The notes below the pieces were generated by a model, which had not been told where the DNA came from, made no database searches, and saw only the letters and a list, made by a program, of their open reading frames with translations. 64,000 bases of DNA, from contig NZ_FOJA01000001.1 in NCBI RefSeq assembly GCF_900110535.1, positions 1,488,001 to 1,552,000 of the forward strand. Reading direction: 5' to 3'. The position numbers and the translations under genes are program-made. The DNA is from Halobacterium jilantaiense. Its GTDB lineage: Archaea > Halobacteriota > Halobacteria > Halobacteriales > Halobacteriaceae. Positions 1 through 64,000 of the stretch are shown here, in pieces. Positions within the stretch are counted from its first letter, which is position 1, and each line of letters begins with the position of its first letter.

Positions 1-2
1 TC

Positions 3-986
3 GTCGTGGCGCTCGCGGCGCTCATCGTCGTCGCCCAGTTCGCCGCCGCGACCGGTCTCCTCCTCGTCGACCGCCCCGTCATCGGCGTCTACGTCCTGCT
101 GTCGGTCGCCCCGGCGCTCGCCGTCGCCGGCTACATCTGGCGGTCCGACGCGACCCGCCGGGAGCCCCTCGAACTGCTCGTCGTGACGTTCGCGCTCGGT
201 TTCCTGTTCGCGGGGTTCGCCGCCGTCCTGAACTCCGCGTTCTCCGGCCTGTTCTTCGGCGTCGCGGAAGCCAGCCCGGGCTGGGTCGCGGTCGTCGCCC
301 CGGCGCTGTTCTACTTCGTCGTCGTCGGTCCCGTCGAGGAGACGGTGAAGTGGCTCGCCATCCGGCTGTACGCCTTCCGCGACGACCGCTTCGACGCCGT
401 CGTCGACGGTGCCGTCTACGGCGCGATGGCGGGCCTCGGGTTCGCCACCATCGAGAACGCCATCTACGTCCTGCGGGAGGTGGTGGCGGTCACGCAGACC
501 GCCGGCGGCCAGCAGGCGACCGAGGTCGCGTTCCAGGTGGCCGCAGTCCGGACGTTCGCGGGGCCGGGGCACGTCATCTACTCGGCGTTCGCGGGCTACT
601 ACCTCGGGCTCGCGAAGTTCAACCCCGACGACGCCGGCCCCATCGTCGTGAAGGGGCTGGTGGTCGCCGCCCTCATCCACGCGACGTACAACACCGCGGT
701 GACGAACCTCGGTGCCGTCGCGGAGTTCGTCGGGCTCGGGCAGGGCGTCGCGTTCCTCGCGTTCGTCGTGGTCTACGACGGCCTCTTCTTCTACGTCCTC
801 TACCGGAAGCTGAGCGCGTACCGGCTGGCGTACGTCGACTCCGGCGCGCAGGCCGCCGAGCAAGAGTCCGCGGCGACCGCCGAGGGCCCCGACCGCGAGC
901 GCGAAGCGGCCGACTCGGCCGGCGAGTCCGCCGACTATCGCGAGGAGTCGGGTGCGACCGAGTCCGGCGAGGAGTCGGAGTCGTAG
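3..986 (+). CDS. PrsW-family intramembrane metalloprotease (5' end outside window)
   Basis: Polytopic membrane protein of the PrsW/CPBP-like protease family. The frame is open to the left edge, so the true start probably lies outside the window. Counting from the first in-frame GTG at 6, it shows EETVK (111-115), FATIE (146-150), H189 and H225, matching the EExxK, FxxxE and two His motifs of PrsW, spread over about seven hydrophobic segments. The tail after residue 280 is hydrophilic and Glu/Ser-rich. It converges on riboflavin synthase and overlaps its 3' end by 52 bases. In bacteria PrsW cleaves anti-sigma factors; the archaeal substrate is unknown. Confidence 0.8.
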   Translation, partial: VVALAALIVVAQFAAATGLLLVDRPVIGVYVLLSVAPALAVAGYIWRSDATRREPLELLVVTFALGFLFAGFAAVLNSAFSGLFFGVAEASPGWVAVVAPALFYFVVVGPVEETVKWLAIRLYAFRDDRFDAVVDGAVYGAMAGLGFATIENAIYVLREVVAVTQTAGGQQATEVAFQVAAVRTFAGPGHVIYSAFAGYYLGLAKFNPDDAGPIVVKGLVVAALIHATYNTAVTNLGAVAEFVGLGQGVAFLAFVVVYDGLFFYVLYRKLSAYRLAYVDSGAQAAEQESAATAEGPDREREAADSAGESADYREESGATESGEESES

Positions 987-1630
987 GCGGCCATCCGTTC
1001 GACGTACTTCGCGAGCACGTCGACCTCGACGTTCACGCTGTCGCCGGGCTGGCGCTCCGACAGCGACGTGAGGTCGTACGTCGTCGGAATCACGGCGACA
1101 GAGAAGGTGCCGGCCCGCTGGTCAGACGAGGTCTGACTGCCTCCGGACTGCTCGTCCGGAGCGTCGTCCACGTCGGCGACAGTGAGGCTGATACCGTCGA
1201 GCGCAATCGAGCCCTTCGGCGCGACGTACTGCTCGTGGCCGTCGGGGAGCGCGAACGTGAACGTCCAGTCCTCGCCGACCTGCTCGACGGCCACGACCTC
1301 GGTGGTGGTGTCGACGTGGCCCTGCACGACGTGGCCGTCGAGACGGCCATCGGCCGGGAGCGCGCGTTCGAGGTTCACGAGGTCTCCCTCCGAGACCGCG
1401 CTCAGCGTCGTCTTCTCCAGGGTCTCCGCGGCCGTGAACACGGAGAACCACTCGCCGCCCGCGTCGTCCCAGTCCTCGACGGTGAGACAGACGCCGCCGA
1501 CGCTGATGCTCTCGCCGTGGCTGAACGCCCCGAAGTCGCCGTCTTCGACTGCGATGCGGAGGCGTCGGCCGCCCTCGTCGTCGGCGACGGCCTCGACGGT
1601 GCCCGTCGCCTCGATGATGCCGGTGAACAC
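935..1630 (-). CDS. ribE: Riboflavin synthase (alpha-subunit type)
   Basis: Catalyses dismutation of 6,7-dimethyl-8-ribityllumazine to riboflavin, the last step of riboflavin synthesis. The protein starts at a GTG with the family-typical FTGIIEATG and contains the two tandem lumazine-binding barrels (GGVCLTVEDW in the first, LDGHVVQGHVDTT and LDGISLTV in the second). About 231 residues. Two departures from the norm: a Ser/Gln/Asp-rich insert of some 20 residues inside the second barrel, and an acidic tail encoded in the overlap with the PrsW gene. Upstream in-frame codons lack family similarity, so the GTG at 1630 is preferred. This is the bacterial-type enzyme, used by haloarchaea instead of the archaeal RibC type. 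Confidence 0.93.
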   Translation of the reverse strand: MFTGIIEATGTVEAVADDEGGRRLRIAVEDGDFGAFSHGESISVGGVCLTVEDWDDAGGEWFSVFTAAETLEKTTLSAVSEGDLVNLERALPADGRLDGHVVQGHVDTTTEVVAVEQVGEDWTFTFALPDGHEQYVAPKGSIALDGISLTVADVDDAPDEQSGGSQTSSDQRAGTFSVAVIPTTYDLTSLSERQPGDSVNVEVDVLAKYVERMAAYDSDSSPDSVAPDSSR

Positions 1631-1715
1631 ACTTCCAGATTCGGGACGCGTCACGAAAACGTACCGGTTCGCGGGCGTGGTGAGGCTTATCCGTCCCGCA
1701 CACCGAACCCCGAGC

Positions 1716-1976
1716 GTGAAACTCCTCGACGCGGTCAGCCTCGCCGTGGCAGTGGCGTTCGCGGCACCGGCCGCGCTGCTCGGCGTCGAGACGCTGCTCG
1801 GCGGCGACCCTACCGGCTGGGTCTTCCTCGCGTTCGCCGCCGGCATCCTCGGCTTCGAACGATACGTCGTCACGCCCGACGACATCCCCGCGATGTTCGC
1901 ACAGAAGACAGCCAGCGCGGTGGTCGAAGACCCGGACGACGAACCGCGAGACGACGGCGAGTCCGGCACTCAGTAG
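1716..1976 (+). CDS. Small haloarchaeal membrane protein
   Basis: An 86-residue protein starting at GTG (LLDAVSLAVAVAFAAPAAL) with two predicted membrane helices separated by a short loop, then FERYVVTPDDIPA and an acidic tail. It resembles small conserved haloarchaeal proteins of unknown function (DUF7533-like, from memory). It is divergent from ribE, with 85 bases between the starts. Its 3' end overlaps the convergent M24-like gene by 7 bases. No function can be assigned. Confidence 0.7.
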   Translation: MKLLDAVSLAVAVAFAAPAALLGVETLLGGDPTGWVFLAFAAGILGFERYVVTPDDIPAMFAQKTASAVVEDPDDEPRDDGESGTQ

Positions 1977-3040
1977 TCGAGTTTCGGCACGACCGACCGC
2001 GGGAAAGAGCCGACGCGCTCGGCACCGTCCTCGCCGACGACCGCCACGTCCGAGACGCCGACCGGCCCGAGGTCGGCCGCCGCCTCCTCGCCGCCGCCGT
2101 TGGCGTCGTCAGGTTCGGCCACCGCAGACACGGAGACGACCGCACCCGCGGAGAGCGCGTCGCCGCCGGTCGGCGCTTCGCGCCGTTCGAGGCCGACGCC
2201 GTGGACATCCACCTGGGTGGTCTCCGGCGGGAAGCCGAGGGACGCGAGCTCGGCAGTCGCCTCGCTGCCGGCGCGCTTCGCGGACGTCTCGCCGGGCTCG
2301 ACGATTTCGAGGGCCGCCTCGACGCCGTACTCGCAGCCGAGGGTGGCGCGGCGGTCCCAGCCGCCGTCGCTGTCCGGGACGAACGTCCGGAAGACCGGGG
2401 CGCGGTAGCCGTCGACGGACGCCGCCACGGTGACGTGCAGGGGCGCGCCCGCCTCGACCGGCCCGGCCGGCTGCACCGTTGTCTCGGCCGCCGCGCCGTC
2501 GAGTGCGACCCCCGCGTCCGCCGCCCGTCGCACGCGCTCGGCGGTCACTGTCTCGTCGACTTCGGTGAGTTCCCCGCCCGACACATCGGCCCCGGCGAGC
2601 ACGCCGGCGGCAGCCTCGAGGCCGGCCTCGGCGGCGTCGACCGCGTCCCGCAGCGCCTCGGTCTCGGAGGCCGTCTTCCGGCGGCGCGCTCGCTCGTGGG
2701 CCGCCGTCGACGACACTTCGACGCCCTCGCCCTCCAGGTAGAGTGCGGCGTCGTGGGGGATGGTTCTCGGTGCCAGCACGGCGTCCGCGACGAGGCCGGG
2801 GAGTCGCTCGGCCGGCGTCGCAACCGGGTCGAGCACGGACACGTCCTCCCGGACGGTGACGTGTTCGGGGAGCGGGCGACCCGGGACGACGGCGACCCGG
2901 CCGCCGTAGACGACGGCCGCCCGGCACGGTAGCTGTGCGCCCGCGAGGTAGGAGACCACGGGGTCGCCGGGCGGTCCGGCGTGGACGAACGCGTCGGCGC
3001 TCGCGTCGGCGAGCGCGCTATCGAAGGCGGCCGACCGCAT
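1970..3040 (-). CDS. M24 (creatinase/aminopeptidase P fold) family protein, probably non-catalytic
   Basis: A 356-residue protein with an N-terminal creatinase-like domain and a C-terminal pita-bread domain. It aligns with Xaa-Pro aminopeptidases (SETEALRDAVDAAEAGLEAA, GYRAPVFRTF near 211-220, HGVGLERREAP at 280-290). The metal-binding residues are largely lost: the expected Asp in GYxxDxxRT is Pro here, the first Asp is Ala, and the His of HExP is Arg; only H280 survives clearly. The start codon immediately follows the stop of the upstream helicase gene (TGAATG), so the two are probably translated from one mRNA. Likely a pseudoenzyme. Confidence 0.8.
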   Translation of the reverse strand: MRSAAFDSALADASADAFVHAGPPGDPVVSYLAGAQLPCRAAVVYGGRVAVVPGRPLPEHVTVREDVSVLDPVATPAERLPGLVADAVLAPRTIPHDAALYLEGEGVEVSSTAAHERARRRKTASETEALRDAVDAAEAGLEAAAGVLAGADVSGGELTEVDETVTAERVRRAADAGVALDGAAAETTVQPAGPVEAGAPLHVTVAASVDGYRAPVFRTFVPDSDGGWDRRATLGCEYGVEAALEIVEPGETSAKRAGSEATAELASLGFPPETTQVDVHGVGLERREAPTGGDALSAGAVVSVSAVAEPDDANGGGEEAAADLGPVGVSDVAVVGEDGAERVGSFPRSVVPKLDY

Positions 3041-4870
3041 TCACGGGAGTTGAATCGGGGTGTCGGCCTCCAGCGCGTCCTCCAGAGTCTGGCCCGTCTG
3101 CTCCCCGTACAGCAACACGTCGATGGGCAGCGTCGGCGCACCACCGACGAGGTTCTGGAGGAGCACCAGGCGCTCGCGGGCCCGGCTCATCCCGACGTAG
3201 AACACGCGGCGCTCGTTGTCCGTCAGAATCGGGACGGGGCTCGTGTTGCTCGTGAACTCGATGTCGTCGGGCACGTCCTCGGGGTCGGCGGTCGCCGCCA
3301 TCTGCTCGACGACCTTCTCGGTGAGGTCGGTCGCGAGGAAGACGTGGTCGGCCTCGCGGCCCTTCGCGGAGTGGATGGTGCCGACGCGCACGCGCTCCGG
3401 GTTCGTGCCGCGGTAGTCGCCCTGGAAGTACGCGTCGATGCTGCGGCGCTGGTAGCGCGTGACCTTCCGGAGCATGTCCGCGGCCGCCGACGGCCCGGGC
3501 ACGAACGGCACGTAGTCGCGGATGAAGTCCGCAGCGAACGTCAGTTCGGTGAGGTCGGTGTCCTCGCCCTGCGCCTCGTCGATTGCCTCCCGGAGGTCGT
3601 TGCGCTCGCGGGTGCCGAACGCCGAGTCCTGGAGCATGTCCATCAGCCGGCGGGCCTCCAGCCCGTTCACGTCGTCGTCGGTCTCCAGCGCCTCGACGGC
3701 GTTGATGTACTGCTGGAGCCGGTCGGTCCACATCCGCTGGTCGGTGAGCGCGCGGAACGGGATGCCCTCGCCGATGAACTCGTCGACGAAGTCGAACAGC
3801 TGGTAGCGCGCCCGGAACAGAATCATCACCGTGTCGTCCTCGGTGTTCTGGATGGTGCGGCGGACGTTCCGCACGAGGTCCAGCATCGACGGGCTGTCGA
3901 TGGCCTCCACGCTCCCGCCCTCCTTGCGGGGTTTGAGGTCTTTCTCCTGCCGGGTGTCGATGTGGCTGATCTCCTGCTGGACGACCTGCAGCACCTGGCT
4001 CGGCAGCCGGTAGGAGTTCGGCAGCACGACGTCGTCGGTGACGTGCGTGTTCAGGAGGAGTTCGGGGTCGGCACCCTGCCAGGCGTAGACGACCTGGTCG
4101 TCGTCGCCCGCGATGAGCACGCGCTCCATGTGCGGCCGCCACTCCTCGTAGACGTCGTACTGCAGGCTCGTGATGTCCTGGAACTCGTCGATGACGAGGT
4201 AGTCGACGTTCGGCAGCAGCGAGCGCTGCTTGACGCGTTCGAGCATGTCCGCGAAGCCGACGAGGTCGTTCTCGCCCTTGTACGTGCGCCACGCCCGGAT
4301 GGCTTCCGGGATGTCGTAGCGCTCGTCTGTCGAGGGCCACGTCGGCGTGTACTTGTTCCCGACCTGCGCGTTGTCGTCGATTTCCGGCGGGAGGCGTACC
4401 TCTTCGTCGTTCCAGCGGAACGGCACGTCGTACCAGTCCGAGACGTCGCGTCGCGTTCGCTGGAGCCACTGGCTGGTCGCGATGACCTTGTTGCCGAGGG
4501 TGGTCGAGCGCGCCGTCCGGCGGGAGCCGGAGGCGTACTCGTCCTCGAAGGGGATGCCGTACTCTTCCGCGAAGTCCTCCTTGTCGTCCTCGCCCACGAC
4601 GTCTCCGCGGGAGAGCCCGAGGAGTTCGTAGGCTTTCGCGTGCATCGTCGCGACGTTCCCCCGCAGCGACCGGGGATTCATGTCGAGCCGCTCGGCGAGC
4701 CGTTCCCGAACCTCCGCGGCCGCTGCGCGTGTGTACGACACGACGAGGATGTCACGAACCGAGACGTCGTCCTCCTCCAGAATTTCCTCGACGTGGTCGA
4801 GGAGCGCGGTCGTCTTCCCGCTCCCCGGACCACCGAACAGCCGCGTAACTTCCGGCTCCGAGTCCGTCAT
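3041..4870 (-). CDS. UvrD/Rep-type superfamily 1 DNA helicase
   Basis: A 609-residue ATP-dependent 3'-5' DNA helicase. Motifs are in order: Walker A GGPGSGKTT (13-21), motif Ia VVSYTRAAAAEV, Walker B IDEFQDIT, motif III AGDDDQVVYAWQGA, motif V GTIHSAKGREADHVFLA and motif VI YVGMSRARERLVLL. It is shorter than bacterial UvrD (about 720), in line with haloarchaeal paralogues. First gene of a two-gene unit with the M24-like gene. A TATA element lies 24-33 bases above the ATG, so the mRNA is probably leaderless. Likely role in repair or removal of replication blocks. Confidence 0.93.
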   Translation of the reverse strand: MTDSEPEVTRLFGGPGSGKTTALLDHVEEILEEDDVSVRDILVVSYTRAAAAEVRERLAERLDMNPRSLRGNVATMHAKAYELLGLSRGDVVGEDDKEDFAEEYGIPFEDEYASGSRRTARSTTLGNKVIATSQWLQRTRRDVSDWYDVPFRWNDEEVRLPPEIDDNAQVGNKYTPTWPSTDERYDIPEAIRAWRTYKGENDLVGFADMLERVKQRSLLPNVDYLVIDEFQDITSLQYDVYEEWRPHMERVLIAGDDDQVVYAWQGADPELLLNTHVTDDVVLPNSYRLPSQVLQVVQQEISHIDTRQEKDLKPRKEGGSVEAIDSPSMLDLVRNVRRTIQNTEDDTVMILFRARYQLFDFVDEFIGEGIPFRALTDQRMWTDRLQQYINAVEALETDDDVNGLEARRLMDMLQDSAFGTRERNDLREAIDEAQGEDTDLTELTFAADFIRDYVPFVPGPSAAADMLRKVTRYQRRSIDAYFQGDYRGTNPERVRVGTIHSAKGREADHVFLATDLTEKVVEQMAATADPEDVPDDIEFTSNTSPVPILTDNERRVFYVGMSRARERLVLLQNLVGGAPTLPIDVLLYGEQTGQTLEDALEADTPIQLP

Positions 4871-4893
4871 TGGAGAACTAGAGGGGCCGATAG

Positions 4894-4903
4894 TGTATAA
4901 ACC
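4894..4903 (-). promoter_or_regulatory. TATA box of the helicase gene
   Basis: On the minus strand the element reads GGTTTATACAC and sits 24-33 bases above the ATG at 4870, the spacing expected for a leaderless haloarchaeal transcript. Confidence 0.7.
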
Positions 4904-4945
4904 GCTTGAAATTCTGCCACTCGGTCTCAGCCCGCGAACCGGCGG

Positions 4946-5104
4946 TCAGTTCTGTCGCGTCGACCGGGCCTCACGGACGTCCGCGCCGTCCCGAATCTTG
5001 TCCTCGCAGTTCGGGCAGACGCGGGGGGCGCTGTGCTCGTTCGGCGTGAACACGCGGACGTAGTCCTCCGTCACGAACGACCCGCAGTTCTGGCACTCCG
5101 GCAT
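4946..5104 (-). CDS. Small zinc-ribbon protein (DUF7563-like)
   Basis: A 52-residue protein, MPECQNCGSFVTEDYVRVF, with a second CPNCED pair, forming a CxxC...CxxC zinc ribbon. Matches a conserved haloarchaeal micro-protein family without known function. An upstream ATG at 5152 exists, but the family starts at MPEC, and a CTTAGG/CCTAAG A+T-rich element lies about 27 bases above the chosen start. Probably a zinc-binding regulator or adaptor, judging only from the fold. Confidence 0.85.
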   Translation of the reverse strand: MPECQNCGSFVTEDYVRVFTPNEHSAPRVCPNCEDKIRDGADVREARSTRQN

Positions 5105-5241
5105 CGTCGTAGTGTTCTCCTGATACGTCTTAGGCGTGCTGGCCGCACACACACGTGACCGGTACTCGGGCGGCGGCTGTTCGGCGAGTCACGGACACGG
5201 GCAGAAGCAACTCGATGGTCGGGGCGAGTTGGTGGCCGCTG

Positions 5242-5415
5242 TCAGTTCGGCCCCCAGCCGCAGACCTCACACGTTCGGGCGTCCACTTCGTGGAGCCCAC
5301 CGCACTCCGGACACTGCTTCTTGTTGTAGCTCTCCTCCCACGTTTCGGTGTCGTGGCCGCGGTCTTCGAGGAACTCGTCCAGCAGGGAGTCGTCCGGAGT
5401 CTGTGCGCTCGACAT
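5242..5415 (-). CDS. HVO_0416-type small zinc-finger protein
   Basis: A 57-residue protein with RGHDTETWEESYNKKQCPECGG followed by CEVCGW, a CPxCG-type zinc finger. It closely resembles the HVO_0416 micro-protein family of Haloferax. The start MSSAQTPDD is preferred over an upstream in-frame ATG (MVWYTIAC), which would read through a poorly conserved hydrophobic stretch. No biochemical function is known; such proteins are thought to bind zinc and act in regulation. Confidence 0.85.
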   Translation of the reverse strand: MSSAQTPDDSLLDEFLEDRGHDTETWEESYNKKQCPECGGLHEVDARTCEVCGWGPN

Positions 5416-5514
5416 ACACGCTATGGTATACCACACCACTACTTCAAACTACCGGGGTTGTCAAAGATTGTCATGCAATCCGGGTGGGCGGGACGAACGC
5501 CGGCGAGACGCCGC

Positions 5515-7008
5515 CTACACGCCGTACAGTTCGCCGAACTTCTCCTCGGCGTACTCGACGAAGTAGTCCGCGGTCAGTGGCTCGCCGGTCGCCTCCTCGA
5601 TTAGCTCGTCGGTCGTGTACCGCTGCCCGTGGCTGTGGACGTGCTCGGTGAGCCACTCCCGGATGGGGCCGAACTCGCCCTCGCGCACGAGCCCGTCGAC
5701 ATCCAAATCGTCGCGCATCGTCGCGTCCAGTTGCGCGGCGAGCACGCTGCCCACCGTGTAGTTCTGGAACGACGCGAAGCCGCCCGTCCAGTGGATGTCC
5801 TGCAGGCAGCCCTCGGCGTCATTCTCCGGCCGGACGCCGAGGTACTCGTCCATCAGGTCGTTCCAGCGCCCGGGAATCTCCTCGACGCCGATGTCACCGG
5901 CGACGAACTCCCGCTCGACGTCCGACCGGAGGATGATGTGCATGTGGTAGGTGAGTTCGTCGGCCTCCACGCGAATCTTGTTCTCCGGGTAGATGCGGTT
6001 GACCGCCTCGTACACCTCCCGGGGGTCGGCGTCCCCGTCGAGGTGCTCGTTCACGATGGGGGTGGCGTACTCCCAGAACGCCTCCGTGCGGCCGACGTGG
6101 TTCTCCCAGAACCGGCTCTGGGACTCGTGGACGCCCGACGACCGGGACTGCCCGAGCGGGTGGCCGTACTGGTCGTCGGGGAGCCCGTGCTGGTAGGACG
6201 CGTGCCCGAACTCGTGGACGGTCGACATCACCGCGCCGAGCGGGTCGTCGGCCGCGAACCGGGTCGTGATGCGGGCGTCGAACTGCGGCCCCACCATGAA
6301 CGGGTGCGGAGCGGTGTCGAGGCGGCCGCGGTCCCAGTCGTAATCGAGGTGGTCGACGATCTCCCGGCAGAGCGCCATCTGCGTGTCGTCGTCGTACTCA
6401 CCCGAATACGGCGACGTGAACTCGGTGTCGCTGGCCTTCAGTTCCTCGATGAGCGGGATCAGGTGCTCGCGCAGCGTGTCGAAGATTTCCTCCACTCGTT
6501 CGAGCGGGAGGTAGGGCTCGCCGTCCTCGAACAGCACCTCGTAGGGGTCGGCGCTGTCGTCGATGTGGCTCGCGCGCTCCAGATGGAGGTCCCGCAGGTC
6601 GTCGAGCACGGGCGCGAACGAGTCGAAGTCGCTGTCGGCCTTCGCCTGCTCCCAGACCTGCTGGGCGTCGCTCTGGGTCTCCGTGAGCTCCCCGACGAGG
6701 TCGCTGGGCACGCGGTCGGCGCGCTCGTACTGCCGGCCGAGCTCCCGGGACAGCACCTGCTGGTCGTCGTCGAGGTCGCGGTCCGCGAGCGCGTCCAGCC
6801 ACGCGCCGACCTCGTCGTCCGTGAGCAGGTCGTGGGTGACCGTCGAGAGCGCCGACAGCTGCTTGCCGCGGGCGGGCGCGCCGCCCTCCGGCATCATCAC
6901 GCGCTGGTCCCACGCCAGCGCGCCGCTCGCGTCGGAGAGGTACGCGAGCTGTTCGGCTCGGTCAGCGAGTGCGTCCGCGGCGTCCGTCTCGGGGGGCTCG
7001 GTTGCCAT
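5515..7008 (-). CDS. Carboxypeptidase Taq-type, M32 family (copy 1)
   Basis: A 497-residue zinc carboxypeptidase with the M32 signature HEFGH at 265-269 and the downstream metal/active-site segments ESQSRFWEN and VEADELTYHMHI, ending in EEKFGELYGV. The chosen ATG (MATEPPETDA) has a CTTTAACT TATA element 25-33 bases upstream; the 22 upstream codons are unlikely to be coding. A close paralogue lies at 10160-11665 with HEFGH at the identical residue number. M32 enzymes remove C-terminal residues broadly except Pro and acidic ones; likely a cytosolic peptide-recycling role. Confidence 0.95.
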   Translation of the reverse strand: MATEPPETDAADALADRAEQLAYLSDASGALAWDQRVMMPEGGAPARGKQLSALSTVTHDLLTDDEVGAWLDALADRDLDDDQQVLSRELGRQYERADRVPSDLVGELTETQSDAQQVWEQAKADSDFDSFAPVLDDLRDLHLERASHIDDSADPYEVLFEDGEPYLPLERVEEIFDTLREHLIPLIEELKASDTEFTSPYSGEYDDDTQMALCREIVDHLDYDWDRGRLDTAPHPFMVGPQFDARITTRFAADDPLGAVMSTVHEFGHASYQHGLPDDQYGHPLGQSRSSGVHESQSRFWENHVGRTEAFWEYATPIVNEHLDGDADPREVYEAVNRIYPENKIRVEADELTYHMHIILRSDVEREFVAGDIGVEEIPGRWNDLMDEYLGVRPENDAEGCLQDIHWTGGFASFQNYTVGSVLAAQLDATMRDDLDVDGLVREGEFGPIREWLTEHVHSHGQRYTTDELIEEATGEPLTADYFVEYAEEKFGELYGV

Positions 7009-7032
7009 GCCGAAACGTGTCACGTCGCAGTG

Positions 7033-7040
7033 AGTTAAAG
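7033..7040 (-). promoter_or_regulatory. TATA box of M32 carboxypeptidase copy 1
   Basis: CTTTAACT on the minus strand, 25-32 bases above the ATG at 7008; it decides this start against the upstream in-frame ATG. Confidence 0.65.
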
Positions 7041-7126
7041 CCACGTCCGGCGGCAACCCACCCGGCCGCGCCACTGCCTACCAGACTACCAGAAGGTTCT
7101 CACAGGGTCCGCACGCAGCAGCCCGT

Positions 7127-7666
7127 ATGTCCGACGCCGACGCAGCCCAACCCGACCCGCGCACCGAGATGGAAGCCCGGGGCTGGCGCGTCGTCTACAA
7201 GTCCCACGACGTGATGGCGAAGTACAACGCCTGCTACAACGTCGAGTACAACGGCGACCGCATCGCACCGCCGGCAGCCGACGACCTCGGCATCCCGCTC
7301 GGCGAGGTCTGGGTGACGGAGTTCCTCGAACCGTACGAGAAGTACGTCCTCCACCACGAACTCGCCGAAATCGAGGCGCGGGCCGACGGGCTCGGCGTCG
7401 AGGCCGCCCACGAGCGCGCACTCGAAGCGGACCGGGCGGCCTGGGGCGACGACGACCCGGGCTACCAAGAATTCGTCACCGAAATCAACCTCGTGCCGCC
7501 GGGCCGCGTTACGGCGCTGCCCGGCTGCGACGAGGAACTGTTCGACGCCATCAAGCGCAACCGGCCGTACTGCGACATCGAGGAACTCCGGGCGGTGCCG
7601 GGCGTCGACGACGACCGATTCGACGCCCTCAGCGACGCGTTCTGGTGTTTCGACTGCGACCTGTAG
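7127..7666 (+). CDS. Helix-hairpin-helix domain protein
   Basis: A 179-residue protein. The N-terminal two-thirds contains VYKSHDVMAKYNACYNVEY and a conserved-looking EKYVLHHELAEIEARADG segment. The C-terminal 55 residues (RVTALPGCDEELFDAIKRNRPY, then ELRAVPGVDDDRFDAL) are two helix-hairpin-helix units, a fold that contacts DNA backbones. It ends in WCFDCDL with a CxxC-like pair. Its stop codon abuts that of the convergent alcohol dehydrogenase gene. The HHELxE string recalls a metalloprotease helix but lacks the HExxH spacing. Function unknown; DNA binding is an inference. Confidence 0.75.
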   Translation: MSDADAAQPDPRTEMEARGWRVVYKSHDVMAKYNACYNVEYNGDRIAPPAADDLGIPLGEVWVTEFLEPYEKYVLHHELAEIEARADGLGVEAAHERALEADRAAWGDDDPGYQEFVTEINLVPPGRVTALPGCDEELFDAIKRNRPYCDIEELRAVPGVDDDRFDALSDAFWCFDCDL

Positions 7667-8710
7667 TCAGACCTTCACCATGACCTTGATGGCTTCGCGG
7701 TCGTCCATCGCCGCGTACCCCTCAGGGACGCCCTCCAGGTCGACGGTCTTCGTGAAGATGGGCGACGGGTCCAGCGTGCCCTGCAGCACGTCGTCCATCA
7801 GCTCCTCGGCGTACTGCCGGACTGGCGCGACCCCGCCCCGGACGGTGATGTTGTCGGAGAACATCGTGAACACGTCCAGGCCCTCCTCGTCGACGCCGTA
7901 CGGCACGCCGACGTAGCCGACGGTGCCGCCCGGCCGCGCGATGGCGATGGCGGAGTCCATCGCGGACGCCGCGCCGACACACTCCATGACGTGGTTCGCG
8001 CCGCCGTGCGTGAGCTCTTTCGCGCGCTCGATGGCCTCCTCGCCGCGGGCCGAGATGGTCTCCGTCGCGCCGAACTCCTCGGCGAGTTCGAGGCGGTCCT
8101 CGTGGTGGCCCATCGCGATAATGCGCTCCGCGCCGAGGCGCTGAGCGGCGAGCACGCCGCACAGCCCGACCGCGCCGTCGCCGATAACGACTGCCGTATC
8201 GCCCTCGCCGACGCCCGCGCTGACGGCGGCGTGGTGGCCCGTCCCCATTACGTCGGTCAGCGGGAGGAGCGATTCGAGCACGTCCTCGTCGTCGGCGTAG
8301 CGGTCGGGGACCCGGACGAGCGTGCCGTCCGCGAACGGGCACTTGACGTACTCGCCCTGCCCGCCGCCGTTCGCCTCGCTGCCCCACGACTCGTCCTCGA
8401 CACAGGAGGTGTAGAGGCCCTTCCGGCAGAACTCGCACTCCCCGCAGGAGATGGCGAACGGCGCGATGACGCGGTCGCCGGGCTCCACGGAGGTCACGTC
8501 GTCGCCGACCTCCTCGACGATACCCATCGGCTCGTGGCCGACCCGCGACCCCTCTTCGCGGTCGCTGTCGCCGCGGTAGAACCAGAGGTCGGAGCCACAG
8601 ACCGCCGTGTGCGTGACGCGAATCACGGCGTCCTCGGGCGACTCGATTTCGGGCTTCGGTACGTCCTCGACGGCTATCTCGCCGGGTCCCTCGTAGACGG
8701 CTGCGCGCAT
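7667..8710 (-). CDS. Zinc-dependent medium-chain alcohol dehydrogenase
   Basis: A 347-residue MDR-superfamily oxidoreductase. Catalytic zinc ligands are C38 and the GHE at H59-E60; the structural zinc site is C89, C92, C95 and C103. A Rossmann fold with VVIGDGAVGLCG follows at about 170. Closest in style to haloarchaeal zinc alcohol/threonine dehydrogenase-like enzymes; the substrate cannot be read from the sequence. It is a single-gene unit between a convergent helix-hairpin-helix gene and a divergent lipoprotein gene. Confidence 0.92.
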   Translation of the reverse strand: MRAAVYEGPGEIAVEDVPKPEIESPEDAVIRVTHTAVCGSDLWFYRGDSDREEGSRVGHEPMGIVEEVGDDVTSVEPGDRVIAPFAISCGECEFCRKGLYTSCVEDESWGSEANGGGQGEYVKCPFADGTLVRVPDRYADDEDVLESLLPLTDVMGTGHHAAVSAGVGEGDTAVVIGDGAVGLCGVLAAQRLGAERIIAMGHHEDRLELAEEFGATETISARGEEAIERAKELTHGGANHVMECVGAASAMDSAIAIARPGGTVGYVGVPYGVDEEGLDVFTMFSDNITVRGGVAPVRQYAEELMDDVLQGTLDPSPIFTKTVDLEGVPEGYAAMDDREAIKVMVKV

Positions 8711-8811
8711 ACTCCGTCCCTCGGCGGGCAGCGGGAAAAACGACCGGACACCCCCACCGGGTCGCCGGGACTGCCAGAAGAGCTATAATTTCGCCGACAC
8801 GACTGCCGGGC

Positions 8812-9273
8812 ATGGACCGCCGCCGGTTCATCACCACCACAGCCCTCCTCGGCGCGGGCGCGCTCGCCGGCTGCAACACCAGTGGGTCGGAGTTACCGCC
8901 CTCGCCACCGGAGGCGCCCGACGGCGTCGCTGACTGGTCGTTCAGTGCGCCGGTCGAGGACGCGGACGTGGGACGTAACCAGCCGCCACAGGTCACCTGC
9001 GACCCCAACGCCGGACGCGTCCGCGTGGTCGGCGTCGCACCGAGCGGGAACGGCTGTTCGTCGCTCTACGCGGACCGCGTCACCCTCGACGACGGCCTGC
9101 TGACACTCGTCGTGGCAGCTTGGCACCCGGACCGCTCGTGCTCGGACGTCGCCCGATTCCCCGGCTACGAGGCGACGTTCTCGCTCGAAACGCGACTCCC
9201 CGACCGCGTTCGGACAGTCGAACCGGCCGACCCGAACGGCGACGAGACGAGAACGACGACCGTCGACTGCTGA
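8812..9273 (+). CDS. Tat-type lipoprotein of unknown function
   Basis: A 153-residue secreted protein with a twin-arginine signal (MDRRRFITTTALL) and lipobox LAGC (Cys at about 21). It would therefore be exported folded and lipid-anchored. The mature part is a short beta-rich domain with several Cys (VTCDPNAG, NGCSSLY, RSCSDVA, a C-terminal VDC) that may form disulfides. No recognised family. Its stop is directly adjacent to the convergent GNAT gene. Confidence 0.8.
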   Translation: MDRRRFITTTALLGAGALAGCNTSGSELPPSPPEAPDGVADWSFSAPVEDADVGRNQPPQVTCDPNAGRVRVVGVAPSGNGCSSLYADRVTLDDGLLTLVVAAWHPDRSCSDVARFPGYEATFSLETRLPDRVRTVEPADPNGDETRTTTVDC

Positions 9274-9825
9274 CTACCGCTCCGCCCACTCCTCGCGGAG
9301 CAGGCCGTAGGTGACCATGTCGTAGTAGTCGCCGCGGTAGTAGGCGGCGTCGCGCCGGGCGCCCTCCCGCTGGAAGCTCAGCGATTCGAGCAGCCCCATC
9401 GCGGCGTCGTTGAACCCCCCGGCGCGAGCGAACACCCGGCGCATGTTCCAGTCCTCGAAGGCGTACTGCACGAGCAGTGCGGCGGCCTCGCTCCCGTAGC
9501 CCTGGCCGTGGTGGTCGGGGTCGAGGTAGTACGCGAGTTCGACGCTGCGGGCGCGCTCGGTGGCGGTCGGCCCGTACTCGCTGGTCGTGAGGGTGGCGTG
9601 GCCGACCGGCTCGTCGGCCACGCAGACTGTCGTGTGCACGTCGTCCTCCGTGGTGAGCACCGACTCGAAGAACTCCTCGGCGAGGTCGCCGTTCATCGGC
9701 TTCGCGTCCATCGCCGGACGCCACACTGCGGGGTCGTTCACCCACTCGCGGATGGCGTCGAGGTCCTCGCGCTCTGTCGGTCGAAGAGTGATGCGGTCGC
9801 CGGAGAGGAAGACCGGACCGGGCAT
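9274..9825 (-). CDS. GNAT family N-acetyltransferase (RimJ/RimL-like)
   Basis: A 183-residue acetyltransferase of the RimJ/RimL subgroup. MPGPVFLSGDRITLRP is a typical N-terminus; the acetyl-CoA loop is in PDHHGQGYGSEAAALLVQYAF; FQREGARRDAAYYRGDYYDMV is the usual C-terminal signature. The ATG at 9825 is chosen because a TTAT-containing TATA-like element lies about 28 bases upstream; an in-frame ATG at 9852 would overlap that element. The acceptor (protein N-terminus or small molecule) is unknown. Confidence 0.9.
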   Translation of the reverse strand: MPGPVFLSGDRITLRPTEREDLDAIREWVNDPAVWRPAMDAKPMNGDLAEEFFESVLTTEDDVHTTVCVADEPVGHATLTTSEYGPTATERARSVELAYYLDPDHHGQGYGSEAAALLVQYAFEDWNMRRVFARAGGFNDAAMGLLESLSFQREGARRDAAYYRGDYYDMVTYGLLREEWAER

Positions 9826-9899
9826 GCGGGAGGCACCCGGCGAGTCGAGCATAAGCTTTCGGTGGCCGGGCGGTCGAATGAGCCGGCTGACGGCGTGGC

Positions 9900-10097
9900 C
9901 TATCGGCCGTAGAAGAGGTAGGAGAGCACGAGGAAGGTCAGCACTGCGCCGCCGGCGAACGTGGGGAGGCCGAGGCTGCTGGCGACTCCGCGACCCACCG
10001 CGCTCGCGGCGACGAAGCCGGCGAGCGCCGACGCCAGCAACAGGAACGCGCCCGTCTGCCACTCCTCGACGAGGTCGACCGCAGTCCGTTCTGTCAT
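9900..10097 (-). CDS. Small two-helix membrane protein
   Basis: A 65-residue protein starting MTERTAVDLVEEWQ, with two hydrophobic helices (residues 16-35 and 46-62) and ending SYLFYGR. Resembles short hypothetical membrane proteins widespread in haloarchaea. It stands alone between the GNAT and M32 genes on the same strand. No function can be given. Confidence 0.7.
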   Translation of the reverse strand: MTERTAVDLVEEWQTGAFLLLASALAGFVAASAVGRGVASSLGLPTFAGGAVLTFLVLSYLFYGR

Positions 10098-10159
10098 ACG
10101 TCAGTCTCGTCTCGGAACGGCAAAATAACTGCCGGCGGTTCGCGCTGCCCGAGGCGGCG

Positions 10160-11665
10160 TCAGAGGTCGTACAGCTCGCCGTACTTCTCGTGGACGTAGT
10201 CGAGGAAGTAGTCGGCGGTGAAGTCCTCGCCGGTCGCTTCACGCACCAGTTCGGGCGTCGTGTAGCGGGCACCGTGCTGGTGGACGTTGGATTCGAGCCA
10301 GTCGCCGACGACGTCGAAGTCGCCCTCGCGGACTCGTTCGTCGACGGGGCCGACATCGTCTTCGAGCGCGGCGTGAATCTGGGCGGCGAGCACGCTGCCC
10401 AGCGAGTACGTCGGGAAGTAGCCGAACGAGCCGTGGCTCCAGTGGATGTCCTGCAGGCAGCCCTCGGCGTCGTTCTCGGGGCGGATGCCGAGGTACTCCT
10501 CGTACTTGTCGTTCCAGGCCTCGGGCACGTCCTCGACGTCGAGGTCGCCCTCGATGAGTTCGCGCTCGATTTCGAACCGCACCACGATGTGCATGTGGTA
10601 GGTGAGTTCGTCCGCCTCGACCCGGATGAGGTTGTCCTCGAAGATCTCGTTGGCGGCCTCGAAGGCCTCCTCCGGGGTGGCGTCCTCGACCTGCGGGAAG
10701 CGCTCCTTGACCTCGGGCAGGAACGTCTCCCAGAACGCCCGGGAGCGGCCGACGTGGTTCTCCCAGAGCCGGCTCTGGGACTCGTGGACGGTCAGGTCAC
10801 GCGACTCGCCGAGGGGGTTGCCGTACTGCTCGCGCGGCAGACCGAGGGTGTAGCGGGCGTGCCCGAACTCGTGGATGGTGGACATGAACGCGTCCACGGG
10901 CTTCTCGGGGTCGAACCGGGTGGTGACGCGGGCGTCGAACTGGGTGCCCGAGGAGAACGGATGCGGGGCGGTGTCGACGCGGCCGTGCTCCCAGTCGTAG
11001 CCGAGGGTGTCGAGCACGTCGCGGGCGAGGTCCTCCTGGGTGTCCACGTCGAACTCGCCGTCGAAGGGGTCCGCGAGCTCCACGTCGCTGTCGCGGATGT
11101 CCTCGATGAGGGGGACGAGTTCGTCGCGGAGGCGTTCGAGCACGCGCTCCGCGGTGTCGAGGTCGAGGTACGGCTCGTAGTCCGCGAACAGGACCTCGTA
11201 GGCGTCGGCGTCGGGGTCGATGTGTTCGGCGTACTCCTTCTTGAGTTCGATGAGGTCTTCGAGTACCGGTGCGAAGATGGAGAAGTCGTCCTCCTCCCGG
11301 GCCTCCTTCCACTTCGGGTGGGCCTCGGAGGTCTTCTCCGAGATTTCGGCGACGAGGTCGCTCGGCACGCGAGCGGCGCGCTCGTGGGCGCGGCGAATCT
11401 CGCGGACGACCGACTCCTGCTCGTCCGTGAGGTCGGCGTCGTCGAGTTCGTCCAGCCAGTCCGCGACCTGCTCGTCCGTGAGGAGGTCGTGGCGGACGGT
11501 CGACACCGCAGACTTCTGCTTCGACCGGGCGGGGTTGCCGCCCTCGGGCATCATCACTTCCTGGTCCCAGCTGAGGACGCCTGCGGCGTCCCCGAGTCCG
11601 GAGACGGTCTCGTAGTGGTCGAGGAGAGCATCATACGCGTCGGGGGCCTGTTTGGCCTCTGCCAT
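10160..11665 (-). CDS. Carboxypeptidase Taq-type, M32 family (copy 2)
   Basis: A 501-residue paralogue of the enzyme at 5515-7008. Motif order and residue numbers are the same: HEFGH at 265-269, ESQSRLWENHVGRS, RVEADELTYHMHI, QDIHWSHGS, and ending HEKYGELYDL. The ATG at 11665 (MAEAKQAPDAYD) aligns with the family start; the long upstream extension is not coding-like. The two copies are separated by five unrelated genes. Divergence is extensive outside the motifs, so the duplication is not recent. Confidence 0.95.
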   Translation of the reverse strand: MAEAKQAPDAYDALLDHYETVSGLGDAAGVLSWDQEVMMPEGGNPARSKQKSAVSTVRHDLLTDEQVADWLDELDDADLTDEQESVVREIRRAHERAARVPSDLVAEISEKTSEAHPKWKEAREEDDFSIFAPVLEDLIELKKEYAEHIDPDADAYEVLFADYEPYLDLDTAERVLERLRDELVPLIEDIRDSDVELADPFDGEFDVDTQEDLARDVLDTLGYDWEHGRVDTAPHPFSSGTQFDARVTTRFDPEKPVDAFMSTIHEFGHARYTLGLPREQYGNPLGESRDLTVHESQSRLWENHVGRSRAFWETFLPEVKERFPQVEDATPEEAFEAANEIFEDNLIRVEADELTYHMHIVVRFEIERELIEGDLDVEDVPEAWNDKYEEYLGIRPENDAEGCLQDIHWSHGSFGYFPTYSLGSVLAAQIHAALEDDVGPVDERVREGDFDVVGDWLESNVHQHGARYTTPELVREATGEDFTADYFLDYVHEKYGELYDL

Positions 11666-11715
11666 GGGCAGGAGTCGACGCCGCGGCCCCATGAGAGTTG
11701 TTGTCTCGACGCGAG

Positions 11716-12789
11716 TCACGCGGCCAGCCGCTCGTAGGCGTCGCGGCACCGCCGCAGCACCGACAGCGAGACGCTCTCGGTCTCCGTGTGGGCTTCGCCG
11801 GGTTCGGCGGGCCCGCAGACGACGCAGGCGACACCGGCGTCGGCCAGCCACCCGGCGTCCGTGGCGTGGGGTTTCACGACGTGCTCGCCGTCGCCGTCCT
11901 GAGCCTCGCGGACCGCCGACAGCGCGCGGTCGGCGAGCCGGTCGCTGCTGCACGCCATCGGCGGGAGGTCCTGGTCGACCGTCCACGACATCCCCGGAAG
12001 GTCTTCGACTCGGTCGAGGGCGGCGCGCTCGCCGGGGACGGTGCGCTCGTCGACCGTAATCGTACACTCGTCGGGAATCACGTTCCAGGCCGTCCCGCCC
12101 GCGATTTCGGTGACGGCGACGCTCCCGGAGACGGACTCGCCGAGGACATCGGCCGTCGGTGCGTCGAGGTCTCGGACGGCGTCGACGGCGTCCGCGGCGC
12201 GGTAGACGGCGTTCTCGCCGGCCTCGGGTTCGCTGGCGTGCGCGCTCGCACCGGCGGCGGTGAGCGTGCTCGCGCGCCGGCCCTTGTGCGCGACAGCGAC
12301 GTCAAGGACACCGTCCGCGGAGTAGCCCGTCGACCCCTCGCCGACGACCGCCCAGTCGGGGTCGAAGCCGTCAGAGCGGGCGTGTCTGGCACCCGCGCCG
12401 CCGGTCTCCTCGCCGACGAACGACGCGAAGCCGAGTGGTCGTTCGGGGTCGGCGTCCCGGAACGCCAGCAGCATCGCCGCGACAGCGCCGTTCATGTCGG
12501 CCGTGCCGCGGCCGTAGAGTCGGTCGTCGCGCTCCGCGACGACGAACGCGCCGTTCTCGGTGACCTGCGAGTCGTCCGGCGGCACCACGTCGTGGTGGCC
12601 GACGAACGCCAGCGACTCGCCCGAGTTCTCGGAAGCACGCCACGCTCGGACGTTGCCAGCTTCGTCCCGGTGGACATCGGCGTCCGTGTGCTCGCGGAGC
12701 CAGTCTTCGATTGCGTCGCCGGCGGCCGTCTCGTCGTCGTGGCTGGGAATCGAGACGAGGCGCTCGGTGAGGGCACGGAGTTCGGACAC
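11716..12789 (-). CDS. M20 family metallopeptidase (ArgE/DapE/ACY1-like)
   Basis: A 357-residue di-zinc amidohydrolase, GTG start. Visible motifs: GHHDVVPP (first zinc His and Asp), GRGTADMNGAVAAML (bridging Asp), EETGGAGARH (general base Glu and ligand) and a late GPAEPGEAHTETE (ligand His). The central dimerisation/lid domain includes AHKGRRASTLTAAGASAHAS. This resembles DapE/ArgE-type deacylases and haloarchaeal peptidases; the substrate is not determined. It is transcribed divergently from the psmB promoter region. Confidence 0.9.
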   Translation of the reverse strand: MSELRALTERLVSIPSHDDETAAGDAIEDWLREHTDADVHRDEAGNVRAWRASENSGESLAFVGHHDVVPPDDSQVTENGAFVVAERDDRLYGRGTADMNGAVAAMLLAFRDADPERPLGFASFVGEETGGAGARHARSDGFDPDWAVVGEGSTGYSADGVLDVAVAHKGRRASTLTAAGASAHASEPEAGENAVYRAADAVDAVRDLDAPTADVLGESVSGSVAVTEIAGGTAWNVIPDECTITVDERTVPGERAALDRVEDLPGMSWTVDQDLPPMACSSDRLADRALSAVREAQDGDGEHVVKPHATDAGWLADAGVACVVCGPAEPGEAHTETESVSLSVLRRCRDAYERLAA

Positions 12790-12845
12790 AGGCGAGGTGT
12801 CGGGACGACAGTCCTTAGCCGTTGGCCGCGTGTCCGCCCGCCGAC

Positions 12846-12860
12846 TAAAATATAATTTAG
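12846..12860 (+). promoter_or_regulatory. Strong TATA element of the psmB-psmA operon
   Basis: A run of 14-15 A/T-rich bases (AAAATATAATTTAG) in a very GC-rich surround. It lies about 37-50 bases above the GTG at 12897. An ATG at 12864 would fall almost on the element, arguing for the GTG as the real start. Confidence 0.65.
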
Positions 12861-12896
12861 ATTATGCTTTTCCGTCCGTGGGCCCTCGCTCCAGTC

Positions 12897-13616
12897 GTGA
12901 ATCCCGCCCACCACACCGAAGACCGGACAACAGAACAACCGCGAGGCAGTCGCCGGCCGCTCCACGAGCGCGACCCCGGACTCGTCGACGATTCGGGGTC
13001 CGGCACGGACGCCGCAGAGACCGGGACCACCGTCGTCGGCGTCACCACCGGGGACACTGCGGTGCTCGCCGCAGACCAGCGCGCGAGCGTCGGCGGCGGC
13101 CGCCTCGTCGCGAACAAGAACACCCGGAAAGTCGAGCAGGTGCACCCGACGGCGGCCGCCGCGCTCTCGGGGACCGTCGGCCACCTCCAGCAGTTCGTGC
13201 GCGTGCTGCGCTCGGAGAGTCGGCTGTACGCCGATAGGCGGGGTGACCCGCCGAGCCTCACTGCCCTGTCGACGCTCGCTGGCGGCGTGCTGCGGTCGTC
13301 GCCGCTCGCCGTCTCGCCCCTTCTGGGCGGTGTGGACGACGAGCGCGGCCCGGCCGTGTTCACGCTCGACGGCGGCGGCGGCGTGCTGACCGACGACTAC
13401 GCCGCGGGCGGCAGCGGCATGCAGTTGGCCTACGGCGTCCTCGAACAGGACTACGAGCCCGACCTGTCCCCGAGCGAGGCGCGGCGGGTCGCCGCCCGCG
13501 CCGTCGAGAGCGCGAGCGAGCGCGACACCGCCAGCGGGAACGGCCTCACCGTCGCCACCGTCACCCGCGACGGCGTCGAGACCGACGACTACGACGCCGC
13601 GTCGGAGGTGGCGTAG
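12897..13616 (+). CDS. psmB: Proteasome subunit beta (divergent)
   Basis: Proteolytic beta subunit of the archaeal 20S proteasome, made with a propeptide of about 43 residues cleaved before Thr44 (ETG/TTVVGV). In mature numbering T1, D17 and the Lys of NTRKVEQ (K33 equivalent) are present, as are GGSGM (S129 region) and ERDTASGNG (D166/S169), so it should be active. It is more divergent from canonical haloarchaeal PsmB than usual, with a one-residue insert in the GGGR turn. The GTG start is chosen from the TATA position; an in-frame ATG at 12864 is the alternative. The stop abuts the psmA start (TAGATG), so the two are probably translationally coupled. Confidence 0.93.
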   Translation: MNPAHHTEDRTTEQPRGSRRPLHERDPGLVDDSGSGTDAAETGTTVVGVTTGDTAVLAADQRASVGGGRLVANKNTRKVEQVHPTAAAALSGTVGHLQQFVRVLRSESRLYADRRGDPPSLTALSTLAGGVLRSSPLAVSPLLGGVDDERGPAVFTLDGGGGVLTDDYAAGGSGMQLAYGVLEQDYEPDLSPSEARRVAARAVESASERDTASGNGLTVATVTRDGVETDDYDAASEVA

Positions 13617-14324
13617 ATGCAGGGCACCGACCAGCAGGCCTACGACCGCGGGACGACCATCTTCTCGCCGGACGGCCGGCTCTACCAGGTGGAGTACGCC
13701 CGCGAGGCCGTCGGGCAGGGCGCGCCGGTCGTCGGCGTGCGCGGCGCGGACAGCGTCGTGCTGGCAGCCCACGCGCCCGACCGCTCGCCGCTGTCCGCAG
13801 ACGGTGATACCGAGAAAGTCTCCAGCGTCGACGACCACGTCGCAGTAGCGGGGGCGGGCCACGCCGCCGACACCCGACAGCTCGTCGACCTCGCGCGCCG
13901 CCGCGCCCAGCAGGAACGGGTGCGGTACGGCGAGCGCGTCCCCGTCGCCGAACTCGGGACTGCCGTCGCCGACCACCTCCAGGAGTACACGCAAACCGGG
14001 GGCGCGCGGCCGTACGGCACCGCCCTGCTCGTCGCGGGCCACGACGGCGACCCGGCGCTCGTCGAAATCGACCCGTCGGGCGCGACCCGGTCGTGGCGCG
14101 CGGACGCGGTCGGCAGCGGTGCCGGCGACGCCATCGAGACTTTCGAAGACGGGTACGGGCCGGCGCTCGGCGACCGTGACGCTATCGCGCTCGCGCTCGA
14201 CGGGCTCGACGCGGCGGTCGAGGACCTGAACGTGGCCGACGTCGACGCGACGCTCGTGACTGACGAGGGGACCGAGCGCGTCGGCGAGGACCGGCTTCGG
14301 TCCGCGCACGGCAGCGCGAGCTAG
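13617..14324 (+). CDS. psmA: Proteasome subunit alpha (divergent)
   Basis: A 235-residue alpha-ring subunit. The N-terminal gate segment AYDRGTTIFSPDGRLYQVEYAREAV is strongly conserved. The DTEKVSS Lys equals the K66 pocket residue that binds HbYX tails of PAN/Cdc48 ATPases, and RPYGTALLVAGHD and DPSGATRSW are retained. The usual KRG after AREAV is GQG. The C-terminus is Asp/Ala-rich. It follows psmB without a gap, an arrangement that would supply a matched alpha/beta pair; canonical haloarchaeal proteasome genes are normally unlinked (from memory). Confidence 0.93.
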   Translation: MQGTDQQAYDRGTTIFSPDGRLYQVEYAREAVGQGAPVVGVRGADSVVLAAHAPDRSPLSADGDTEKVSSVDDHVAVAGAGHAADTRQLVDLARRRAQQERVRYGERVPVAELGTAVADHLQEYTQTGGARPYGTALLVAGHDGDPALVEIDPSGATRSWRADAVGSGAGDAIETFEDGYGPALGDRDAIALALDGLDAAVEDLNVADVDATLVTDEGTERVGEDRLRSAHGSAS

Positions 14325-14534
14325 CGTCGCCGGCGCTCCCACCGCCCCCCACTTGAGTGCCATGCCGTCACGTGGCGAGACTGTTTCCGGGAGCGGGGGT
14401 TACGTGGCACTGGCTTCCAGACACCCCTCACCCCGTGGACCCACTGGGAGTCGCGTACGTGGACGCGAGACGGAAGCCGTCTGGGACACAATTCTTTCCG
14501 TCTGCGACACGCCCGGCGCGCAGCACCGGCTCTG
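14325..14534. other. Intergenic region between psmA and a wHTH gene
   Basis: 210 bases between convergent genes. It holds no open frame with coding character and no RNA that I recognise. GC is a little lower than in the flanks around 14480-14510. Confidence 0.5.
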
Positions 14535-14942
14535 TCAGCTCGCCTGCCGGCTCTCGTCGTCGCCCGTGAACGTCCCCGCGACCACGGCCTCGGCGGCGCG
14601 TCGGCCGGCCGCCGTGAGTTCGTAGCCCTCGCCGACCTTCCGGACGAACCGGCCGTCGAGCTGCCGGAGGTGGTACGCGAACCCCGCGGAGCTGTCGCTG
14701 CCGGCGGCCGACTGGAGCGCCGAGAACGTCGGGGCGTGGTCCGTCCGCAGCAGGTGGACGAGCACCGCCAGCCGGACGTCGCTCGCGAGCGCCTGGAACG
14801 CGTCCTCGCTGGCCGCGAGCGCGCCCGCCGGCTCGTCGGCCGGCCGAGCGTCACCGAGCCAGCCCTGTGCGTCGACCGCTGGGGTCGGCGTGGCGTCGAG
14901 CGCGCCGTCGCGCCCGACGCCCGGGTCCCTCGATTCCGTCAT
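14535..14942 (-). CDS. ArsR-like winged-helix transcriptional regulator
   Basis: A 135-residue protein with an unstructured acidic N-terminal 40 residues, then a winged helix: FQALASDVRLAVLVHLL (helix 1), PTFSALQSAAGSDSSAGFAYHLRQL (recognition region) and DGRFVRKVGEGYELTAAGRRAAEAV (wing). Typical of the many haloarchaeal ArsR-type one-domain regulators. No metal-sensing cysteines are visible. It is divergent from the PIN-ATPase gene; the shared 108-base spacer contains a perfect GTCACGTGAC palindrome (14994-15003), a possible operator. Confidence 0.85.
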   Translation of the reverse strand: MTESRDPGVGRDGALDATPTPAVDAQGWLGDARPADEPAGALAASEDAFQALASDVRLAVLVHLLRTDHAPTFSALQSAAGSDSSAGFAYHLRQLDGRFVRKVGEGYELTAAGRRAAEAVVAGTFTGDDESRQAS

Positions 14943-14993
14943 GGCGAGTAGTCTGGGCTGTCGGGCGGATAAGGGGCCGGGTCACGGCAAGCA

Positions 14994-15011
14994 GTCACGT
15001 GACGGCGGTCA
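14994..15011. promoter_or_regulatory. GTCACGTGAC palindrome and overlapping TGAC-N4-GTCA
   Basis: A perfect 10-base palindrome overlaps TGACGGCGGTCA, with a further GTCAC half-site at 14981. It lies between the divergent wHTH and PIN-ATPase genes, just above the TTATC element (about 15018-15023) that serves the gene at 15051. An operator is a reasonable guess; the factor is unknown. Confidence 0.4.
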
Positions 15012-15050
15012 CACCCCTTATCAACCCGGCGGAGCCTACTTCCTTCTAAC

Positions 15051-16925
15051 ATGAACGTCGTTCCGGACACGAGCGTCGTCGTCGACGGCCGGGTCTCCGA
15101 GCGCGTCGAAGACGGCACCTACGAGGGCGCGACAGTCTACGTGCCCGAGGCGGTCGTCGGCGAAGTAGAGGCACAGGCCAACGGCGGCCGGCAGACCGGC
15201 TGGGACGCGCTCGAAGAGCTCCAGCGGCTCGTCGAACTCGCCGACGAGGGGACGATTACGGTCGAATACGTCGGCGAGCGTGCAAGCGAAGACGACATCA
15301 AGCGCGCGTCGGCGGGCGCTATCGACGCCATCATCCGCGACGTGGCGGCGGAGTACGACGCGACGTTCGTCACCAGCGACATCGTGCAGGCCGAAGTGGC
15401 CGAGGGGAAGGGCATCGACGTGGAGTTCCTCGAACCGCTGGAGCCGGACCTCGGCGAACTCGAAATCGAGGAGTACCTCACCGAGGACACGATGAGCCTC
15501 CACCTGAAGGCGGGGATGGTGCCGATGGCGAAGCGCGGCGACGTCGGCGAAATCGAGTACCAGCCTATCGGCGACGAGGAACTCGACGAGGAGACCATCC
15601 GGGAGTACGCCACGGAAATCGTCTCGACGGCGAAGCGCGCGGACGACGCGTTCGTGGAGCTCTCCGAAGACGGGATGACCATCTCGCAGGTGCGGGACAT
15701 GCGCATCGCCGTCTCGGAGCCGCCGTTCAGCGAGCGCATCGAGATTACCGCCGTGCGCCCCATCGTGAAGACGACGATGGACGACTACGAGCAGGCCGAC
15801 GACCTCCGGGACCGCCTGCTGGAGCGCGACCGCGGCGTGCTCATCGCCGGCGCGCCGGGTGCCGGGAAGTCGACGTTCGCGCAGGCCGTCGCCGAGTTCC
15901 TCTCGGACGCCGGCAACGTCGTGAAGACGATGGAGAAACCCCGGGACCTCCAGGTCGGCGACGAGGTCACGCAGTACACCGAGCTCGGCGGCGACATGGC
16001 GAAGACCGCCGACTCGCTGCTGATGGTGCGGCCGGACTACACCATCTACGACGAGGTCCGGAAGACCGACGACTTCGAGGTGTTCGCGGACATGCGGCTG
16101 GCGGGCGTCGGCATGGTCGGCGTCGTCCACGCCACCCGGCCCATCGACGCGCTCCAGCGACTCGTCGGCCGCGTCGAACTCGGCATGATTCCCCAGATTG
16201 TCGACACCGTCGTCTACATCGAGGAGGGCGACGCGGAGACGGTCTACGACGTGACGACCGAGGTGAAGGTCCCCGAGGGCCTGATGGAGGAGGACCTCGC
16301 GCGGCCCGTCATCCAGGTCCGGGACTTCGAGACCGAGGTCCCCGCCTACGAGATTTACACGTTCAACCGCCAGGTCGTCACGGTGCCGCTGGACGGCGAC
16401 GAGGGCTCCAGCGAGTCGGGCGTCGACAAGCTCGCGAAACAGGAGGTCGAACGGGAGATTCAGGCCGCGACCCGGGACCGCGTGGAGGTTGACATCCGCG
16501 GGCCGAACGACGCCATCGTCTACGTCAGCGACAACGACATCAGCCACGTCATCGGGAAGGGCGGCGGCCGCATCGCGGACATCGAGAACCGCCTCGGCAT
16601 CGACATCGACGTGCGCACGCTCGACGAACGCCCGAGTCAGGTCGCTGGCGGCAGCAGCGGCGATTCGGGCGGCAGCGGCGGCGCGAGCGCGGACCCGGCC
16701 GGCGAAATCGTGACGCCCGAAATCACGAGCCGGCACATCATCCTCCCGCTGGACGACGGCCGGTCGGGGGAGACCGTCGAGGTGCAGGCCGACGGCGAGT
16801 ACCTGTTCACGGCGACGGTCGGCCGCGGCGGCGACATCAAGGTCTCCCGCGGGTCGGCCATCGCGGAGGAACTGGAGCGCGCCATCGACGCCGAGCGCAT
16901 GGTGACGGTCGTCCCGAACGAGTAG
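15051..16925 (+). CDS. PIN-domain / VirB11-PilT-type ATPase / KH-domain protein
   Basis: A 624-residue archaeal three-domain protein. N-terminal PIN nuclease fold (D6 in VPDTSVVVDGR, E40 area, D92, D110 in TSD). Central secretion-type ATPase with Walker A GAPGAGKST (267-275) and Walker B region near MVRPDYTIYDE. C-terminal KH RNA-binding domain IGKGGGRIADIENRLGI, then a Ser/Gly linker and a C-terminal domain. Conserved across Archaea; suspected RNA processing or ribosome-associated role, not proven. A 13-base sequence containing TGAC-N4-GTCA occurs on each side of the gene. Confidence 0.93.
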   Translation: MNVVPDTSVVVDGRVSERVEDGTYEGATVYVPEAVVGEVEAQANGGRQTGWDALEELQRLVELADEGTITVEYVGERASEDDIKRASAGAIDAIIRDVAAEYDATFVTSDIVQAEVAEGKGIDVEFLEPLEPDLGELEIEEYLTEDTMSLHLKAGMVPMAKRGDVGEIEYQPIGDEELDEETIREYATEIVSTAKRADDAFVELSEDGMTISQVRDMRIAVSEPPFSERIEITAVRPIVKTTMDDYEQADDLRDRLLERDRGVLIAGAPGAGKSTFAQAVAEFLSDAGNVVKTMEKPRDLQVGDEVTQYTELGGDMAKTADSLLMVRPDYTIYDEVRKTDDFEVFADMRLAGVGMVGVVHATRPIDALQRLVGRVELGMIPQIVDTVVYIEEGDAETVYDVTTEVKVPEGLMEEDLARPVIQVRDFETEVPAYEIYTFNRQVVTVPLDGDEGSSESGVDKLAKQEVEREIQAATRDRVEVDIRGPNDAIVYVSDNDISHVIGKGGGRIADIENRLGIDIDVRTLDERPSQVAGGSSGDSGGSGGASADPAGEIVTPEITSRHIILPLDDGRSGETVEVQADGEYLFTATVGRGGDIKVSRGSAIAEELERAIDAERMVTVVPNE

Positions 16926-17113
16926 CCGCTCCGTTCTCGCCGTCGACACGTCGACAGCCAAGCTATGCGTACAGGCGTCTAAAAGGGCGAGCGGTGCGGC
17001 TGTGGCCCGCGTGACGGCGGTCAGAGACAAGCCGGCCGGCGGGGCAGCGGCGCTCCGAGCGGAGTTCGGGCGGCTGCGAGCGCAGCGAGCGCGGCCAAGC
17101 GAGGTGCGGCTGG
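16926..17113. other. Intergenic region with TGAC-N4-GTCA copy
   Basis: 188 bases between convergent genes. It repeats the 13-mer GTGACGGCGGTCA at 17011-17023, identical to 14999-15011. Otherwise it is GC-rich filler with GCGAGCG-type repeats; no gene is seen. Confidence 0.4.
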
Positions 17114-17392
17114 TCAGTCGGCGGCTTCGGCGTCGGCGTCAGCGTCGGCGGTGCCGTCCTCGGGCTCGGACGTGAGCTTGTAGAGGCTCTGTCTGGCGTC
17201 GGCGAAGTAGATGTCCTCGTCGACCACGCCGCGGTCTTCGAGGCGTTCGAGCGCGTAGCGGACGGTTCGAGCGGACAGCATGGTCTCCTCGACGATTCGT
17301 TTCTGCGTGAGTGGGCCGTCGTACTCGAGTACCTTGAAGACGAGCTTGGCGCTCGGCGGGAGGTCCTCCAGCACACTGTCGTCTACAGCCAT
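17114..17392 (-). CDS. MarR/TrmB-like winged-helix protein
   Basis: A 92-residue regulator: LEDLPPSAKLVFKVLEYDGPL, then TQKRIVEETMLSARTVRYAL (helix-turn-helix) and LEDRGVVDEDIYFADARQSLYKL (wing), with an Asp/Ala tail. Near-identical short wHTH proteins are conserved in haloarchaea. The ATG at 17392 is preferred over one six codons upstream because a CTTTTAAG TATA element lies 26-34 bases above it. Target genes are unknown. Confidence 0.88.
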   Translation of the reverse strand: MAVDDSVLEDLPPSAKLVFKVLEYDGPLTQKRIVEETMLSARTVRYALERLEDRGVVDEDIYFADARQSLYKLTSEPEDGTADADADAEAAD

Positions 17393-17417
17393 CGTTACGA
17401 ATCGAAACACTCCACGA

Positions 17418-17426
17418 GCTTAAAAG
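17418..17426 (-). promoter_or_regulatory. TATA box of the short wHTH gene
   Basis: ACTTTTAAG on the minus strand, 26-34 bases above the ATG at 17392. Confidence 0.65.
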
Positions 17427-17557
17427 TGCGGGGGTCTCTCTCACGGTGCGGGCACTCGTGCCCGACACGATGGAGTGGGCGGCTCGCAGCCGTTCGACCG
17501 AACCAGTGTACCGGGTTCGGCCGTCCGCGTGGGCTGCGACCGCGTGCGAAGCCGTCG

Positions 17558-17947
17558 TCAGCCCCCGTCTTCGGTGGTCGTCGTGTTCCCCTCCATCGTC
17601 GTATTGTTCTCCGCTGTGGTCATGGTGCCCTCCGTCGTCATGTTCCCCTCCATCGTCGTGTTGCTCTCCGTCGTCGTGCTCTCCGCTGTGGTCGTCATCG
17701 TGTCCTCCGTCGTAGTCATCGCATCTTCCGTCGTGGTCATCCCGTCGTCCGTCGTCATGTTGTCCCCGCCGCCGCCGGCTGTCGTGTTGTCGCCCGCACC
17801 GCCGCCGCCACCGACCCCGTCGCCGTCGACGTTCTCGTCACCGTTCTCACCGTCGTCGCCGGAGTCGCCACAGCCAGCGAGCGCTGTCGCGAGTGCGACG
17901 CCGGTGAGCTGTACGAAGCGCCGTCTATCGATGGGTTGCGTGCCCAT
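17558..17947 (-). CDS. Tat lipoprotein with Thr/Met/Glu low-complexity repeats
   Basis: A 129-residue protein. MGTQPIDRRRFVQLTG is a twin-arginine signal, followed by a lipobox LAGC near residue 26. The remainder is an Asp/Gly linker and about 75 residues of irregular units of the type MTTTED, NTTMEG and TTTES. Many Asn-X-Thr sequons (NTT, NMT) and Thr runs make it a likely glycosylated surface stalk. No enzymatic domain is present; it looks like the N-terminus and spacer of a halocyanin-type lipoprotein without its globular part. Three phased GCTTACG elements precede its TATA box. Confidence 0.75.
   Translation of the reverse strand: MGTQPIDRRRFVQLTGVALATALAGCGDSGDDGENGDENVDGDGVGGGGGAGDNTTAGGGGDNMTTDDGMTTTEDAMTTTEDTMTTTAESTTTESNTTMEGNMTTEGTMTTAENNTTMEGNTTTTEDGG
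17575..17765 (-). repeat. Degenerate minisatellite inside the Thr-rich lipoprotein gene
   Basis: Imperfect short units ending in TCCGTCGTC or TCCATCGTC (plus strand) recur through about 190 bases and encode the MTTTED-like protein repeats. Unit length varies (15-24 bases), which is expected for slippage-driven change. Confidence 0.6.
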
Positions 17948-17974
17948 GGGACCGTTCGAAGTGGAACGCGCAGT

Positions 17975-18047
17975 TTGCTATACGGCCCGTACGAGGCCGT
18001 AAGCTGACCCCCGCTGACCGTAAGCCGACCGTGTTCGCGGCGTAAGC
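17975..18047 (-). promoter_or_regulatory. Lipoprotein promoter with three phased GCTTACG elements
   Basis: Minus strand: GTATAGCAAAC (about 17975-17985) is a TATA box about 30 bases above the ATG at 17947. Upstream of it GCTTACG occurs at 17998-18004, 18019-18025 and 18041-18047, spaced 21 and 22 bases, i.e. two helical turns. The two nearest copies share a longer core, GGTC-GCTTACGG. The arrangement suggests cooperative binding of a regulator to one DNA face. Confidence 0.55.
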
Positions 18048-18137
18048 CCGGCCTGTGAGCGCTCCCGTTCGCGAGTGGGAGAGAGCTGTCGTCCACCAAG
18101 CGAACGTCTTTTGAGCGCGGCCGCCGGACAATCCCGC

Positions 18138-18437
18138 ATGGCAGAGAATCTGGACCCGACGGCCTCCCACCGACGGAGCCTGAAGGTCACGACTATCGCC
18201 ACGCTCGGCGGGGTGGCGGCGGCGTTCGTCTCGGAGATGACCGTCTCCGACCCCGCGAGCCGCACGGGCCTGCTCGTGATGTTCGGCCTCGTCGCGGTCG
18301 AACTCGGGCTCATGCGGCTGCTCGGCGTCGACGTCGGGGACTTCGGCGCGAAAGACCACTTCTACGTCGCGTTCATGACGTTCGCCCTCTGGTTCGTCAC
18401 CTGGGGCGTACTCCTCACCGCTGGCGTCAGCCTGTAA
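18138..18437 (+). CDS. EMC6-like small membrane protein
   Basis: A 99-residue protein with three predicted helices: TIATLGGVAAAFVSEM, TGLLVMFGLVAVELGLMRLL and FYVAFMTFALWFVTWGVLL. It resembles the archaeal EMC6-like family. It ends two bases before rli1, with which it is surely co-transcribed. Eukaryotic EMC6 is part of a membrane-protein insertase; in Archaea this role is only inferred, though linkage to a translation factor fits it. Confidence 0.75.
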   Translation: MAENLDPTASHRRSLKVTTIATLGGVAAAFVSEMTVSDPASRTGLLVMFGLVAVELGLMRLLGVDVGDFGAKDHFYVAFMTFALWFVTWGVLLTAGVSL

Positions 18438-18439
18438 CG

Positions 18440-20272
18440 ATGGCCGAGGACAGCATCGCCGTCGTCGACCTCGACAGATGTCAGCCCGACCGGTGCAACT
18501 ACGAGTGCTCGAACTACTGCCCGCCGAACCGCACCGGCAAGGAGTGCATCACGCTCCGGGGCGACGACGCAGAAGACGGTGACCCAGACCAGGTCCGCAT
18601 CAGCGAGGAGATCTGTCTCGGTGAGACCTGTGGTATCTGCGTCGAGAAGTGTCCGTTCGACGCCATCGAAATCATCAACCTCCCGCAGGAGCTCGACGAC
18701 GAGCCCACCCACCGCTACGGCGACAACTCGTTCGCGCTGTACGGGCTCCCGGTGCCCGAATCCGGGAAAGTCACCGGGCTCCTCGGGCCGAACGGCATCG
18801 GGAAGTCGACGGCCGTCGACCTCCTCGCGGGCGAGGTGACGCCGAACCTCGGCCGCCACGAGTCGCCCCCGGACTGGGACGAGGTCGTCGACGAGTACCG
18901 CGGCACCGAGCTCCAGGACTACCTCGCTGCGGTCCGCGACGGCGACGTCGACGTGGCGAAGAAGCCGCAGTACGTCGACGAGATTCCCGCGCAGTTCGAC
19001 GGAAAGACCCGCGAGCTCCTCGAAGCGACCGACGAGCGCGGCGTCCTCGACGACCTCGTCGACCGGCTCTCGATTCGGCCGGTGATGGACCAGGACATCG
19101 ACTCGCTGTCCGGCGGGGAGCTCCAGCGGGTCGCGCTCGCCGCGACGCTCGCGCGCGACGCCGACTTCTACTTCGTGGACGAGCTGACGCCGTACCTCGA
19201 CATCGGCCAGCGCGTCACCGCGGCGCGCATCGTCCGCGAACTCGCCGAGGAGGAGGACAAGGCCGTCCTCGTCGTCGAGCACGACCTCGCGGTCCTCGAT
19301 ATGCTCGCGGACTCCATCCACGTCGCCTACGGTGAACCGTCCGTCTACGGCGTCGTGACGCCGCCGAAGAGCGTGCGCAACGGCATCAACGAGTACCTCC
19401 GCGGCTACCTCGAGAACGAGAACATGCGCGTGCGGCCGGAAGCCATCCAGTTCGAGGAGCACGCGCCCCGGTCCACTAGCCGCGAGGACACGCTCGTCTC
19501 CTACCCCGACATGACGAAGTCCTACGGCGACGGCGAGTTCACGCTGTCCGTCGACGGCGGGGAAATCAACCGCAACGAGGTGCTGGGCGTCGTCGGGCCG
19601 AACGGCATCGGGAAGTCGACGTTCGCCCAGCTGCTCGCGGGCGGCCTGGAAGCGACCAGCGTCGACGGCGAGACCGGAGCCGACCTCGATGTCGGCCTCG
19701 ACATCGCGTACAAACCGCAGTACGTGGAGGCCGACCAGCACATGCGCGTCGACGCGTTCCTCTCCTCCATCACGAACGACGTCGGCACCAGCTACTGGCA
19801 GACCGAGATCGGCGACCCGCTCCAGCTCGACCGCATCATGGAGCAGAACCTCCCGGACCTCTCCGGCGGGGAGCGCCAGCGCGTCGCCATCGCCGCGACC
19901 CTCTCGAAGGACGCCGACCTCTACCTGCTCGACGAGCCGAGCGCGCACCTCGACGTCGAGCAGCGCGTGCTCGCCACGCGCGCCATCCGGCGGTACGCCG
20001 AGAACAACGAGAGCACCGTGATGGTCATCGACCACGACATCTACATGATCGACCTCGTGAGCGACCGCCTGATGGTGTTCGACGGCGAGCCCGCCGACCA
20101 CGGCCACGCGTCGACACCGCAGTCGATGCGCGGCGGCATGAACGAGTTCCTCGCGAACCTCGACGTAACGTTCCGGCGCGACGAGCGCCTCGGCCGCCCG
20201 CGCATCAACAAGCCGGGCAGCCAGCTGGACAAACAGCAGAAGCGCGACGGCGAGTACTACTACACGAACTGA
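18440..20272 (+). CDS. rli1: Ribosome recycling ATPase ABCE1/Rli1
   Basis: A 610-residue twin-ATPase ABC protein without membrane segments. The N-terminus carries eight cysteines for two 4Fe-4S clusters (RCQPDRCNYECSNYC and CLGETCGICVEKCPFDAI). Two nucleotide-binding domains follow, each with Walker A GPNGIGKST and signature LSGGE(L/R)QR. It splits post-termination ribosomes with aRF1/aPelota and is near-universal in Archaea. Downstream, the last 39 bases of the gene are repeated with two mismatches after a T-rich terminator. Confidence 0.97.
   Translation: MAEDSIAVVDLDRCQPDRCNYECSNYCPPNRTGKECITLRGDDAEDGDPDQVRISEEICLGETCGICVEKCPFDAIEIINLPQELDDEPTHRYGDNSFALYGLPVPESGKVTGLLGPNGIGKSTAVDLLAGEVTPNLGRHESPPDWDEVVDEYRGTELQDYLAAVRDGDVDVAKKPQYVDEIPAQFDGKTRELLEATDERGVLDDLVDRLSIRPVMDQDIDSLSGGELQRVALAATLARDADFYFVDELTPYLDIGQRVTAARIVRELAEEEDKAVLVVEHDLAVLDMLADSIHVAYGEPSVYGVVTPPKSVRNGINEYLRGYLENENMRVRPEAIQFEEHAPRSTSREDTLVSYPDMTKSYGDGEFTLSVDGGEINRNEVLGVVGPNGIGKSTFAQLLAGGLEATSVDGETGADLDVGLDIAYKPQYVEADQHMRVDAFLSSITNDVGTSYWQTEIGDPLQLDRIMEQNLPDLSGGERQRVAIAATLSKDADLYLLDEPSAHLDVEQRVLATRAIRRYAENNESTVMVIDHDIYMIDLVSDRLMVFDGEPADHGHASTPQSMRGGMNEFLANLDVTFRRDERLGRPRINKPGSQLDKQQKRDGEYYYTN
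20234..20272 (+). repeat. rli1 3'-tail repeat, copy 1 (coding)
   Basis: The final 39 bases of rli1, coding for the C-terminal QQKRDGEYYYTN and stop. Repeated 79 bases downstream with 37 of 39 bases identical. Confidence 0.9.
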
Positions 20273-20278
20273 CGCGCC

Positions 20279-20292
20279 GGTCGCGGTTTTTT
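20279..20292 (+). terminator. T6 terminator after rli1
   Basis: GG followed by six T (20287-20292) after a GC-rich CGGTCGCGG stretch directly behind the stop codon: the oligo-T form of archaeal terminators. Confidence 0.6.
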
Positions 20293-20312
20293 CGTGCAGG
20301 GTTTTGCGCGAG

Positions 20313-20351
20313 CAGCAGAAGCGCGACGGCGAGTACTACGACGCGAACTGA
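20313..20351 (+). repeat. rli1 3'-tail repeat, copy 2 (non-coding)
   Basis: Near-copy of 20234-20272, ending in the same GCGAACTGA/ACGAACTGA stop region. Two substitutions change TAC-ACG to GAC-GCG. It is out of any gene and presumably a relic of duplication or tail replacement. Confidence 0.85.
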
Positions 20352-20437
20352 CTGGTCCGGGGTTGCCCGGACGGAAGCGGCGTCTCTCCCAGTTAATCGG
20401 CGTTAATTCGGTCGAATCGGCGCGCACGGTCGCGCCC

Positions 20438-20446
20438 GTTTAAGTG
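20438..20446 (+). promoter_or_regulatory. TATA box of the collagen-like protein gene
   Basis: GTTTAAGTG, 26-34 bases above the ATG at 20472; it supports that start against the ATG at 20454. Confidence 0.6.
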
Positions 20447-20471
20447 ACGCGAGGTGGTAGAGCCGGCCAGC

Positions 20472-21416
20472 ATGAGACACACGGTACTGGCGGTCGCTGC
20501 CCTCGTGGTCGTCGGCCTCGCCGCACCGGCGGTCGTCGCGTCACCGGCCGCGGCACCGGCCGACGCGGGCGGCACGTCGGCGGTCCAGGAGGCCGACGGC
20601 AACGAGACCGCGAACGAGACGGCCCCCGGTGCTCGGCTCGCCGGCGTCGTGAACGTGCAGGGCGCTGAAGTGGAGGGCGAAGTCGCCGAGCGGTCATTCG
20701 GCCGCCAGCTCGCCGCCGCGAAGTCCAACGCCTCGAAGGCGTCGGTGCTGGCGGACCAGACCGGCGACCTCTCCGAGCGCGTCGCCGAACTCCGAGACCG
20801 CAAGCAGGCGCTACGGAACGCCCGCGACAACGGCACCATCTCGCAGGGCCGGTACCGGGCCGAGATGGCGCGGGTGGCTGCGGAGCTATCGACCGCGAAC
20901 CGGCTGCTGAACCGGACGGCGAGCGAGGCGCGGACGCTGTCGCCGAGGGCGCTCGCCGACGCGGGCGTCGACTCTGCCGACCTCGACCGACTGCGAGCGG
21001 CGGCGGGGAACCTCTCCGGCCCCGAAATCGCGGCGATTGCCCGCGACGTGGGCGGCCCGCCGGTGAACCGGTCGGTCGGCCCGCCCGGGAACAGGACCCA
21101 GGGGCCGCCCAGTGACGTGACGGCCGGGCCACCCGGAAACGAGACGGAGGGACCGCCGGGAAACTCGACCCGGGGGCCACCGGGAAACGGTACTGAGGGC
21201 CCCCCCAGCGACCGCACCCAGGGTCCGCCCGGCAACGACACGCGGGGATCGCCCGGCAACGACACGCAGGGGCCACCGGGTGACGATACCGGCGGCCCGC
21301 CCGAAAACAGCACGAACGGGCCGCCCGGGAACGGACCGGTCGCGACCGACGTTCTCCCGAGCCTGGACCGGACAGCCGTGTGGCTCGTCGCCGCGTCCGT
21401 GCCCGAGAGCCTGTGA
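20472..21416 (+). CDS. Secreted protein with collagen-like, sequon-bearing GPPGNxTx octad repeats
   Basis: A 314-residue protein. A Sec-type signal peptide (residues 1-24, ending VVASPAAA) precedes an acidic region, then a likely helical/coiled segment (75-160, Ala/Arg/Glu-rich). Residues 195-289 are eleven consecutive octads of type GPPGNxTx, with variants GPPSD and GSPGN. Seven or more octads hold an Asn-X-Ser/Thr sequon, with others upstream (N44, N48, N86, N120, N147, N180). A C-terminal hydrophobic patch (VWLVAASV) may be a weak anchor. Probably a glycosylated cell-surface or extracellular protein. The octad is not the Gly-X-Y triplet of true collagen, so a triple helix is not assured. 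Confidence 0.8.
   Translation: MRHTVLAVAALVVVGLAAPAVVASPAAAPADAGGTSAVQEADGNETANETAPGARLAGVVNVQGAEVEGEVAERSFGRQLAAAKSNASKASVLADQTGDLSERVAELRDRKQALRNARDNGTISQGRYRAEMARVAAELSTANRLLNRTASEARTLSPRALADAGVDSADLDRLRAAAGNLSGPEIAAIARDVGGPPVNRSVGPPGNRTQGPPSDVTAGPPGNETEGPPGNSTRGPPGNGTEGPPSDRTQGPPGNDTRGSPGNDTQGPPGDDTGGPPENSTNGPPGNGPVATDVLPSLDRTAVWLVAASVPESL
21054..21338 (+). repeat. Tandem octapeptide-coding repeat array
   Basis: About eleven degenerate 24-base units coding for GPPGNxTx. Units differ mainly at the sequon residue and the spacer, so the protein motif is conserved better than the DNA. Confidence 0.85.
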
Positions 21417-21583
21417 CACACCCCCGGTACTGTTTTGACCGTGGCCGTCCCGTTCGTAGTCGATGACTGTCCTCGACTCGTAGCCGGGCGTCCGACCCGG
21501 CTCGCCGCCAGCGGCCGGCGGCTGCCGCGTGCGGGCGTCACGACGGGCACCGGTTTCTGACCCAGCGAGACACCCACGCGCAC

Positions 21584-22870
21584 ATGACAGACAGACGGAA
21601 TTCGACAGCAGTCGTCGCGAAACGACGAACAGACACACCCATCGAGACCGACGAGATCCGCGCGCTCTGCGAGGCCGCGGGCGTCGAGGTCGTCGCGGAG
21701 CGCACGCAGGCGCGCCCACGGGACCCGACGTACGACTTCGGCGACGGCGCTGTCGCCGACATCGCAGACCTGGTCGAGCGCCGTGACGCCGACCTCGTGG
21801 TCGTCGACGACCACCTCGACCCCGGGCGGGCGTACAACCTCGAAGCGGCGGTCGGCGCGGAGGTGGTCGACCGCGCGCGTCTCGTGCTGGACATCTTCGG
21901 GGAGCGCGCGGAGACCAAGCGCGCCCGGCTGGAAGTCCGGCTCGCCGAACTCCGGTACGAACTCCCGCGAGCGCAGGCTCGCGTCGAGCGCGGCGAGACC
22001 CAGGGCCGTCGGGGGTTCCAGAGCGGCGGCGAGCGCCCGGCAGCCCAGTTGCGGGCGGACTACCGGCAGCGCATCAAGGACCTCCGGGAGGAACTCGACC
22101 GGCTGGACGACGCCGACGACAGCGTCAGGGCGGCGCGCCGCGAGTCGGGATTCGACCTCGTGGCGCTCGCCGGCTACACGAACGCCGGGAAGTCCACCCT
22201 CCTCAGGCGGCTCGCGGACGACCTCTCCGTCGACGAGAACGACGGCCACGCCGACCGCACCGACACGGCCGCGTCCCGCGACCGGCTGTTCGAGACCCTG
22301 AACACGACGACGCGCCGGGCGACCGTCGGCGACCGCCGCGTCCTCCTCACCGACACGGTGGGGTTCGTGGACGACCTGCCGGGCTGGCTGGTCTCCTCGT
22401 TCCGGACGACGCTCGCGGCCGCCCGGGAGGCCGACGCCGTCCTCCTCGTCGTCGACGCGACCGACGACCGCGAGGAGATTCGGGCGAAGGTGGAGACGAG
22501 CCTCGATGAGCTGGCAGACGCCGACGGAGCGCTCGTCCCCGTGCTGAACAAACGGGACGAAGCGGACGACCTCAACGGGAAACGACGACTGGTCGCCGAC
22601 CGCACCGACGCCGCACCGGTCGTCACGAGCGCGACCGAGGACGAGGGGCTGGACGCGCTCCGGGACCGGCTCACTGGGGCGCTGCCGGACCGCGAGCGCG
22701 TCTCGCTCTCCGTCCCGAACACCGACGACGGCAACGGCTTCCTGTCGTGGTGTCACGACCACGGCACGGTCCACGACCCCGAGTACGGCGACCGCATCGA
22801 GTTCGACTTCGAGGCGCGGCCAGAGGTCGCCGCGAAAGCCGAAGGGCGCGCCGAGACGGTGACCGACTGA
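21584..22870 (+). CDS. hflX: GTPase HflX
   Basis: A 428-residue ribosome-associated GTPase. An N-terminal HflX domain (VVDDHLDPGRAYNLEAA, RLVLDIFGERAETKRARLEV) and a Gly/Arg coiled linker (ERGETQGRRGFQSGGE) precede the G domain: G1 AGYTNAGKSTLL, G2 TTRR, G3 DTVGFVDDLP, G4 NKRDE. Roles known from bacteria are splitting stalled ribosomes and heat-shock rescue. Single-gene unit. Confidence 0.95.
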   Translation: MTDRRNSTAVVAKRRTDTPIETDEIRALCEAAGVEVVAERTQARPRDPTYDFGDGAVADIADLVERRDADLVVVDDHLDPGRAYNLEAAVGAEVVDRARLVLDIFGERAETKRARLEVRLAELRYELPRAQARVERGETQGRRGFQSGGERPAAQLRADYRQRIKDLREELDRLDDADDSVRAARRESGFDLVALAGYTNAGKSTLLRRLADDLSVDENDGHADRTDTAASRDRLFETLNTTTRRATVGDRRVLLTDTVGFVDDLPGWLVSSFRTTLAAAREADAVLLVVDATDDREEIRAKVETSLDELADADGALVPVLNKRDEADDLNGKRRLVADRTDAAPVVTSATEDEGLDALRDRLTGALPDRERVSLSVPNTDDGNGFLSWCHDHGTVHDPEYGDRIEFDFEARPEVAAKAEGRAETVTD

Positions 22871-23016
22871 GCCCGCCGGCACCTCGACGAGCACGGTCTC
22901 GGAACGACGCGTGGCGGACGCCGAATCGGGGTGCTGTCCGCGCCCGTGGCGGTCGTACGAACGCCCAGCACGTCAGAACAAAACAATCATCGCAGGGGGG
23001 TCTCTATCCGTCCAGT

Positions 23017-24270
23017 GTGTCTGCTCTGGGCTGGGGCTCGCGCTCGACTCTGCCGCCGGCGAGCGTGCTGAAGTACTACCTCTACAAGACCACCGAAGCG
23101 GTCGAGTTCTACCGCCCGATAATGTACCTCTTCTTCCTGGCGCAGGGCCTCGACTTCACGCAGATCGCCGTCCTCGAGGCGATATACAACGTGACGACGT
23201 TGGTCGGCGAGATTCCGACCGGCTACGTCGGCGACCGGGTCGGCCGGCGCAACAGCCTCCTCGTCGGCACCGCACTCATCTCGGTCACGCTGCTCGGCAT
23301 CGGGCTGTCCAACTCGTTTCTCGCACTCGCGGTGCTGTACGCCTGCTGGTCGACCGGCTACAACTTCCGGTCGGGGAGCGAGGACGCGTGGCTGTACGAC
23401 ACGCTCACCGACGACCTCTCCGAGGACGAGTTCGCGCACGTCCGGGGTCGGGGCGAGTCCGTGTCGCTGGCCGTCGGCGCGGGCGCGGCGGTCGTCGGCG
23501 GCTACCTCGGGAGCATCGACCTGACGTACCCCTGGTTCGTCGCCGCCGCGGTCACGGCACTCGGCGTGGTCGTCCTCCTGACCATCGACGAGCCGGACAC
23601 CTACGAGCAGGCCGACACTGCAGACCTGAGTTTCTCCCGGACGGCCGCCATCGTCCGGCAGACGCTCGCACAGCGGAACATCCGGTCGTTCGTGCTGTAC
23701 TACTACGTCGTCTACGCGGCGGTGACGTACCTCGTGTTCGTGTTCCTCCAGCCCGTCTTCGAGAGCGTCGTCCTCGACTACGGCGTCTCCGAGACGCAGG
23801 TCAGGTCGCTGCTCGGGTGGTTCTACGCGGCGTACAGCCTCTTCGGCGCGGGGCTGAGCTACTACACGGGCGCGATTCGGGAGCGCGTCGGCCTCCGGGC
23901 GTGGTTCCTGTGGCTCCCGTTCGTGGTCGGCGGGGCGCTGGTCGGGATGTACTTCGTTCCGGTGCTGGCGCTGCCGACGTTCCTGCTGGTTCGCGGGCTC
24001 TCGGACGTGACGCGGTCGTTCGCCAGCCAGTACGTCAACGACCGCACCGAGACGGTGGGGCGGGCGACGGTGCTGTCCGCGATGGCGATGGTCAGCGGCC
24101 TCGCGGTCGTGCCGTTCCAGCTCGGCAGCGGCGTGGTCTCCGACGCCGTCTCGCCGCTGTTCGCGCTCGCGGTGGCCGGCGTGGTTCTCGTCGCGAGCTC
24201 GCTGGCCATCCGGCTCTGGGAGACGCCGGTCGAGCGGGCGCAGCAGCACTCGGACGCCGTCGAGGGGTAG
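23017..24270 (+). CDS. MFS transporter
   Basis: A 417-residue permease with 12 hydrophobic segments and the MFS loop motif GYVGDRVGRRNSLL between helices 2 and 3. GTG start (SALGWGSRSTLPPASVLKYYLYKTTEAVEF). The N-terminal KYYLYKT and the GYNFRSGSEDAWLYDTL loop are typical of an archaeal/bacterial MFS subgroup of unknown substrate. It is preceded by 146 bases with no other gene and followed by a lower-GC gap. Confidence 0.88.
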   Translation: MSALGWGSRSTLPPASVLKYYLYKTTEAVEFYRPIMYLFFLAQGLDFTQIAVLEAIYNVTTLVGEIPTGYVGDRVGRRNSLLVGTALISVTLLGIGLSNSFLALAVLYACWSTGYNFRSGSEDAWLYDTLTDDLSEDEFAHVRGRGESVSLAVGAGAAVVGGYLGSIDLTYPWFVAAAVTALGVVVLLTIDEPDTYEQADTADLSFSRTAAIVRQTLAQRNIRSFVLYYYVVYAAVTYLVFVFLQPVFESVVLDYGVSETQVRSLLGWFYAAYSLFGAGLSYYTGAIRERVGLRAWFLWLPFVVGGALVGMYFVPVLALPTFLLVRGLSDVTRSFASQYVNDRTETVGRATVLSAMAMVSGLAVVPFQLGSGVVSDAVSPLFALAVAGVVLVASSLAIRLWETPVERAQQHSDAVEG

Positions 24271-24378
24271 TCGCGAGAGAGTCCGGGCGAGCCTCTGAGC
24301 CTGAATCGGCCGAAACGGTGCGTACGAGAGGTACGTCATATCGGTGCCAATTTCCGTTGCTGGTGAGAACCGCCTCGT

Positions 24379-24585
24379 ATGGAGAATCCTCGCGCGATCG
24401 GGCTCCCGTTGTTGGTTCTCGGGACGCTAACAGCAGGTTCGTCTGTCAGCGCGCTCCTCGGGGAGTCGTACGCGTGGACGAGTCTCCCCGGGCTCGCTGA
24501 TATCGCCGGGACAATTGGTGGACTCGCACTGGCGCTGATCGGCGTCGCCGTCCTTCAGCAACGGGGCGAGTTTGCGAGACAGTGA
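24379..24585 (+). CDS. Small two-helix membrane protein (tentative)
   Basis: A 68-residue frame with an N-terminal hydrophobic stretch GLPLLVLGTLTAGSSVSALL and a second helix GTIGGLALALIGVAVL. GC (near 60 percent) is lower than in neighbours. No strong TATA element and no recognised family; coding status rests on the membrane-like composition. Confidence 0.45.
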   Translation: MENPRAIGLPLLVLGTLTAGSSVSALLGESYAWTSLPGLADIAGTIGGLALALIGVAVLQQRGEFARQ

Positions 24586-24801
24586 ATCACGTATGGGGAA
24601 GTCCGCATCTGTAGTGAACGGGCGTTCCACCGCCACCAGCGAATCACGAACTCGGATTCACGACAGCTGTCAGCGTAGCGTTTGCCAGCCGAGCGGGAGC
24701 GACGGTCCCGCTTACCGAGCGGACGGCGTGATTCGAAAGGCGCGCCGTGAGCAGACGACTGAGAGCGCGAAGGACTCGAAGGAGCGCAGCGGAAGGTGCG
24801 T
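24586..24801. other. Intergenic region with a 7-bp hairpin
   Basis: 216 bases without a gene. A perfect inverted repeat AGCGGGA/TCCCGCT with a 7-base loop lies at 24692-24712. Another short one (CGTAC/GTACG) is at about 24323-24339, before the small membrane gene. Confidence 0.4.
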
Positions 24802-25323
24802 TCAGAAGACGGTCCGCTGGCAGCTCCCGCAGAGGTGCTCTTCTTTCCGGTCGACCTCTCGGACGGTGGGCGAGAAGTTCATCGCACAGCGGTTGTTGTC
24901 GCAGTGTTCGAGGCCGAGCGTGTGGCCGAGTTCGTGGACGACCTCCTTGCGGACGCGGTCGTCGAACACCTCGCTGGCGGGCCGGTCGGAGAAGCCGCCG
25001 TCGCTGGACGTCTGGAGCCGGTACGTGGAGACGACGCAGCCGCGGCCGTCGAGGTAGGCGAGGCCGAAGACGTAGTTGCGGCGGCGGTAGAAGAGGTCGT
25101 GGGGCGTGATGGCGATGGTCTTGTCGCCGCTGGTGGCCCGCGTGGCGGCGTCGATGAACTCGGCGGCGCGGTACTGGCTCCGGGCGTCGTCGTACGCCTC
25201 CGTCGGCACCGCCTGTGCGTCGGCGACGACCACCTCGCAGTCGTAGACGGAGCGGAGACTGGAGGAAGCCTCGCGTTTGACGTGCGCGGGCACGTCACCG
25301 ACGGGGACGATATCTACCCGCAT
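24802..25323 (-). CDS. amzA: Archaemetzincin zinc metalloprotease
   Basis: A 173-residue archaemetzincin. Active site HELGHTLGLEHC (H130, E131, H134, H140) followed by a structural zinc site with C141, C146 in NRCAMNF, and C165/C168 in CGSC. The length and the final cysteine pair match the family well. Divergent from the UPF0146 gene with 39 bases between the starts. Physiological substrate unknown. Confidence 0.95.
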   Translation of the reverse strand: MRVDIVPVGDVPAHVKREASSSLRSVYDCEVVVADAQAVPTEAYDDARSQYRAAEFIDAATRATSGDKTIAITPHDLFYRRRNYVFGLAYLDGRGCVVSTYRLQTSSDGGFSDRPASEVFDDRVRKEVVHELGHTLGLEHCDNNRCAMNFSPTVREVDRKEEHLCGSCQRTVF

Positions 25324-25362
25324 GAGGTATCGTTAAACGTGGGACGGCATAAACATCCCGCC

Positions 25363-25752
25363 GTGACGAATCCGCCCGCTGTCGCGGAGGTATTGGCGGA
25401 CTACGAGGTTCTCGTGGAGGTCGGCGTGGGTCGCCGGACGGCGGTGGCGGCGGCGCTCGCCGACCGGGGGCGAGCGGTCACGGCGACCGACGTCGTGGAG
25501 CGAGACGTCCCCGATGGCGTCCGGTTCGTCGTCGACGACGTGACTGACCCCAACCCCGCGGTGTACGAGGACGCGGACGCGGTGTACGCGCTGCGGTGTC
25601 CACCGGAACTCCAGCGCGCGCTCGTGTCGGTCACGGAGCGAGCGGGCGCGGACTGCCTGTTCACGACGCTGGGCGGCGACCCGGTGGTGGTGCCCGCCGA
25701 CCCGGAGACGGTGGCGTCGGGGACGCTGTTCGCGGCGAGGACGCGTAACTGA
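25363..25752 (+). CDS. UPF0146 family protein
   Basis: A 129-residue protein starting at GTG ([24 protein letters not shown]). It has the fold of a truncated SAM-dependent methyltransferase: [19 protein letters not shown] (motif I), TATDVVE (acidic loop), [18 protein letters not shown]. Found widely in Archaea, function unknown. 28 bases separate it from the HAD gene. Confidence 0.88.
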
Positions 25753-25780
25753 CTTCTCCCGGGCGGCCGACTGTCGTAGT

Positions 25781-26680
25781 ATGGACGTGGACGCGGTCGT
25801 GCTGGACGTCGACGGGGTGCTCGTGGACGTGGCCGACTCCTACCGGCGGGCCATCGTGGACGCCGTCGAGCACGTGTACGGCGACACCATCGAGAAGGCC
25901 GACGTCCAGCAGTTCAAGGACGCCGGCGGCTTCAACAACGACTGGACACTGACTGACGCGGCCGCACTCTGGGTGCTCGCCCGGCAGGCGCAGGGAGGAG
26001 ACGGGGCGAGCGAGGCGGACAGCGCCCTCGGGAGCGTCGCGACGTACACTGACCGAATCGCCGACCACGGCGGCGGCCTCGACGGTGCCGAGGAGGTCGT
26101 CGACGCGACGCTGGACGCCGACGTTGTCCGGCAGGTGCGCGACGACTGGCAGCCCGAGCGGCTGCGGGACGTCTTCCAGCAGCTGTACCTCGGGAGCGAC
26201 TACTACGAGGACCTGGAGGGCGGCGAGGCGGAGCTCGGCGTCGAGGGCTACATCCACGACGAGGACCGGCTGGTCTCGCCCGAGACAATCGAGGCGCTCA
26301 CCGAACACTGGCCGGTCTGCGTGCTAACCGGGCGGCCGAGCGGGGAGGCGGACATCGCGCTCGACCGCGTCGGTCTGGACGTGCCCGACGAACGCCGGTT
26401 CACGATGGACGACTGGGAGGAGGGGAAGCCGAGCCCCCGGGCGCTGATTGCGCTCGCGGAGCGCACGGGTGCCGACTCGGTGGTGTTCGTCGGGGACACG
26501 CTCGACGACGTCGAGACGGCGCTGAACGCCCGAGCGGCCGACCCGAGCCGCGAGTACCACGCCGTCGGCGTGCTGACCGGCGGGCTGACCGGCGAAGAAG
26601 GGAGACAGAAGTACGAGGACGCGGGTGCCGACCACGTCCTCGACTCCGTGAACGACCTGCCCGACCTGCTGGTCGACTGA
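25781..26680 (+). CDS. HAD-superfamily phosphatase (TIGR01548-like)
   Basis: A 299-residue HAD enzyme: motif [17 protein letters not shown], motif [11 protein letters not shown], Lys in [10 protein letters not shown], motif [20 protein letters not shown]. The N-terminal half contains a large cap with [22 protein letters not shown], characteristic of the archaeal TIGR01548 subfamily. Substrate unknown. Part of a run of same-strand genes with UPF0146 and npdG. Confidence 0.9.
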
Positions 26681-26747
26681 CTGCCCGACGCCGGCGAGTG
26701 CTGGCGGCCACGCAATTCTTATTCGGGAGCCGGCCGTCGGTCGGCGT

Positions 26748-27416
26748 ATGCGAATCGCGTTACTCGGCGGGACCGGTGACATCGGCGCGGGGCTGGCGCT
26801 GCGGTGGGCGTACGACACCGACCACGAGCTCGTGGTCGGCTCCAGGGACCCCGAGAAGGCGCGGGCGAAAGCCGAGGAGTACGAGACCGAACTGGACAGC
26901 CGCGGCGTCGACCGCAAGATTACGGGGTTCGCCAACGAGATGGCGGCCGACCGCGCGGACGTCGTGGTGCTGGCGGTGCCGCCGTACCACGTCGCCGACG
27001 TCGTCGCGGACGTCGCGGACAAACTCGACGAGGACGCGCTCGTCGTCTCGCCCGCGGTGGGTATCGGGAGCGACGAAGACGGCATGCACTACAATCCGCC
27101 GTCGGCGGGCAGCGTCACCGAACTCGTCGCGGACGCAGCGCCCGACCACGCGCGAGTCGTCGGAGCGTTCCACAACCTCGCGGCCGACCGGCTCGCGAAC
27201 CTCGACGTGGACCTCGACTTGGACACGCTCGTCGTCGGCGACGACGCGGACGCCCGGAATCTCGCGGCAGACCTCGCAGAAGACATCGACGGGCTGCGCG
27301 CGCTGGACGCGGGTCCGGCCGCGAACGCGGCCGAGGTGGAGTCGCTGACGCCGCTGCTCATCAACCTCGCGCGGTACAACGACGGTCTACACGACGTCGG
27401 CGTCACGTTCGAGTGA
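26748..27416 (+). CDS. npdG: NADPH:coenzyme F420 oxidoreductase
   Basis: A 222-residue reductase that transfers hydride between NADP and F420. Rossmann motif LLGGTGDIGAGLALR, NADP phosphate-binding VVGSRDPEKARA, VVLAVPPYHVADV, and C-terminal [17 protein letters not shown]. Fits with cofE and mer elsewhere in the window. Its 3' end overlaps the convergent thiDN gene by 30 bases. Confidence 0.93.
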   Translation: MRIALLGGTGDIGAGLALRWAYDTDHELVVGSRDPEKARAKAEEYETELDSRGVDRKITGFANEMAADRADVVVLAVPPYHVADVVADVADKLDEDALVVSPAVGIGSDEDGMHYNPPSAGSVTELVADAAPDHARVVGAFHNLAADRLANLDVDLDLDTLVVGDDADARNLAADLAEDIDGLRALDAGPAANAAEVESLTPLLINLARYNDGLHDVGVTFE

Positions 27417-28742
27417 CGCCACCGCGCTGAGTTTCTCCGCGAGCGCGTCCGCGTCGGCGGCGAGTACGCGCACCATCGCTTCCTTCCCGACAGCGCCGGG
27501 GTCGAGGACGGCGTCCGGCGCGGTGTCGCGGCCGGCCATCGCCCGGGCTGCGGTCCAGTCCATCGTGCCGTCGGCACTGGCGGGCTCGTTCGTGCGGTCG
27601 ACGGTCTCGGTGTCCCAGCGGTCGGCGAGCGCGTTCGCGCGGGCTTCGGTCCAGCGGACGTTCGCCGCCGCCGAAATCTCGGGGTCGTCGGCGCGGACGC
27701 CGAGCAGGAACCGGGCGACGTGGCTGGAGGCACCGGGCTCGGCTCCGCCGGCGGCGCGCACGCCCCGGGTCGTGGCGTGGAGGCGGCCGTCGACGGCGAC
27801 GACGTCTGCGGGCTCGGTCGCGTCAGCGGGGGCGACGGCGACGTTCGTACCGACCTCAGGGACGAGCGCGGGCGGCCACTCGGTTTCGAGGGTGGTGACG
27901 ACGCTCCGGACGGCGGCGACGGCGTCGGCCGTTCCGGGGTAGGTGGCGTCGGCCTCGTGGACGGCGTCGGCGACCCGGCGGTGGTCGACGGGGCCAGCGC
28001 CAGCGCCGAGCGAGAGGTCCGACTCGATGGCGGCGGCGACCGCGTCGACGCCGCGCTCGACGGCCGCGTGGCGGTCGTCGCCGTGCGCGAGCCGGGCGGC
28101 GATTGCCGCGGAGAGCGTGCAGCCGGAGCCGTGGGTGTCGGCCGTGTCGACGCGTTCGCGAGTGAACGCGCCCGTGGTCTCGCCGACGAACACGTCCACG
28201 GGGTCGCCGTCGAGGTGGCCGCCCGTGAGGAGCACGGCGTCGGGGCCGAGGTCGCGGACGGCCTCGGCGGCGGCGCGGAGGTCGCCTTCGGTCTCGACGT
28301 CGACGCCGGCGAGCAGTTCGGCCTCGGGGACGTTCGGCGTCGCGAGCGTGGCTTCGGGGAGGAGGTCGTTGCGGACGGCGTCGAGGCCGTCCTCGGTGAG
28401 CAGGCGGTCGCCGGACTCGGCGACCACCACGGGGTCGACAACCACCGGGAACGCGGCGTCGCCGAGCGCGTCCGCGACTGTCTCGACGACAGCGGCGTCG
28501 CCGAGCATCCCCGTCTTGGCCGCCGCGACGTCGAAGTCGTCGGTGACCGCACCGACCTGCGCGCGCACCGTCTGCGGGTCGAGGACGTCGCTGGCGGTGA
28601 CGCCCCGCGTGTTCTGGGCGGTGACGGCGGTGACCGCCGACGTGCCGAACGCGCCACAGGCCTCGAACGTCTTGAGGTCGGCCTGCACGCCAGCGCCGCC
28701 GCCGCTGTCCGAGCCCGCGACCGTGAGCGCGACGGGTCGCAT
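27387..28742 (-). CDS. thiD: Bifunctional HMP-phosphate kinase / thiamine-phosphate synthase ThiDN
   Basis: A 451-residue fusion. ThiD (1 to about 265): [72 protein letters not shown]; it phosphorylates HMP and HMP-P. ThiN (about 285-451): [31 protein letters not shown]; the archaeal thiamine-phosphate synthase. The start ATG overlaps the thi4 stop (ATGA), so the two are translationally coupled. Confidence 0.94.
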
Positions 28743-29674
28743 CAGTCGTCGTCGGCGGCGGGCGCGGCTCGACTCGGGAGGTCGACGCGCGGCTCGTCGA
28801 CGCCGAGTTCGTCCATGACGGCGTTGGCTGCGACCTTCCCGGAGAGCAGCATCGCACCGAACGTCGGCCCCATGCGGGTGAGGCCGTGGACGGTCGCCGT
28901 CGAGAGGCCGGCGGTCACGAGGCCGTCGTGGACTTTGCCGGTCTGTTCGACGACCTTGTCCTCGCTGTCGGCGACCCACATGGAGTCGTGGCCGGGGGAG
29001 TCGTGGCCGGGCGCGCCGTACTCGCCGTCGGCGGTCTGGTCCATGCCGGTGGCGTGCTCTTCGACGTGTTCGATGCCGTCGGCCTCCAGAACGCCGCGTT
29101 CGTGGAGCTTCGAGACGACGACGGCCTCGTGGCCGGTGGCGTCGACGACCACGTCGGCCTCGATGGCGATGGGGTCGACGCAGGTGAGTTCGCGGGGCAG
29201 CGAGTGGACCGGCGTCCAGTTGACGACTGCGCCGGCGACCTCGTGGTCGTCGCGCACGACGATGTCGGTGAACTCGGTCATGTTCTGGATGCGGGCACCG
29301 GCGTCGCAGGCGGCCGCAATCATCGACGAGCAGGCGTGCGGGGCGTCGGCGACGGCGAGACCGTCGTTCTCCTCGTCGTACTCGTAGGGGACGCCGAGGT
29401 CGTCGAGGACGTCGTCAGCGGGCGACCGGACGGTGAGCTTGTTCATGAGGAAGCCGCCGAGCCAGAAGCCGCCGCCGAGGTAGTTGTTCTTCTCGATGAT
29501 GGTGACGTCCACGTCGCGGTCCGCGAGTTCCTTGGCGGCCATCAGGCCGGAGGGACCGCCACCGACGATGATGACCTCGGTCTCGGTGTCGTCGAGGAAC
29601 TCGTCGGTCCACTGGCGGGTGATTGCGCGCGTTACCTGGGCTTCACTTGCGTCGGCGAACGAGTCGAACGACAT
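28742..29674 (-). CDS. thi4: Thiazole synthase Thi4 (active-site Cys type)
   Basis: A 310-residue NAD-dependent enzyme making the thiamine thiazole. Dinucleotide fold [37 protein letters not shown], and glycine-rich C-terminus [16 protein letters not shown]. At residue 165 it has Cys ([10 protein letters not shown]), the position of the sulfur-donor Cys of yeast Thi4 and of the essential Cys reported in Haloferax volcanii Thi4. A sulfur-donating, single-turnover mechanism is therefore likely. Upstream of thiDN; leaderless promoter. Confidence 0.95.
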
Positions 29675-29694
29675 ACCACTAGGTGTTACAACTG

Positions 29695-29704
29695 GCTAAT
29701 TAAG
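29695..29704 (-). promoter_or_regulatory. TATA box of the thi4-thiDN operon
   Basis: CTTAATTAGC on the minus strand, 21-30 bases above the ATG at 29674. No TPP-riboswitch-like sequence fits in this short leader. Confidence 0.7.
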
Positions 29705-29762
29705 CGTTTGGTCTCGGACTGGAGCCCAAAACGCTAAGCAGGGGCAGGCCGGCACTGCGAGC

Positions 29763-30107
29763 ATGCAACCGGTGTGGGACGACGACGGCGTCTCGGCGGC
29801 GTTCGCGGACGCGTTCGAGACCTGGGTGGACCGAGTGGGTGGGGAGGTCGTCGAGAACGACGCGGACCGCGTCCGCGCCGAGTTCCCCGCGACCGACGAA
29901 CAGATGATGACCGGCGTCGGCGTCTACGCGGCTAACGGCCGCCACATGCTACGCTTCGAGACAGTCCGCGAGGAACTCGAACTGAAGATGCTGACGCGGT
30001 TCGAAGTCGCGGACGACCAGCTCATCGTGCAGTCAGACAAGGGCTCGCGGACGTTCAGCTTCGACGGCGGCGACGGCGAGTGGCGCGTCGAGAAACACCC
30101 GATCTAG
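29763..30107 (+). CDS. Conserved hypothetical protein
   Basis: A 114-residue soluble acidic protein (MQPVWDDDGVSAAFADAFETWVDRVG), predicted as one helix plus a beta-rich remainder (MLRFETVREELELKMLTRFEV, GSRTFSFDGGDGEWRV). No family recognised. Divergent from thi4 and overlapping the convergent SLC13 gene by four bases. Confidence 0.7.
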   Translation: MQPVWDDDGVSAAFADAFETWVDRVGGEVVENDADRVRAEFPATDEQMMTGVGVYAANGRHMLRFETVREELELKMLTRFEVADDQLIVQSDKGSRTFSFDGGDGEWRVEKHPI

Positions 30108-31963
30108 ACGCCCCAGAAGACGGCGATGCCCGCGACCGTCACGACCGAGAGCAGCAGCTGCAGCGGCAGCCCGACGCGGAAGAAGTCCCCGAACGTGTAG
30201 CCGCCCGGTCCGTACACGAAGAGGTTCGTCTGGTAGCCGACCGGCGTCATGAACGCCGTCGACGCCGCGAACGTCACCGCGAGCACGAACGCGAACGGGT
30301 TCGAGCCCACTTCTACGGCCGCCTCCACGGCGACGGGAATCATCAACACGACGCTGGCGTTGTTCGAGATGACACTCGTGATGACGCCCGTGAAGACGTA
30401 GAACACCCACAGCACGCCGATTGCCGGGAGGACGGTCGCTGTCGACGCGACCAGTCCGCCCAGGAGTTCCGCGGCACCCGTCTGTTCGAGCGCGATTCCC
30501 AGCGGGATGACGCCCGCCAGCAGGAAGATGACGTCCCAGTCGACGGACTCGTACACCTCCGAGGGGTGGAGGACGCCGGTCCCCACCATCGCCACGACGC
30601 CGGCGAGCGCGGTGGTCACGATGTGGAACGGCGTCACCGTCGCCGCGAGCACCACGCCGAGCACGATGGCGACGGCGTACGGAATCTTCTCCGTGCGGTA
30701 GTCGGGCTCCTCGGGCTCGTGGGCGACGATGAAGTCCTGGTTCGCGGACAGCCGGTCGATGCCCTCCCGGGGAGCCTGCACGAGCAGCGTGTCCCCGACC
30801 CGGAGCTGCCGGTGGTCCATGCGCTCGTGGACCGTCTCCCCCCGCGACCGGAACGCCAGCACGTTCGCGTCGTAGCGCTGCCGGAACGTCGCGGACGCCA
30901 GCGTCTCCCCGGCGAGCGACGACCCCGACGGGATGACGACCTCCACGAGCGCCTGCTCGTCCTGCGTGGTCGGTTCGAGTTCCGCCTCCTCCTCGGGCGT
31001 CCCGGACAGCGCGAGGTCGTCGACGGTCGCGATGTCCCCGAGTGTGTTCCGGTCGGTCCGGATGGTGAGGGTGTCGCCGGCCCGGACGACCTTCTGGCCG
31101 AGGGGTTCGATGAAGCGCTCGCCGTCCCGCACCAGCCCGAGCACGTCGGCGTCGAAGCGGTCGAAGTCGATGGCCTCCCGGACGGTCTTCCCGACGATGG
31201 GCGAGTGTTCGCCGACCACGACCTCGGAGAGGTAGTCGCCCATCTCGTACTCCGCGAGGTAGTCCTCCTCGGCGGGCACCCGGTCGGGGAGCAGGCGGGG
31301 CGCGACGACGAACAGGTACAGCGACCCGACGGCGAGGACGACGACGCCGAGGTGCGTGAACTCGAACATCGAGAACGCGTGTAGCCCCTCGACGCCCTGC
31401 TCAGCGCCGAGCCGCGCGGCCGTCTCGCTCGCCAGGAGGTTCGTCGACGTTCCGATGAGCGTCAGCATGCCGCCGAGCATCGACGCGAACGACAGCGGCA
31501 TCAACAGCTTCGACGGACTGGTCTTCCCCTTGTGTGCGAGGTCCGAGATGACGGGGACGAGGATGGCGACCACGGGCGTGTTGTTGATGAACCCCGAGAC
31601 CGGGCCTCCCGCGCCGATGGTCGCTGCGAGCTGGCGACGCCGGCTGTCCCCCGCGAACGCCGACAGCTTCCGGCCGACAATCTGGACGAGCCCGCTCCGG
31701 CTGACGCCGGTCGACAGGATGAGCATCGCGAGCACCGCGATTGTCGCCTTGTTCGAGAACCCCGAGAGGCTCTCCGTGGTGGACACCTGCGTCCAGTCCC
31801 CCAGCACCACCAGCACCACCATGATGAGGATGGCGGTGACGTCGATGGGCAGCCACTCCGTCACGAACAACACGAGCGCACCGAGCACGACCGCGAACAC
31901 CACGAGGACGTCGACAGAGACGCCCCCGAGCGCGGACACCGTGGCCGGCGTCGCCACTGACAT
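30104..31963 (-). CDS. SLC13/DASS-family permease with two TrkA-C domains
   Basis: A 619-residue ion-coupled transporter. Two transmembrane halves each with a hairpin signature (GFINNTPVVAILVPVI and ITSVISNNASVVLMIPVA), plus GGMLTLIGTSTNLL. A large central cytosolic part carries two TrkA-C/RCK-type ligand domains (around 240-320 and 345-420: VVGEHSPIVGKTVREA, VVIPSGSSLAGETLAS). Substrate is probably sulfate, phosphate or a dicarboxylate; not decidable here. Confidence 0.93.
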   Translation of the reverse strand: MSVATPATVSALGGVSVDVLVVFAVVLGALVLFVTEWLPIDVTAILIMVVLVVLGDWTQVSTTESLSGFSNKATIAVLAMLILSTGVSRSGLVQIVGRKLSAFAGDSRRRQLAATIGAGGPVSGFINNTPVVAILVPVISDLAHKGKTSPSKLLMPLSFASMLGGMLTLIGTSTNLLASETAARLGAEQGVEGLHAFSMFEFTHLGVVVLAVGSLYLFVVAPRLLPDRVPAEEDYLAEYEMGDYLSEVVVGEHSPIVGKTVREAIDFDRFDADVLGLVRDGERFIEPLGQKVVRAGDTLTIRTDRNTLGDIATVDDLALSGTPEEEAELEPTTQDEQALVEVVIPSGSSLAGETLASATFRQRYDANVLAFRSRGETVHERMDHRQLRVGDTLLVQAPREGIDRLSANQDFIVAHEPEEPDYRTEKIPYAVAIVLGVVLAATVTPFHIVTTALAGVVAMVGTGVLHPSEVYESVDWDVIFLLAGVIPLGIALEQTGAAELLGGLVASTATVLPAIGVLWVFYVFTGVITSVISNNASVVLMIPVAVEAAVEVGSNPFAFVLAVTFAASTAFMTPVGYQTNLFVYGPGGYTFGDFFRVGLPLQLLLSVVTVAGIAVFWGV

Positions 31964-32066
31964 GACTGCACGCAGAGCCGGGGGCCACGAAAGCCTGCCG
32001 GAAGGCTACGAACCGCGGGCCGGCGCGGCCGCTACCGGAGTCGCGACGGCGGAGGAAAGTGGGTCG

Positions 32067-32336
32067 TTACGCGCCCGCGGACTCGAGGGCGTCCTCGAGC
32101 TGCTCGCGCTGCGTGACGCCGACGAACCGCTCGACGACGCCCTCGTCGTTCTCGACGACGATGGTCGGAATCGAACGCACCTGGTATTCGTTGGCGACGT
32201 CCTCGGCCTCGTCGACGTCGATTTTCTCGAACGTGACGTTCTCGCCGTAGTCCTCTTCGAGGTCCTCCAGAATCGGGTCCTGGGTCTTGCACGGGCCACA
32301 CCAGTCGGCGTAGAAGTCTTTGAGCGTGACAGTCAT
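32067..32336 (-). CDS. trxA: Thioredoxin
   Basis: An 89-residue thioredoxin with active site WCGPC (C13, C16) and the cis-Pro segment VRSIPTIVV. It lacks the usual long N-terminal beta strand/helix, giving a short form of the family. The start ([13 protein letters not shown]) is supported by a CTTAACC element about 29-36 bases upstream. It is divergent from the Sec61 beta gene. Confidence 0.93.
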
Positions 32337-32364
32337 CCGTATATTGCGGGTTGACGACCGCACT

Positions 32365-32424
32365 GGTTAAGGGTTTCTCACGGCACGGCGATTGCCGCGA
32401 GTTACGGCAACACGAAAGGTTTAG
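32365..32424. promoter_or_regulatory. Divergent promoters of trxA and secG
   Basis: CCTTAACC (minus, 32365-32372) serves trxA. AAAGGTTTAG (plus, 32415-32424) serves secG, 26-35 bases above its ATG. Confidence 0.6.
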
Positions 32425-32449
32425 GCGGCCGCACGGCGAGAAGTCGTGT

Positions 32450-32611
32450 ATGAGCAGTGGCCAGAACTCCGGCGGCCTGATGTCCAGTGCGGGCCTCGTC
32501 CGGTACTTCGACTCGGAGGACTCCAACGCGCTCCAGATCGACCCGCGGTCAGTCGTCGCCATCGGCGCGTTCTTCGGTATCGCCGTCCTGTTGCTGCAGT
32601 TCTTCGCGTAG
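32450..32611 (+). CDS. secG: Preprotein translocase subunit Sec61 beta
   Basis: A 53-residue subunit of the SecYE-beta channel: a Ser/Gly-rich N-terminus, [38 protein letters not shown] with one C-terminal membrane helix. Highly typical of the haloarchaeal protein. A T5 run follows (32620-32624). Confidence 0.95.
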
Positions 32612-32648
32612 CGAGAGGCTTTTTCCCGGCAGTCGCCTACCGAGTGGT

Positions 32649-33248
32649 ATGACAGTGACAGCCGGCGTCGTCGCCGTGCAGGGCGACGCCTCCGAGCACG
32701 CCGACGCCGTCCGTCGGGCGGCCGACGCCCACGGCGAGTCCGCCGACGTCCGCGAAATCCGGACGTCCGGCGTCGTCCCGGACTGCGACGTCCTCCTGCT
32801 GCCGGGCGGGGAGTCGACGGCCATCTCGCGGCTGCTGGCCCGCGAGGGTATCGACGACGAGATTCGCGCACACGTCGCCGACGGGAAGCCGCTGCTGGCG
32901 ACCTGCGCAGGCCTCATCGTGTCCTCGACGGACGCCAACGACGACCGCGTGGACACCCTCGACCTCCTCGACGTGACCGTCGACCGGAACGCGTTCGGCC
33001 GGCAGGTCGACTCCTTCGAAGCGCCCCTGGACGTCACGGGCTTCGAGGAGCCGTTCCCGGCGGTGTTCATCCGCGCGCCCGTCATCGACGAGGTGGGCGA
33101 CGACGTCGACGTGCTCGCGTCCTGGGACGGCCGACCGGTGGCTGTCCGTGACGGCCCCGTGGTCGGGACCTCGTTCCACCCCGAGTTGACCGAGGACTTC
33201 CGCATCCACGACCTGGCGTTCTTCGAGACACCGGAGGCGGGCCAGTGA
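32649..33248 (+). CDS. pdxT: Pyridoxal 5'-phosphate synthase glutaminase subunit PdxT
   Basis: A 199-residue class I glutaminase that supplies ammonia to PdxS. GVVAVQGDASEHADAVRRA, LPGGESTAISRLL, nucleophile C86 in LLATCAGLIV, and the His/Glu pair in TSFHPELTED. pdxS is not in the window. First of three same-strand genes (pdxT, bifunctional nuclease, hisE) with 40-base and overlapping junctions. Confidence 0.95.
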   Translation: MTVTAGVVAVQGDASEHADAVRRAADAHGESADVREIRTSGVVPDCDVLLLPGGESTAISRLLAREGIDDEIRAHVADGKPLLATCAGLIVSSTDANDDRVDTLDLLDVTVDRNAFGRQVDSFEAPLDVTGFEEPFPAVFIRAPVIDEVGDDVDVLASWDGRPVAVRDGPVVGTSFHPELTEDFRIHDLAFFETPEAGQ

Positions 33249-33288
33249 CCCCGACCGGCACACCGGCCGCAGCGGTGGAGGGGGACGC

Positions 33289-33735
33289 GTGAACGCTCAC
33301 ATCGACGCCGTGCGCGTCGCGGAGACTCCCGACGGCCCGGTCTCGGTGGTCGTCCTCGGCGCGGACGACCGTGAGGACGTCCTCCCCATCTTCGTCGGGT
33401 TCGAGGAGGCAGCGAGCATCGCTCGCGGGATGGACGCCCGCGACATCGGCCGACCGCTCACCCACGACCTCACGCTCGACGTGATGGAGGAACTCGGCGG
33501 GCGCGTCGACCGCGTGGTCGTCTCCGACGTCGATGACGGGACGTACATCGCGGACCTCCACGTGGCGACGCCCCGCGGGAGCGCGGTCGTGGACGCCCGG
33601 CCGAGCGACTCGCTGGCACTCGCGGCGCGCACGAACGCGCCCATCGAGGTGGACGAGACCGTCTTCGAGGACGGCGCGCGGTCGCCCGACGAGTTCGACG
33701 AACTCAGGGACGTGCGCGAGGTGATGTCGGTATGA
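33289..33735 (+). CDS. Bifunctional nuclease (BFN/DUF151) family protein
   Basis: A 148-residue protein with a GTG start, resembling the BFN/DUF151 family: VVLGADDREDVLPIFVGFEEAASIARGMD, RPLTHDLTLDVMEELGG, VDARPSDSLALAARTNAPI. The plant homologue has DNase and RNase activity; the archaeal one is uncharacterised. Its stop overlaps the hisE start (ATGA). Confidence 0.9.
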   Translation: MNAHIDAVRVAETPDGPVSVVVLGADDREDVLPIFVGFEEAASIARGMDARDIGRPLTHDLTLDVMEELGGRVDRVVVSDVDDGTYIADLHVATPRGSAVVDARPSDSLALAARTNAPIEVDETVFEDGARSPDEFDELRDVREVMSV

Positions 33736-34019
33736 GCGACGCGCTCCGCGAGCTGTTCGACGTCATCGAGGACCGCAAGGAACGGATGCCGGAGGACTCC
33801 TACACGGCGAGTCTGCTCGACCACGACGAGAAGGGCGAGAACGCCGCCCTAGAGAAGCTCGGCGAGGAGGCGACGGAGTTCCTGCTCGCCGCGAAGGACG
33901 GCGACACCGACGAACTCGCCCACGAGGGCGCCGACATCGTCTACCACATGCTGGTCGTGCTCGCCCAGCACGACATGGACGTCGAGGACCTGCTGGACGA
34001 ACTCGAAGCGCGGCGCTGA
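33732..34019 (+). CDS. hisE: Phosphoribosyl-ATP diphosphatase
   Basis: A 95-residue MazG-like pyrophosphatase of histidine synthesis: SYTASLLDHDEKGENAALEKLGEEATEFLLAAK with EExxE and the Asp-containing DELAHEGADIVYHMLVVL helix. It acts alone here (no HisI fusion). A T6 terminator follows. Confidence 0.95.
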   Translation: MSDALRELFDVIEDRKERMPEDSYTASLLDHDEKGENAALEKLGEEATEFLLAAKDGDTDELAHEGADIVYHMLVVLAQHDMDVEDLLDELEARR

Positions 34020-34035
34020 CCCGACGGCGAGCCGG

Positions 34036-34043
34036 TCTTTTTT
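34036..34043 (+). terminator. T6 terminator after hisE
   Basis: Run of six T (34038-34043) after a GC-rich GAGCCGGTC, 19 bases past the stop. Confidence 0.55.
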
Positions 34044-34069
34044 CTCCCGGGGACGCGACCACCGCACCG

Positions 34070-34822
34070 ATGCAGACGGTGGTCTCCGCCGACGGTACCG
34101 AGATAGCCTACGAGTCGCGAGGCAACGGCAGACCGATTGTGCTCGTACACGGCATAGCGGGCAGCAAAGAGAGCTGGCGAACGATTCCGGAGCGGCTCGC
34201 CGACGACTTCCGGGCAGTGGCTATGGACCGACGCGGCCGGGGCGACAGCGGCGACGGCGATAGGTACGCGCTCCAGCGGGAGGTCGAAGACGTGCAGGCG
34301 GTGCTGGACGCCGTCGGCGACGACCCCGTCCTGTTCGGACACTCTTTCGGCGGGCTGGTGGCACTCGAAGCCGCGGCAGACGCCGACATCGACTCTCTCC
34401 TGCTGTACGAGCCGGCTGTCGTCGTGGGTGAGCATCCGGGTGGCGTACAGCGCGCGGCCCGGATGCGGGACCTGCTCGCTGCCGGCGACCGCGAACAGGC
34501 CGTGGAGCTGTTCTTCCGCGGTTTCGGCGGTCAGGAGCTGGTCGACGAGATGCCGATTGCCGCGATTGCGGGCATCGCCGAAACCGTCGTGCGCGAACAC
34601 GACGTGGTGGTCGAGTACGGAGTCGATGAGTTCGACGCCGACGTGGATGCACCGGCGCGGCTGGTCGTCGGCGAAGCGAGCGACGACCACGTCAACCGCG
34701 CCGTCGACGCCGTCGCCGACCGGCTCGGTGCCGACGTGGTCACGCTCGCGGAGACGGGCCACCACGGGCTGGAGACCGCACCGGCACAGCTAGAGGACGC
34801 GGTCCGGTCCTTCCTCGATTAG
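34070..34822 (+). CDS. Alpha/beta hydrolase
   Basis: A 250-residue hydrolase with oxyanion HGIAGSKESW, nucleophile elbow GHSFGG (S92) and a late GHHGLE His. A cap region of about 100 residues follows LLLYEPAVVVGEHPGG. Esterase or C-C hydrolase-like; substrate unknown. Its stop overlaps the convergent DUF5518-like gene by four bases. Confidence 0.9.
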   Translation: MQTVVSADGTEIAYESRGNGRPIVLVHGIAGSKESWRTIPERLADDFRAVAMDRRGRGDSGDGDRYALQREVEDVQAVLDAVGDDPVLFGHSFGGLVALEAAADADIDSLLLYEPAVVVGEHPGGVQRAARMRDLLAAGDREQAVELFFRGFGGQELVDEMPIAAIAGIAETVVREHDVVVEYGVDEFDADVDAPARLVVGEASDDHVNRAVDAVADRLGADVVTLAETGHHGLETAPAQLEDAVRSFLD

Positions 34823-35175
34823 TCGGCGAGCAGGCCGCCGATTGCGCCCGCGACGGCGCTGTCGACGGCGAGCGCGAAGAACACGACCAGCGAGAGCGCC
34901 GCGACGCCGAGCCCGAGCGCGCCCGCCGGCGCGAACGCGAGCCCCACGACGACGCTCGCCAGCACGAGCAGCGACACGACGACGACACCACCCAGTGCGC
35001 CGGCGAGCAGGCCGTGGAGCGCGCCGTTCCAGACGCTGCCGGCCGCCATCCAGCCGGCGACGAAGCCGCCGACCAGCCCCGCCGCCGCGTGGCCGATGCC
35101 GGGGAGCGCGAACGCGAACAGCCCCAGGACCAGTTCCACGCCGAACCCGACGAGCACCGCGCGCCAGTTGACCAT
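34819..35175 (-). CDS. DUF5518-like membrane protein
   Basis: A 118-residue protein, nearly all hydrophobic: four Gly/Ala-rich helices (VLVGFGVELVLGLFAFALPG, GLVGGFVAGWMAAG, LLAGALGGVVVVSLLVLASVVVG, LGVAALSLVVFFALAVDSAVAGAIGG). It resembles the DUF5518 family. No function known. Confidence 0.8.
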   Translation of the reverse strand: MVNWRAVLVGFGVELVLGLFAFALPGIGHAAAGLVGGFVAGWMAAGSVWNGALHGLLAGALGGVVVVSLLVLASVVVGLAFAPAGALGLGVAALSLVVFFALAVDSAVAGAIGGLLAD

Positions 35176-35256
35176 ACCGCGGACAACGACGTGGCGGGCT
35201 AAAAGCCCCGCGTGCGGATACGTGGCCTTTTACGTGTCGGCACCCAATCCTGTGCT

Positions 35257-36240
35257 ATGATTTTCGAGAGCCTGCCGACGACGCCCACGTCGGAGGAACT
35301 CCTCGACAAGGCGTTCTCGCGGGCGGCCCGGGCCGGGCGCGCGAAACAGGGCGTGGAAGCACAGCAGTCGATGCTGCAGACGGCGTCGAACATCCTCGGC
35401 GACAACCTCCACAACGTCGTGACGGAGTGGCCGGACTTCGACCACGTGGACCCGTTCTACGGCGAGCTGGCGGACGCCATCCTCCGCGAGGAGTTCGCGA
35501 GCGAGGACGGCGTCGACGAACTCCGCCAGCACCTCTCGGAGCTGTCGTGGGCGTCCTCGAAGACCCACGACCTCGGCCGCGAGTACATCGGGCGGCTCCC
35601 GAACGACGCCGAGAAAGCGCGCAAACTCCGCAAGCAGGGGTTCGCGCGCATGGGGTCGGTGATGAATCAGGTCGAGGACGACCTCGCGGCCGTCGGCGCG
35701 GCCCGTGACGCCCTGAAGACGATTCCGGACATCCGGCCGGACGTCCCCACGGTGGTCGTCGCGGGCTACCCGAACGTCGGGAAGTCGTCGTTCGTGAACG
35801 CCGTGACGAACGCGAACATCGAGACCGCGGAGTACCCGTTCACGACGAAGTCCGTCGACATCGGGCACTTCCAGCACGAACGCGTCACCTGGCAGCTCGT
35901 CGACACCCCGGGGCTGCTCGACCGGCCCGCAGACGAGCGCAACGAGATCGAGGACCAGGCGGTGTCGGCGCTCACGCACGTCGGCGACGTCATCCTGTTC
36001 TTCCTGGACCCGAGTGGCACCTGCGGCTACCCCCTCGGCGACCAGCGCGCACTCCGCGCCGAGGTCGCCGACCGCTTCGGAGACACGCCGCTGGTCACGG
36101 TCTGCAGCAAGACCGACCTCTCGGAAGAGGTCGAGGCGGACTGCTACATGAGCGTCGAGAACGACGAGGGCATCGAGGAGACGCTGAACGCCGCCGTCGA
36201 GGCCGCCGGCCACGAGCCCGAGCTGCCGTTCGAGGAATAG
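35257..36240 (+). CDS. NOG1-family GTPase
   Basis: A 327-residue Obg/Nog1-type GTPase. N-terminal helical domain typical of Nog1 (MIFESLPTTPTSEELLDKAFSR), G1 AGYPNVGKSS, G2 YPFTTKSVDIGHF, G3 DTPGLLDRP, G4 SKTDL. Eukaryotic Nog1 acts in 60S assembly; the archaeal protein lacks the long C-terminal extension. The start is supported by a CCTTTTACG element about 25-32 bases upstream. Confidence 0.95.
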   Translation: MIFESLPTTPTSEELLDKAFSRAARAGRAKQGVEAQQSMLQTASNILGDNLHNVVTEWPDFDHVDPFYGELADAILREEFASEDGVDELRQHLSELSWASSKTHDLGREYIGRLPNDAEKARKLRKQGFARMGSVMNQVEDDLAAVGAARDALKTIPDIRPDVPTVVVAGYPNVGKSSFVNAVTNANIETAEYPFTTKSVDIGHFQHERVTWQLVDTPGLLDRPADERNEIEDQAVSALTHVGDVILFFLDPSGTCGYPLGDQRALRAEVADRFGDTPLVTVCSKTDLSEEVEADCYMSVENDEGIEETLNAAVEAAGHEPELPFEE

Positions 36241-36344
36241 CGAGCGTCCGAGCAGCGCGAGGACCCTCGGAAAACGCGAGCAGTAGCGAGCGTCGGAGCG
36301 GCCGCTAGGGAGTGAGAATCCCGGATATTGCGACCGGTGAGGTG

Positions 36345-36665
36345 TTAGAACGGTGCCTTGGGACCGGTGTCATCCGTGCTGCGGCCCGCGGACCCGCAGC
36401 CACAGCCAGACTCGGTCGTGATGCCGGTGACGGGGTCGAGTTCAGTGACGAGCGTGTTCTCGATTGCGCGCTCGGTGTCCGCCGAGACGCCGTCCGAGCA
36501 GCCGCAACTGAACGACAGCGTGACGACACCGGTGTCCGCGTCCACTCGCTGCACGACTCGTTTGCCGCCGCGGAGGTCGGGGAACTCGCTGTCGAGTGTG
36601 GCCGCGACCCGGCTCCGGAGCGTCGCGGCAGTCACGTCTCGGGATTCGGTGGCGTCTGTGCTCAT
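36345..36665 (-). CDS. NifU-C-like small cysteine protein
   Basis: A 106-residue protein with GGKRVVQRVDADTGVVTLSFSCGCSDGVSADTERAIENTLV and a C-terminal SGCGCG. The pattern mimics the NifU C-terminal scaffold domain, but the CxxC is replaced by CGC and a second CGC follows. It may bind iron-sulfur or another metal; this is inference. The C-terminal 15 residues are a disordered tail. Confidence 0.75.
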   Translation of the reverse strand: MSTDATESRDVTAATLRSRVAATLDSEFPDLRGGKRVVQRVDADTGVVTLSFSCGCSDGVSADTERAIENTLVTELDPVTGITTESGCGCGSAGRSTDDTGPKAPF

Positions 36666-36738
36666 GGAGTATGGTACTCGTTGCCGGCACTTACTCGTTG
36701 GGGGAGAGCCCTGTCTCCGTCGTGCCGGTGCGTCCGCG

Positions 36739-38037
36739 TCAGCCGGCGCGTTCGACCTGCACGTACCTGACTTCGACGGCGAGGTCGTGGCCGGTGCGGA
36801 CTTCGATTCGCGTGGCGAGTTGCTCCGGGAGGTCCGGGTAGGAGGCGTCCGGGGGGACGCCGAGCGTGACGACGACGGACTGCGGCTGACGGGAGACGAG
36901 GCCGCGTTCGTACCGGAACTGGACGTCGAGGCGAGAGATGCGGTCGTACTCGGCCTGAGCAGTGACGTCCGCGATGGCGCGGTCGACGGCCTGTTCGGTT
37001 TCGGCCGCCTCGAAGGACGCGAACGTGACGCCGCCGAGGAACGCCGACAGCACGGCGATGGCGACGGCGAGCGTGGCGGCGCGCTTGACGAGCGCGGCCC
37101 GGGCCTCCCCGACCTGAAAGAACTTGTCCGGGCGGTAGCCGGAGTACCAGAGGACGAGCAGGGCGGCGAGGTTGATGGACAGAACGTTCACGCCGACGAG
37201 GATGGCGGACCCGACCGCGAGCGTCGGGATGCCCCACGCGATACCGATGCCGACGGCGGCGGCCGGCGGGATGAGCGCCACGGCGATGGCGACGCCGACG
37301 AGCGCCGAGGAGACGCCGGTCATGAGGCTCGTGACGCCCGCGACGCCAGCGCCGAGCGCGACGACCAGCGAGAGGAAGTCCGGCCGGAGGCGCTCGCGGA
37401 CTTCCGCGAGCGAGAGCACGTCGAGGCCAGGCGGGACGACGTGCGTCGACTTCACGAGGAACGCGAACACCGCAGCCCCCGCGATGGACAGCAGGACGCC
37501 CACCACCTGGAGGCGGACGCCGCGAGCGAAGAGGTCGTCGTCGTCGACGACGGTGCCGACGCTCGCAGACATCGCGGGGCCGAGCAGTGGCGCGATGACC
37601 ATCGACCCGACGACGGTCGCCGGCGAGTCCAGGAGGAGGCCGGCGGTCGCGATGACGGTGCTGACGATGGTGAGAACGCCGTAGGTCACGCGGGCGGGCG
37701 CGAGGTCTTCGGCGCGAGCGACGAGTTCCTCCCGGGCGATTCGGTCGCTCCCGGACTCGTCGTCGTTCTCGTAGCGGTCTTTCAACTGCTCGAAGCGCCG
37801 CGAGACGACCGTTTCGGCGCTCAGGACGACCGTGTACGCGTCCTCGGAGAGCCCGACAGACTGCAGCGAATCGAGGACGTCCTCGACGGCCTCGGTCGGC
37901 AGCGGGAAGTGGACGACGGCCGTGTATTCGCGGCTGCCCGTCTCGTCTGTCACGACGTAGTCGACGCCTTCGTCGTCGAGTTGGGCGAGAACCGCGTCCC
38001 GCTTGCCGGCGGGGACGGTCACCTGAACGAGTCGCAC
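36739..38037 (-). CDS. TIGR00341/DUF389 membrane protein
   Basis: A 432-residue protein: an N-terminal ferredoxin-like soluble domain (MRLVQVTVPAGKRDAVLAQLDD), then a conserved membrane domain of about eight helices with GSMVIAPLLGPAMS, VALIPPAAAVGIGIAWG and VNVLSINLAALLVLW. A soluble C-terminal domain follows. Widespread in haloarchaea and some bacteria; function unknown. Confidence 0.92.
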   Translation of the reverse strand: MRLVQVTVPAGKRDAVLAQLDDEGVDYVVTDETGSREYTAVVHFPLPTEAVEDVLDSLQSVGLSEDAYTVVLSAETVVSRRFEQLKDRYENDDESGSDRIAREELVARAEDLAPARVTYGVLTIVSTVIATAGLLLDSPATVVGSMVIAPLLGPAMSASVGTVVDDDDLFARGVRLQVVGVLLSIAGAAVFAFLVKSTHVVPPGLDVLSLAEVRERLRPDFLSLVVALGAGVAGVTSLMTGVSSALVGVAIAVALIPPAAAVGIGIAWGIPTLAVGSAILVGVNVLSINLAALLVLWYSGYRPDKFFQVGEARAALVKRAATLAVAIAVLSAFLGGVTFASFEAAETEQAVDRAIADVTAQAEYDRISRLDVQFRYERGLVSRQPQSVVVTLGVPPDASYPDLPEQLATRIEVRTGHDLAVEVRYVQVERAG

Positions 38038-38116
38038 GACCCCCGCTTACAGGGGCGCGAAGAAAAGCGTTCAGGGAGGGCGGTTCGGGCACCGGATGCC
38101 CGGTAGTCGTGGGGCG

Positions 38117-38866
38117 TTACGCGGTGGCGTTGTAAGTGACGCGCACGTCGGCAGTGACCGTGACGGGACCCGCCTCGACGGACGTGCCACCGGCGGTGGC
38201 GCTGTCAGCCGCGACGTAGGCCGTCTCCATGCGGTACGGGCGGTGGGAAGTGTCCGCGGAGTGGATGGAGTGGACCTCGGTCACGGTGAGGTCGCTGGCG
38301 GACGCGAGCGTGTCGGCGCGCGTGTCTGCGTTCGCCATCGCGGCCTCCAGGGCCTCGTTGTGGAGGTCCTCGCGCTTCTCGTCGGAGAGCGTGAAGGAGA
38401 CGCCGTTGATGGTGTCGGCACCGTTGTCGACCGCGAGGTCGATTATCTCGCCGGCGGCCTCGGTGTCGTCGGTGGTGATTTCGAGGGCGTGGACGCCGCG
38501 GTAGTCACCACGCTCCATCCCCTCCGGGGTGCGTTCGCGCTCCTGTCGGATGTCGAAGTGCGCGGTGCGGATGTCGTCGCTGGGGATGCCGTACTCGGTG
38601 AGCGCGTCGCGGACGGACGCGACGTTCGACGCGAGGTCTTCACGGACGGCGGTGGAGTCGTTGCCGGTCGCGGTGACGGCGACGCTGACGACTGCCTGGT
38701 CGGGGGTGGCTTCGACGTCGCCGGACGCCGAGACGGTAATCGACTTCGAGTCGGTGGGCTGGCTGGCGGACGCGGGTCCGGTGCCGAGGACTGTCGCGCC
38801 GGCGACACCGGCCGCGACGAGCAGCCCCGCAACGAGGACCGCGCTCAGGGCAGTTCTGGAGTTCAT
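38117..38866 (-). CDS. Secreted SIMPL-domain protein
   Basis: A 249-residue protein with a Sec signal peptide (AVLVAGLLVAAGVAGATVLG) and a SIMPL/DUF541 domain: KSITVSASGDVEATPDQAVVSVAV, ALEITTDDTEAAGEIIDLAVDNGADTINGVSFTL, NADTRADTLASASDLTVTEV. Bacterial members are periplasmic oxidative-stress proteins; archaeal function untested. The start MNSRTALS fits the signal peptide better than an upstream ATG. Confidence 0.9.
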   Translation of the reverse strand: MNSRTALSAVLVAGLLVAAGVAGATVLGTGPASASQPTDSKSITVSASGDVEATPDQAVVSVAVTATGNDSTAVREDLASNVASVRDALTEYGIPSDDIRTAHFDIRQERERTPEGMERGDYRGVHALEITTDDTEAAGEIIDLAVDNGADTINGVSFTLSDEKREDLHNEALEAAMANADTRADTLASASDLTVTEVHSIHSADTSHRPYRMETAYVAADSATAGGTSVEAGPVTVTADVRVTYNATA

Positions 38867-38974
38867 TGCAGTTACAGCTACGCTCCGCCGGGGCTTGAAG
38901 CTCACTCGGAGTCAAACGTCGCTTTGACTGTCGCGGGACGCACGACTTAACCGCGCTCGCGGGCTACGACGCCC

Positions 38975-39595
38975 ATGTTCGAGAGTCGACCCGACCGGAG
39001 CGACGAGGTGGTGCTCGTCGGCCGGTCGAACGTCGGGAAGTCCACATTGATGCGCGAGCTCACGGGGCACAAGGTCCCGACCGGCCAGAAGCCGGGGGTC
39101 ACGCGCCAGCCGAACCACTTCGACTGGGCGAGCGAGGATTTCATGTTCACCGACCTGCCCGGCTTCGGCTACATGCAGGGCGTCGAGGACGGCCACGAGG
39201 AAGCCATCAAGACGGAGGTCGTCCGGTACATCGAGGAGTACGCGGACAACATCATGCTCGGCGTCCTCGTGCTCGACGGAAAGGCCGCTGTCGACATCAT
39301 CGACCGGCACAGCGGAGAGGACGAGATTCCCCACGTCGTCGAACTCTACTACCTGCTCGAAGAGTTGGGCATCCAGCCAGTGGTCGCCGTCAACAAGATG
39401 GACAAGGTCGACGACCGCGACGAGCGCCTCGACGACATCGGCGAGCGGCTCGGACTCTACCCGCCGTGGAAGCAGTGGCAGGACGTCATCGCGCCCATCA
39501 CCGCGAAGAAGGGGAAAATAACGGCCCTGGAGGACGCGGCGAACAACCACTTCGAGGCCGCGAAGCGCGACGAGCTCAAGCAGTTCTTCAGCTGA
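38975..39595 (+). CDS. engB: GTP-binding protein EngB
   Basis: A 206-residue TrmE-Era-EngA-EngB-type GTPase: G1 [13 protein letters not shown]2 [10 protein letters not shown]3 DLPGFGYM, G4 NKMDK. The C-terminus DELKQFFS is as in haloarchaeal EngB. In bacteria it is needed for large ribosomal subunit assembly. Confidence 0.95.
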
Positions 39596-39882
39596 CCTCC
39601 CCGTCAGCCCGGAGGTTCAAGTGCGAGAACGCGACCAGCCCCGGGCGTGCCCTGAATCCGGCCGCGGGGTGTCTGGACGGGAGCGCGGCGTCCACCCCGC
39701 GAGTACGCAGTCCGCCGCCTGTTCGCTACGCCTGTCGGTGTTTCCTCCTCGACACAGCCGTCGCTCGCGAGTCACGAGAGCGGGCGACTCGGGAGAAAGG
39801 CCTCGTCACAAGGGGCTCGGAGGGGGTAACTCCTCGTCACCGTCGCCCAACGCCCCGTTCGGCAGCCCCGGACAAGACCTTT
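39596..39882. other. Structured GC-rich intergenic region
   Basis: 287 bases between convergent genes with no convincing open frame. It contains CGCGGGGT (39663-39670) pairing with ACCCCGCG (39694-39701), with an internal GGAC/GTCC. A second potential stem, GTCGC...GCGAC, lies at about 39760-39790. It does not match tRNA, SRP RNA or RNase P RNA landmarks that I can recall. It may be a non-coding RNA or only a bidirectional terminator region. Confidence 0.35.
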
Positions 39883-41103
39883 TCACTCCCAGTCCGCCCA
39901 GCCGCGGCGCTCCCGGACGGCGGCCGCGGCGGCGTCGCCGTCCAGCCGGCCGTCCTCGGTGACGACGGCGTCGACAAGTCGCCCCGGAACCGCCTCGAAC
40001 ACCGGTTTCGCGACCGTCAGGTCGGCGTCGCCGTCGTAGAGCGTCGGCGGGTCGTCGTCCATTTCGTCGGCAGGCAACTGCTCGGTCGCGATTTTGTCCG
40101 CCGCGCACGCGACGAGGACCGGGACGCCGGCGTCCCGCGCGGCCAGCGCCGCCGCCCGCGTCCCGACCTTGTTGACGACGGTGCCGTCCGGGAAGACGGC
40201 GTCCGAGCCCGCGAGAACGGCGTCGCAGTCTGCGACGGCGGCCGGGACGTTCGCGTCGCTGGTGAGCGTCACGTCGACGGCCTCGTCGGCCAGAGTCTCC
40301 GCGACTGGGACCCCTTCGCCGCCGGGCCGCGACTCGGCGACGACCACGCGGTCGGGGCCGGCAGCGCGCAGCGCCGCGAGAACGGTTCCCGACCGGGAGA
40401 GCGTGAACACCGCCGAGGCGTCGTCCAGTTCGGCGGCCGCCCGCGCGGCCGCTCGGTCGTCGGCGTCGACTGCCTCGCGAGCGACCGCGAGCGCACTGGC
40501 TTCGACGCTCGCGGGCGTCCGGTCGGCCTCGTGCATCGCCCGGTTCACGCGATTCCGGACGACCGCCATCCCCTGCCTCGCGTCGCGGAGGTCGCGGGCG
40601 ACTGCCGCGGCGTCGCCGTAGTCGTCAGCGAGAGCCGCCTCGTCGCGGAGTACGTCGAGCGCACGCAGTGAGACGTACGCGGAGCCGTGTTCGTCGTCGC
40701 CGGCGACGGTTTCGACGGTCGGCCGCACCGCGTCGTAGGACCGCCAGAGGTCGGGAACGGTGTCGCGGCGGCGTATCTCGGTCGGCGGCACCCACTCGTG
40801 GCTGGCGGTCTCCCAGTTCGTCGCGGCCGACCGCGACTCGGCGTCGACGAGAAACGGGTGGACGCGCCACGTCCCGTGGTCGGGGTCGTGGACCTCGAAG
40901 GGGTCGCCACGCCGAACGATAGTCGCGTCCGTGACGCCCGCTTCCTCTCGGAGTTCGCGGCGGGCCGCCTCGTCCGGGTCGCCCTCGGCGTGCCCGGCGA
41001 CGGCACCCCACTGGCCGGCGTAGGAGCCGACCTCGCTGCTGCGCTCCAGGAGGAGGACGGCCGGGCCGTGCCGGAGGAACACGGTCACGACGTCAGTCGT
41101 CAT
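39883..41103 (-). CDS. NUDIX hydrolase / eIF2B-like fusion
   Basis: A 406-residue two-domain protein. Residues 1 to about 140 are a NUDIX domain; the box is atypical: GHAEGDPDEAARRELREEAG keeps REL-x-EE-xG but is two residues short before it. Residues about 150-406 are an eIF2B/MtnA-type isomerase fold: VFTLSRSGTVLAALR, RVVVAESRPGGEGVPVAETL, VLAGSDAVFPDGTVVNKVGTRAAALAARD, PVLVACAADKI. Probably acts on a sugar- or nucleotide-phosphate; the archaeal relatives include ribose-1,5-bisphosphate isomerase. Ligand not known. Confidence 0.9.
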   Translation of the reverse strand: MTTDVVTVFLRHGPAVLLLERSSEVGSYAGQWGAVAGHAEGDPDEAARRELREEAGVTDATIVRRGDPFEVHDPDHGTWRVHPFLVDAESRSAATNWETASHEWVPPTEIRRRDTVPDLWRSYDAVRPTVETVAGDDEHGSAYVSLRALDVLRDEAALADDYGDAAAVARDLRDARQGMAVVRNRVNRAMHEADRTPASVEASALAVAREAVDADDRAAARAAAELDDASAVFTLSRSGTVLAALRAAGPDRVVVAESRPGGEGVPVAETLADEAVDVTLTSDANVPAAVADCDAVLAGSDAVFPDGTVVNKVGTRAAALAARDAGVPVLVACAADKIATEQLPADEMDDDPPTLYDGDADLTVAKPVFEAVPGRLVDAVVTEDGRLDGDAAAAAVRERRGWADWE

Positions 41104-41211
41104 ACCCGGAGGGTCGGCGCGCGGACGCTTCAACGGTTCCCCCGCGACCTCGCAGGTCGAGCAGTCTCCGGTATCGCCGGTGCTTTTGTCGAGCGGCGCT
41201 GAGTCCGGTGT

Positions 41212-41976
41212 ATGCACACGTTCGCGGTCTCGGGGCTGCCGGAGGTCGACGCCGGTGACGACCTCGCAGCCCTGGTCTCGGAGCGCGCGGACCTCACCGA
41301 CGGCGACATCGTCTGCGTGGCGAGCACCGTCGTCTCGAAGGCCGAAGGGCGGACGGCTGCCCTCGACGACTTCCCGGCAGGGCCTCGCGCGAGAGAGATT
41401 GCAGGACATCTGGCGGACGTTACGGGCGAGGAGAAGGACCCGCGGTTCGCACAGGCAGTCCTGGAGGAGTCGACGGAGGTCGTGATGGAGGCTCCGTTCC
41501 TGCTGACCGAGGCGACCTGCGGGCACGTCGGCGTGAACGCCGGCATCGACCGGTCGAACACCGGCGGTGACGACCTCCTGCTGTTGCCGGAGCGGCCGAG
41601 CGAGAGCGCGGAGCGCATCCGGGCGGGCCTCGACGCCGACGTCGGCGTCGTGGTGACAGACACGTCGGGGCGGCCGTTCCGGCACGGTCAGCGCGGCGTG
41701 GCGCTGGGCTGGGCGGGGCTACCGGCGTCCCGGGACTGGCGGGGTGAGACGGACCGCGACGGCCACGAACTCGAAGTGACCGTCGAGGCCGTCGTGGACG
41801 AACTCGCGGCGGCGGCGAACCTCGTCTCCGGGGAGGGCGACGGCGGGACTCCGGTCGTGGTCGTCCGGGACTTCGAGTTCGGCGACCACGCCGGCAGCGA
41901 GAACCTCTTCCGGGAGGTCTCGGGAGACTTCGTGCGGCAGGCGCTCCGGGGGTGGGAGTTCGATGCGGGGCATTGA
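41212..41976 (+). CDS. cofE: Coenzyme F420-0:L-glutamate ligase
   Basis: A 254-residue GTP-dependent ligase that adds glutamate(s) to F420-0: VSGLPEVDAGDDLAALV, DGDIVCVASTVVSKAEGR, GHVGVNAGIDRSNTG, VVVTDTSGRPFRHGQRGVALG. It overlaps mer by 14 bases, so they are one operon; both belong to F420/pterin one-carbon metabolism. Confidence 0.95.
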   Translation: MHTFAVSGLPEVDAGDDLAALVSERADLTDGDIVCVASTVVSKAEGRTAALDDFPAGPRAREIAGHLADVTGEEKDPRFAQAVLEESTEVVMEAPFLLTEATCGHVGVNAGIDRSNTGGDDLLLLPERPSESAERIRAGLDADVGVVVTDTSGRPFRHGQRGVALGWAGLPASRDWRGETDRDGHELEVTVEAVVDELAAAANLVSGEGDGGTPVVVVRDFEFGDHAGSENLFREVSGDFVRQALRGWEFDAGH

Positions 41977-43000
41977 GCTCACCCCCGAGATTCCGGTCGG
42001 CGAGGTCGCCGACCTCGCCGAGCGCGCGGAGGCCGCGGGGTTCGACGCGGTGTTCTCGTCGTGTCACTACAACAACCGCGACCCCTTCCTGGCGCTCGGC
42101 CGGGTGGCGGCGGCGACCGACGAACTGCTGCTCGGGCCGGGAGTGGCGAACCCCTACGATCAGCACCCGGTGAAGCTGGCGTCCCAGACCGCGACGCTGG
42201 ACGAACTCAGCGGCGGGCGCGCGGTGTTCGGTGTCGGCGCGGGAGACGCGTCGACGCTGACGAACCTCGGTGTCGACCGCGACCGGCCGCTCCGGCGCGT
42301 GCTGGAGGCGTTCAAGGTCGCACAGGACCTCTGGGCGGGCGAGCGTGTCGACCACGACGGGACGTTCGCGGCCCGGGACGCCGGCCTGAACTACGAGCCG
42401 CCGTCGGGCGCGGAGATTCCGGTGTACGTCGGCGCGCAGGGCCCGCACATGCTGCGGATGGCGGGCAAGCACGCAGACGGCGTGCTGGTGAACGCGAGCC
42501 ACCCCCGGGACCTCTCGTGGTCGGCCGACCGAATCGCCGAGGGGGCAGAGGACCGCGAGGTCGACCAGCGGGAGACCCCGGAAGGCGCGAGCGGTGAAAC
42601 CGCGAGTCACGTCGTGGACGGTGACGTGGACGTCGGCGCGTACGCGTCGGTGTCAGTCGCCGAGGACGAGGACGCGGCGCTGGCGGCTGCTCGACCCCCC
42701 GTGGCGTTCATCGCGGCGGGCGCAGCACCCCCGGTGCTGGAGCGTCACGGACTCGACGAGGCGGTCGCAAGCGACATCGGAGACGCCATCGAGGCCGGCG
42801 AGTTCGAGGAGGCGTTCGGGCTGGTGACGGAGCCGATGCTGGAGGCGTTCTGCATCGCGGGAACGAAAGCGCAGGTCGCCGAGCAGCTATCGGCCGTCGG
42901 CGAGCACGTCGACAGCGTGGTGGCGGGGTCGCCACTCGGACCCGACCAGGAAGCAGCAGTCGACCTGCTCGCCGGGGCGTTCGACGACGCCGGCGTCTAG
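41963..43000 (+). CDS. mer: 5,10-methylenetetrahydromethanopterin reductase-like, F420-dependent
   Basis: A 345-residue luciferase-like (LLM) TIM barrel: MRGIELTPEIPVGEVADLAERAEAAGFDAVFSSCHYNNRDPFLALG, GVANPYDQHPVKLASQTATLDELSGGRAVFGVGAGD, PVYVGAQGPHMLRMAG. Mer homologues in haloarchaea are thought to reduce methylene-tetrahydrofolate with F420H2. The link to cofE supports F420 as cofactor. Its stop overlaps the next gene on the opposite strand. Confidence 0.9.
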   Translation: MRGIELTPEIPVGEVADLAERAEAAGFDAVFSSCHYNNRDPFLALGRVAAATDELLLGPGVANPYDQHPVKLASQTATLDELSGGRAVFGVGAGDASTLTNLGVDRDRPLRRVLEAFKVAQDLWAGERVDHDGTFAARDAGLNYEPPSGAEIPVYVGAQGPHMLRMAGKHADGVLVNASHPRDLSWSADRIAEGAEDREVDQRETPEGASGETASHVVDGDVDVGAYASVSVAEDEDAALAAARPPVAFIAAGAAPPVLERHGLDEAVASDIGDAIEAGEFEEAFGLVTEPMLEAFCIAGTKAQVAEQLSAVGEHVDSVVAGSPLGPDQEAAVDLLAGAFDDAGV

Positions 43001-43230
43001 GGTCGCTGGCGGCGCTGCCGGGTGACGGCACCGTCGGGGAGCAGCGGCTTGAGGAGGCCGCCGAGTGCGAGGCCGCCGAACGCGGCCGACGCCGCGCCGA
43101 CGAACAGCGCGCCGAAGAGCACGCCGAGCGCCGAAATCGGGTCGGTGGTTGCGGCCGTCGTGAAGTGTTCGACCATCGAGGCGATGTTGTCGATGACCCA
43201 GACCATGCCGGAGAGTCCGGGTGCCGGCAT
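42997..43230 (-). CDS. Small membrane protein
   Basis: A 77-residue protein beginning MPAPGLSGMVWVIDNIASM, with one or two hydrophobic helices (ISALGVLFGALFVGAASAAFGGLALGGLL) and a basic C-terminus (RQRRQRP). An ATG 13 codons upstream is possible but its codons are not family-like. Function unknown. Confidence 0.7.
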   Translation of the reverse strand: MPAPGLSGMVWVIDNIASMVEHFTTAATTDPISALGVLFGALFVGAASAAFGGLALGGLLKPLLPDGAVTRQRRQRP

Positions 43231-43278
43231 CTTCAGTCCTCCGGGAGCGTTATCCCGGGGGCTCCCCAACGTGGAGGT

Positions 43279-43503
43279 GTGTCAGGCGACGCCACGCTCG
43301 ACTCGTTCGCCGACCCCGAGGACGGCGACGAGTCAGCGCCCCGTTCAGCCAGCCCGCTCACCGTGACGAGTTCGTGGACGCCGGACGCGACGTGTGCGTC
43401 CTGCGGCGAGTCGACGGTCCGACTGTGGCGGGACGGCGACAGCAGCGTCTGCGTGTCGTGTGCGCGGTGGACGGAAACCGGCGGCAGTCAGAGCGACCAG
43501 TAG
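43279..43503 (+). CDS. DUF7573-like zinc-finger protein
   Basis: A 74-residue protein with GTG start (SGDATLDSFADPEDGDES), an acidic N-terminus and a CASCG...CVSC zinc ribbon. It matches the haloarchaeal DUF7573-type micro-proteins. A TTATC element lies about 28 bases above the start. Confidence 0.8.
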   Translation: MSGDATLDSFADPEDGDESAPRSASPLTVTSSWTPDATCASCGESTVRLWRDGDSSVCVSCARWTETGGSQSDQ

Positions 43504-43561
43504 ACATACAAGCACCTCGGGCCGTAGAACACTCCATCTGACCGCCCCGTTATCATTACCC

Positions 43562-44560
43562 ATGACAGACGCACCCGATACCCATGCCGTGGCGGACCCG
43601 CGAACGCACGCAGACGCACCGGCACCGATGCCGATAACAGAGGCCAGCGAACTGGCGGCCGAGGTCGCTGACAACATCGAGACGGTCATCGTCGACAAGC
43701 GCGAGACCATCGAACACGTGCTCACGGCCGTACTGGGCGGCGGCCACGTGCTCTTGGAGGACGTTCCCGGCGTGGGGAAGACGATGCTCGCGCGCTCCGT
43801 GGCGCGGTCGTTCGACGGCGACTTCCGGCGCGTCCAGTTCACGCCCGACCTGCTGCCGACGGACGTGACGGGCGTGAACGTCTTCAACGAGAAGGCCCGC
43901 GAGTTCGAGTTCCAGCACGGGCCCGTGTTCGCGAACGTTCTGCTCGCGGACGAGATCAATCGCGCGCCGCCGAAGACGCAGTCCGCGCTCCTGGAGGCGA
44001 TGGAGGAAGAGCAGGTGACGGCGGACGGCGATACGCGCGCGCTGCCGGACCCCTTCCTCGTCATCGCGACTCAGAACTCCGTGGAGCGCGACCGCACCTA
44101 CGAGCTCCCGGTGGCGGAGCTCGACCGCTTCATGAAGAAGCTCCGGCTCGGGTATCCGGACCGCGAGCGCGAGGTCGACGTGCTCGACCGGGTGGTGGGC
44201 GGCCACCCAATCGACGACATCTCGTCGGTCGCGACCGTCGAAGACCTGCGGCGGGCGCGCTCCGCGACGGCGGCCGTAGAGGTCGCGCGCCCCGTGAAAG
44301 CGTACGTCACGGAGCTGGCGCGGTACACCCGCGACCACGCCGCGCTCGGTGTCAGTCCCCGCGGCTCCATCTCGCTCCTGCAGGCCGCGCAGGGCCGGGC
44401 GGTGTTGGACGGTCGAGACTACGTCGTCCCGGACGACGTGCAGACGGAGGCTCCGGCCGTGCTTGCACACCGCGTCCGGCCAGAGGCAGGGGGGACACTC
44501 GGCGGGGAGGCCGCGCGCACGCTCGTGCAGCGCGCCCTCGACACCGTCAACCCGGAGTGA
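43562..44560 (+). CDS. MoxR-family AAA+ ATPase
   Basis: A 332-residue AAA+ ATPase: Walker A LEDVPGVGKTML, Walker B LLADEINRAPPKTQSALLEAM, sensor 1 FLVIATQNSVE, and the usual TYELPVAELDRFMKK. An N-terminal acidic extension of about 30 residues precedes it. First gene of a MoxR-DUF58-transglutaminase operon, a common arrangement in Archaea and Bacteria; MoxR proteins act as metal-center or complex-maturation chaperones. Confidence 0.95.
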   Translation: MTDAPDTHAVADPRTHADAPAPMPITEASELAAEVADNIETVIVDKRETIEHVLTAVLGGGHVLLEDVPGVGKTMLARSVARSFDGDFRRVQFTPDLLPTDVTGVNVFNEKAREFEFQHGPVFANVLLADEINRAPPKTQSALLEAMEEEQVTADGDTRALPDPFLVIATQNSVERDRTYELPVAELDRFMKKLRLGYPDREREVDVLDRVVGGHPIDDISSVATVEDLRRARSATAAVEVARPVKAYVTELARYTRDHAALGVSPRGSISLLQAAQGRAVLDGRDYVVPDDVQTEAPAVLAHRVRPEAGGTLGGEAARTLVQRALDTVNPE

Positions 44561-44561
44561 G

Positions 44562-45569
44562 ATGGCGGCCAGACTCACTCGCCGCGGGCGGGCGGTGGCC
44601 GCGGTGGCGGTGCTCGCGCTCGTACTCGGGTACGGCTTCGGCGGCCGCAGCCTGAACGCCGTCGTGGTGCCGGCGGCCGTGTTGCTGGTGGCGGCCCGCG
44701 TCTACGTGGCCTACGTCCCGGAGCCCGACGTCGAACGCATCGCGCCCCGCGAAGGCCACCAGGGCGAGCGCCGCACCGTCGAACTGGTGGTCGACGCCGA
44801 GCGGTCGTACCCGGTGACGCTGCGGGAGCAGTTGGCCGACGGGCTGCGCGGCGACACCGTCCACAGCGTCGAGGCCGACGGCCGCACGGTGGCCTACGAC
44901 ATCGAGTTGGTCCACCGGGGCGTCCACGCCGTCGGGCCGTGTCGCGCCAGAGCGACCGACCCGTTCGGGCTGTGGGCGGTGTCGTTTCTCGTCGCGGACC
45001 CGAACTCGGTGCGGGTGTTCCCGCGGGTCCACAGTCTCGACGACACCGCCGCGCTGCTCACCGGCTACGTCGGCATCACGGACGAACGCGAGCAGTTCGC
45101 TGGCGTCCGCGAGTACGAGCGCGGCGACCCGCTGCGGGACGTGAACTGGAAGGCGTCCGCGAAGCGCCCGACCGGCGACCTCACCGTCACGGAGTTCGTC
45201 GGCGAGGGCGCGTCTGACCGCGTCACCATCGCCGCCGAGGCGCGGGGTCCGCGGGCCGACTCGGTCGCAGAAGCCGCTGCGAGTGTCGCGACGCACCTGC
45301 TGGACGCGGGCATCGCCGTCGGTATCGCGACGCCGAGCGGTCGCCTCGACCCTGCCCACGGCGACCCGCACCGCCGCCGCATCCTCGGCGTGCTCGCGGC
45401 GTTCGAACAGGGCCACCTCCGGCGGCGCTACCGCGACGAGGCCGACATCTTCGTCCACGCGCCGGAGAGCGGCGAGCACGTCTCCGTGACCGTCGACGGC
45501 GAGGACCACCGGTACGCGGAGTTCGTCGGGAGTCGAGCGGGAGCCGGCGGGACGGAGGTGGCGGCGTGA
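44562..45569 (+). CDS. DUF58 membrane protein
   Basis: A 335-residue protein with two N-terminal helices (AVAAVAVLALVLGYGFGG, LNAVVVPAAVLLVAARVYVAYV) and a DUF58 domain with the signature REYERGDPLRDVNWKASAKR. One base separates it from the MoxR stop. Partner of the MoxR ATPase. Confidence 0.93.
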   Translation: MAARLTRRGRAVAAVAVLALVLGYGFGGRSLNAVVVPAAVLLVAARVYVAYVPEPDVERIAPREGHQGERRTVELVVDAERSYPVTLREQLADGLRGDTVHSVEADGRTVAYDIELVHRGVHAVGPCRARATDPFGLWAVSFLVADPNSVRVFPRVHSLDDTAALLTGYVGITDEREQFAGVREYERGDPLRDVNWKASAKRPTGDLTVTEFVGEGASDRVTIAAEARGPRADSVAEAAASVATHLLDAGIAVGIATPSGRLDPAHGDPHRRRILGVLAAFEQGHLRRRYRDEADIFVHAPESGEHVSVTVDGEDHRYAEFVGSRAGAGGTEVAA

Positions 45570-47770
45570 GCACCGCGCGCGTCGGCCGCCGGCTGCCGCG
45601 GGCGCTGACGGACTCCCCGCAGGACACCGCCGCGGTCGCCTGCGTCGCAGTCGTCGTCGCGACCTACCTCTCCGTGCTGTACGACGTGACCGCCGTCGTC
45701 GGGACGTCGACGACACTGGTCGCCGTGGTCGCCGGTGCGCTGGCGCTGGCGGGCGTGCTGCGCGCGCTCCCCGGGAAGTACGCGTTCGCGCTGGCGGTCG
45801 CGCTGCTGGTCGCGGGGCTGGCGGCGTACCTGCTGTCGGTGCCGCGGGCGTACTACGCCGCGCTCTCACCGGGACGCGTCCTGAAAGACACGGTCGCGCT
45901 GCTCACCGGCTACTCGGTGCTCCGGATGCCGGCAGCGGGCACGTGGGCGGTAGCGGTCGCGCCCGCGCCGACGTTCCTCGCAGCGTACTTCACTGCCCGC
46001 CGGGAGTACGCGCGGGCGGCCGGACTCGCCGCTGCGGCCCTCGGGTTCTTCGTCCTCACCGGCGACGCGTCCACGACGGTGACGCTCGTCGGCGTGCTCG
46101 CCGCCGCGGGCGCGGTGGCGTTCGAGACGCTCGCCCTCCACGACGCCAGCACCCGCCAGGTGCAGGTCGTCGCGGCCGTGCTCGCTGTGATGGTCGTGGC
46201 GTCTGCGACGGTGACGGCGGTGCCGGGCGGCCGGTCGCCGCTCGTCCCCGCCGAGGCGACGACGACCGCCGGCAGCCTCGTGAACGCAGACAGCTACGTC
46301 GGCGTCGGCGGAGAGCTGCGGCTGGACCCGCAGGTCCACTTCGTCGCCGAGTCCGACCAGCCAACGTACTACCGGGGCGCGGTGTACGACCGGTTCACGG
46401 GCAACGGCTGGACGCAGACCGCCGACGTCGGCACCGAGCGCGGCACGCCGCCGCCGACCGGTGACCGCATCACGCAGCGCATCACCGTCGAGCGCCGGCT
46501 CGACATCGCGCCGGCCGCCGCCGTCCCGCAGACCATTCGAGGCCTCGACGCGGAGCTCACCGAGGGGGGCCTGCTCCAGGGCACCTCGACGCTGTACCCC
46601 GGGGACAGCTACGAGGTCGTGAGCCGCGCGCCGCCCGACGACACGGACGTACTCGCTCGCGAGACCGGCGTCGTTCCCGAGACGATTCGCGACAGATACC
46701 TCCAGGTGCCCGAGAGCACGAGCGGCGACGTCGTCGACCTCGCCGACCGCATCACGGCGGACGCAGAGACGCCGTACCGGCAGGCCGAAGCCATCGAGGC
46801 GTGGCTGGAGGCGAACAAGGAGTACTCGCTGGACGCGCCGAACACGCAGGGCGACCTCGTCAACGAGTTCGTGCTGCGCGGCGAGGTCGGCTACTGCACG
46901 TACTACGCGTCGGCGATGACCGTCATGCTGCGCTCGCAGGACGTGCCCGCCCGGTTCGTCGTCGGGTTCACCGAAGGCCAGCGCGTCAGCGAGGACGAGT
47001 ACGTCGTCCGCGGCGTCGACTCCCACGCCTGGGTCGAGGTGTACGTCCCCGACCGCGGCTGGGTGACGTTCGACCCGACGCCGGCCAGCGAGCGCACGAG
47101 CGCCGAGGAGAGCCGCGTCGAGCAGGCCCGCAGCGAGGGCGTCTCGGGCGTGGACGCGGCCGGCAGCGAGAACGGCACGTGGACGCCCCCGCAGACCACC
47201 ACGCCCCAGACGTCGACCGACAGCGCCGACACCGAGGATGGGAACAACCAGACGGCTCCCCGCGACCGCGAGTCCTACTTCGGCACCTCGCAGGGCGTCG
47301 AGTCACCGGAGAACGCCACGGTTCCGGCGAACCTCGGCGACGGTGCGGGCGGCGACGCGGGCGGCGACGGGAGCACTCCGGACCTCCCGCCGCTGACGAC
47401 CCTCGCCGTCTGGGGCGTGCTGGTCGTCGGCGCGGCCGCGGCGCTGCGCTACACGGGCATCACGGACCGCGCGTACCGCGCGCTCTGGCTGCGCTGGCTG
47501 CCCGACGGCGACCCCGCGGCGGAGGTCGAAGCGGCCTTCGAGCGCGTGGAGTACGTCCTCGGGCAGCGCTACCGCGAGCGCCGCAGCGGCGAGACCGTCC
47601 GCGAGTACGTCGCCGACGTGGCTCCCGGGGACGCCGCCGAGCGGGCCGCAGTCCTCCGGGAGCGCGCCAGGTACGCCGGCTCCGCCTCCGACGAGGACGC
47701 CGCCGAAGCCAAACGGCTCGCTCGGTCGCTAGCCGGCGAATACAGCCGCCTGCCGTCGCTTCGGCGATAG
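45566..47770 (+). CDS. Transglutaminase-like membrane protein (DUF3488/TgpA type)
   Basis: A 734-residue protein. An N-terminal bundle of about six helices, an extracytoplasmic transglutaminase core with Cys in GEVGYCTYYASAM, His in VDSHAWVEVYV and Asp in TFDPTPA, a Ser/Thr/Gly-rich linker, one C-terminal membrane helix (LAVWGVLVVGAAAALRY) and a cytosolic DUF4129-like tail (EAAFERVEYVLGQRY). GTG start overlapping the DUF58 stop (GTGA). Likely surface-protein cross-linking or cleavage. Confidence 0.94.
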   Translation: MSTARVGRRLPRALTDSPQDTAAVACVAVVVATYLSVLYDVTAVVGTSTTLVAVVAGALALAGVLRALPGKYAFALAVALLVAGLAAYLLSVPRAYYAALSPGRVLKDTVALLTGYSVLRMPAAGTWAVAVAPAPTFLAAYFTARREYARAAGLAAAALGFFVLTGDASTTVTLVGVLAAAGAVAFETLALHDASTRQVQVVAAVLAVMVVASATVTAVPGGRSPLVPAEATTTAGSLVNADSYVGVGGELRLDPQVHFVAESDQPTYYRGAVYDRFTGNGWTQTADVGTERGTPPPTGDRITQRITVERRLDIAPAAAVPQTIRGLDAELTEGGLLQGTSTLYPGDSYEVVSRAPPDDTDVLARETGVVPETIRDRYLQVPESTSGDVVDLADRITADAETPYRQAEAIEAWLEANKEYSLDAPNTQGDLVNEFVLRGEVGYCTYYASAMTVMLRSQDVPARFVVGFTEGQRVSEDEYVVRGVDSHAWVEVYVPDRGWVTFDPTPASERTSAEESRVEQARSEGVSGVDAAGSENGTWTPPQTTTPQTSTDSADTEDGNNQTAPRDRESYFGTSQGVESPENATVPANLGDGAGGDAGGDGSTPDLPPLTTLAVWGVLVVGAAAALRYTGITDRAYRALWLRWLPDGDPAAEVEAAFERVEYVLGQRYRERRSGETVREYVADVAPGDAAERAAVLRERARYAGSASDEDAAEAKRLARSLAGEYSRLPSLRR

Positions 47771-47771
47771 T

Positions 47772-48098
<327 letters not shown>

Positions 48099-48232
48099 CC
48101 CCACGTCGACGCTCGCTTCTCCCCCCGTTCGCCGACGCCACAGCGACCGGGACGTAGCTGTCTCTCGCCGCGGATTCTGCGGCGGTGCAACTGACCAGAA
48201 AGCTTTCAGCCAGTCTGGGCGTCTACCCGTGT

Positions 48233-49087
48233 ATGCGACGCCGCCAGTTCCTCGCAGGCGGAGCAGCCCTCCTCCCAGTCGTCCTCGCCGGCTGCGCTCA
48301 CCCGGACGTCGTCCTCGACATGAACGAGGCGACGGACGAGCGCGTGGCCGACAAGGCCTCCAGACTCGTCGACACCGGGTCGTCGGAGTACGCGGTCGTG
48401 GCCGACGCGCTGGAGAACGGCTCGGCGACGGACAGCGGCCGCAGTAAGCTGTTCGACGAGGGAGAGACCGTGCGCTTCGAGGACGCGATCTACGAGGTGT
48501 CGACCACGAGGCTCGGTGACAGCGACGTGACTGTCTACGAGGTCCTCATAGACTTCAATCCGGACGACACGACGCCCGACCTCGGCGAAATCGAGTACAG
48601 TGAACTGCCCGAAACGGACCGTGCGCGCCTCGAACCGGCGCTCGTCGCCGACCACCGCGAACAGGACGGCGTCGACATGAGCGTCGGGTACGGGACCGCC
48701 GACAGAGGTGGCGACGGCTCGGTGTTCGTCCCGGACCAGCAGTACGACATCGTCGTTCGCGACGGCGACCCGTACCGGATACGCGTCGAGTCCGAAGTCG
48801 AGACTGAGATCGAGTTCCGGTACGAGGTAACGGAGGTCGCACCGGACATCGAGACGTTCGCCGCCCAGATTCGAGACCGGTACCTGTTCACGCTGTCGGG
48901 GCTCTCGGAGTCCGAGCGAGAGGTCGTCGAGAACGCCATCGACGGCACCCACTTCGAGGACACCGACGCGTTCCAGTCGGTCGTCGACCGCCTCCGCGAC
49001 CACGACGCCATCGACATCGCGGACGTCTACGGGACGTGGCTCGTGGAGTACGAAGACAGCGAGTACGTCACCTACGCTCAGTGGTAA
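48233..49087 (+). CDS. Tat lipoprotein, acidic, unknown function
   Basis: A 284-residue protein: MRRRQFLAGGAALLPVVLAGC is a twin-arginine lipobox signal (Cys at 21). The mature part is strongly acidic, mixed alpha/beta, with RYEVTEVAPDIETFAAQIRDRYLFTLSGLSESEREVVENAI as the best conserved-looking segment. No known domain. A longer start (16 codons up) is unlikely since the RR motif should be near the N-terminus. Confidence 0.8.
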   Translation: MRRRQFLAGGAALLPVVLAGCAHPDVVLDMNEATDERVADKASRLVDTGSSEYAVVADALENGSATDSGRSKLFDEGETVRFEDAIYEVSTTRLGDSDVTVYEVLIDFNPDDTTPDLGEIEYSELPETDRARLEPALVADHREQDGVDMSVGYGTADRGGDGSVFVPDQQYDIVVRDGDPYRIRVESEVETEIEFRYEVTEVAPDIETFAAQIRDRYLFTLSGLSESEREVVENAIDGTHFEDTDAFQSVVDRLRDHDAIDIADVYGTWLVEYEDSEYVTYAQW

Positions 49088-49115
49088 CAGCGACCAGAGA
49101 AACAGAGCTGTTCGG

Positions 49116-49469
49116 TCAGAACGGCGCGTCCGTCTCGGGGCCCTCGTCGTCGGTCGACCGTTCGAGGTCTCCGGGCCACCCCTCGATGCCGCACTGGAGG
49201 CTGTCGACCCGAGCGTCGTCGCCGATACCCTCGTAGGACGCGACGAGGCGAGCGGCCTGCTGGCTGGCCTGCCCGTGCGGGCAGACCGTGACGACGCGGT
49301 CGGCTCCCGCCAACTGCTCGACCTCCTGCGGGAGTTCGTTGAACGGGATGTTCTCGCTGTCCGGGATGTGGCCGCGGTCGAACGCTGATGGGTTCCGGAT
49401 GTCGACGATTCGGAGGCCGTCGTCGCCGAGAATCGCTTCGAGTTCGTCCGCCGAGAGCTCGCCGTCCAT
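49116..49469 (-). CDS. Rhodanese-like domain protein
   Basis: A 117-residue single rhodanese domain with catalytic Cys in VVTVCPHGQASQQAARLV, and the family start LSADELEAILGDDGLRIVDIRNPSAFDRGHIPDSENIPF. Sulfurtransferase activity is likely. The next gene upstream on the same strand is the NUDIX/metal-binding pair. Confidence 0.9.
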   Translation of the reverse strand: MDGELSADELEAILGDDGLRIVDIRNPSAFDRGHIPDSENIPFNELPQEVEQLAGADRVVTVCPHGQASQQAARLVASYEGIGDDARVDSLQCGIEGWPGDLERSTDDEGPETDAPF

Positions 49470-49548
49470 GTCGCGGACGTGGGGACCGAGCGGGCGTATG
49501 GCTTCCGATTACCGCAGTCCGTGTCCCTCCCACGCGCCGCCCGGTGCG

Positions 49549-49743
49549 TCAGATTACCGGCTCGTAGCCGGCGTCCTCGACGGCCGCCGCGACCTCAGTG
49601 GCGTCCGCGTCGCCCTCGTAGTGCACTTCACCAGTCTCGTTGTCGGCGGTCGCGTCGGTGACGCCCTCGACGTCAGCGAGCGCGTCTTCGACCGTCTGTT
49701 CGCAGTGTCCGCAGGACATGCCTTCGACACCAATCTGTGGCAT
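49549..49743 (-). CDS. Copper chaperone-like HMA domain protein
   Basis: A 64-residue ferredoxin-like domain with the metal motif GMSCGHC and an acidic beta sheet, as in CopZ-type copper chaperones. No CopA ATPase is in the window. Confidence 0.92.
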   Translation of the reverse strand: MPQIGVEGMSCGHCEQTVEDALADVEGVTDATADNETGEVHYEGDADATEVAAAVEDAGYEPVI

Positions 49744-49850
49744 ACGCTACTCTACGGGGGCTGGCTTTTTCGCAGTTGTCGTTCAGACTCCGTCGTCTCG
49801 CGTCCAGATACGTTCGGAATCCAAGCCAGAATCGGGGCGCGAAATTGCGT

Positions 49851-50501
49851 TCAGAGGTGCCCGTCGGCCTCGGCGAGCAACAACCCCTCGATGGTCGCGT
49901 CGTTAGCCGGTGGCGCTCGGGCCACGTCCAGCGCCTCCTCGACGGGGACGCGCTCGACGGTCAGGAACTCGTTGTCGTCGAGGTCCCGCTCGGTCGGCGT
50001 GAGGTCCTCGGCGAACACGATGCCGCGCTTGTGTCGGAGGACGCCGGTCGCCGTCCAGAACTCCTCGAGGAAGTGCATCTCGCCCGCCTCGAAGCCCGTC
50101 TCCTCGCGGAGTTCTCGGCGGCCCGCCGCGGCGTACGACTCCCGCGTCGGGTGCGGTCGAATCGCGTCGTCGTCCTCGGTATCGCCGTCCTCACGGCTCG
50201 CGGTTCCACCGCTCGCTCGTTCCGAGGACTCCCGCTGGTCGTCCTCGCGCTCGTCGACGGGTCGCTCCTCCACGATACCCGCCACCAGTTCCATGCACTG
50301 CTCGCGAATCGTCGGCCGGTACTGGTCGACGAACACCACGTCGCCGTCGTCGACCGCGACGACGACCACGGCCGGCGGCAGCGCCGCCCAGTAGTAGTTC
50401 TTCTCGCTGCCGTCGGGCTGCTCGACGCGGTCGTAGCCGCCGTCGTACCAGCCCGTCTCGTACTCGGTTCGGGACTCGACGACCGGCCAGTCGTGGCTCA
50501 T
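49851..50501 (-). CDS. NUDIX hydrolase with an acidic insert
   Basis: A 216-residue NUDIX protein of the ADP-ribose pyrophosphatase type: YWAALPPAVVVVAVDDGDVVFVDQYRPTIREQCMELVAGIVE, Nudix box AAAGRRELREETGFEAGE. An Arg/Glu/Asp-rich insert of some 40 residues splits the strand region before the box (EERPVDEREDDQRESSERASG). A C-terminal HHL-free tail ends GLLLAEADGHL. Substrate uncertain. Confidence 0.9.
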   Translation of the reverse strand: MSHDWPVVESRTEYETGWYDGGYDRVEQPDGSEKNYYWAALPPAVVVVAVDDGDVVFVDQYRPTIREQCMELVAGIVEERPVDEREDDQRESSERASGGTASREDGDTEDDDAIRPHPTRESYAAAGRRELREETGFEAGEMHFLEEFWTATGVLRHKRGIVFAEDLTPTERDLDDNEFLTVERVPVEEALDVARAPPANDATIEGLLLAEADGHL

Positions 50502-50586
50502 ACCCGGACGTTCGACGCCACGCACTAAGCACCACCCGAAGCGGAACGGGACTAGGTTTTTGCCGTCGGCCGGTGGACTGTCACAC

Positions 50587-51021
50587 ATGGAACCCGAGGT
50601 CTCGGCGGCCGACGGCCGGTACCTCGCGGCCGTGTTCGCGGTCGGCACCGTCCGCGACCGGCCCGCGGAGACCGGCGACCTCGCCGCCGCACTCGACGTC
50701 AGTCCCGGCACCGTCACCGAGCGCCTGCGCGACCTCGCCTCCCGCGACCTCGTCGACTACGAACGCTATCACGGCGCAGAACTCACAGAGACCGGCGAAC
50801 AGGTCGCGCGCGAACTCGCGTGGCGGCGCTGCCTCGCGGAGAACTTCCTCGACGGCGAACTCGACCTGACCGACGCGGACGTCGACGGCATCGGGCGCGC
50901 GCTCTCAGAGGACGCCGCCGCCGCGCTCGGCGACCGGGTCGACCACCCGTGCTCCGAGGAGTGCGGGGCACCAGACGACCGCTTCCCGGAGTGTACGGTC
51001 TACTCGATGGCGTCCCGGTAG
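50587..51021 (+). CDS. DtxR/MntR-family metal-dependent regulator
   Basis: A 144-residue regulator: winged helix ETGDLAAALDVSPGTVTERLRDLASRDLVDYERYHGAELTETGEQVARELAWRR, then a dimerisation/metal domain with HPCSEECG. In Archaea such proteins control Fe or Mn genes. Divergent from the NUDIX gene and overlapping the DUF5809-like gene by 22 bases. Confidence 0.9.
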   Translation: MEPEVSAADGRYLAAVFAVGTVRDRPAETGDLAAALDVSPGTVTERLRDLASRDLVDYERYHGAELTETGEQVARELAWRRCLAENFLDGELDLTDADVDGIGRALSEDAAAALGDRVDHPCSEECGAPDDRFPECTVYSMASR

Positions 51022-51422
51022 TACTCGCCGAACGCGATGCGGCGCAGCGTCCCGACGGCCGCGTCCGGTTCGCTCTGGAACGTCGCCGCGACCAGCGCGT
51101 CCGCGAACGGCACGTAGTGCCAGACGGCGTTGTCGACGTCCTGGCTGCCGTGCTGGACGACTTCGGCGTCCGGGTGGTCCGTGCGGGCGGCCGCGAACTC
51201 CGTGTAGTCGCCGACCTCGACTTCGAGAAGCGACGCGAACAGCGCGTCGCGGGCCGTCTCCACCACGTCGCTGGTGACGCGCTCGTCGTACTCCTCCTTC
51301 GAGAACGCCATCTCGCGAGCCAACTCCTTCGTGACGGTCTGGGCCGCCGGACCCACGTTCTCGAAGTACTCGCGGGCCTCTGCGGTCGTCTCGGGCGCGA
51401 ACACGCCACGCGTCTCGCTCAT
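51000..51422 (-). CDS. DUF5809-like protein
   Basis: A 140-residue acidic protein starting MSETRGVFAPETTAEAREYFENVGPAAQTVTKELAREM, mostly helical. It resembles the haloarchaeal DUF5809 family, often next to DUF5810 as here (from memory). Function unknown. Confidence 0.85.
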   Translation of the reverse strand: MSETRGVFAPETTAEAREYFENVGPAAQTVTKELAREMAFSKEEYDERVTSDVVETARDALFASLLEVEVGDYTEFAAARTDHPDAEVVQHGSQDVDNAVWHYVPFADALVAATFQSEPDAAVGTLRRIAFGEYYRDAIE

Positions 51423-51446
51423 GTCACCGACCCCGGCGGCCACCAC

Positions 51447-51857
51447 CTACTCGTTTTCGGAGTCTCCGCGGCCGCCGGCCGACTCCGCGTCGTCGGTGTC
51501 GCCGCTGTCGCCCACCTGCCGGTTCTCGTACATCGCTTCGGTCAGCTCTCGGGCCTCCTCCAGCACGTCGTCGGCCGCCCCGGAGAGGTCGGCCTGACCG
51601 GTGCGCTCGACCGACGGCACGTCGTGGTCGTGGGCGTGGCCGTGCGGTTCCGTCGTCGGCTCCGACTCGGTCTCGGTGGCGTGCGGGACGACTTCGGGGG
51701 CGAGCGTGTCGGGGTCGCGTTCTTCCCAGTCCGGGACGTGGTCGTCGAGCCACGCTTCGTGGTCGCCGCCCCGGACCAGCGCCGTGAACGCCACGTGGTT
51801 CGCGAGGTGCTCGTCGTCGGCTTCTTCGACGCCACACACCGGACACTCGTAGCCCAT
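51447..51857 (-). CDS. DUF5810-like zinc-finger protein
   Basis: A 136-residue protein: N-terminal CPVCGVEEADDEHLANHVAFTALVRGGDHEAWLDDHVPDW with a C2H2-like CxxC...HxxxH zinc finger, then a disordered His/Glu/Thr-rich middle (HGHAHDHD) and an acidic tail. Resembles DUF5810. It precedes the DUF5809-like gene with a 24-base gap. Confidence 0.85.
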   Translation of the reverse strand: MGYECPVCGVEEADDEHLANHVAFTALVRGGDHEAWLDDHVPDWEERDPDTLAPEVVPHATETESEPTTEPHGHAHDHDVPSVERTGQADLSGAADDVLEEARELTEAMYENRQVGDSGDTDDAESAGGRGDSENE

Positions 51858-51879
51858 AGTTCGACCGTGGGCCTACCCG

Positions 51880-52374
51880 CTAAAACCCGTCACGGTCCTC
51901 GAGGCTCGCCACCAGCACGTAGGCGTCCTCGCCGTCCGCGTAGTACTGGGGGAGCGTCCGCAAGTACTCGAAGCCGAAGTCCTCGTAGAGCCCGCGCGCC
52001 GCCTCGTTGCCCTCCCGCACTTCGAGTTTCACGCTGCGCGCGCCCTGACTCGCCAGCGCCGCCATTCCCCGGGACAGCAACGCCTTCCCGAGCCCCCGGC
52101 CGCGGTACTCCGGCCGAACGGCGAGGTTCTTCACGTGGCCGAGCGGCCGGCCGTGCCCCGGCACCTCGTCGGCGACGACGTAGCCGGCGACGGCGGCTCC
52201 CGGGTCACCCGCTTCCGCGACGAGGAACCCCGGCGTCCCGAGCTGGCGCTCGAACGCCGAGTACGGCCACGGCTGCTGGAAGACGGCCTCCTCGATGCGG
52301 AACACGGACAGGAGGTCGGCGCGCGTCGCCTGCCGAACGGTCGCGTCGACACCCGGCGGCTGAGCGACAGTCAC
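51880..52374 (-). CDS. rimI: Ribosomal-protein-alanine N-acetyltransferase RimI-like
   Basis: A 164-residue GNAT with RQATRADLLSVFRIEEAVFQQPWPYSAFERQL, CoA loop RPEYRGRGLGKALLSRG, and KLEVREGNEAARGLYEDFGFEYLRTLPQYYADGEDAYVLV, the N-alpha-acetyltransferase (Ard1/RimI) signature. In Archaea this class acetylates many N-termini, not only ribosomal S18. Confidence 0.93.
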   Translation of the reverse strand: MTVAQPPGVDATVRQATRADLLSVFRIEEAVFQQPWPYSAFERQLGTPGFLVAEAGDPGAAVAGYVVADEVPGHGRPLGHVKNLAVRPEYRGRGLGKALLSRGMAALASQGARSVKLEVREGNEAARGLYEDFGFEYLRTLPQYYADGEDAYVLVASLEDRDGF

Positions 52375-52471
52375 ACCGCACTGTTGGGCGGACGGCGATT
52401 TATGGCCTACGGCCGTCGCGGTTCGGCGGCGCTGCCGCTGGCCGGGCTGCGAAAGAAAGAACGGAGTGTCG

Positions 52472-54460
52472 TTAGTCGTCCGCGGGCGCGGCCCCGGAGT
52501 CGCCCTCGCCGTGCTTCTGCTTCGTCAGCGAGAGCTTGCCACCGGCGGCGAGCGTGCGGCGCTCGCGCTCGGACGCGTCGAGGGTCGCGGTCGCCTCCCA
52601 GTCGTCGTTCACGCGGACCGTGAACTCCTCCTGGCCGGACGCGACGGCCTCGGCGACGTCGTCGACGACCTCCACGTCGTCGCCCTGCTCGATGCGGGCG
52701 TACGTGTCCTCGTCGATGTTCAGCGGCAGGATGCCGAAGTTGAAGAGGTTCGCCTTGTGGATGCGGGCGAAGCTCTGCGCGAGAACGACCTCCACGCCGA
52801 GGAACATCGGGCACATCGCCGCGTGCTCGCGGGACGACCCCTGACCGTAGTTCTCGCCAGCGACCAGCGCGCCGCTGTCGGCGGCCTTCGCGCGCTCGGC
52901 GAACGTGTCGTCGATGCGCGAGAGCGTGAACTCGGAGAGCCGCTCGATGTTCGAGCGGAACTTCAGGATGTCCGAGGTCGCCGGGATGATGTGGTCGGTG
53001 GTGATGTTGTCCTGCATCTTCAGCAGGGTCTCACCGCCCACGTCGGCGTCCAGCGGGTCCTTGACGGGCACGCTGGAGATGTTCGGACCCTTGATGAGGT
53101 CGTCGTCGATGGACTCCTCGGGCGTGATGATGTCGGCGTCGCCCTCCCCGTAGCCGCCGGAGTACGACGTGCCCATCTCGAAGCCGGGGGCCTCGAGGTC
53201 GCCGAGCTCGTCGGCGAGGTCTCGCGGGTCGACGATTTCGCCCTTGAGCGCGGCGGCGGCCGCGACCTCCGGCGAGCAGAGGAACACGGAGTCGTCCTCG
53301 ATGCCGGAGCGGCCCTCGAAGTTGCGGTTGAACGTCCGGAGGCTCACCGAGTCGGAGGCGGGCACGTGGCCGATGCCGATACAGGCACCACACGTCGCCT
53401 CACTGAAGTTGACGCCGGCGGCCATCATCTCGGCCGTCCAGCCCTCGCGGGCGAGCATCTCGGAGGCCTGCTTGGAGCCGGGCGCGACGATCATCTCGGT
53501 GTGCTTGGCGACCTCGCGGCCCTCCAGCATCTTCGCGGCCGGGAGGATGTCCTCGTAGGCACCGTTCGTACAGGAACCGACGATGACCTGCTCGACGTCC
53601 TGGCCCGCGACCTCGCTGACCGGGACGACGTTGTCCGGCATCGACGGCTCGGCGATGAGCGGCTCGAGGTCCGAGAGGTCGACGACGATCTCGTCGGCGT
53701 ACTCGGCGTCCTCGTCGGGACTGATGTCGACGAACTCGTCCTCGCGGTCGAACTTCGCCATCCAGTCCTTCGTGCGCTCGTCGGTCGGGAAGATAGAAGA
53801 CGTCGCGCCGAGCTCGGTGCCCATGTTCGTGATGGTGGTCCGCTCGGGCACGGAGAGCGACTCCACGCCGGGGCCCGTGTACTCCAGCACCTTGCCGACG
53901 CCGCCCTTCACGGAGAGGCGACGGAGGAGCTCGAGGATGACGTCCTTCGCGGTGGCCCACTCGGGGAGCTCGCCCTCGAGTCGGACGTTGACGACCTCGG
54001 GCATCTCGACGTGGTACGCGCCACCGCCCATCGCGACGGCGATGTCGATGCCGCCCGCGCCGATTGCGAGCTGGCCGAGACCGCCGGGGGTGGGTGTGTG
54101 GCTGTCGGACCCGAGGAGGGTCTTGCCGGGCGCGGCGAAGTTCTCCTTGTGGACGTTGTGGCAGATGCCGTTGCCCGGTCGGGAGAAGTACGCGCCGTAG
54201 GTGCCGGCGGCCGACCGCAGGAAGCGGTGGTCGTCGGTGTTCTTGAAGTCGAACTGATAAGTCTGGTGGTCGCAGTACTGCGCGGCGAGCTCGGTCTGGA
54301 CTTCGTCCATCTCGAGCGCCTCGAACTGCAGCCAGACCATCGTCCCAGTGGTGTCCTGGGAGAGCGTCTGGTCGATCTCGATGCCGATTTCCTCGCCGGG
54401 CGTCAGGTCGCCCTCGACGAGGTGGTCATCGAGAATTTTTTCCGTAATCGTCTGTCCCAT
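52472..54460 (-). CDS. acn: Aconitate hydratase
   Basis: A 662-residue 4Fe-4S dehydratase of the citrate cycle. Cluster ligands in GSCTNGAYED and CGACIGIG; LGSDSHTPTPGGLGQLAIGAGG, DNITTDHI, and GENYGQGSSREHAA in the swivel domain. MGQTITEKIL is the family start; an upstream in-frame ATG is out of the mRNA predicted from the TATA box. Confidence 0.95.
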   Translation of the reverse strand: MGQTITEKILDDHLVEGDLTPGEEIGIEIDQTLSQDTTGTMVWLQFEALEMDEVQTELAAQYCDHQTYQFDFKNTDDHRFLRSAAGTYGAYFSRPGNGICHNVHKENFAAPGKTLLGSDSHTPTPGGLGQLAIGAGGIDIAVAMGGGAYHVEMPEVVNVRLEGELPEWATAKDVILELLRRLSVKGGVGKVLEYTGPGVESLSVPERTTITNMGTELGATSSIFPTDERTKDWMAKFDREDEFVDISPDEDAEYADEIVVDLSDLEPLIAEPSMPDNVVPVSEVAGQDVEQVIVGSCTNGAYEDILPAAKMLEGREVAKHTEMIVAPGSKQASEMLAREGWTAEMMAAGVNFSEATCGACIGIGHVPASDSVSLRTFNRNFEGRSGIEDDSVFLCSPEVAAAAALKGEIVDPRDLADELGDLEAPGFEMGTSYSGGYGEGDADIITPEESIDDDLIKGPNISSVPVKDPLDADVGGETLLKMQDNITTDHIIPATSDILKFRSNIERLSEFTLSRIDDTFAERAKAADSGALVAGENYGQGSSREHAAMCPMFLGVEVVLAQSFARIHKANLFNFGILPLNIDEDTYARIEQGDDVEVVDDVAEAVASGQEEFTVRVNDDWEATATLDASERERRTLAAGGKLSLTKQKHGEGDSGAAPADD

Positions 54461-54483
54461 AGCGTGCGGAGATGGAGCTTCTA

Positions 54484-54494
54484 CAATTATAAAT
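54484..54494 (-). promoter_or_regulatory. TATA box of the aconitase gene
   Basis: ATTTATAATTG on the minus strand, 24-34 bases above the ATG at 54460. Confidence 0.7.
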
Positions 54495-54644
54495 CCCGCG
54501 TGTTTCAGGACCCCCTGCGACACCTAATACAGCCCGTATTTCCTTATTTGACGCGTGTGGACGAACCGCAAGAAGTAGCAGTCGGTGGCCGGGTGTCACC
54601 CCAGCTCGCAACGAGGGGTCGTCGCTCCGCAGGCGGCGAACGCG

Positions 54645-56237
54645 CTACTGGTACTCGGTGAACGTCACCGTGAAGTCGCCGCTCCCCGAGTAGGAGTCGA
54701 CGAGCGCGTAGAGGTCCGTCGACGTGTCCGGGCTGTCGATGGTGATGGTCTCCTGGGAGTTCGTGGTGTACGACCGGTAGTCGTAGTCGTCCGTTGTCGG
54801 GCACGCGCCGACGCCCGTGTTCGCGTACAGGTCGAAGTCGGCGTCCGAGGGCCCGCTCAGCTCGATGACAATCTGGCTCGGACTGTCGTACTCGAAGGTG
54901 TACGTCGAGCAGTCGCTGTCGGCGTAGCTGGACAGCGACCCGGAAATCGTCGTCGACGTGGAGCCGCCGCCACCACCACCACCGCCACCGCCGGAGCCGG
55001 GTTCGGTGGTGATGGCGTTACCGGCGTCGACGCGACCGGACCCCTGCTTGTCGCTGGAGAGGCCGACGTTCACCGCCGTGTTCTTCAGGTGGTTCCGGAG
55101 TTCCGCGTTCGTGAGGTCCCACTGCGCGAGCGCGAGACCCGCGACGCCCGCGACCACCGGGGTCGCCATCGACGTCCCCGAGATGGAGTCGTAGGCGTCG
55201 TCCGTCCACGTCGAGAGCACGTTCGTCCCGGGCGCGGCGAGTTCGATGTTACCGCCGTAGTTCGAGTACGACGCCAGCGTCTCGTCCGGGTCGAGCGCGC
55301 TCACGGCGAGACACTCGCTGTACGCCGCCGGGTACGAGACCGAGCCCTGGCCGTCGTTGCCCGCGGCGGCGACGACGAGCGCGCCGTTGTTCGTCGCGTA
55401 CGAGACGGCGTTCTTCATCGTGTCAGTGTAGCCGCCGCCGCCCAGCGAGAGGTTGATGACGTCGGCACCCTGGTCGGCCGCCCACGTCACGGCGTCCGCG
55501 ATGTCCGCCGTCGAGCCCGAACCCTGCTCGGAGAGCGCGCGTCCGGAGAGCAGGCTGGAGTTCCCGATGCCGGTGACGCCCTCGCCGTTGTCGACCTCGG
55601 CGGCCGCGATGCCGCCGACGTGCGTTCCGTGGTACTCGTCGCTGAGCGCGTCCGGATACGGGTCGTCGTCGTCGTCGACGAAGTCGTACCCCGAGTTCGA
55701 CACAGAGCCGTCCATGTTGCCGTCGAGGTCCGGGTGGTCGTACTTGACGCCCTGGTCGACCACGGCGACCGTGACACCGGAGTCACCGAACGTCGCGTCC
55801 CAGGCTTCCGGCGCGTTGACCTGCTGGTCGGCGTACTGGTCTCGGTATCGGGGGTCGTTTGGCGCGACCTGCGCCTGCAGGTCGACGTTCTGCTCGACGT
55901 ACTTCACACCGTCCGCGGCCTCCAGTCGGCCGAGGAAGTTCTGGTGGGCCTGCTCGGCCGCGTTCTCCGGGAGTCCGACGACCGTAGTGCCGAGCCGCTC
56001 GTTCGTGCTGATGGGCTCCTCCTTGCCCGAGAGGTGCTTCCGAACGTACCCTCTCGGGTCGTCTTCGCTCGCCGACACGCCGACGATGTACTCGCGCCGT
56101 TCGGTCCCCTTGCCGCGTCCGTTGCCGCGTCCCTTGCCGGGCGTCGCGGCACCGGCACCGACGAACGCGACCGAACCGGCGGCCGCGCCGGTGGCTGTCA
56201 GGAAACTCCGCCTCGTGAGTGTGTTGTCATCTGCCAT
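54645..56237 (-). CDS. Halolysin-type S8 serine protease with C-terminal extension
   Basis: A 530-residue secreted subtilase. Tat signal TRRSFLTATG; propeptide (about 45-120); catalytic D161 (VAVVDQG), H203 (HGTHVGG), N294 (AAGND) and S356 (SGTSMATP). A poly-Gly linker (415-425) joins it to a beta-rich pre-peptidase C-terminal-like domain with two Cys. Halolysins are made as zymogens; the C-terminal part is thought to help folding and surface association. The acidic surface is high, as for salt-adapted subtilases. Confidence 0.95.
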   Translation of the reverse strand: MADDNTLTRRSFLTATGAAAGSVAFVGAGAATPGKGRGNGRGKGTERREYIVGVSASEDDPRGYVRKHLSGKEEPISTNERLGTTVVGLPENAAEQAHQNFLGRLEAADGVKYVEQNVDLQAQVAPNDPRYRDQYADQQVNAPEAWDATFGDSGVTVAVVDQGVKYDHPDLDGNMDGSVSNSGYDFVDDDDDPYPDALSDEYHGTHVGGIAAAEVDNGEGVTGIGNSSLLSGRALSEQGSGSTADIADAVTWAADQGADVINLSLGGGGYTDTMKNAVSYATNNGALVVAAAGNDGQGSVSYPAAYSECLAVSALDPDETLASYSNYGGNIELAAPGTNVLSTWTDDAYDSISGTSMATPVVAGVAGLALAQWDLTNAELRNHLKNTAVNVGLSSDKQGSGRVDAGNAITTEPGSGGGGGGGGGGSTSTTISGSLSSYADSDCSTYTFEYDSPSQIVIELSGPSDADFDLYANTGVGACPTTDDYDYRSYTTNSQETITIDSPDTSTDLYALVDSYSGSGDFTVTFTEYQ

Positions 56238-56262
56238 CCCACACGGTAGGAATCAACACGGA

Positions 56263-56272
56263 ACCTTATTAC
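56263..56272 (-). promoter_or_regulatory. TATA-like element of the halolysin gene
   Basis: AAGTAATAAGG on the minus strand about 26-35 bases above the ATG at 56237. The 135-base space to the divergent dUTPase gene is unusually AT-rich. Confidence 0.55.
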
Positions 56273-56372
56273 TTTTCTAGGGTTATCGTAAATTAGTTTG
56301 CTGAGAACTGTAATAAACTAGCGTGCCGTTGTGAACCGAAAGCGCTTCCCTGCGACCGCCGAATCCCGGGGC

Positions 56373-56849
56373 ATGTACGAGAGCGGCGCGTTCGTCGCCG
56401 ACCACGTCGAGTCCGTGTCGACCGACCAAGTGCAGCCTAACGGCGTCGACCTCACCGTCGAAGCCGTTCTTGAACAGGTCGAACCCGGCCGCATCACCGC
56501 CGACGGCAAGGACATCGGCGGCCGAAACCGGGTCGAGACGCAGCGCGAGGAGGGCCGCGACACCTTCGTGCTCCAGCCCGGCGGCTACATTCTCCAGTAC
56601 GCCGAGACCATCTCCATCCCCGAAGCCCACGTCGGCTTCCTCTACCCGCGGTCGTCGCTCATGCGGAACTCCTGTATGCTGAACTCGGCCGTCTGGGACG
56701 CCGGCTACACCGGGAAAGGCGAAGGCCTGCTGGAAGTCCACCACGAGATCGAACTGGAGCGCGGCGCGCGGGTCGCCCAGCTCGTGCTCGCCGACGCCGA
56801 CCACGACGGTGCCTACGACGGCAGCTATCAGGGCGAACGCACCGAGTAG
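56373..56849 (+). CDS. dut: dUTPase / dCTP deaminase family protein
   Basis: A 158-residue all-beta trimer-type nucleotide hydrolase: MYESGAFVADHVESVSTDQVQPNGVDLTVE, YILQYAETISIPEAHVGFLYPRSSLMRNSCMLNSAVWDAGYTGKGEGLLEVHHEIELERGARVAQLVL. Archaeal members form dUMP from dUTP (or act as dCTP deaminases). The ATG 14 codons upstream is rejected because family members begin MYESGAFV. Confidence 0.92.
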   Translation: MYESGAFVADHVESVSTDQVQPNGVDLTVEAVLEQVEPGRITADGKDIGGRNRVETQREEGRDTFVLQPGGYILQYAETISIPEAHVGFLYPRSSLMRNSCMLNSAVWDAGYTGKGEGLLEVHHEIELERGARVAQLVLADADHDGAYDGSYQGERTE

Positions 56850-56886
56850 GACCGGGATTTTTGCCGGTCGGGAGCGAGCCGCAACC

Positions 56887-57057
56887 ATGAACCGGATTCG
56901 AGCAGCCGGCGTCGTCCTCACCATCGGCGGCGTCGCCGGCTACCTCGCGGGGCTCGCCACTCCCTACCCGGGGCGGGCGTTCTCCGTCACCGCCGTCATG
57001 GTCGGCGTCACCCTCGCCGCCATCGGCACCGACGGCGGCGGGGAGGTGGCGACGTGA
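56887..57057 (+). CDS. Small two-helix membrane protein
   Basis: A 56-residue protein, MNRIRAAGVVLTIGGVAGYLAG, then AFSVTAVMVGVTLAAIG. Stops overlap the corA start (GTGA), so it is in the same operon. Too short for any functional call. Confidence 0.75.
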   Translation: MNRIRAAGVVLTIGGVAGYLAGLATPYPGRAFSVTAVMVGVTLAAIGTDGGGEVAT

Positions 57058-58034
57058 CCGTCGACACCGTCGTCTTCGACGCCGACGGCCACGACGAACG
57101 CGCCGACCCCGTCGACGCCCGCGACGACCCCGGCACGACCTGGGTCCGAGTCGTCGACCCCGCGGACGGCGTCCTCGACGACCTCGCCGCCGGCTACGGC
57201 CTCCACGCGCTCGAAGTCGAAGACATCCTCGGTGACGTCCGCCCGAAAGTCGAGGAGTTCGACGACCACACGTTCGCACTGCTGAAGGCCGCGTCCCTGC
57301 GGCACGGGGACGTCTCGTTCGCGGACGAACTCCGCGCGCTCCCCGTCGGCTTCTTCGTCGGTGACGACTGGCTGCTCACTGTCGAACCCGAGCGCGCCGC
57401 CGCCCTCGACGCCGTCTGGGAGCGCGTCGGCCGCGAGGACCCCCGGCTGCTCACGAACGGCCCGGACTTCACCGCCTACCGCGGCATCGACCGCATCGTC
57501 GACGACTACTACGGCATCCTCGACGACATCGAAGACGACATCGAAGCCGTCGAGAACGAGGTCACGGAGGCCGCCGGCGAGGACCTCCTCGAACGCATCA
57601 ACGACCTCCGCCGCGACCTCCTGTCCGTCCGACGGCTGCTCTGGCCGACCCGGGACGCCGTCGGCGTACTCGCTCGCGGCGACCCCGCCCAGATACGGCC
57701 GTCGACCGAGAAGTACTACCGGGACGTCTACGACCATCTCGTCCAGCTCGTCGACCTCACGGAGACCTACCGCGACCTCACCAGCGGTGCCCGCGACATC
57801 TACCTGAACGCGCTGTCCATGTCCACGAACGACGTGATGAAGACGCTCACCGTCGTCGCCACCATCATCCTCCCGCTGACGTTCGTCGTGGGCGTCTACG
57901 GCATGAACTTCTCCGGCAGCCCGCTCAGCATGCCCGAACTGGAGTGGACGTACGGGTACCCCGCGGTGATGGTCGGGATGGCGTTGACCGCAGGTATCCT
58001 CGTCGCGTACTTCCGCCGCGAGAACTGGCTCTAG
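57054..58034 (+). CDS. corA: CorA-type magnesium/metal transporter
   Basis: A 326-residue protein with a large cytosolic domain (VFDADGHDERADPVDARDDPG..., long coiled helices) and two C-terminal helices with the selectivity loop GMNF in VVGVYGMNFSG. Ends NWL. GTG start. Overlaps the opposite-strand DUF7504-like gene by four bases. Confidence 0.95.
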   Translation: MTVDTVVFDADGHDERADPVDARDDPGTTWVRVVDPADGVLDDLAAGYGLHALEVEDILGDVRPKVEEFDDHTFALLKAASLRHGDVSFADELRALPVGFFVGDDWLLTVEPERAAALDAVWERVGREDPRLLTNGPDFTAYRGIDRIVDDYYGILDDIEDDIEAVENEVTEAAGEDLLERINDLRRDLLSVRRLLWPTRDAVGVLARGDPAQIRPSTEKYYRDVYDHLVQLVDLTETYRDLTSGARDIYLNALSMSTNDVMKTLTVVATIILPLTFVVGVYGMNFSGSPLSMPELEWTYGYPAVMVGMALTAGILVAYFRRENWL

Positions 58035-58594
58035 ACGACTCGGTCGAACAGCGGTGCGAACGTCGCCTCGACGTGCGGCGGTATCCCCTCCCCGACTGCG
58101 GCCACGACGCGAGCGTCCGCGTCCTGGGCGCGGGCGACGAGCGCGTGGACGAGGCGGAACGTCACTTCCGAGTCCGTCGCATCCACGATGGCTCCCAGAC
58201 TGTCCACGTAGACGGTCAGCTCGCAGTCGTCCCACTCGTCGAGGTACTCGTGGACGGCGGCACCGACCGCACCCACGTCGCTCTTCGACGGCACGGTCTC
58301 GACGACGCCGGCCTCGACCTGCACCGGGTCGCCGCCCGGGCCGTCGGGGGAGCGAGTGCCGGAGTCGCTGCGCGCGACCGCTGCCGCGCTCCGGGAGCGC
58401 TCACCCGCGCTCACGGCGACTGCTCGCTCCTGGCTGGTCCCCCAGCGGTCCAGCCAGCTCTCGGCGTCGAAACAGTATGTCACGACGATGACCGCCGCCG
58501 AGTCCCGGTCGGCTGGGTCGCCGTCGGCTGCGGCGGTCCCGCGCGCCGTCACGAGTACGGCGTCGGCCCCCTCGCTGCTCCCTCCCCCATCCAT
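58031..58594 (-). CDS. DUF7504-like protein
   Basis: A 187-residue protein: AVIVVTYCFDAESWLDRWG, DVGAVGAAVHEYLDEWDDCELTVYVDSLGAIVDATDSEVTFRLVHALVARAQDADARVVAAVGEG. Resembles a RecA/KaiC-related but NTP-motif-less haloarchaeal family (DUF7504-like, from memory). The start MDGGGSSEG is preferred over MINNSETESH because TTAATAATT lies 18-27 bases above it. No activity known. Confidence 0.8.
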   Translation of the reverse strand: MDGGGSSEGADAVLVTARGTAAADGDPADRDSAAVIVVTYCFDAESWLDRWGTSQERAVAVSAGERSRSAAAVARSDSGTRSPDGPGGDPVQVEAGVVETVPSKSDVGAVGAAVHEYLDEWDDCELTVYVDSLGAIVDATDSEVTFRLVHALVARAQDADARVVAAVGEGIPPHVEATFAPLFDRVV

Positions 58595-58611
58595 GTGACT
58601 CTCTGTCTCGG

Positions 58612-58622
58612 AATTATTAATC
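58612..58622 (-). promoter_or_regulatory. TATA element of the DUF7504-like gene
   Basis: GATTAATAATT on the minus strand, 18-28 bases above the ATG at 58594; it argues against the upstream ATG at 58624. Confidence 0.55.
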
Positions 58623-58750
58623 ATCCTAAATAAACTTTCCCAAATACTACCGGTGGTCGCGCTCCGCCCCCGCGAGCGGGACGAAGATTCATGCCGCTCG
58701 CCCCGCAGACATCCGACGATGGCACGAGCCGCGGCCACCGGGGGGCGCTG

Positions 58751-59206
58751 ATGGCGTCGGTCTCCTCAGCCCACCTCGTGCTGTTCATCGCCGCCGTGCT
58801 GTTCTCCGCCGCCCTCGCCGGCACGCTCACCGAGGGCGCGACCAGCCTCGCCGACAGCATCGACGGTGCCGCCGACGCCGACGCCGACCACGCGAACGCC
58901 GAATTCCGAATCGTCAGCGACGACCAGACGCCCACCGCCGTCTACGACGCCGGCAACGAGACGCTGACGCTGCTCGTCAAGAACACCGGCGCACGGACCC
59001 TCCCAGATGACCCCGGCGACGTCACCGTACTCGTGAACGGTGCCTATCAGGCCGACACCCAGACAACCGTCCTCGACGCCGACACCTGGCGGCCCAGCGA
59101 CGTGCTGCGCGTCCGCGCCAACGTCTCCCTCGGCTCGAACGCGAAGACCCGAGTCGTCGTCGACGCCGGCGGCCACCGCGACCGCTTCGTCTTCACGACG
59201 CCGTGA
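58751..59206 (+). CDS. FlaG-like archaellum protein
   Basis: A 151-residue protein: MASVSSAHLVLFIAAVLFSAALAGTLTEG is a type IV pilin-like N-terminal membrane helix. The remainder is a beta-sandwich (DAGNETLTLLVKNTGARTLPDDPGDVTVLVNGAYQ, SLGSNAKTRVVVDAG) as in haloarchaeal FlaG/FlaF proteins, which sit in the archaellum stator. No flaF, flaH, flaI or flaJ is nearby. The ATG is preceded by TG (TGATG), so an upstream reading frame may end there; a longer start at 58691 is possible. Confidence 0.75.
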   Translation: MASVSSAHLVLFIAAVLFSAALAGTLTEGATSLADSIDGAADADADHANAEFRIVSDDQTPTAVYDAGNETLTLLVKNTGARTLPDDPGDVTVLVNGAYQADTQTTVLDADTWRPSDVLRVRANVSLGSNAKTRVVVDAGGHRDRFVFTTP

Positions 59207-59256
59207 CACGCAACGGCAGCCGAGCGACACGTGCATCGCTCGGTGGTTCGAGTGCA

Positions 59257-59276
59257 GTAGTGGACTCGCTGGGATT
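59257..59276. repeat. Left att-like direct repeat (tRNA-Ala 3' end copy)
   Basis: 20 bases, starting GTAGTGGACTCGCTGG and ending GATT, identical to 63040-63059. It covers the tRNA nucleotides from the discriminator into the T-arm. A 7-bp hairpin (TTCCCGT/ACGGGAA, 59275-59299) follows directly. Confidence 0.85.
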
Positions 59277-59482
59277 CCCGTGAGCGGAGCGAACGGGAAG
59301 CCTGCGAGGGAGCGAGACGAACGAAGTGAGTCGTTCATAGGGAACCCCCCTAGAGGGCCTATGGGGGCGGGAATAAGATGGCGTGTCGGAAATAACGGAT
59401 ATCAGTACAGGGGATACATTACGCGAAAGACGTTGATGGAGGAACCCGATAGGACACGACTTTTGGGTATCTCTTGGTTAAA

Positions 59483-61363
59483 TTAGGACATCTGAGCGGA
59501 TTCCTCATTCTGAACTACCTTCTCGACACTCTCCACGAGTGATTCAGCTTGTTGGCGATTCAAGCCATGGATACGGGCTGCCTCAACAATATCTTCACCA
59601 AGACTTGCTGGGCATCCTGCACAGTGAAGCCCGTACTCGGAGAGCAAGTCTTCTACGGAGTGCTGTTCGAGGAGGTCAGCCATCGCGAAACCTGAAAGGT
59701 CGGTTTCAATATCATAGCCTGCAGCGAGGTTCATTGTATCGTCTCGGGCTTCCCATGGTGCATGGAGGAGACGCCAAAACGAGAGGTTGTATTCGTCGGG
59801 CTGGCGTTCAAAGTCTGCCCAGTACCCAATATGGATTTCATCCCACGAGAGATCGTTTCGGATGACATGCTGTACGAGTTCGCCGTCAACCGCCATTCTT
59901 ACATGAGTGTCCGCGTCGGCTGACGCGAATCCGCTCGGCTCCTCCATTGGAGTGTACGTGATACTACCGTTTTGGAATCGGATAAGAGAGTGCAGGTCTC
60001 TTTCGTCTGCGCGAAGAGTGAGTGAGAGAGCGTGGTTACCAACCTCAGTCGCTAACGAGGAACCACCAAGAGCCTCAAAGTACGTTGAAAGTTCCTCGTG
60101 CGAAAGGTCGAATTCCTCGTCAACAATAGGCGTGTGTGACTTATACAGGGACTGGATTTTAGCTTCCTTGACGTCGTCGTCATAGAGTTTGTCATGGTCA
60201 TTTCGGCGAGACGGCATACCGGAGTTTCCGTCCCATGACTCGCCGGGCAGTAAGTCCAGGACCTCGACAGGGGAATCCGAGAGATGTTCCACAACGTCGC
60301 TTGGTTCATTTTGCCTAATCATCGAGCGATACTCATCGAACTCGGGTTGCAGCAACCCGAAGAATTTGGCGAAGGGGAGCAGATACTCAGGGTCGTACAT
60401 CTCGACTACCTGCTGGCAATGCTTGAGTGCGCCCGCATTCCGGTCATCCATTATCTCGTATTTCTCCTCACCTGAGAGATGGTTCCACGTAAGTGGGTAT
60501 CCGGAGGCACCGAATGCGAAGGAGGTTGCCACGAGGTCGACGGATGGAATTGCGTCTTTTACGTCCCAGTTTAAACCAGCGTCGTTGAAATTGAGAATAC
60601 GGAAGCCTCCACAGTTCACCGCGAGGATGCTGTCATTCCACGTTGATTGGGATTCAAAACAGGCTGCTTCAATCCCCTCTGCGAGTGGGTACGCCTCCCC
60701 AGTTGGTAGGCTGTATGTATTCTCAAACCCGAGTTCACGTAATCTCGACGAAAGCCGACGGTAGTTGAGTTCGGGGACATATATCGGTGTGTTGTCTGGA
60801 AAGTGAGAGAGGGTTCGCTTGTTTAGATGGTCAGAATGCTCGTGCGTAATCCAGATTGCGTCCGTTTCGGCGGCGACCTCGTCTATATCACAGGTTGGTT
60901 GTGGGTATTGGGCCCACCCACCGAGGAATGCGGGGCCATCCAGCCAAGGGTCAGTAAGGAGTGTAAACCCATCATAGTCGATTCGTAGCGTCGCGTGGGA
61001 GAGCAGTGAAACGGTGGGCGCTGCTCCCTCGTGGTCGTCCACCGTAAACTCGGTTGTTGGGTCGATATGGGGGATATCAGCGTAGAGCGTCCCTGCGTCG
61101 GTCGTTACTGGATACTGTTCGAGGGATTCGCCTGGAACCGTCGTTGATTCGCCTGATTCTGAGTCGAATTCCCAGCCATGGTCTGGACAGCGCAGACACG
61201 ATTCAGATTTCACATCAACGGTGCCACCTTGGTGAGGACAGATCGCTTCAAAAACGACTGGTGTGCCGTCGGGCGTTTGGCTTAGGATAAATGGTTTCTC
61301 GTCAAGGTAAACCCTGCGTGGAAGTTCTTCAAGTAGATTTTCATCTCCGATTCGGATGCCCAT
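59483..61363 (-). CDS. Rieske / metallo-beta-lactamase protein, CMP-Neu5Ac hydroxylase-like, with C-terminal CxxC domain
   Basis: A 626-residue protein. (1) N-terminal Rieske [2Fe-2S] domain with CPH (C42, H44) and CPDH (C59, H62). (2) Metallo-beta-lactamase (UlaG-like) fold with HEHSDH at 174-179 and a late metal-binding Asp/His. (3) A middle/C-terminal region (SITYTPMEEPSGFASADADTHVRM) like CMP-N-acetylneuraminate monooxygenase. (4) C-terminal DUF1858-like domain with CAGC (C581, C584). This Rieske + MBL order is that of CMAH, which hydroxylates CMP-sialic acid; the extra CxxC domain is not part of the animal enzyme. Substrate is not known. AT-rich codon use indicates transfer. Confidence 0.82.
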   Translation of the reverse strand: MGIRIGDENLLEELPRRVYLDEKPFILSQTPDGTPVVFEAICPHQGGTVDVKSESCLRCPDHGWEFDSESGESTTVPGESLEQYPVTTDAGTLYADIPHIDPTTEFTVDDHEGAAPTVSLLSHATLRIDYDGFTLLTDPWLDGPAFLGGWAQYPQPTCDIDEVAAETDAIWITHEHSDHLNKRTLSHFPDNTPIYVPELNYRRLSSRLRELGFENTYSLPTGEAYPLAEGIEAACFESQSTWNDSILAVNCGGFRILNFNDAGLNWDVKDAIPSVDLVATSFAFGASGYPLTWNHLSGEEKYEIMDDRNAGALKHCQQVVEMYDPEYLLPFAKFFGLLQPEFDEYRSMIRQNEPSDVVEHLSDSPVEVLDLLPGESWDGNSGMPSRRNDHDKLYDDDVKEAKIQSLYKSHTPIVDEEFDLSHEELSTYFEALGGSSLATEVGNHALSLTLRADERDLHSLIRFQNGSITYTPMEEPSGFASADADTHVRMAVDGELVQHVIRNDLSWDEIHIGYWADFERQPDEYNLSFWRLLHAPWEARDDTMNLAAGYDIETDLSGFAMADLLEQHSVEDLLSEYGLHCAGCPASLGEDIVEAARIHGLNRQQAESLVESVEKVVQNEESAQMS

Positions 61364-61383
61364 AGAGAATGGCAGAAGGAGAT

Positions 61384-61426
61384 AACTATAATACCTTTGT
61401 TATCAGGTCTGCGAAAATACCTGATA
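61384..61426 (-). promoter_or_regulatory. Promoter and 8-bp palindromic operator of the Rieske-MBL gene
   Basis: GTATTATAGTTATC (61384-61396 region) is a TATA element about 21-33 bases above the ATG at 61363. Just upstream, TATCAGGT (61401-61408) and ACCTGATA (61419-61426) form a perfect 8-bp inverted repeat with a 10-base spacer, suited to a dimeric repressor or activator. Confidence 0.6.
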
Positions 61427-61431
61427 CCCTC

Positions 61432-61466
61432 TCAAACCGGAGAGCCTGGCGGTTCCTGCTCGAGAG
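61432..61466. repeat. Imperfect 35-base direct repeat, copy A
   Basis: Begins TCAAACC and contains AGAGCCTGG, TCCTGCT, GAGAG. 29 of 35 bases match the copy at 61817-61851. Confidence 0.55.
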
Positions 61467-61488
61467 GTCGCTATGCTACCTCACCCTC

Positions 61489-61500
61489 ATAATGAAATAA
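61489..61500 (+). promoter_or_regulatory. TATA element of the small membrane protein gene
   Basis: CATAATGAAATA, 22-33 bases above the ATG at 61522. Confidence 0.55.
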
Positions 61501-61521
61501 CTCGGTAGCCACAGTTACTCT

Positions 61522-61737
61522 ATGCTGAAGGCACTGGTTGAGGCTGCGTCCCGAGGAAAACTCCTTGCAGTCCAGATTATCCTTATCGGTGCCCTCACTG
61601 TTAGGATTATGCTCTCCCTCGCTGGGAAACCAGAACAGGCCGTTTCTATCATCGTCCCCGTGTTCATCACTGCGGGTCTTCTCTTCGTCATCAAGCGTGA
61701 GTTAGGTGTTTTCGGGCTCCCGCTTAGTTTCGAGTAG
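61522..61737 (+). CDS. Small two-helix membrane protein of the island
   Basis: A 71-residue protein, MLKALVEAASRGKLLAVQIILIGALTVRIMLSLAG, then AVSIIVPVFITAGLLFVIK. A well-placed TATA element and consistent codon use support it. It is flanked by the imperfect 35-base repeats. No known family. Confidence 0.65.
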   Translation: MLKALVEAASRGKLLAVQIILIGALTVRIMLSLAGKPEQAVSIIVPVFITAGLLFVIKRELGVFGLPLSFE

Positions 61738-61816
61738 ACCTGACAACCGTTTTTCGGCGCAATACGGACAGAGGCGGTTTCTTTACTTCTACGATACACA
61801 CTACTGCATCGCTACC

Positions 61817-61851
61817 TCAAACGGCAGAGCCTGCTGGCTCCTGCTGGAGAG
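61817..61851. repeat. Imperfect 35-base direct repeat, copy B
   Basis: Partner of 61432-61466; the two flank the membrane protein gene. Confidence 0.55.
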
Positions 61852-61868
61852 AATGGTTACTGCTCTGC

Positions 61869-62369
61869 TCAGTCTGCAGAATGCATCAGCATCTCACTCA
61901 ACATCGATTCCGTTCTCTGGTTCCCGTCGAGATGGTCGAACACGTCTTCGAGAGAGACGAAGTCAATAGTTTCAGGCACTGAATCGGGGCGGCTGTCGTT
62001 AGGCGCAAACAGGTACAGATGGTCAGCACGGTCACAGTACTTATTCAGCCTCTCAACCCGGTCTTCTGCGTTGGAAGTACTACCTCCAGTCATTTCGGCA
62101 ATAAGTGCTGGACCGTGGTTGGGGCCAACGTGACCAATAACGTCTACGTCCTTCTGTTCGCCCCCGAGAGTCGAAGTCCGGCGGAACGACGGGAACATTA
62201 ACCGGAGGTACTCTGCACAGACCTCGACCTGAGTGGGCGTCAAACTGGAAGCAACGTATGGGATGGGTTCACCTCGATACGCAGCCTCGACAATCTCTTC
62301 GTCAATCTGGTTCCAGTCACAAGCCGACCAATGTGGCGGGTGAAGGTCTGTGTCGAGCAGAGGCGGTAC
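61869..62369 (-). pseudogene. 3' part of a frameshifted gene: possible restriction-endonuclease-like fold
   Basis: In this frame the residues run VPPLLDTDLHPPHWSACDW, then IDEEIVEAAYRGEPIPYVA, TPTQVEVCAEYLRLMFPSF, KDVDVIGHVGPNHGPALIAEMTGG, and end at LMHSAD. Within it, a TTG at 62243 could start a shorter product of 124 residues overlapping the stop of the other frame. The DVDVIG...ALIAEMT pattern recalls the D...ExK core of nuclease folds with Thr in place of Lys; this is only a pattern resemblance. The coding signal runs upstream to about 62369, where it passes into the other frame. Confidence 0.6.
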
Positions 62370-62776
62370 ATCAGTTGGGAGACCTCGACAGTTGTCTCTT
62401 CATCGAATTTGACGCCTTTGAATATCCACTTGTACTCATCTGGGTCGAGGTCGACTGACCCGTACGGTTCTACCTTTATAGGTTCTTGTAGCGCCGAAGC
62501 GGTCGCTGGAATGATGCAGACACTCTCTGCCTTACGGGTTGTAATTCGACTGAGTGGGTTGTAGAAGGTAACTGCTGTCTGGCCATTTTCGACTATCTCG
62601 CTTAGTTTTCTAATTTCTCGTTGGGCCTTGGTACGCTTCTGGTTGTATTTGTCGGGGTTGAGTGACGAGATATTGTCCCAATGAAGCATCCCGTATCCGC
62701 GGTCGATAGCCTGTTCGTTGTAGTGCTTTCTGGAGACAGGGCCGCTCGCGTGGTTAATCCAAGCCGGCTTACCCAT
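62240..62776 (-). pseudogene. 5' part of the frameshifted gene
   Basis: MGKPAWINHASGPVSRKHYN, then IDRGYGMLHWDNISSLNPDKYNQKRTKAQREIRKL, VTFYNPLSRITTRKAESVCIIPATA and IFKGVKFDEETTVEVSQL. After that (about 62370) the frame loses protein-like character and ends at 62240, while good coding continues in the -1 frame. The start is supported by a TTTTATTGG TATA element about 25-33 bases upstream. Family unknown; the intact product would have been about 300 residues. Confidence 0.6.
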
Positions 62777-62800
62777 ACTTTTCCCGATAAAACAAACCCA

Positions 62801-62810
62801 ATAAAAGTAT
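62801..62810 (-). promoter_or_regulatory. TATA element of the frameshifted gene
   Basis: ATACTTTTATTGG on the minus strand, 25-34 bases above the ATG at 62776. Confidence 0.5.
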
Positions 62811-63039
62811 CGTAGATGTGGCATTTTGTTTTCGTTCCTGTGGCCGGTGACAGAACACTCAACATCGTGCCCGGTGGAGGTCACTATGGAGAAACGCCAG
62901 GGGCCGGAGCCAAACGACGATGCATATTGAAATCGTAACGTCGGACCTTGCTGCTAACCGTCTCGAAATGGCGATAGCCAGCATAAGAAGTCGACAGCGA
63001 AACGCTACGCTGTCAGGTCATTACGGTGAAGGAGGGTTC

Positions 63040-63059
63040 GTAGTGGACTCGCTGGGATT
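63040..63059. repeat. Right att-like direct repeat, inside tRNA-Ala
   Basis: Identical 20-mer to 59257-59276. It comprises the 3' acceptor/T-arm of the tRNA gene plus four flanking bases. Confidence 0.85.
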
Positions 63060-63115
63060 TGAACCCAGGGCCTCTTCCTTGCGAAGGAAGCGATCTACCC
63101 CTGATCTACGAGCCC
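63044..63115 (-). tRNA. tRNA-Ala (anticodon CGC)
   Basis: A 72-base cloverleaf: acceptor GGGCUCG paired with CGAGUCC including the G3-U70 wobble that identifies alanine tRNAs, D-arm GAUC/GAUC, anticodon stem CUUCC/GGAAG with loop UUCGCAA (anticodon CGC), and T-loop GGUUCAAAUCC. Discriminator A. CCA is not encoded, as usual in Archaea. No intron. Confidence 0.95.
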
Positions 63116-63272
63116 GCACCCGGAATCAGTCGATGGCTGTACTTCAGGCTTCTGTTTCGGGCGGTCAGACGGCGACGGATTCCCGGTCGGTGGCTGACGG
63201 GCCGGTGGCGAGCGAGCGGACGCTGGCCCACCAACCCCCGTGGTTATCGGCGTGCCCGGCGAAGTGACACAC

Positions 63273-63917
63273 ATGGCGACGGTCGTCGAATTCCGGAGTC
63301 CGGCGGACGCGTTCCCGCTGGGAACTGTCTTCGAGAACCTCCCGGGAGCGACGGTCGAACTGGAGCGACTCGTCCCACAAGAGTCGTTCGTCGTTCCGTA
63401 CTTCTGGGTTCGGGGCGCGGACGCCGACGACATCGAGGCGGCATTCGAGTCTCACTCCGGCGTGAACAGCGTCGTGCTGGTCGACAGCGTCGACGGCGAG
63501 TTCCTGCTGCGGGCCGCCTGGGCGCGCGAGTACGTCGGCGTCCTGAGCGCGCTCGCCGAGACGAACCTCTCCGTGCTCGCCGCGACCGGGACGGCGAGCG
63601 GCTGGGCGTTCGAGGTGCGCGGCGAGACGCGGGCGGACGTCAGCGCCTTCCGAGCGTACTGCCAGGACAACGACATCCCCATCGAGATTACCGGCGTCCA
63701 CGCGCTGCTGGCGGTCCGGGGCGAGGGCTACGAACTCACCGACACGCAGCGTGAGGCGCTGGTGTTAGCCTACGAGCGCGGCTACTTCGACTCGCCGCGG
63801 CGGGCGTCCTCGGCGGACATCGCGGCCGAACTCGGCATCAGCCAGCAGTCGCTGTCGTCGCGCCTGCGCCGCGGCCAGCGCCGGCTCGTCGGGGCGACGC
63901 TGGTCGACGGCGACTAG
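63273..63917 (+). CDS. Bat-type HTH-10 transcriptional regulator
   Basis: A 214-residue protein with an N-terminal bacterioopsin-activator sensor-like domain (VVEFRSPADAFPLGTVFENLPGATVELERLVPQ) and C-terminal HTH-10 DNA-binding domain: ELTDTQREALVLAYERGYFDSPRRASSADIAAELGISQQSLSSRLRRGQRRL. No PAS or GAF domain. The ATG at 63273 has GTTATC about 30 bases upstream. It lies outside the island, just beyond the tRNA. Confidence 0.9.
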   Translation: MATVVEFRSPADAFPLGTVFENLPGATVELERLVPQESFVVPYFWVRGADADDIEAAFESHSGVNSVVLVDSVDGEFLLRAAWAREYVGVLSALAETNLSVLAATGTASGWAFEVRGETRADVSAFRAYCQDNDIPIEITGVHALLAVRGEGYELTDTQREALVLAYERGYFDSPRRASSADIAAELGISQQSLSSRLRRGQRRLVGATLVDGD

Positions 63918-64000
63918 CCCACCGGTATCACCCCCGTATTGTATCTCCTGTATAGTCAGTAGCGTGGTTCAACCGAATCGGGTGGATAGTTTCGGGTGAT
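63918..64000. other. Right window edge, no gene seen
   Basis: 83 bases, AT-richer than average (TATTGTATCTCC, TATAGTCAG). Possibly a promoter of a neighbour outside the window. Confidence 0.4.

Follow-up and report, generated by a model that had tools for sequence, protein, structure and literature searches.

What a protein that joins a Rieske iron-sulfur domain to a metallo-beta-lactamase (MBL) fold, in the manner of CMP-sialic acid hydroxylase (CMAH), might do in a halophilic archaeon is the question raised by a gene at 59483-61363 on the minus strand of the window, the 64,000-nucleotide stretch of Halobacterium jilantaiense DNA analysed here. Its reading frame starts with ATG and runs for 626 amino acids with zero internal stops. 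The N-terminal Rieske [2Fe-2S] domain (residues 12-85; 61109-61330, minus strand) scored 43.0 bits against Pfam Rieske (cut-off 20.3), and it is followed by an MBL-fold catalytic domain (residues ~118-340; 60344-61012, minus strand) recognised by Pfam Lactamase_B_2 at residues 135-255 (32.6 bits, cut-off 27) and Lactamase_B_3 (29.8 bits, cut-off 24), by solved relatives and in the structure model. The residues singled out by the initial annotation, C42/H44 and C59/H62 of the Rieske motif and HEHSDH at residues 174-179 (60827-60844, minus strand), are exact, and C42, H44, C59, H62 and H174-E-H176-S-D178-H179 do not vary among the 21 full-length members of the family. The MBL domain also contains H123, D138, D244, D261 and a GASG at residues 285-288, with H123, D244 and D261 conserved in the family alignment as further likely metal ligands. 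Alignment delimited a third segment, a CMAH-type C-terminal region (residues ~420-545; 59729-60106, minus strand) carrying WDEIHIGYW...R.P..Y...FW at residues 507-530, in which I512, G513, R520, P522, Y525 and W530 are invariant throughout. Two trivial accounts were rejected, a chance motif by the E-values and the conservation, and a pseudogene by the full frame and the retention of every ligand.

A scan of contigs with the single window protein as query gave no match, and relatives were obtained with an alignment-based scan, the alignment including one presumed CMAH sequence. This returned 20 loci, namely Halobellus rufus, Halovenus rubra and 18 bacterial loci distributed over Myxococcota, Nitrospirota, Pseudomonadota, Bacteroidota, Campylobacterota, Cyanobacteriota and Fidelibacterota. 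The Halobellus rufus orthologue is full length and 56% identical to the window protein, and a search of haloarchaeal genomes added another in genome G344 (55% identity over residues 2-620), while the Halovenus rubra copy is truncated, with neither the Rieske nor the metal-binding regions. A profile search of 393 genomes of the phylum found no further full-length archaeal copy, in a sample that did not report the Halobellus, Halovenus or G344 copies either. Phage records gave no match, and plasmid records yielded only partial or Rieske-less relatives. When the four haloarchaeal proteins were compared with the 18 bacterial Rieske-MBL proteins by hhalign, the two profiles matched collinearly over 499 columns (probability 100, E 2.2e-66), which, together with the presence of all three regions, bears out the CMAH architecture originally proposed. 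Given that both profiles were built only from database sequences, this kinship is independent of the presumed CMAH. That sequence, which we take to be CMAH and treat as a lead, is collinear with the window protein at 25% identity (a one-sequence search giving E 6e-27) and has nearly all family-invariant residues, including those of the C-terminal region.

In a tree made by a quick method with a midpoint root and long branches, the haloarchaeal proteins, four in number, group as a single clade (SH-aLRT 100) that is sister to bacterial and animal CMAH (97), the animal row being the presumed CMAH sequence; given this method, root and branch length, the depth of the haloarchaeal branch is provisional. 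The presumed CMAH groups with the Myxococcota and Nitrospira members, as expected for a real CMAH if the bacterial genes are its relatives. Since the haloarchaeal clade lies beside, not inside, the bacterial and animal CMAH clade, we class the window protein as a CMAH-family relative rather than as CMAH proper; its standing as a remote, full-length archaeal member of the family is well supported by these comparisons. It shares with CMAH the N-terminal Rieske domain, the MBL domain with HxHSDH and a collinear C-terminal region ending WDE..IG....R.PD.Y...FW, but differs in its ~25% identity, its separate clade, its added CxGC domain and its archaeal host, and its activity is a prediction. Moreover, 12 positions (including S73, F284, K333 and Y514) have one fixed state in the three full-length haloarchaeal proteins and another in nearly all remaining members. 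The long branch and these clade-specific switches mean that the pocket may be altered and the substrate may differ. The clade offers a deep third branch for considering the origin of CMAH.

The initial annotation had suggested an oxygen- or electron-transfer enzyme, with a placement among plain MBL hydrolases or a loss of the metal residues as the outcomes that would speak against its reading. The tree, which holds no dedicated UlaG or NAPE-PLD hydrolase rows, places Rieske-less haloarchaeal MBL proteins outside the CMAH-like clade, and the metal residues are invariant in the alignment. Against solved structures, the family profile matched the non-heme diiron monooxygenase 8a90 best (E 2e-14), then CmlA (1e-10) and NAPE-PLD (3e-8). 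The predicted structure has a pLDDT of 82.8, mostly 80-97 in the MBL domain, and a Foldseek search with it returned NAPE-PLD and CmlA at the top. CmlA and 8a90, the nearest solved relatives by family profile, resemble the window protein in their MBL catalytic domain and its HA and HxHxDH blocks, but they have no Rieske domain, act on other substrates (a carrier-bound amino acid for CmlA) and align over only ~155 residues. Because diiron monooxygenases head the profile matches and the Rieske cluster is invariant, O2 activation is favoured over hydrolysis, and a redox rather than hydrolytic MBL enzyme is probable. That the protein is instead a hydrolase, for example a nucleotide-sugar deacylase with a structural or regulatory Rieske domain, draws on hydrolysis being the usual chemistry of MBL-fold enzymes and on NAPE-PLD and UlaG-type hydrolases being among the best fold matches; with Rieske ligands invariant in all full-length members and monooxygenases first in the profile search, we regard it as very improbable. 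A plain MBL hydrolase of the UlaG/PRK00685 or NAPE-PLD kind was rejected, given that PRK00685 scored 21.9 bits against a family cut-off of 144, that the diiron monooxygenases outscore NAPE-PLD and that the Rieske-less cousins fall outside the CMAH-like clade in that tree.

Those cousins, haloarchaeal MBL proteins of 460-480 amino acids (e.g. Halolamina WP_079232310.1), have the MBL core and a related C-terminal region, and some lie near polysaccharide genes, but they are only ~24% identical to the window protein and have neither the Rieske nor the CxGC domain. They are widespread (L007:5995-7338 and loci L023-L048).

CMAH, the animal enzyme that converts the sialic acid Neu5Ac to Neu5Gc, is regarded as an oxygenase that relies on NADH, cytochrome b5 reductase and cytochrome b5, and no structure of it had been reported as of 2016 (PMC4819959). 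CMAH-like genes have been described in algae and in bacteria including Helicobacter (PMC8227644, PMC6288428), and a Helicobacter gene is among the family matches (L068). Activity is described as confirmed for none of the bacterial proteins (PMC6724515), and Neu5Gc is regarded as an animal signature not made by prokaryotes (PMC7845648, PMC6524697). Bacterial CMAH-like genes are thus already known; in the literature consulted we found no mention of archaeal ones, and a 2018 distribution survey may list archaea. Within that literature, the earlier suggestion that CMP-Neu5Ac hydroxylation is not described in this lineage stands, no report of such an archaeal enzyme having been found.

The genomic context points to the nature of the substrate. 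NeuB is present in 4/4 haloarchaeal carriers of the family gene compared with 55/292 sampled genomes of the class (chance 0.0013, kinship ignored). It lies within ~10 kb of the family gene in G344, Halobellus rufus, L054, L062 and L069, five neighbourhoods where 0.23 were expected (P about 2e-6, a rough estimate with kinship left out of account). The G344 gene is separated by ~8 kb from NeuB-NeuA-NeuC, a flippase and a glycosyltransferase being encoded in the interval, and NeuC there is over its NCBIfam cut-off. No LegC-like aminotransferase was found in the whole G344 genome at E<=1e-30, so the pathway fits Neu5Ac. The Halobellus rufus gene lies ~7 kb from a NeuB that is part of a NeuC-NeuA-NeuB run. 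Comparable clusters occur in bacteria: at L054:4411-9674 (Myxococcota) and L069:2376-9563 a CMAH-like gene is near NeuB, NeuC and NeuA, marking both as candidate N-glycolyl-sialic-acid clusters, with L054 inside the clade of animal CMAH and L069 outside it; at L062 the family member belongs to a cluster of legionaminic type that includes PtmA-like genes. The link to a nucleotide sugar of surface glycans that had been proposed is supported and, by gene context, narrowed to CMP-nonulosonate (NeuB/NeuC/NeuA) pathways, with the S-layer and archaellin glycans named in the initial annotation as conjectural destinations. Prokaryotic relatives linked in the genome to CMP-sialic acid genes are a further likeness to CMAH. 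With close relatives beside sialic-acid-making genes, certain archaea and bacteria may be sources of the hydroxylated sialic acids that microbes are held not to produce, and the clusters name organisms and operons in which microbial N-glycolyl nonulosonate synthesis can be tested.

The window genome differs in its arrangement. Among window ORFs around the island described below no sugar cluster was recognised, and the single NeuB locus of the genome (C1, about 306-320 kb) is 1.2 Mb from the gene. It contains LegB/PseB-like, LegC-like, NeuD, NeuC, CMP-sugar synthetase, PtmA-like, GlmS-like and sugar N-formyltransferase genes, with NeuB, NeuC and NeuD over their cut-offs, and its GC content (about 52-57% versus 68.6%) is low like that of the CMAH-family gene. 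The set resembles the one that Halorubrum sp. PV6 uses for legionaminic acid (PMC6137143) in NeuB/NeuC/NeuA, LegB/LegC-like, NeuD, formyltransferase and GlmS genes; the words CMAH, hydroxyl and glycolyl are absent from that paper. Given the N-formyltransferase, the C5 N-acyl group of this sugar may be formyl rather than acetyl. The cluster also includes a PhyH-type dioxygenase gene (L017:12973-13677, minus strand), another possible sugar hydroxylase. Proteins of 462 and 468 amino acids, alike by eye and without a Pfam match, are encoded near NeuB in each of two genomes (L017:3342-4730 and L052:14423-15829) and are candidates for an unknown glycan gene.

The reading we consider probable is that the window protein is a predicted O2-dependent monooxygenase of the CMAH family that hydroxylates the N-acyl group of a CMP-nonulosonate. 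A cytosolic carrier would supply electrons to the Rieske cluster, which would hand them to an iron site in the MBL domain, where the N-acyl group (N-acetyl to N-glycolyl) of a CMP-activated nonulosonic acid would be hydroxylated before transfer of the sugar onto a surface glycan. The domains, conserved ligands, family membership, gene context and mobility are observed; the presence of iron rather than zinc in the MBL site, the hydroxylation and the substrate are what we infer. In G344 and Halobellus rufus the substrate would most likely be CMP-Neu5Ac and the product CMP-Neu5Gc, judging from the NeuC-NeuA-NeuB genes in the cluster. In the window species a CMP-legionaminic acid derivative appears more likely, since its only NeuB cluster is of the legionaminic type. 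Counting against the reading as a whole are the 1.2 Mb between gene and NeuB cluster and the location of the gene on a separate mobile island. Also weighing against it are the long branch and residue switches of the haloarchaeal clade, the provisional standing of the CMAH reference sequence, the lack of confirmed activity for any bacterial CMAH-like protein, the truncation of the Halovenus rubra copy, the failure to recognise a dedicated electron donor in the island and the possible N-formyl group of the window species' sugar. We consider it unlikely that the protein is a Rieske-MBL oxygenase acting on a different nucleotide sugar or an amide, the NeuB link reflecting a general clustering of surface-glycan genes. 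The separate haloarchaeal clade with its own residue switches would fit such an enzyme, as would the distance of the window gene from any sugar cluster and the Rieske-less cousins that adjoin polysaccharide genes, in whose displayed surroundings NeuB is not annotated. However, NeuB occurs in every haloarchaeal carrier, both full-length orthologues are near NeuC-NeuA-NeuB, and NeuC/NeuA/NeuB adjoin some bacterial members.

The initial annotation described a DUF1858-like CAGC domain at the C-terminal end of the window protein, and this domain is real though its scores are below the cut-offs: residues ~561-611 (59531-59683, minus strand) gave 23.6 bits with Pfam DUF1858 (cut-off 32.2) and 37.9 bits with NCBIfam TIGR03980, the 'hybrid cluster protein-associated redox disulfide domain' (cut-off 44.95, E 1.3e-9), and the solved relative 2k53 was matched at E 6e-6. 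CAGC itself (residues 581-584; 59612-59623) is kept as CAGC or CSGC at the expected place in 4/4 haloarchaeal members, and within the family the CxGC domain is restricted to their clade. It resembles TIGR03980/DUF1858 (2k53) in its ~50 C-terminal residues with C-x-G-C-P followed by helices, but that domain is named after hybrid-cluster proteins and is here fused to a CMAH-type enzyme at a score under the curated cut-off. The domain could serve as a thiol/disulfide relay or switch controlling electron entry, a guess concerning a poorly modelled, low-confidence part of the predicted structure. No dedicated electron donor was recognised in the island, and the fused domain provides a handle on the electron route to the MBL site. 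A broader proposal, that Neu5Gc is synthesised de novo by a CMAH-type enzyme in certain haloarchaea (G344, Halobellus rufus) and in bacteria, with an archaeal branch that has evolved a built-in dithiol redox domain and acts in the window species on legionaminic acid, is possible but in our view rather doubtful. Among the bacterial members, 7/18 (L056, L057, L058, L060, L064, L065 and L066) likewise carry CxxC or CxxxC in a short C-terminal tail, which may be chance or a theme common with the haloarchaeal domain.

The archaeal island in which the gene had been placed was confirmed as a 3.8-kb integrated element at 59257-63059 with a GC content of 52.4% versus 68.6%. It is bounded by perfect 20-nt att repeats, a distal copy GTAGTGGACTCGCTGGGATT at 59257-59276 and one at 63040-63059 (20/20 identical) that spans the 3' end of the integration target, a tRNA-Ala(CGC) identified by ARAGORN at 63043-63115 (minus strand). 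In G245, a sister species of the same genus, the site is empty and the two flanks share precisely these 20 nt, which makes recombination at the tRNA site the most likely route of entry for the island. None of the 12 other genomes of the genus is among the matches listed for the island interior (59334-63022). Besides the CMAH-family gene, it carries two small overlapping ORFs of 124 and 214 amino acids (61869-62884, minus strand) without a Pfam match, which may be what is left of a single element gene, perhaps frameshifted. No integrase was recognised by Pfam among the tested island ORFs, which argues for an element that is a remnant or was moved passively. Such a lone gene with two unidentifiable ORFs in a tRNA island of 1/13 genomes of the genus could be recently acquired and without a role in the strain, the intact cargo of a decaying mobile island, and the truncated copy in Halovenus rubra is in keeping with this. 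By contrast, the frame is full-length with all conserved ligands present, and the host possesses a nonulosonate pathway, a minority trait in its genus (NeuB in 2/10 sampled genomes); we judge a roleless gene quite unlikely.

Several related arrangements were encountered. The truncated Halovenus rubra copy adjoins a PseH-like gene and a DUF4910-type gene, the latter named by eye. A Nocardia sp. PE-7 plasmid encodes a permuted relative with the MBL domain first and the Rieske domain at the C-terminus (L008:6091-7644), and a Natrinema gelatinilyticum plasmid encodes a stand-alone Rieske protein of 100 amino acids that is 37% identical to the window Rieske domain (L009:5989-6291). Finally, two marine viral contigs of IMG/VR (L084:2553-3773 and L086:4989-6209) encode a protein of 406 amino acids that has the MBL and C-terminal regions of CMAH but no Rieske domain, adjoining apparent lysis and DNA-methylase genes that were named by eye.
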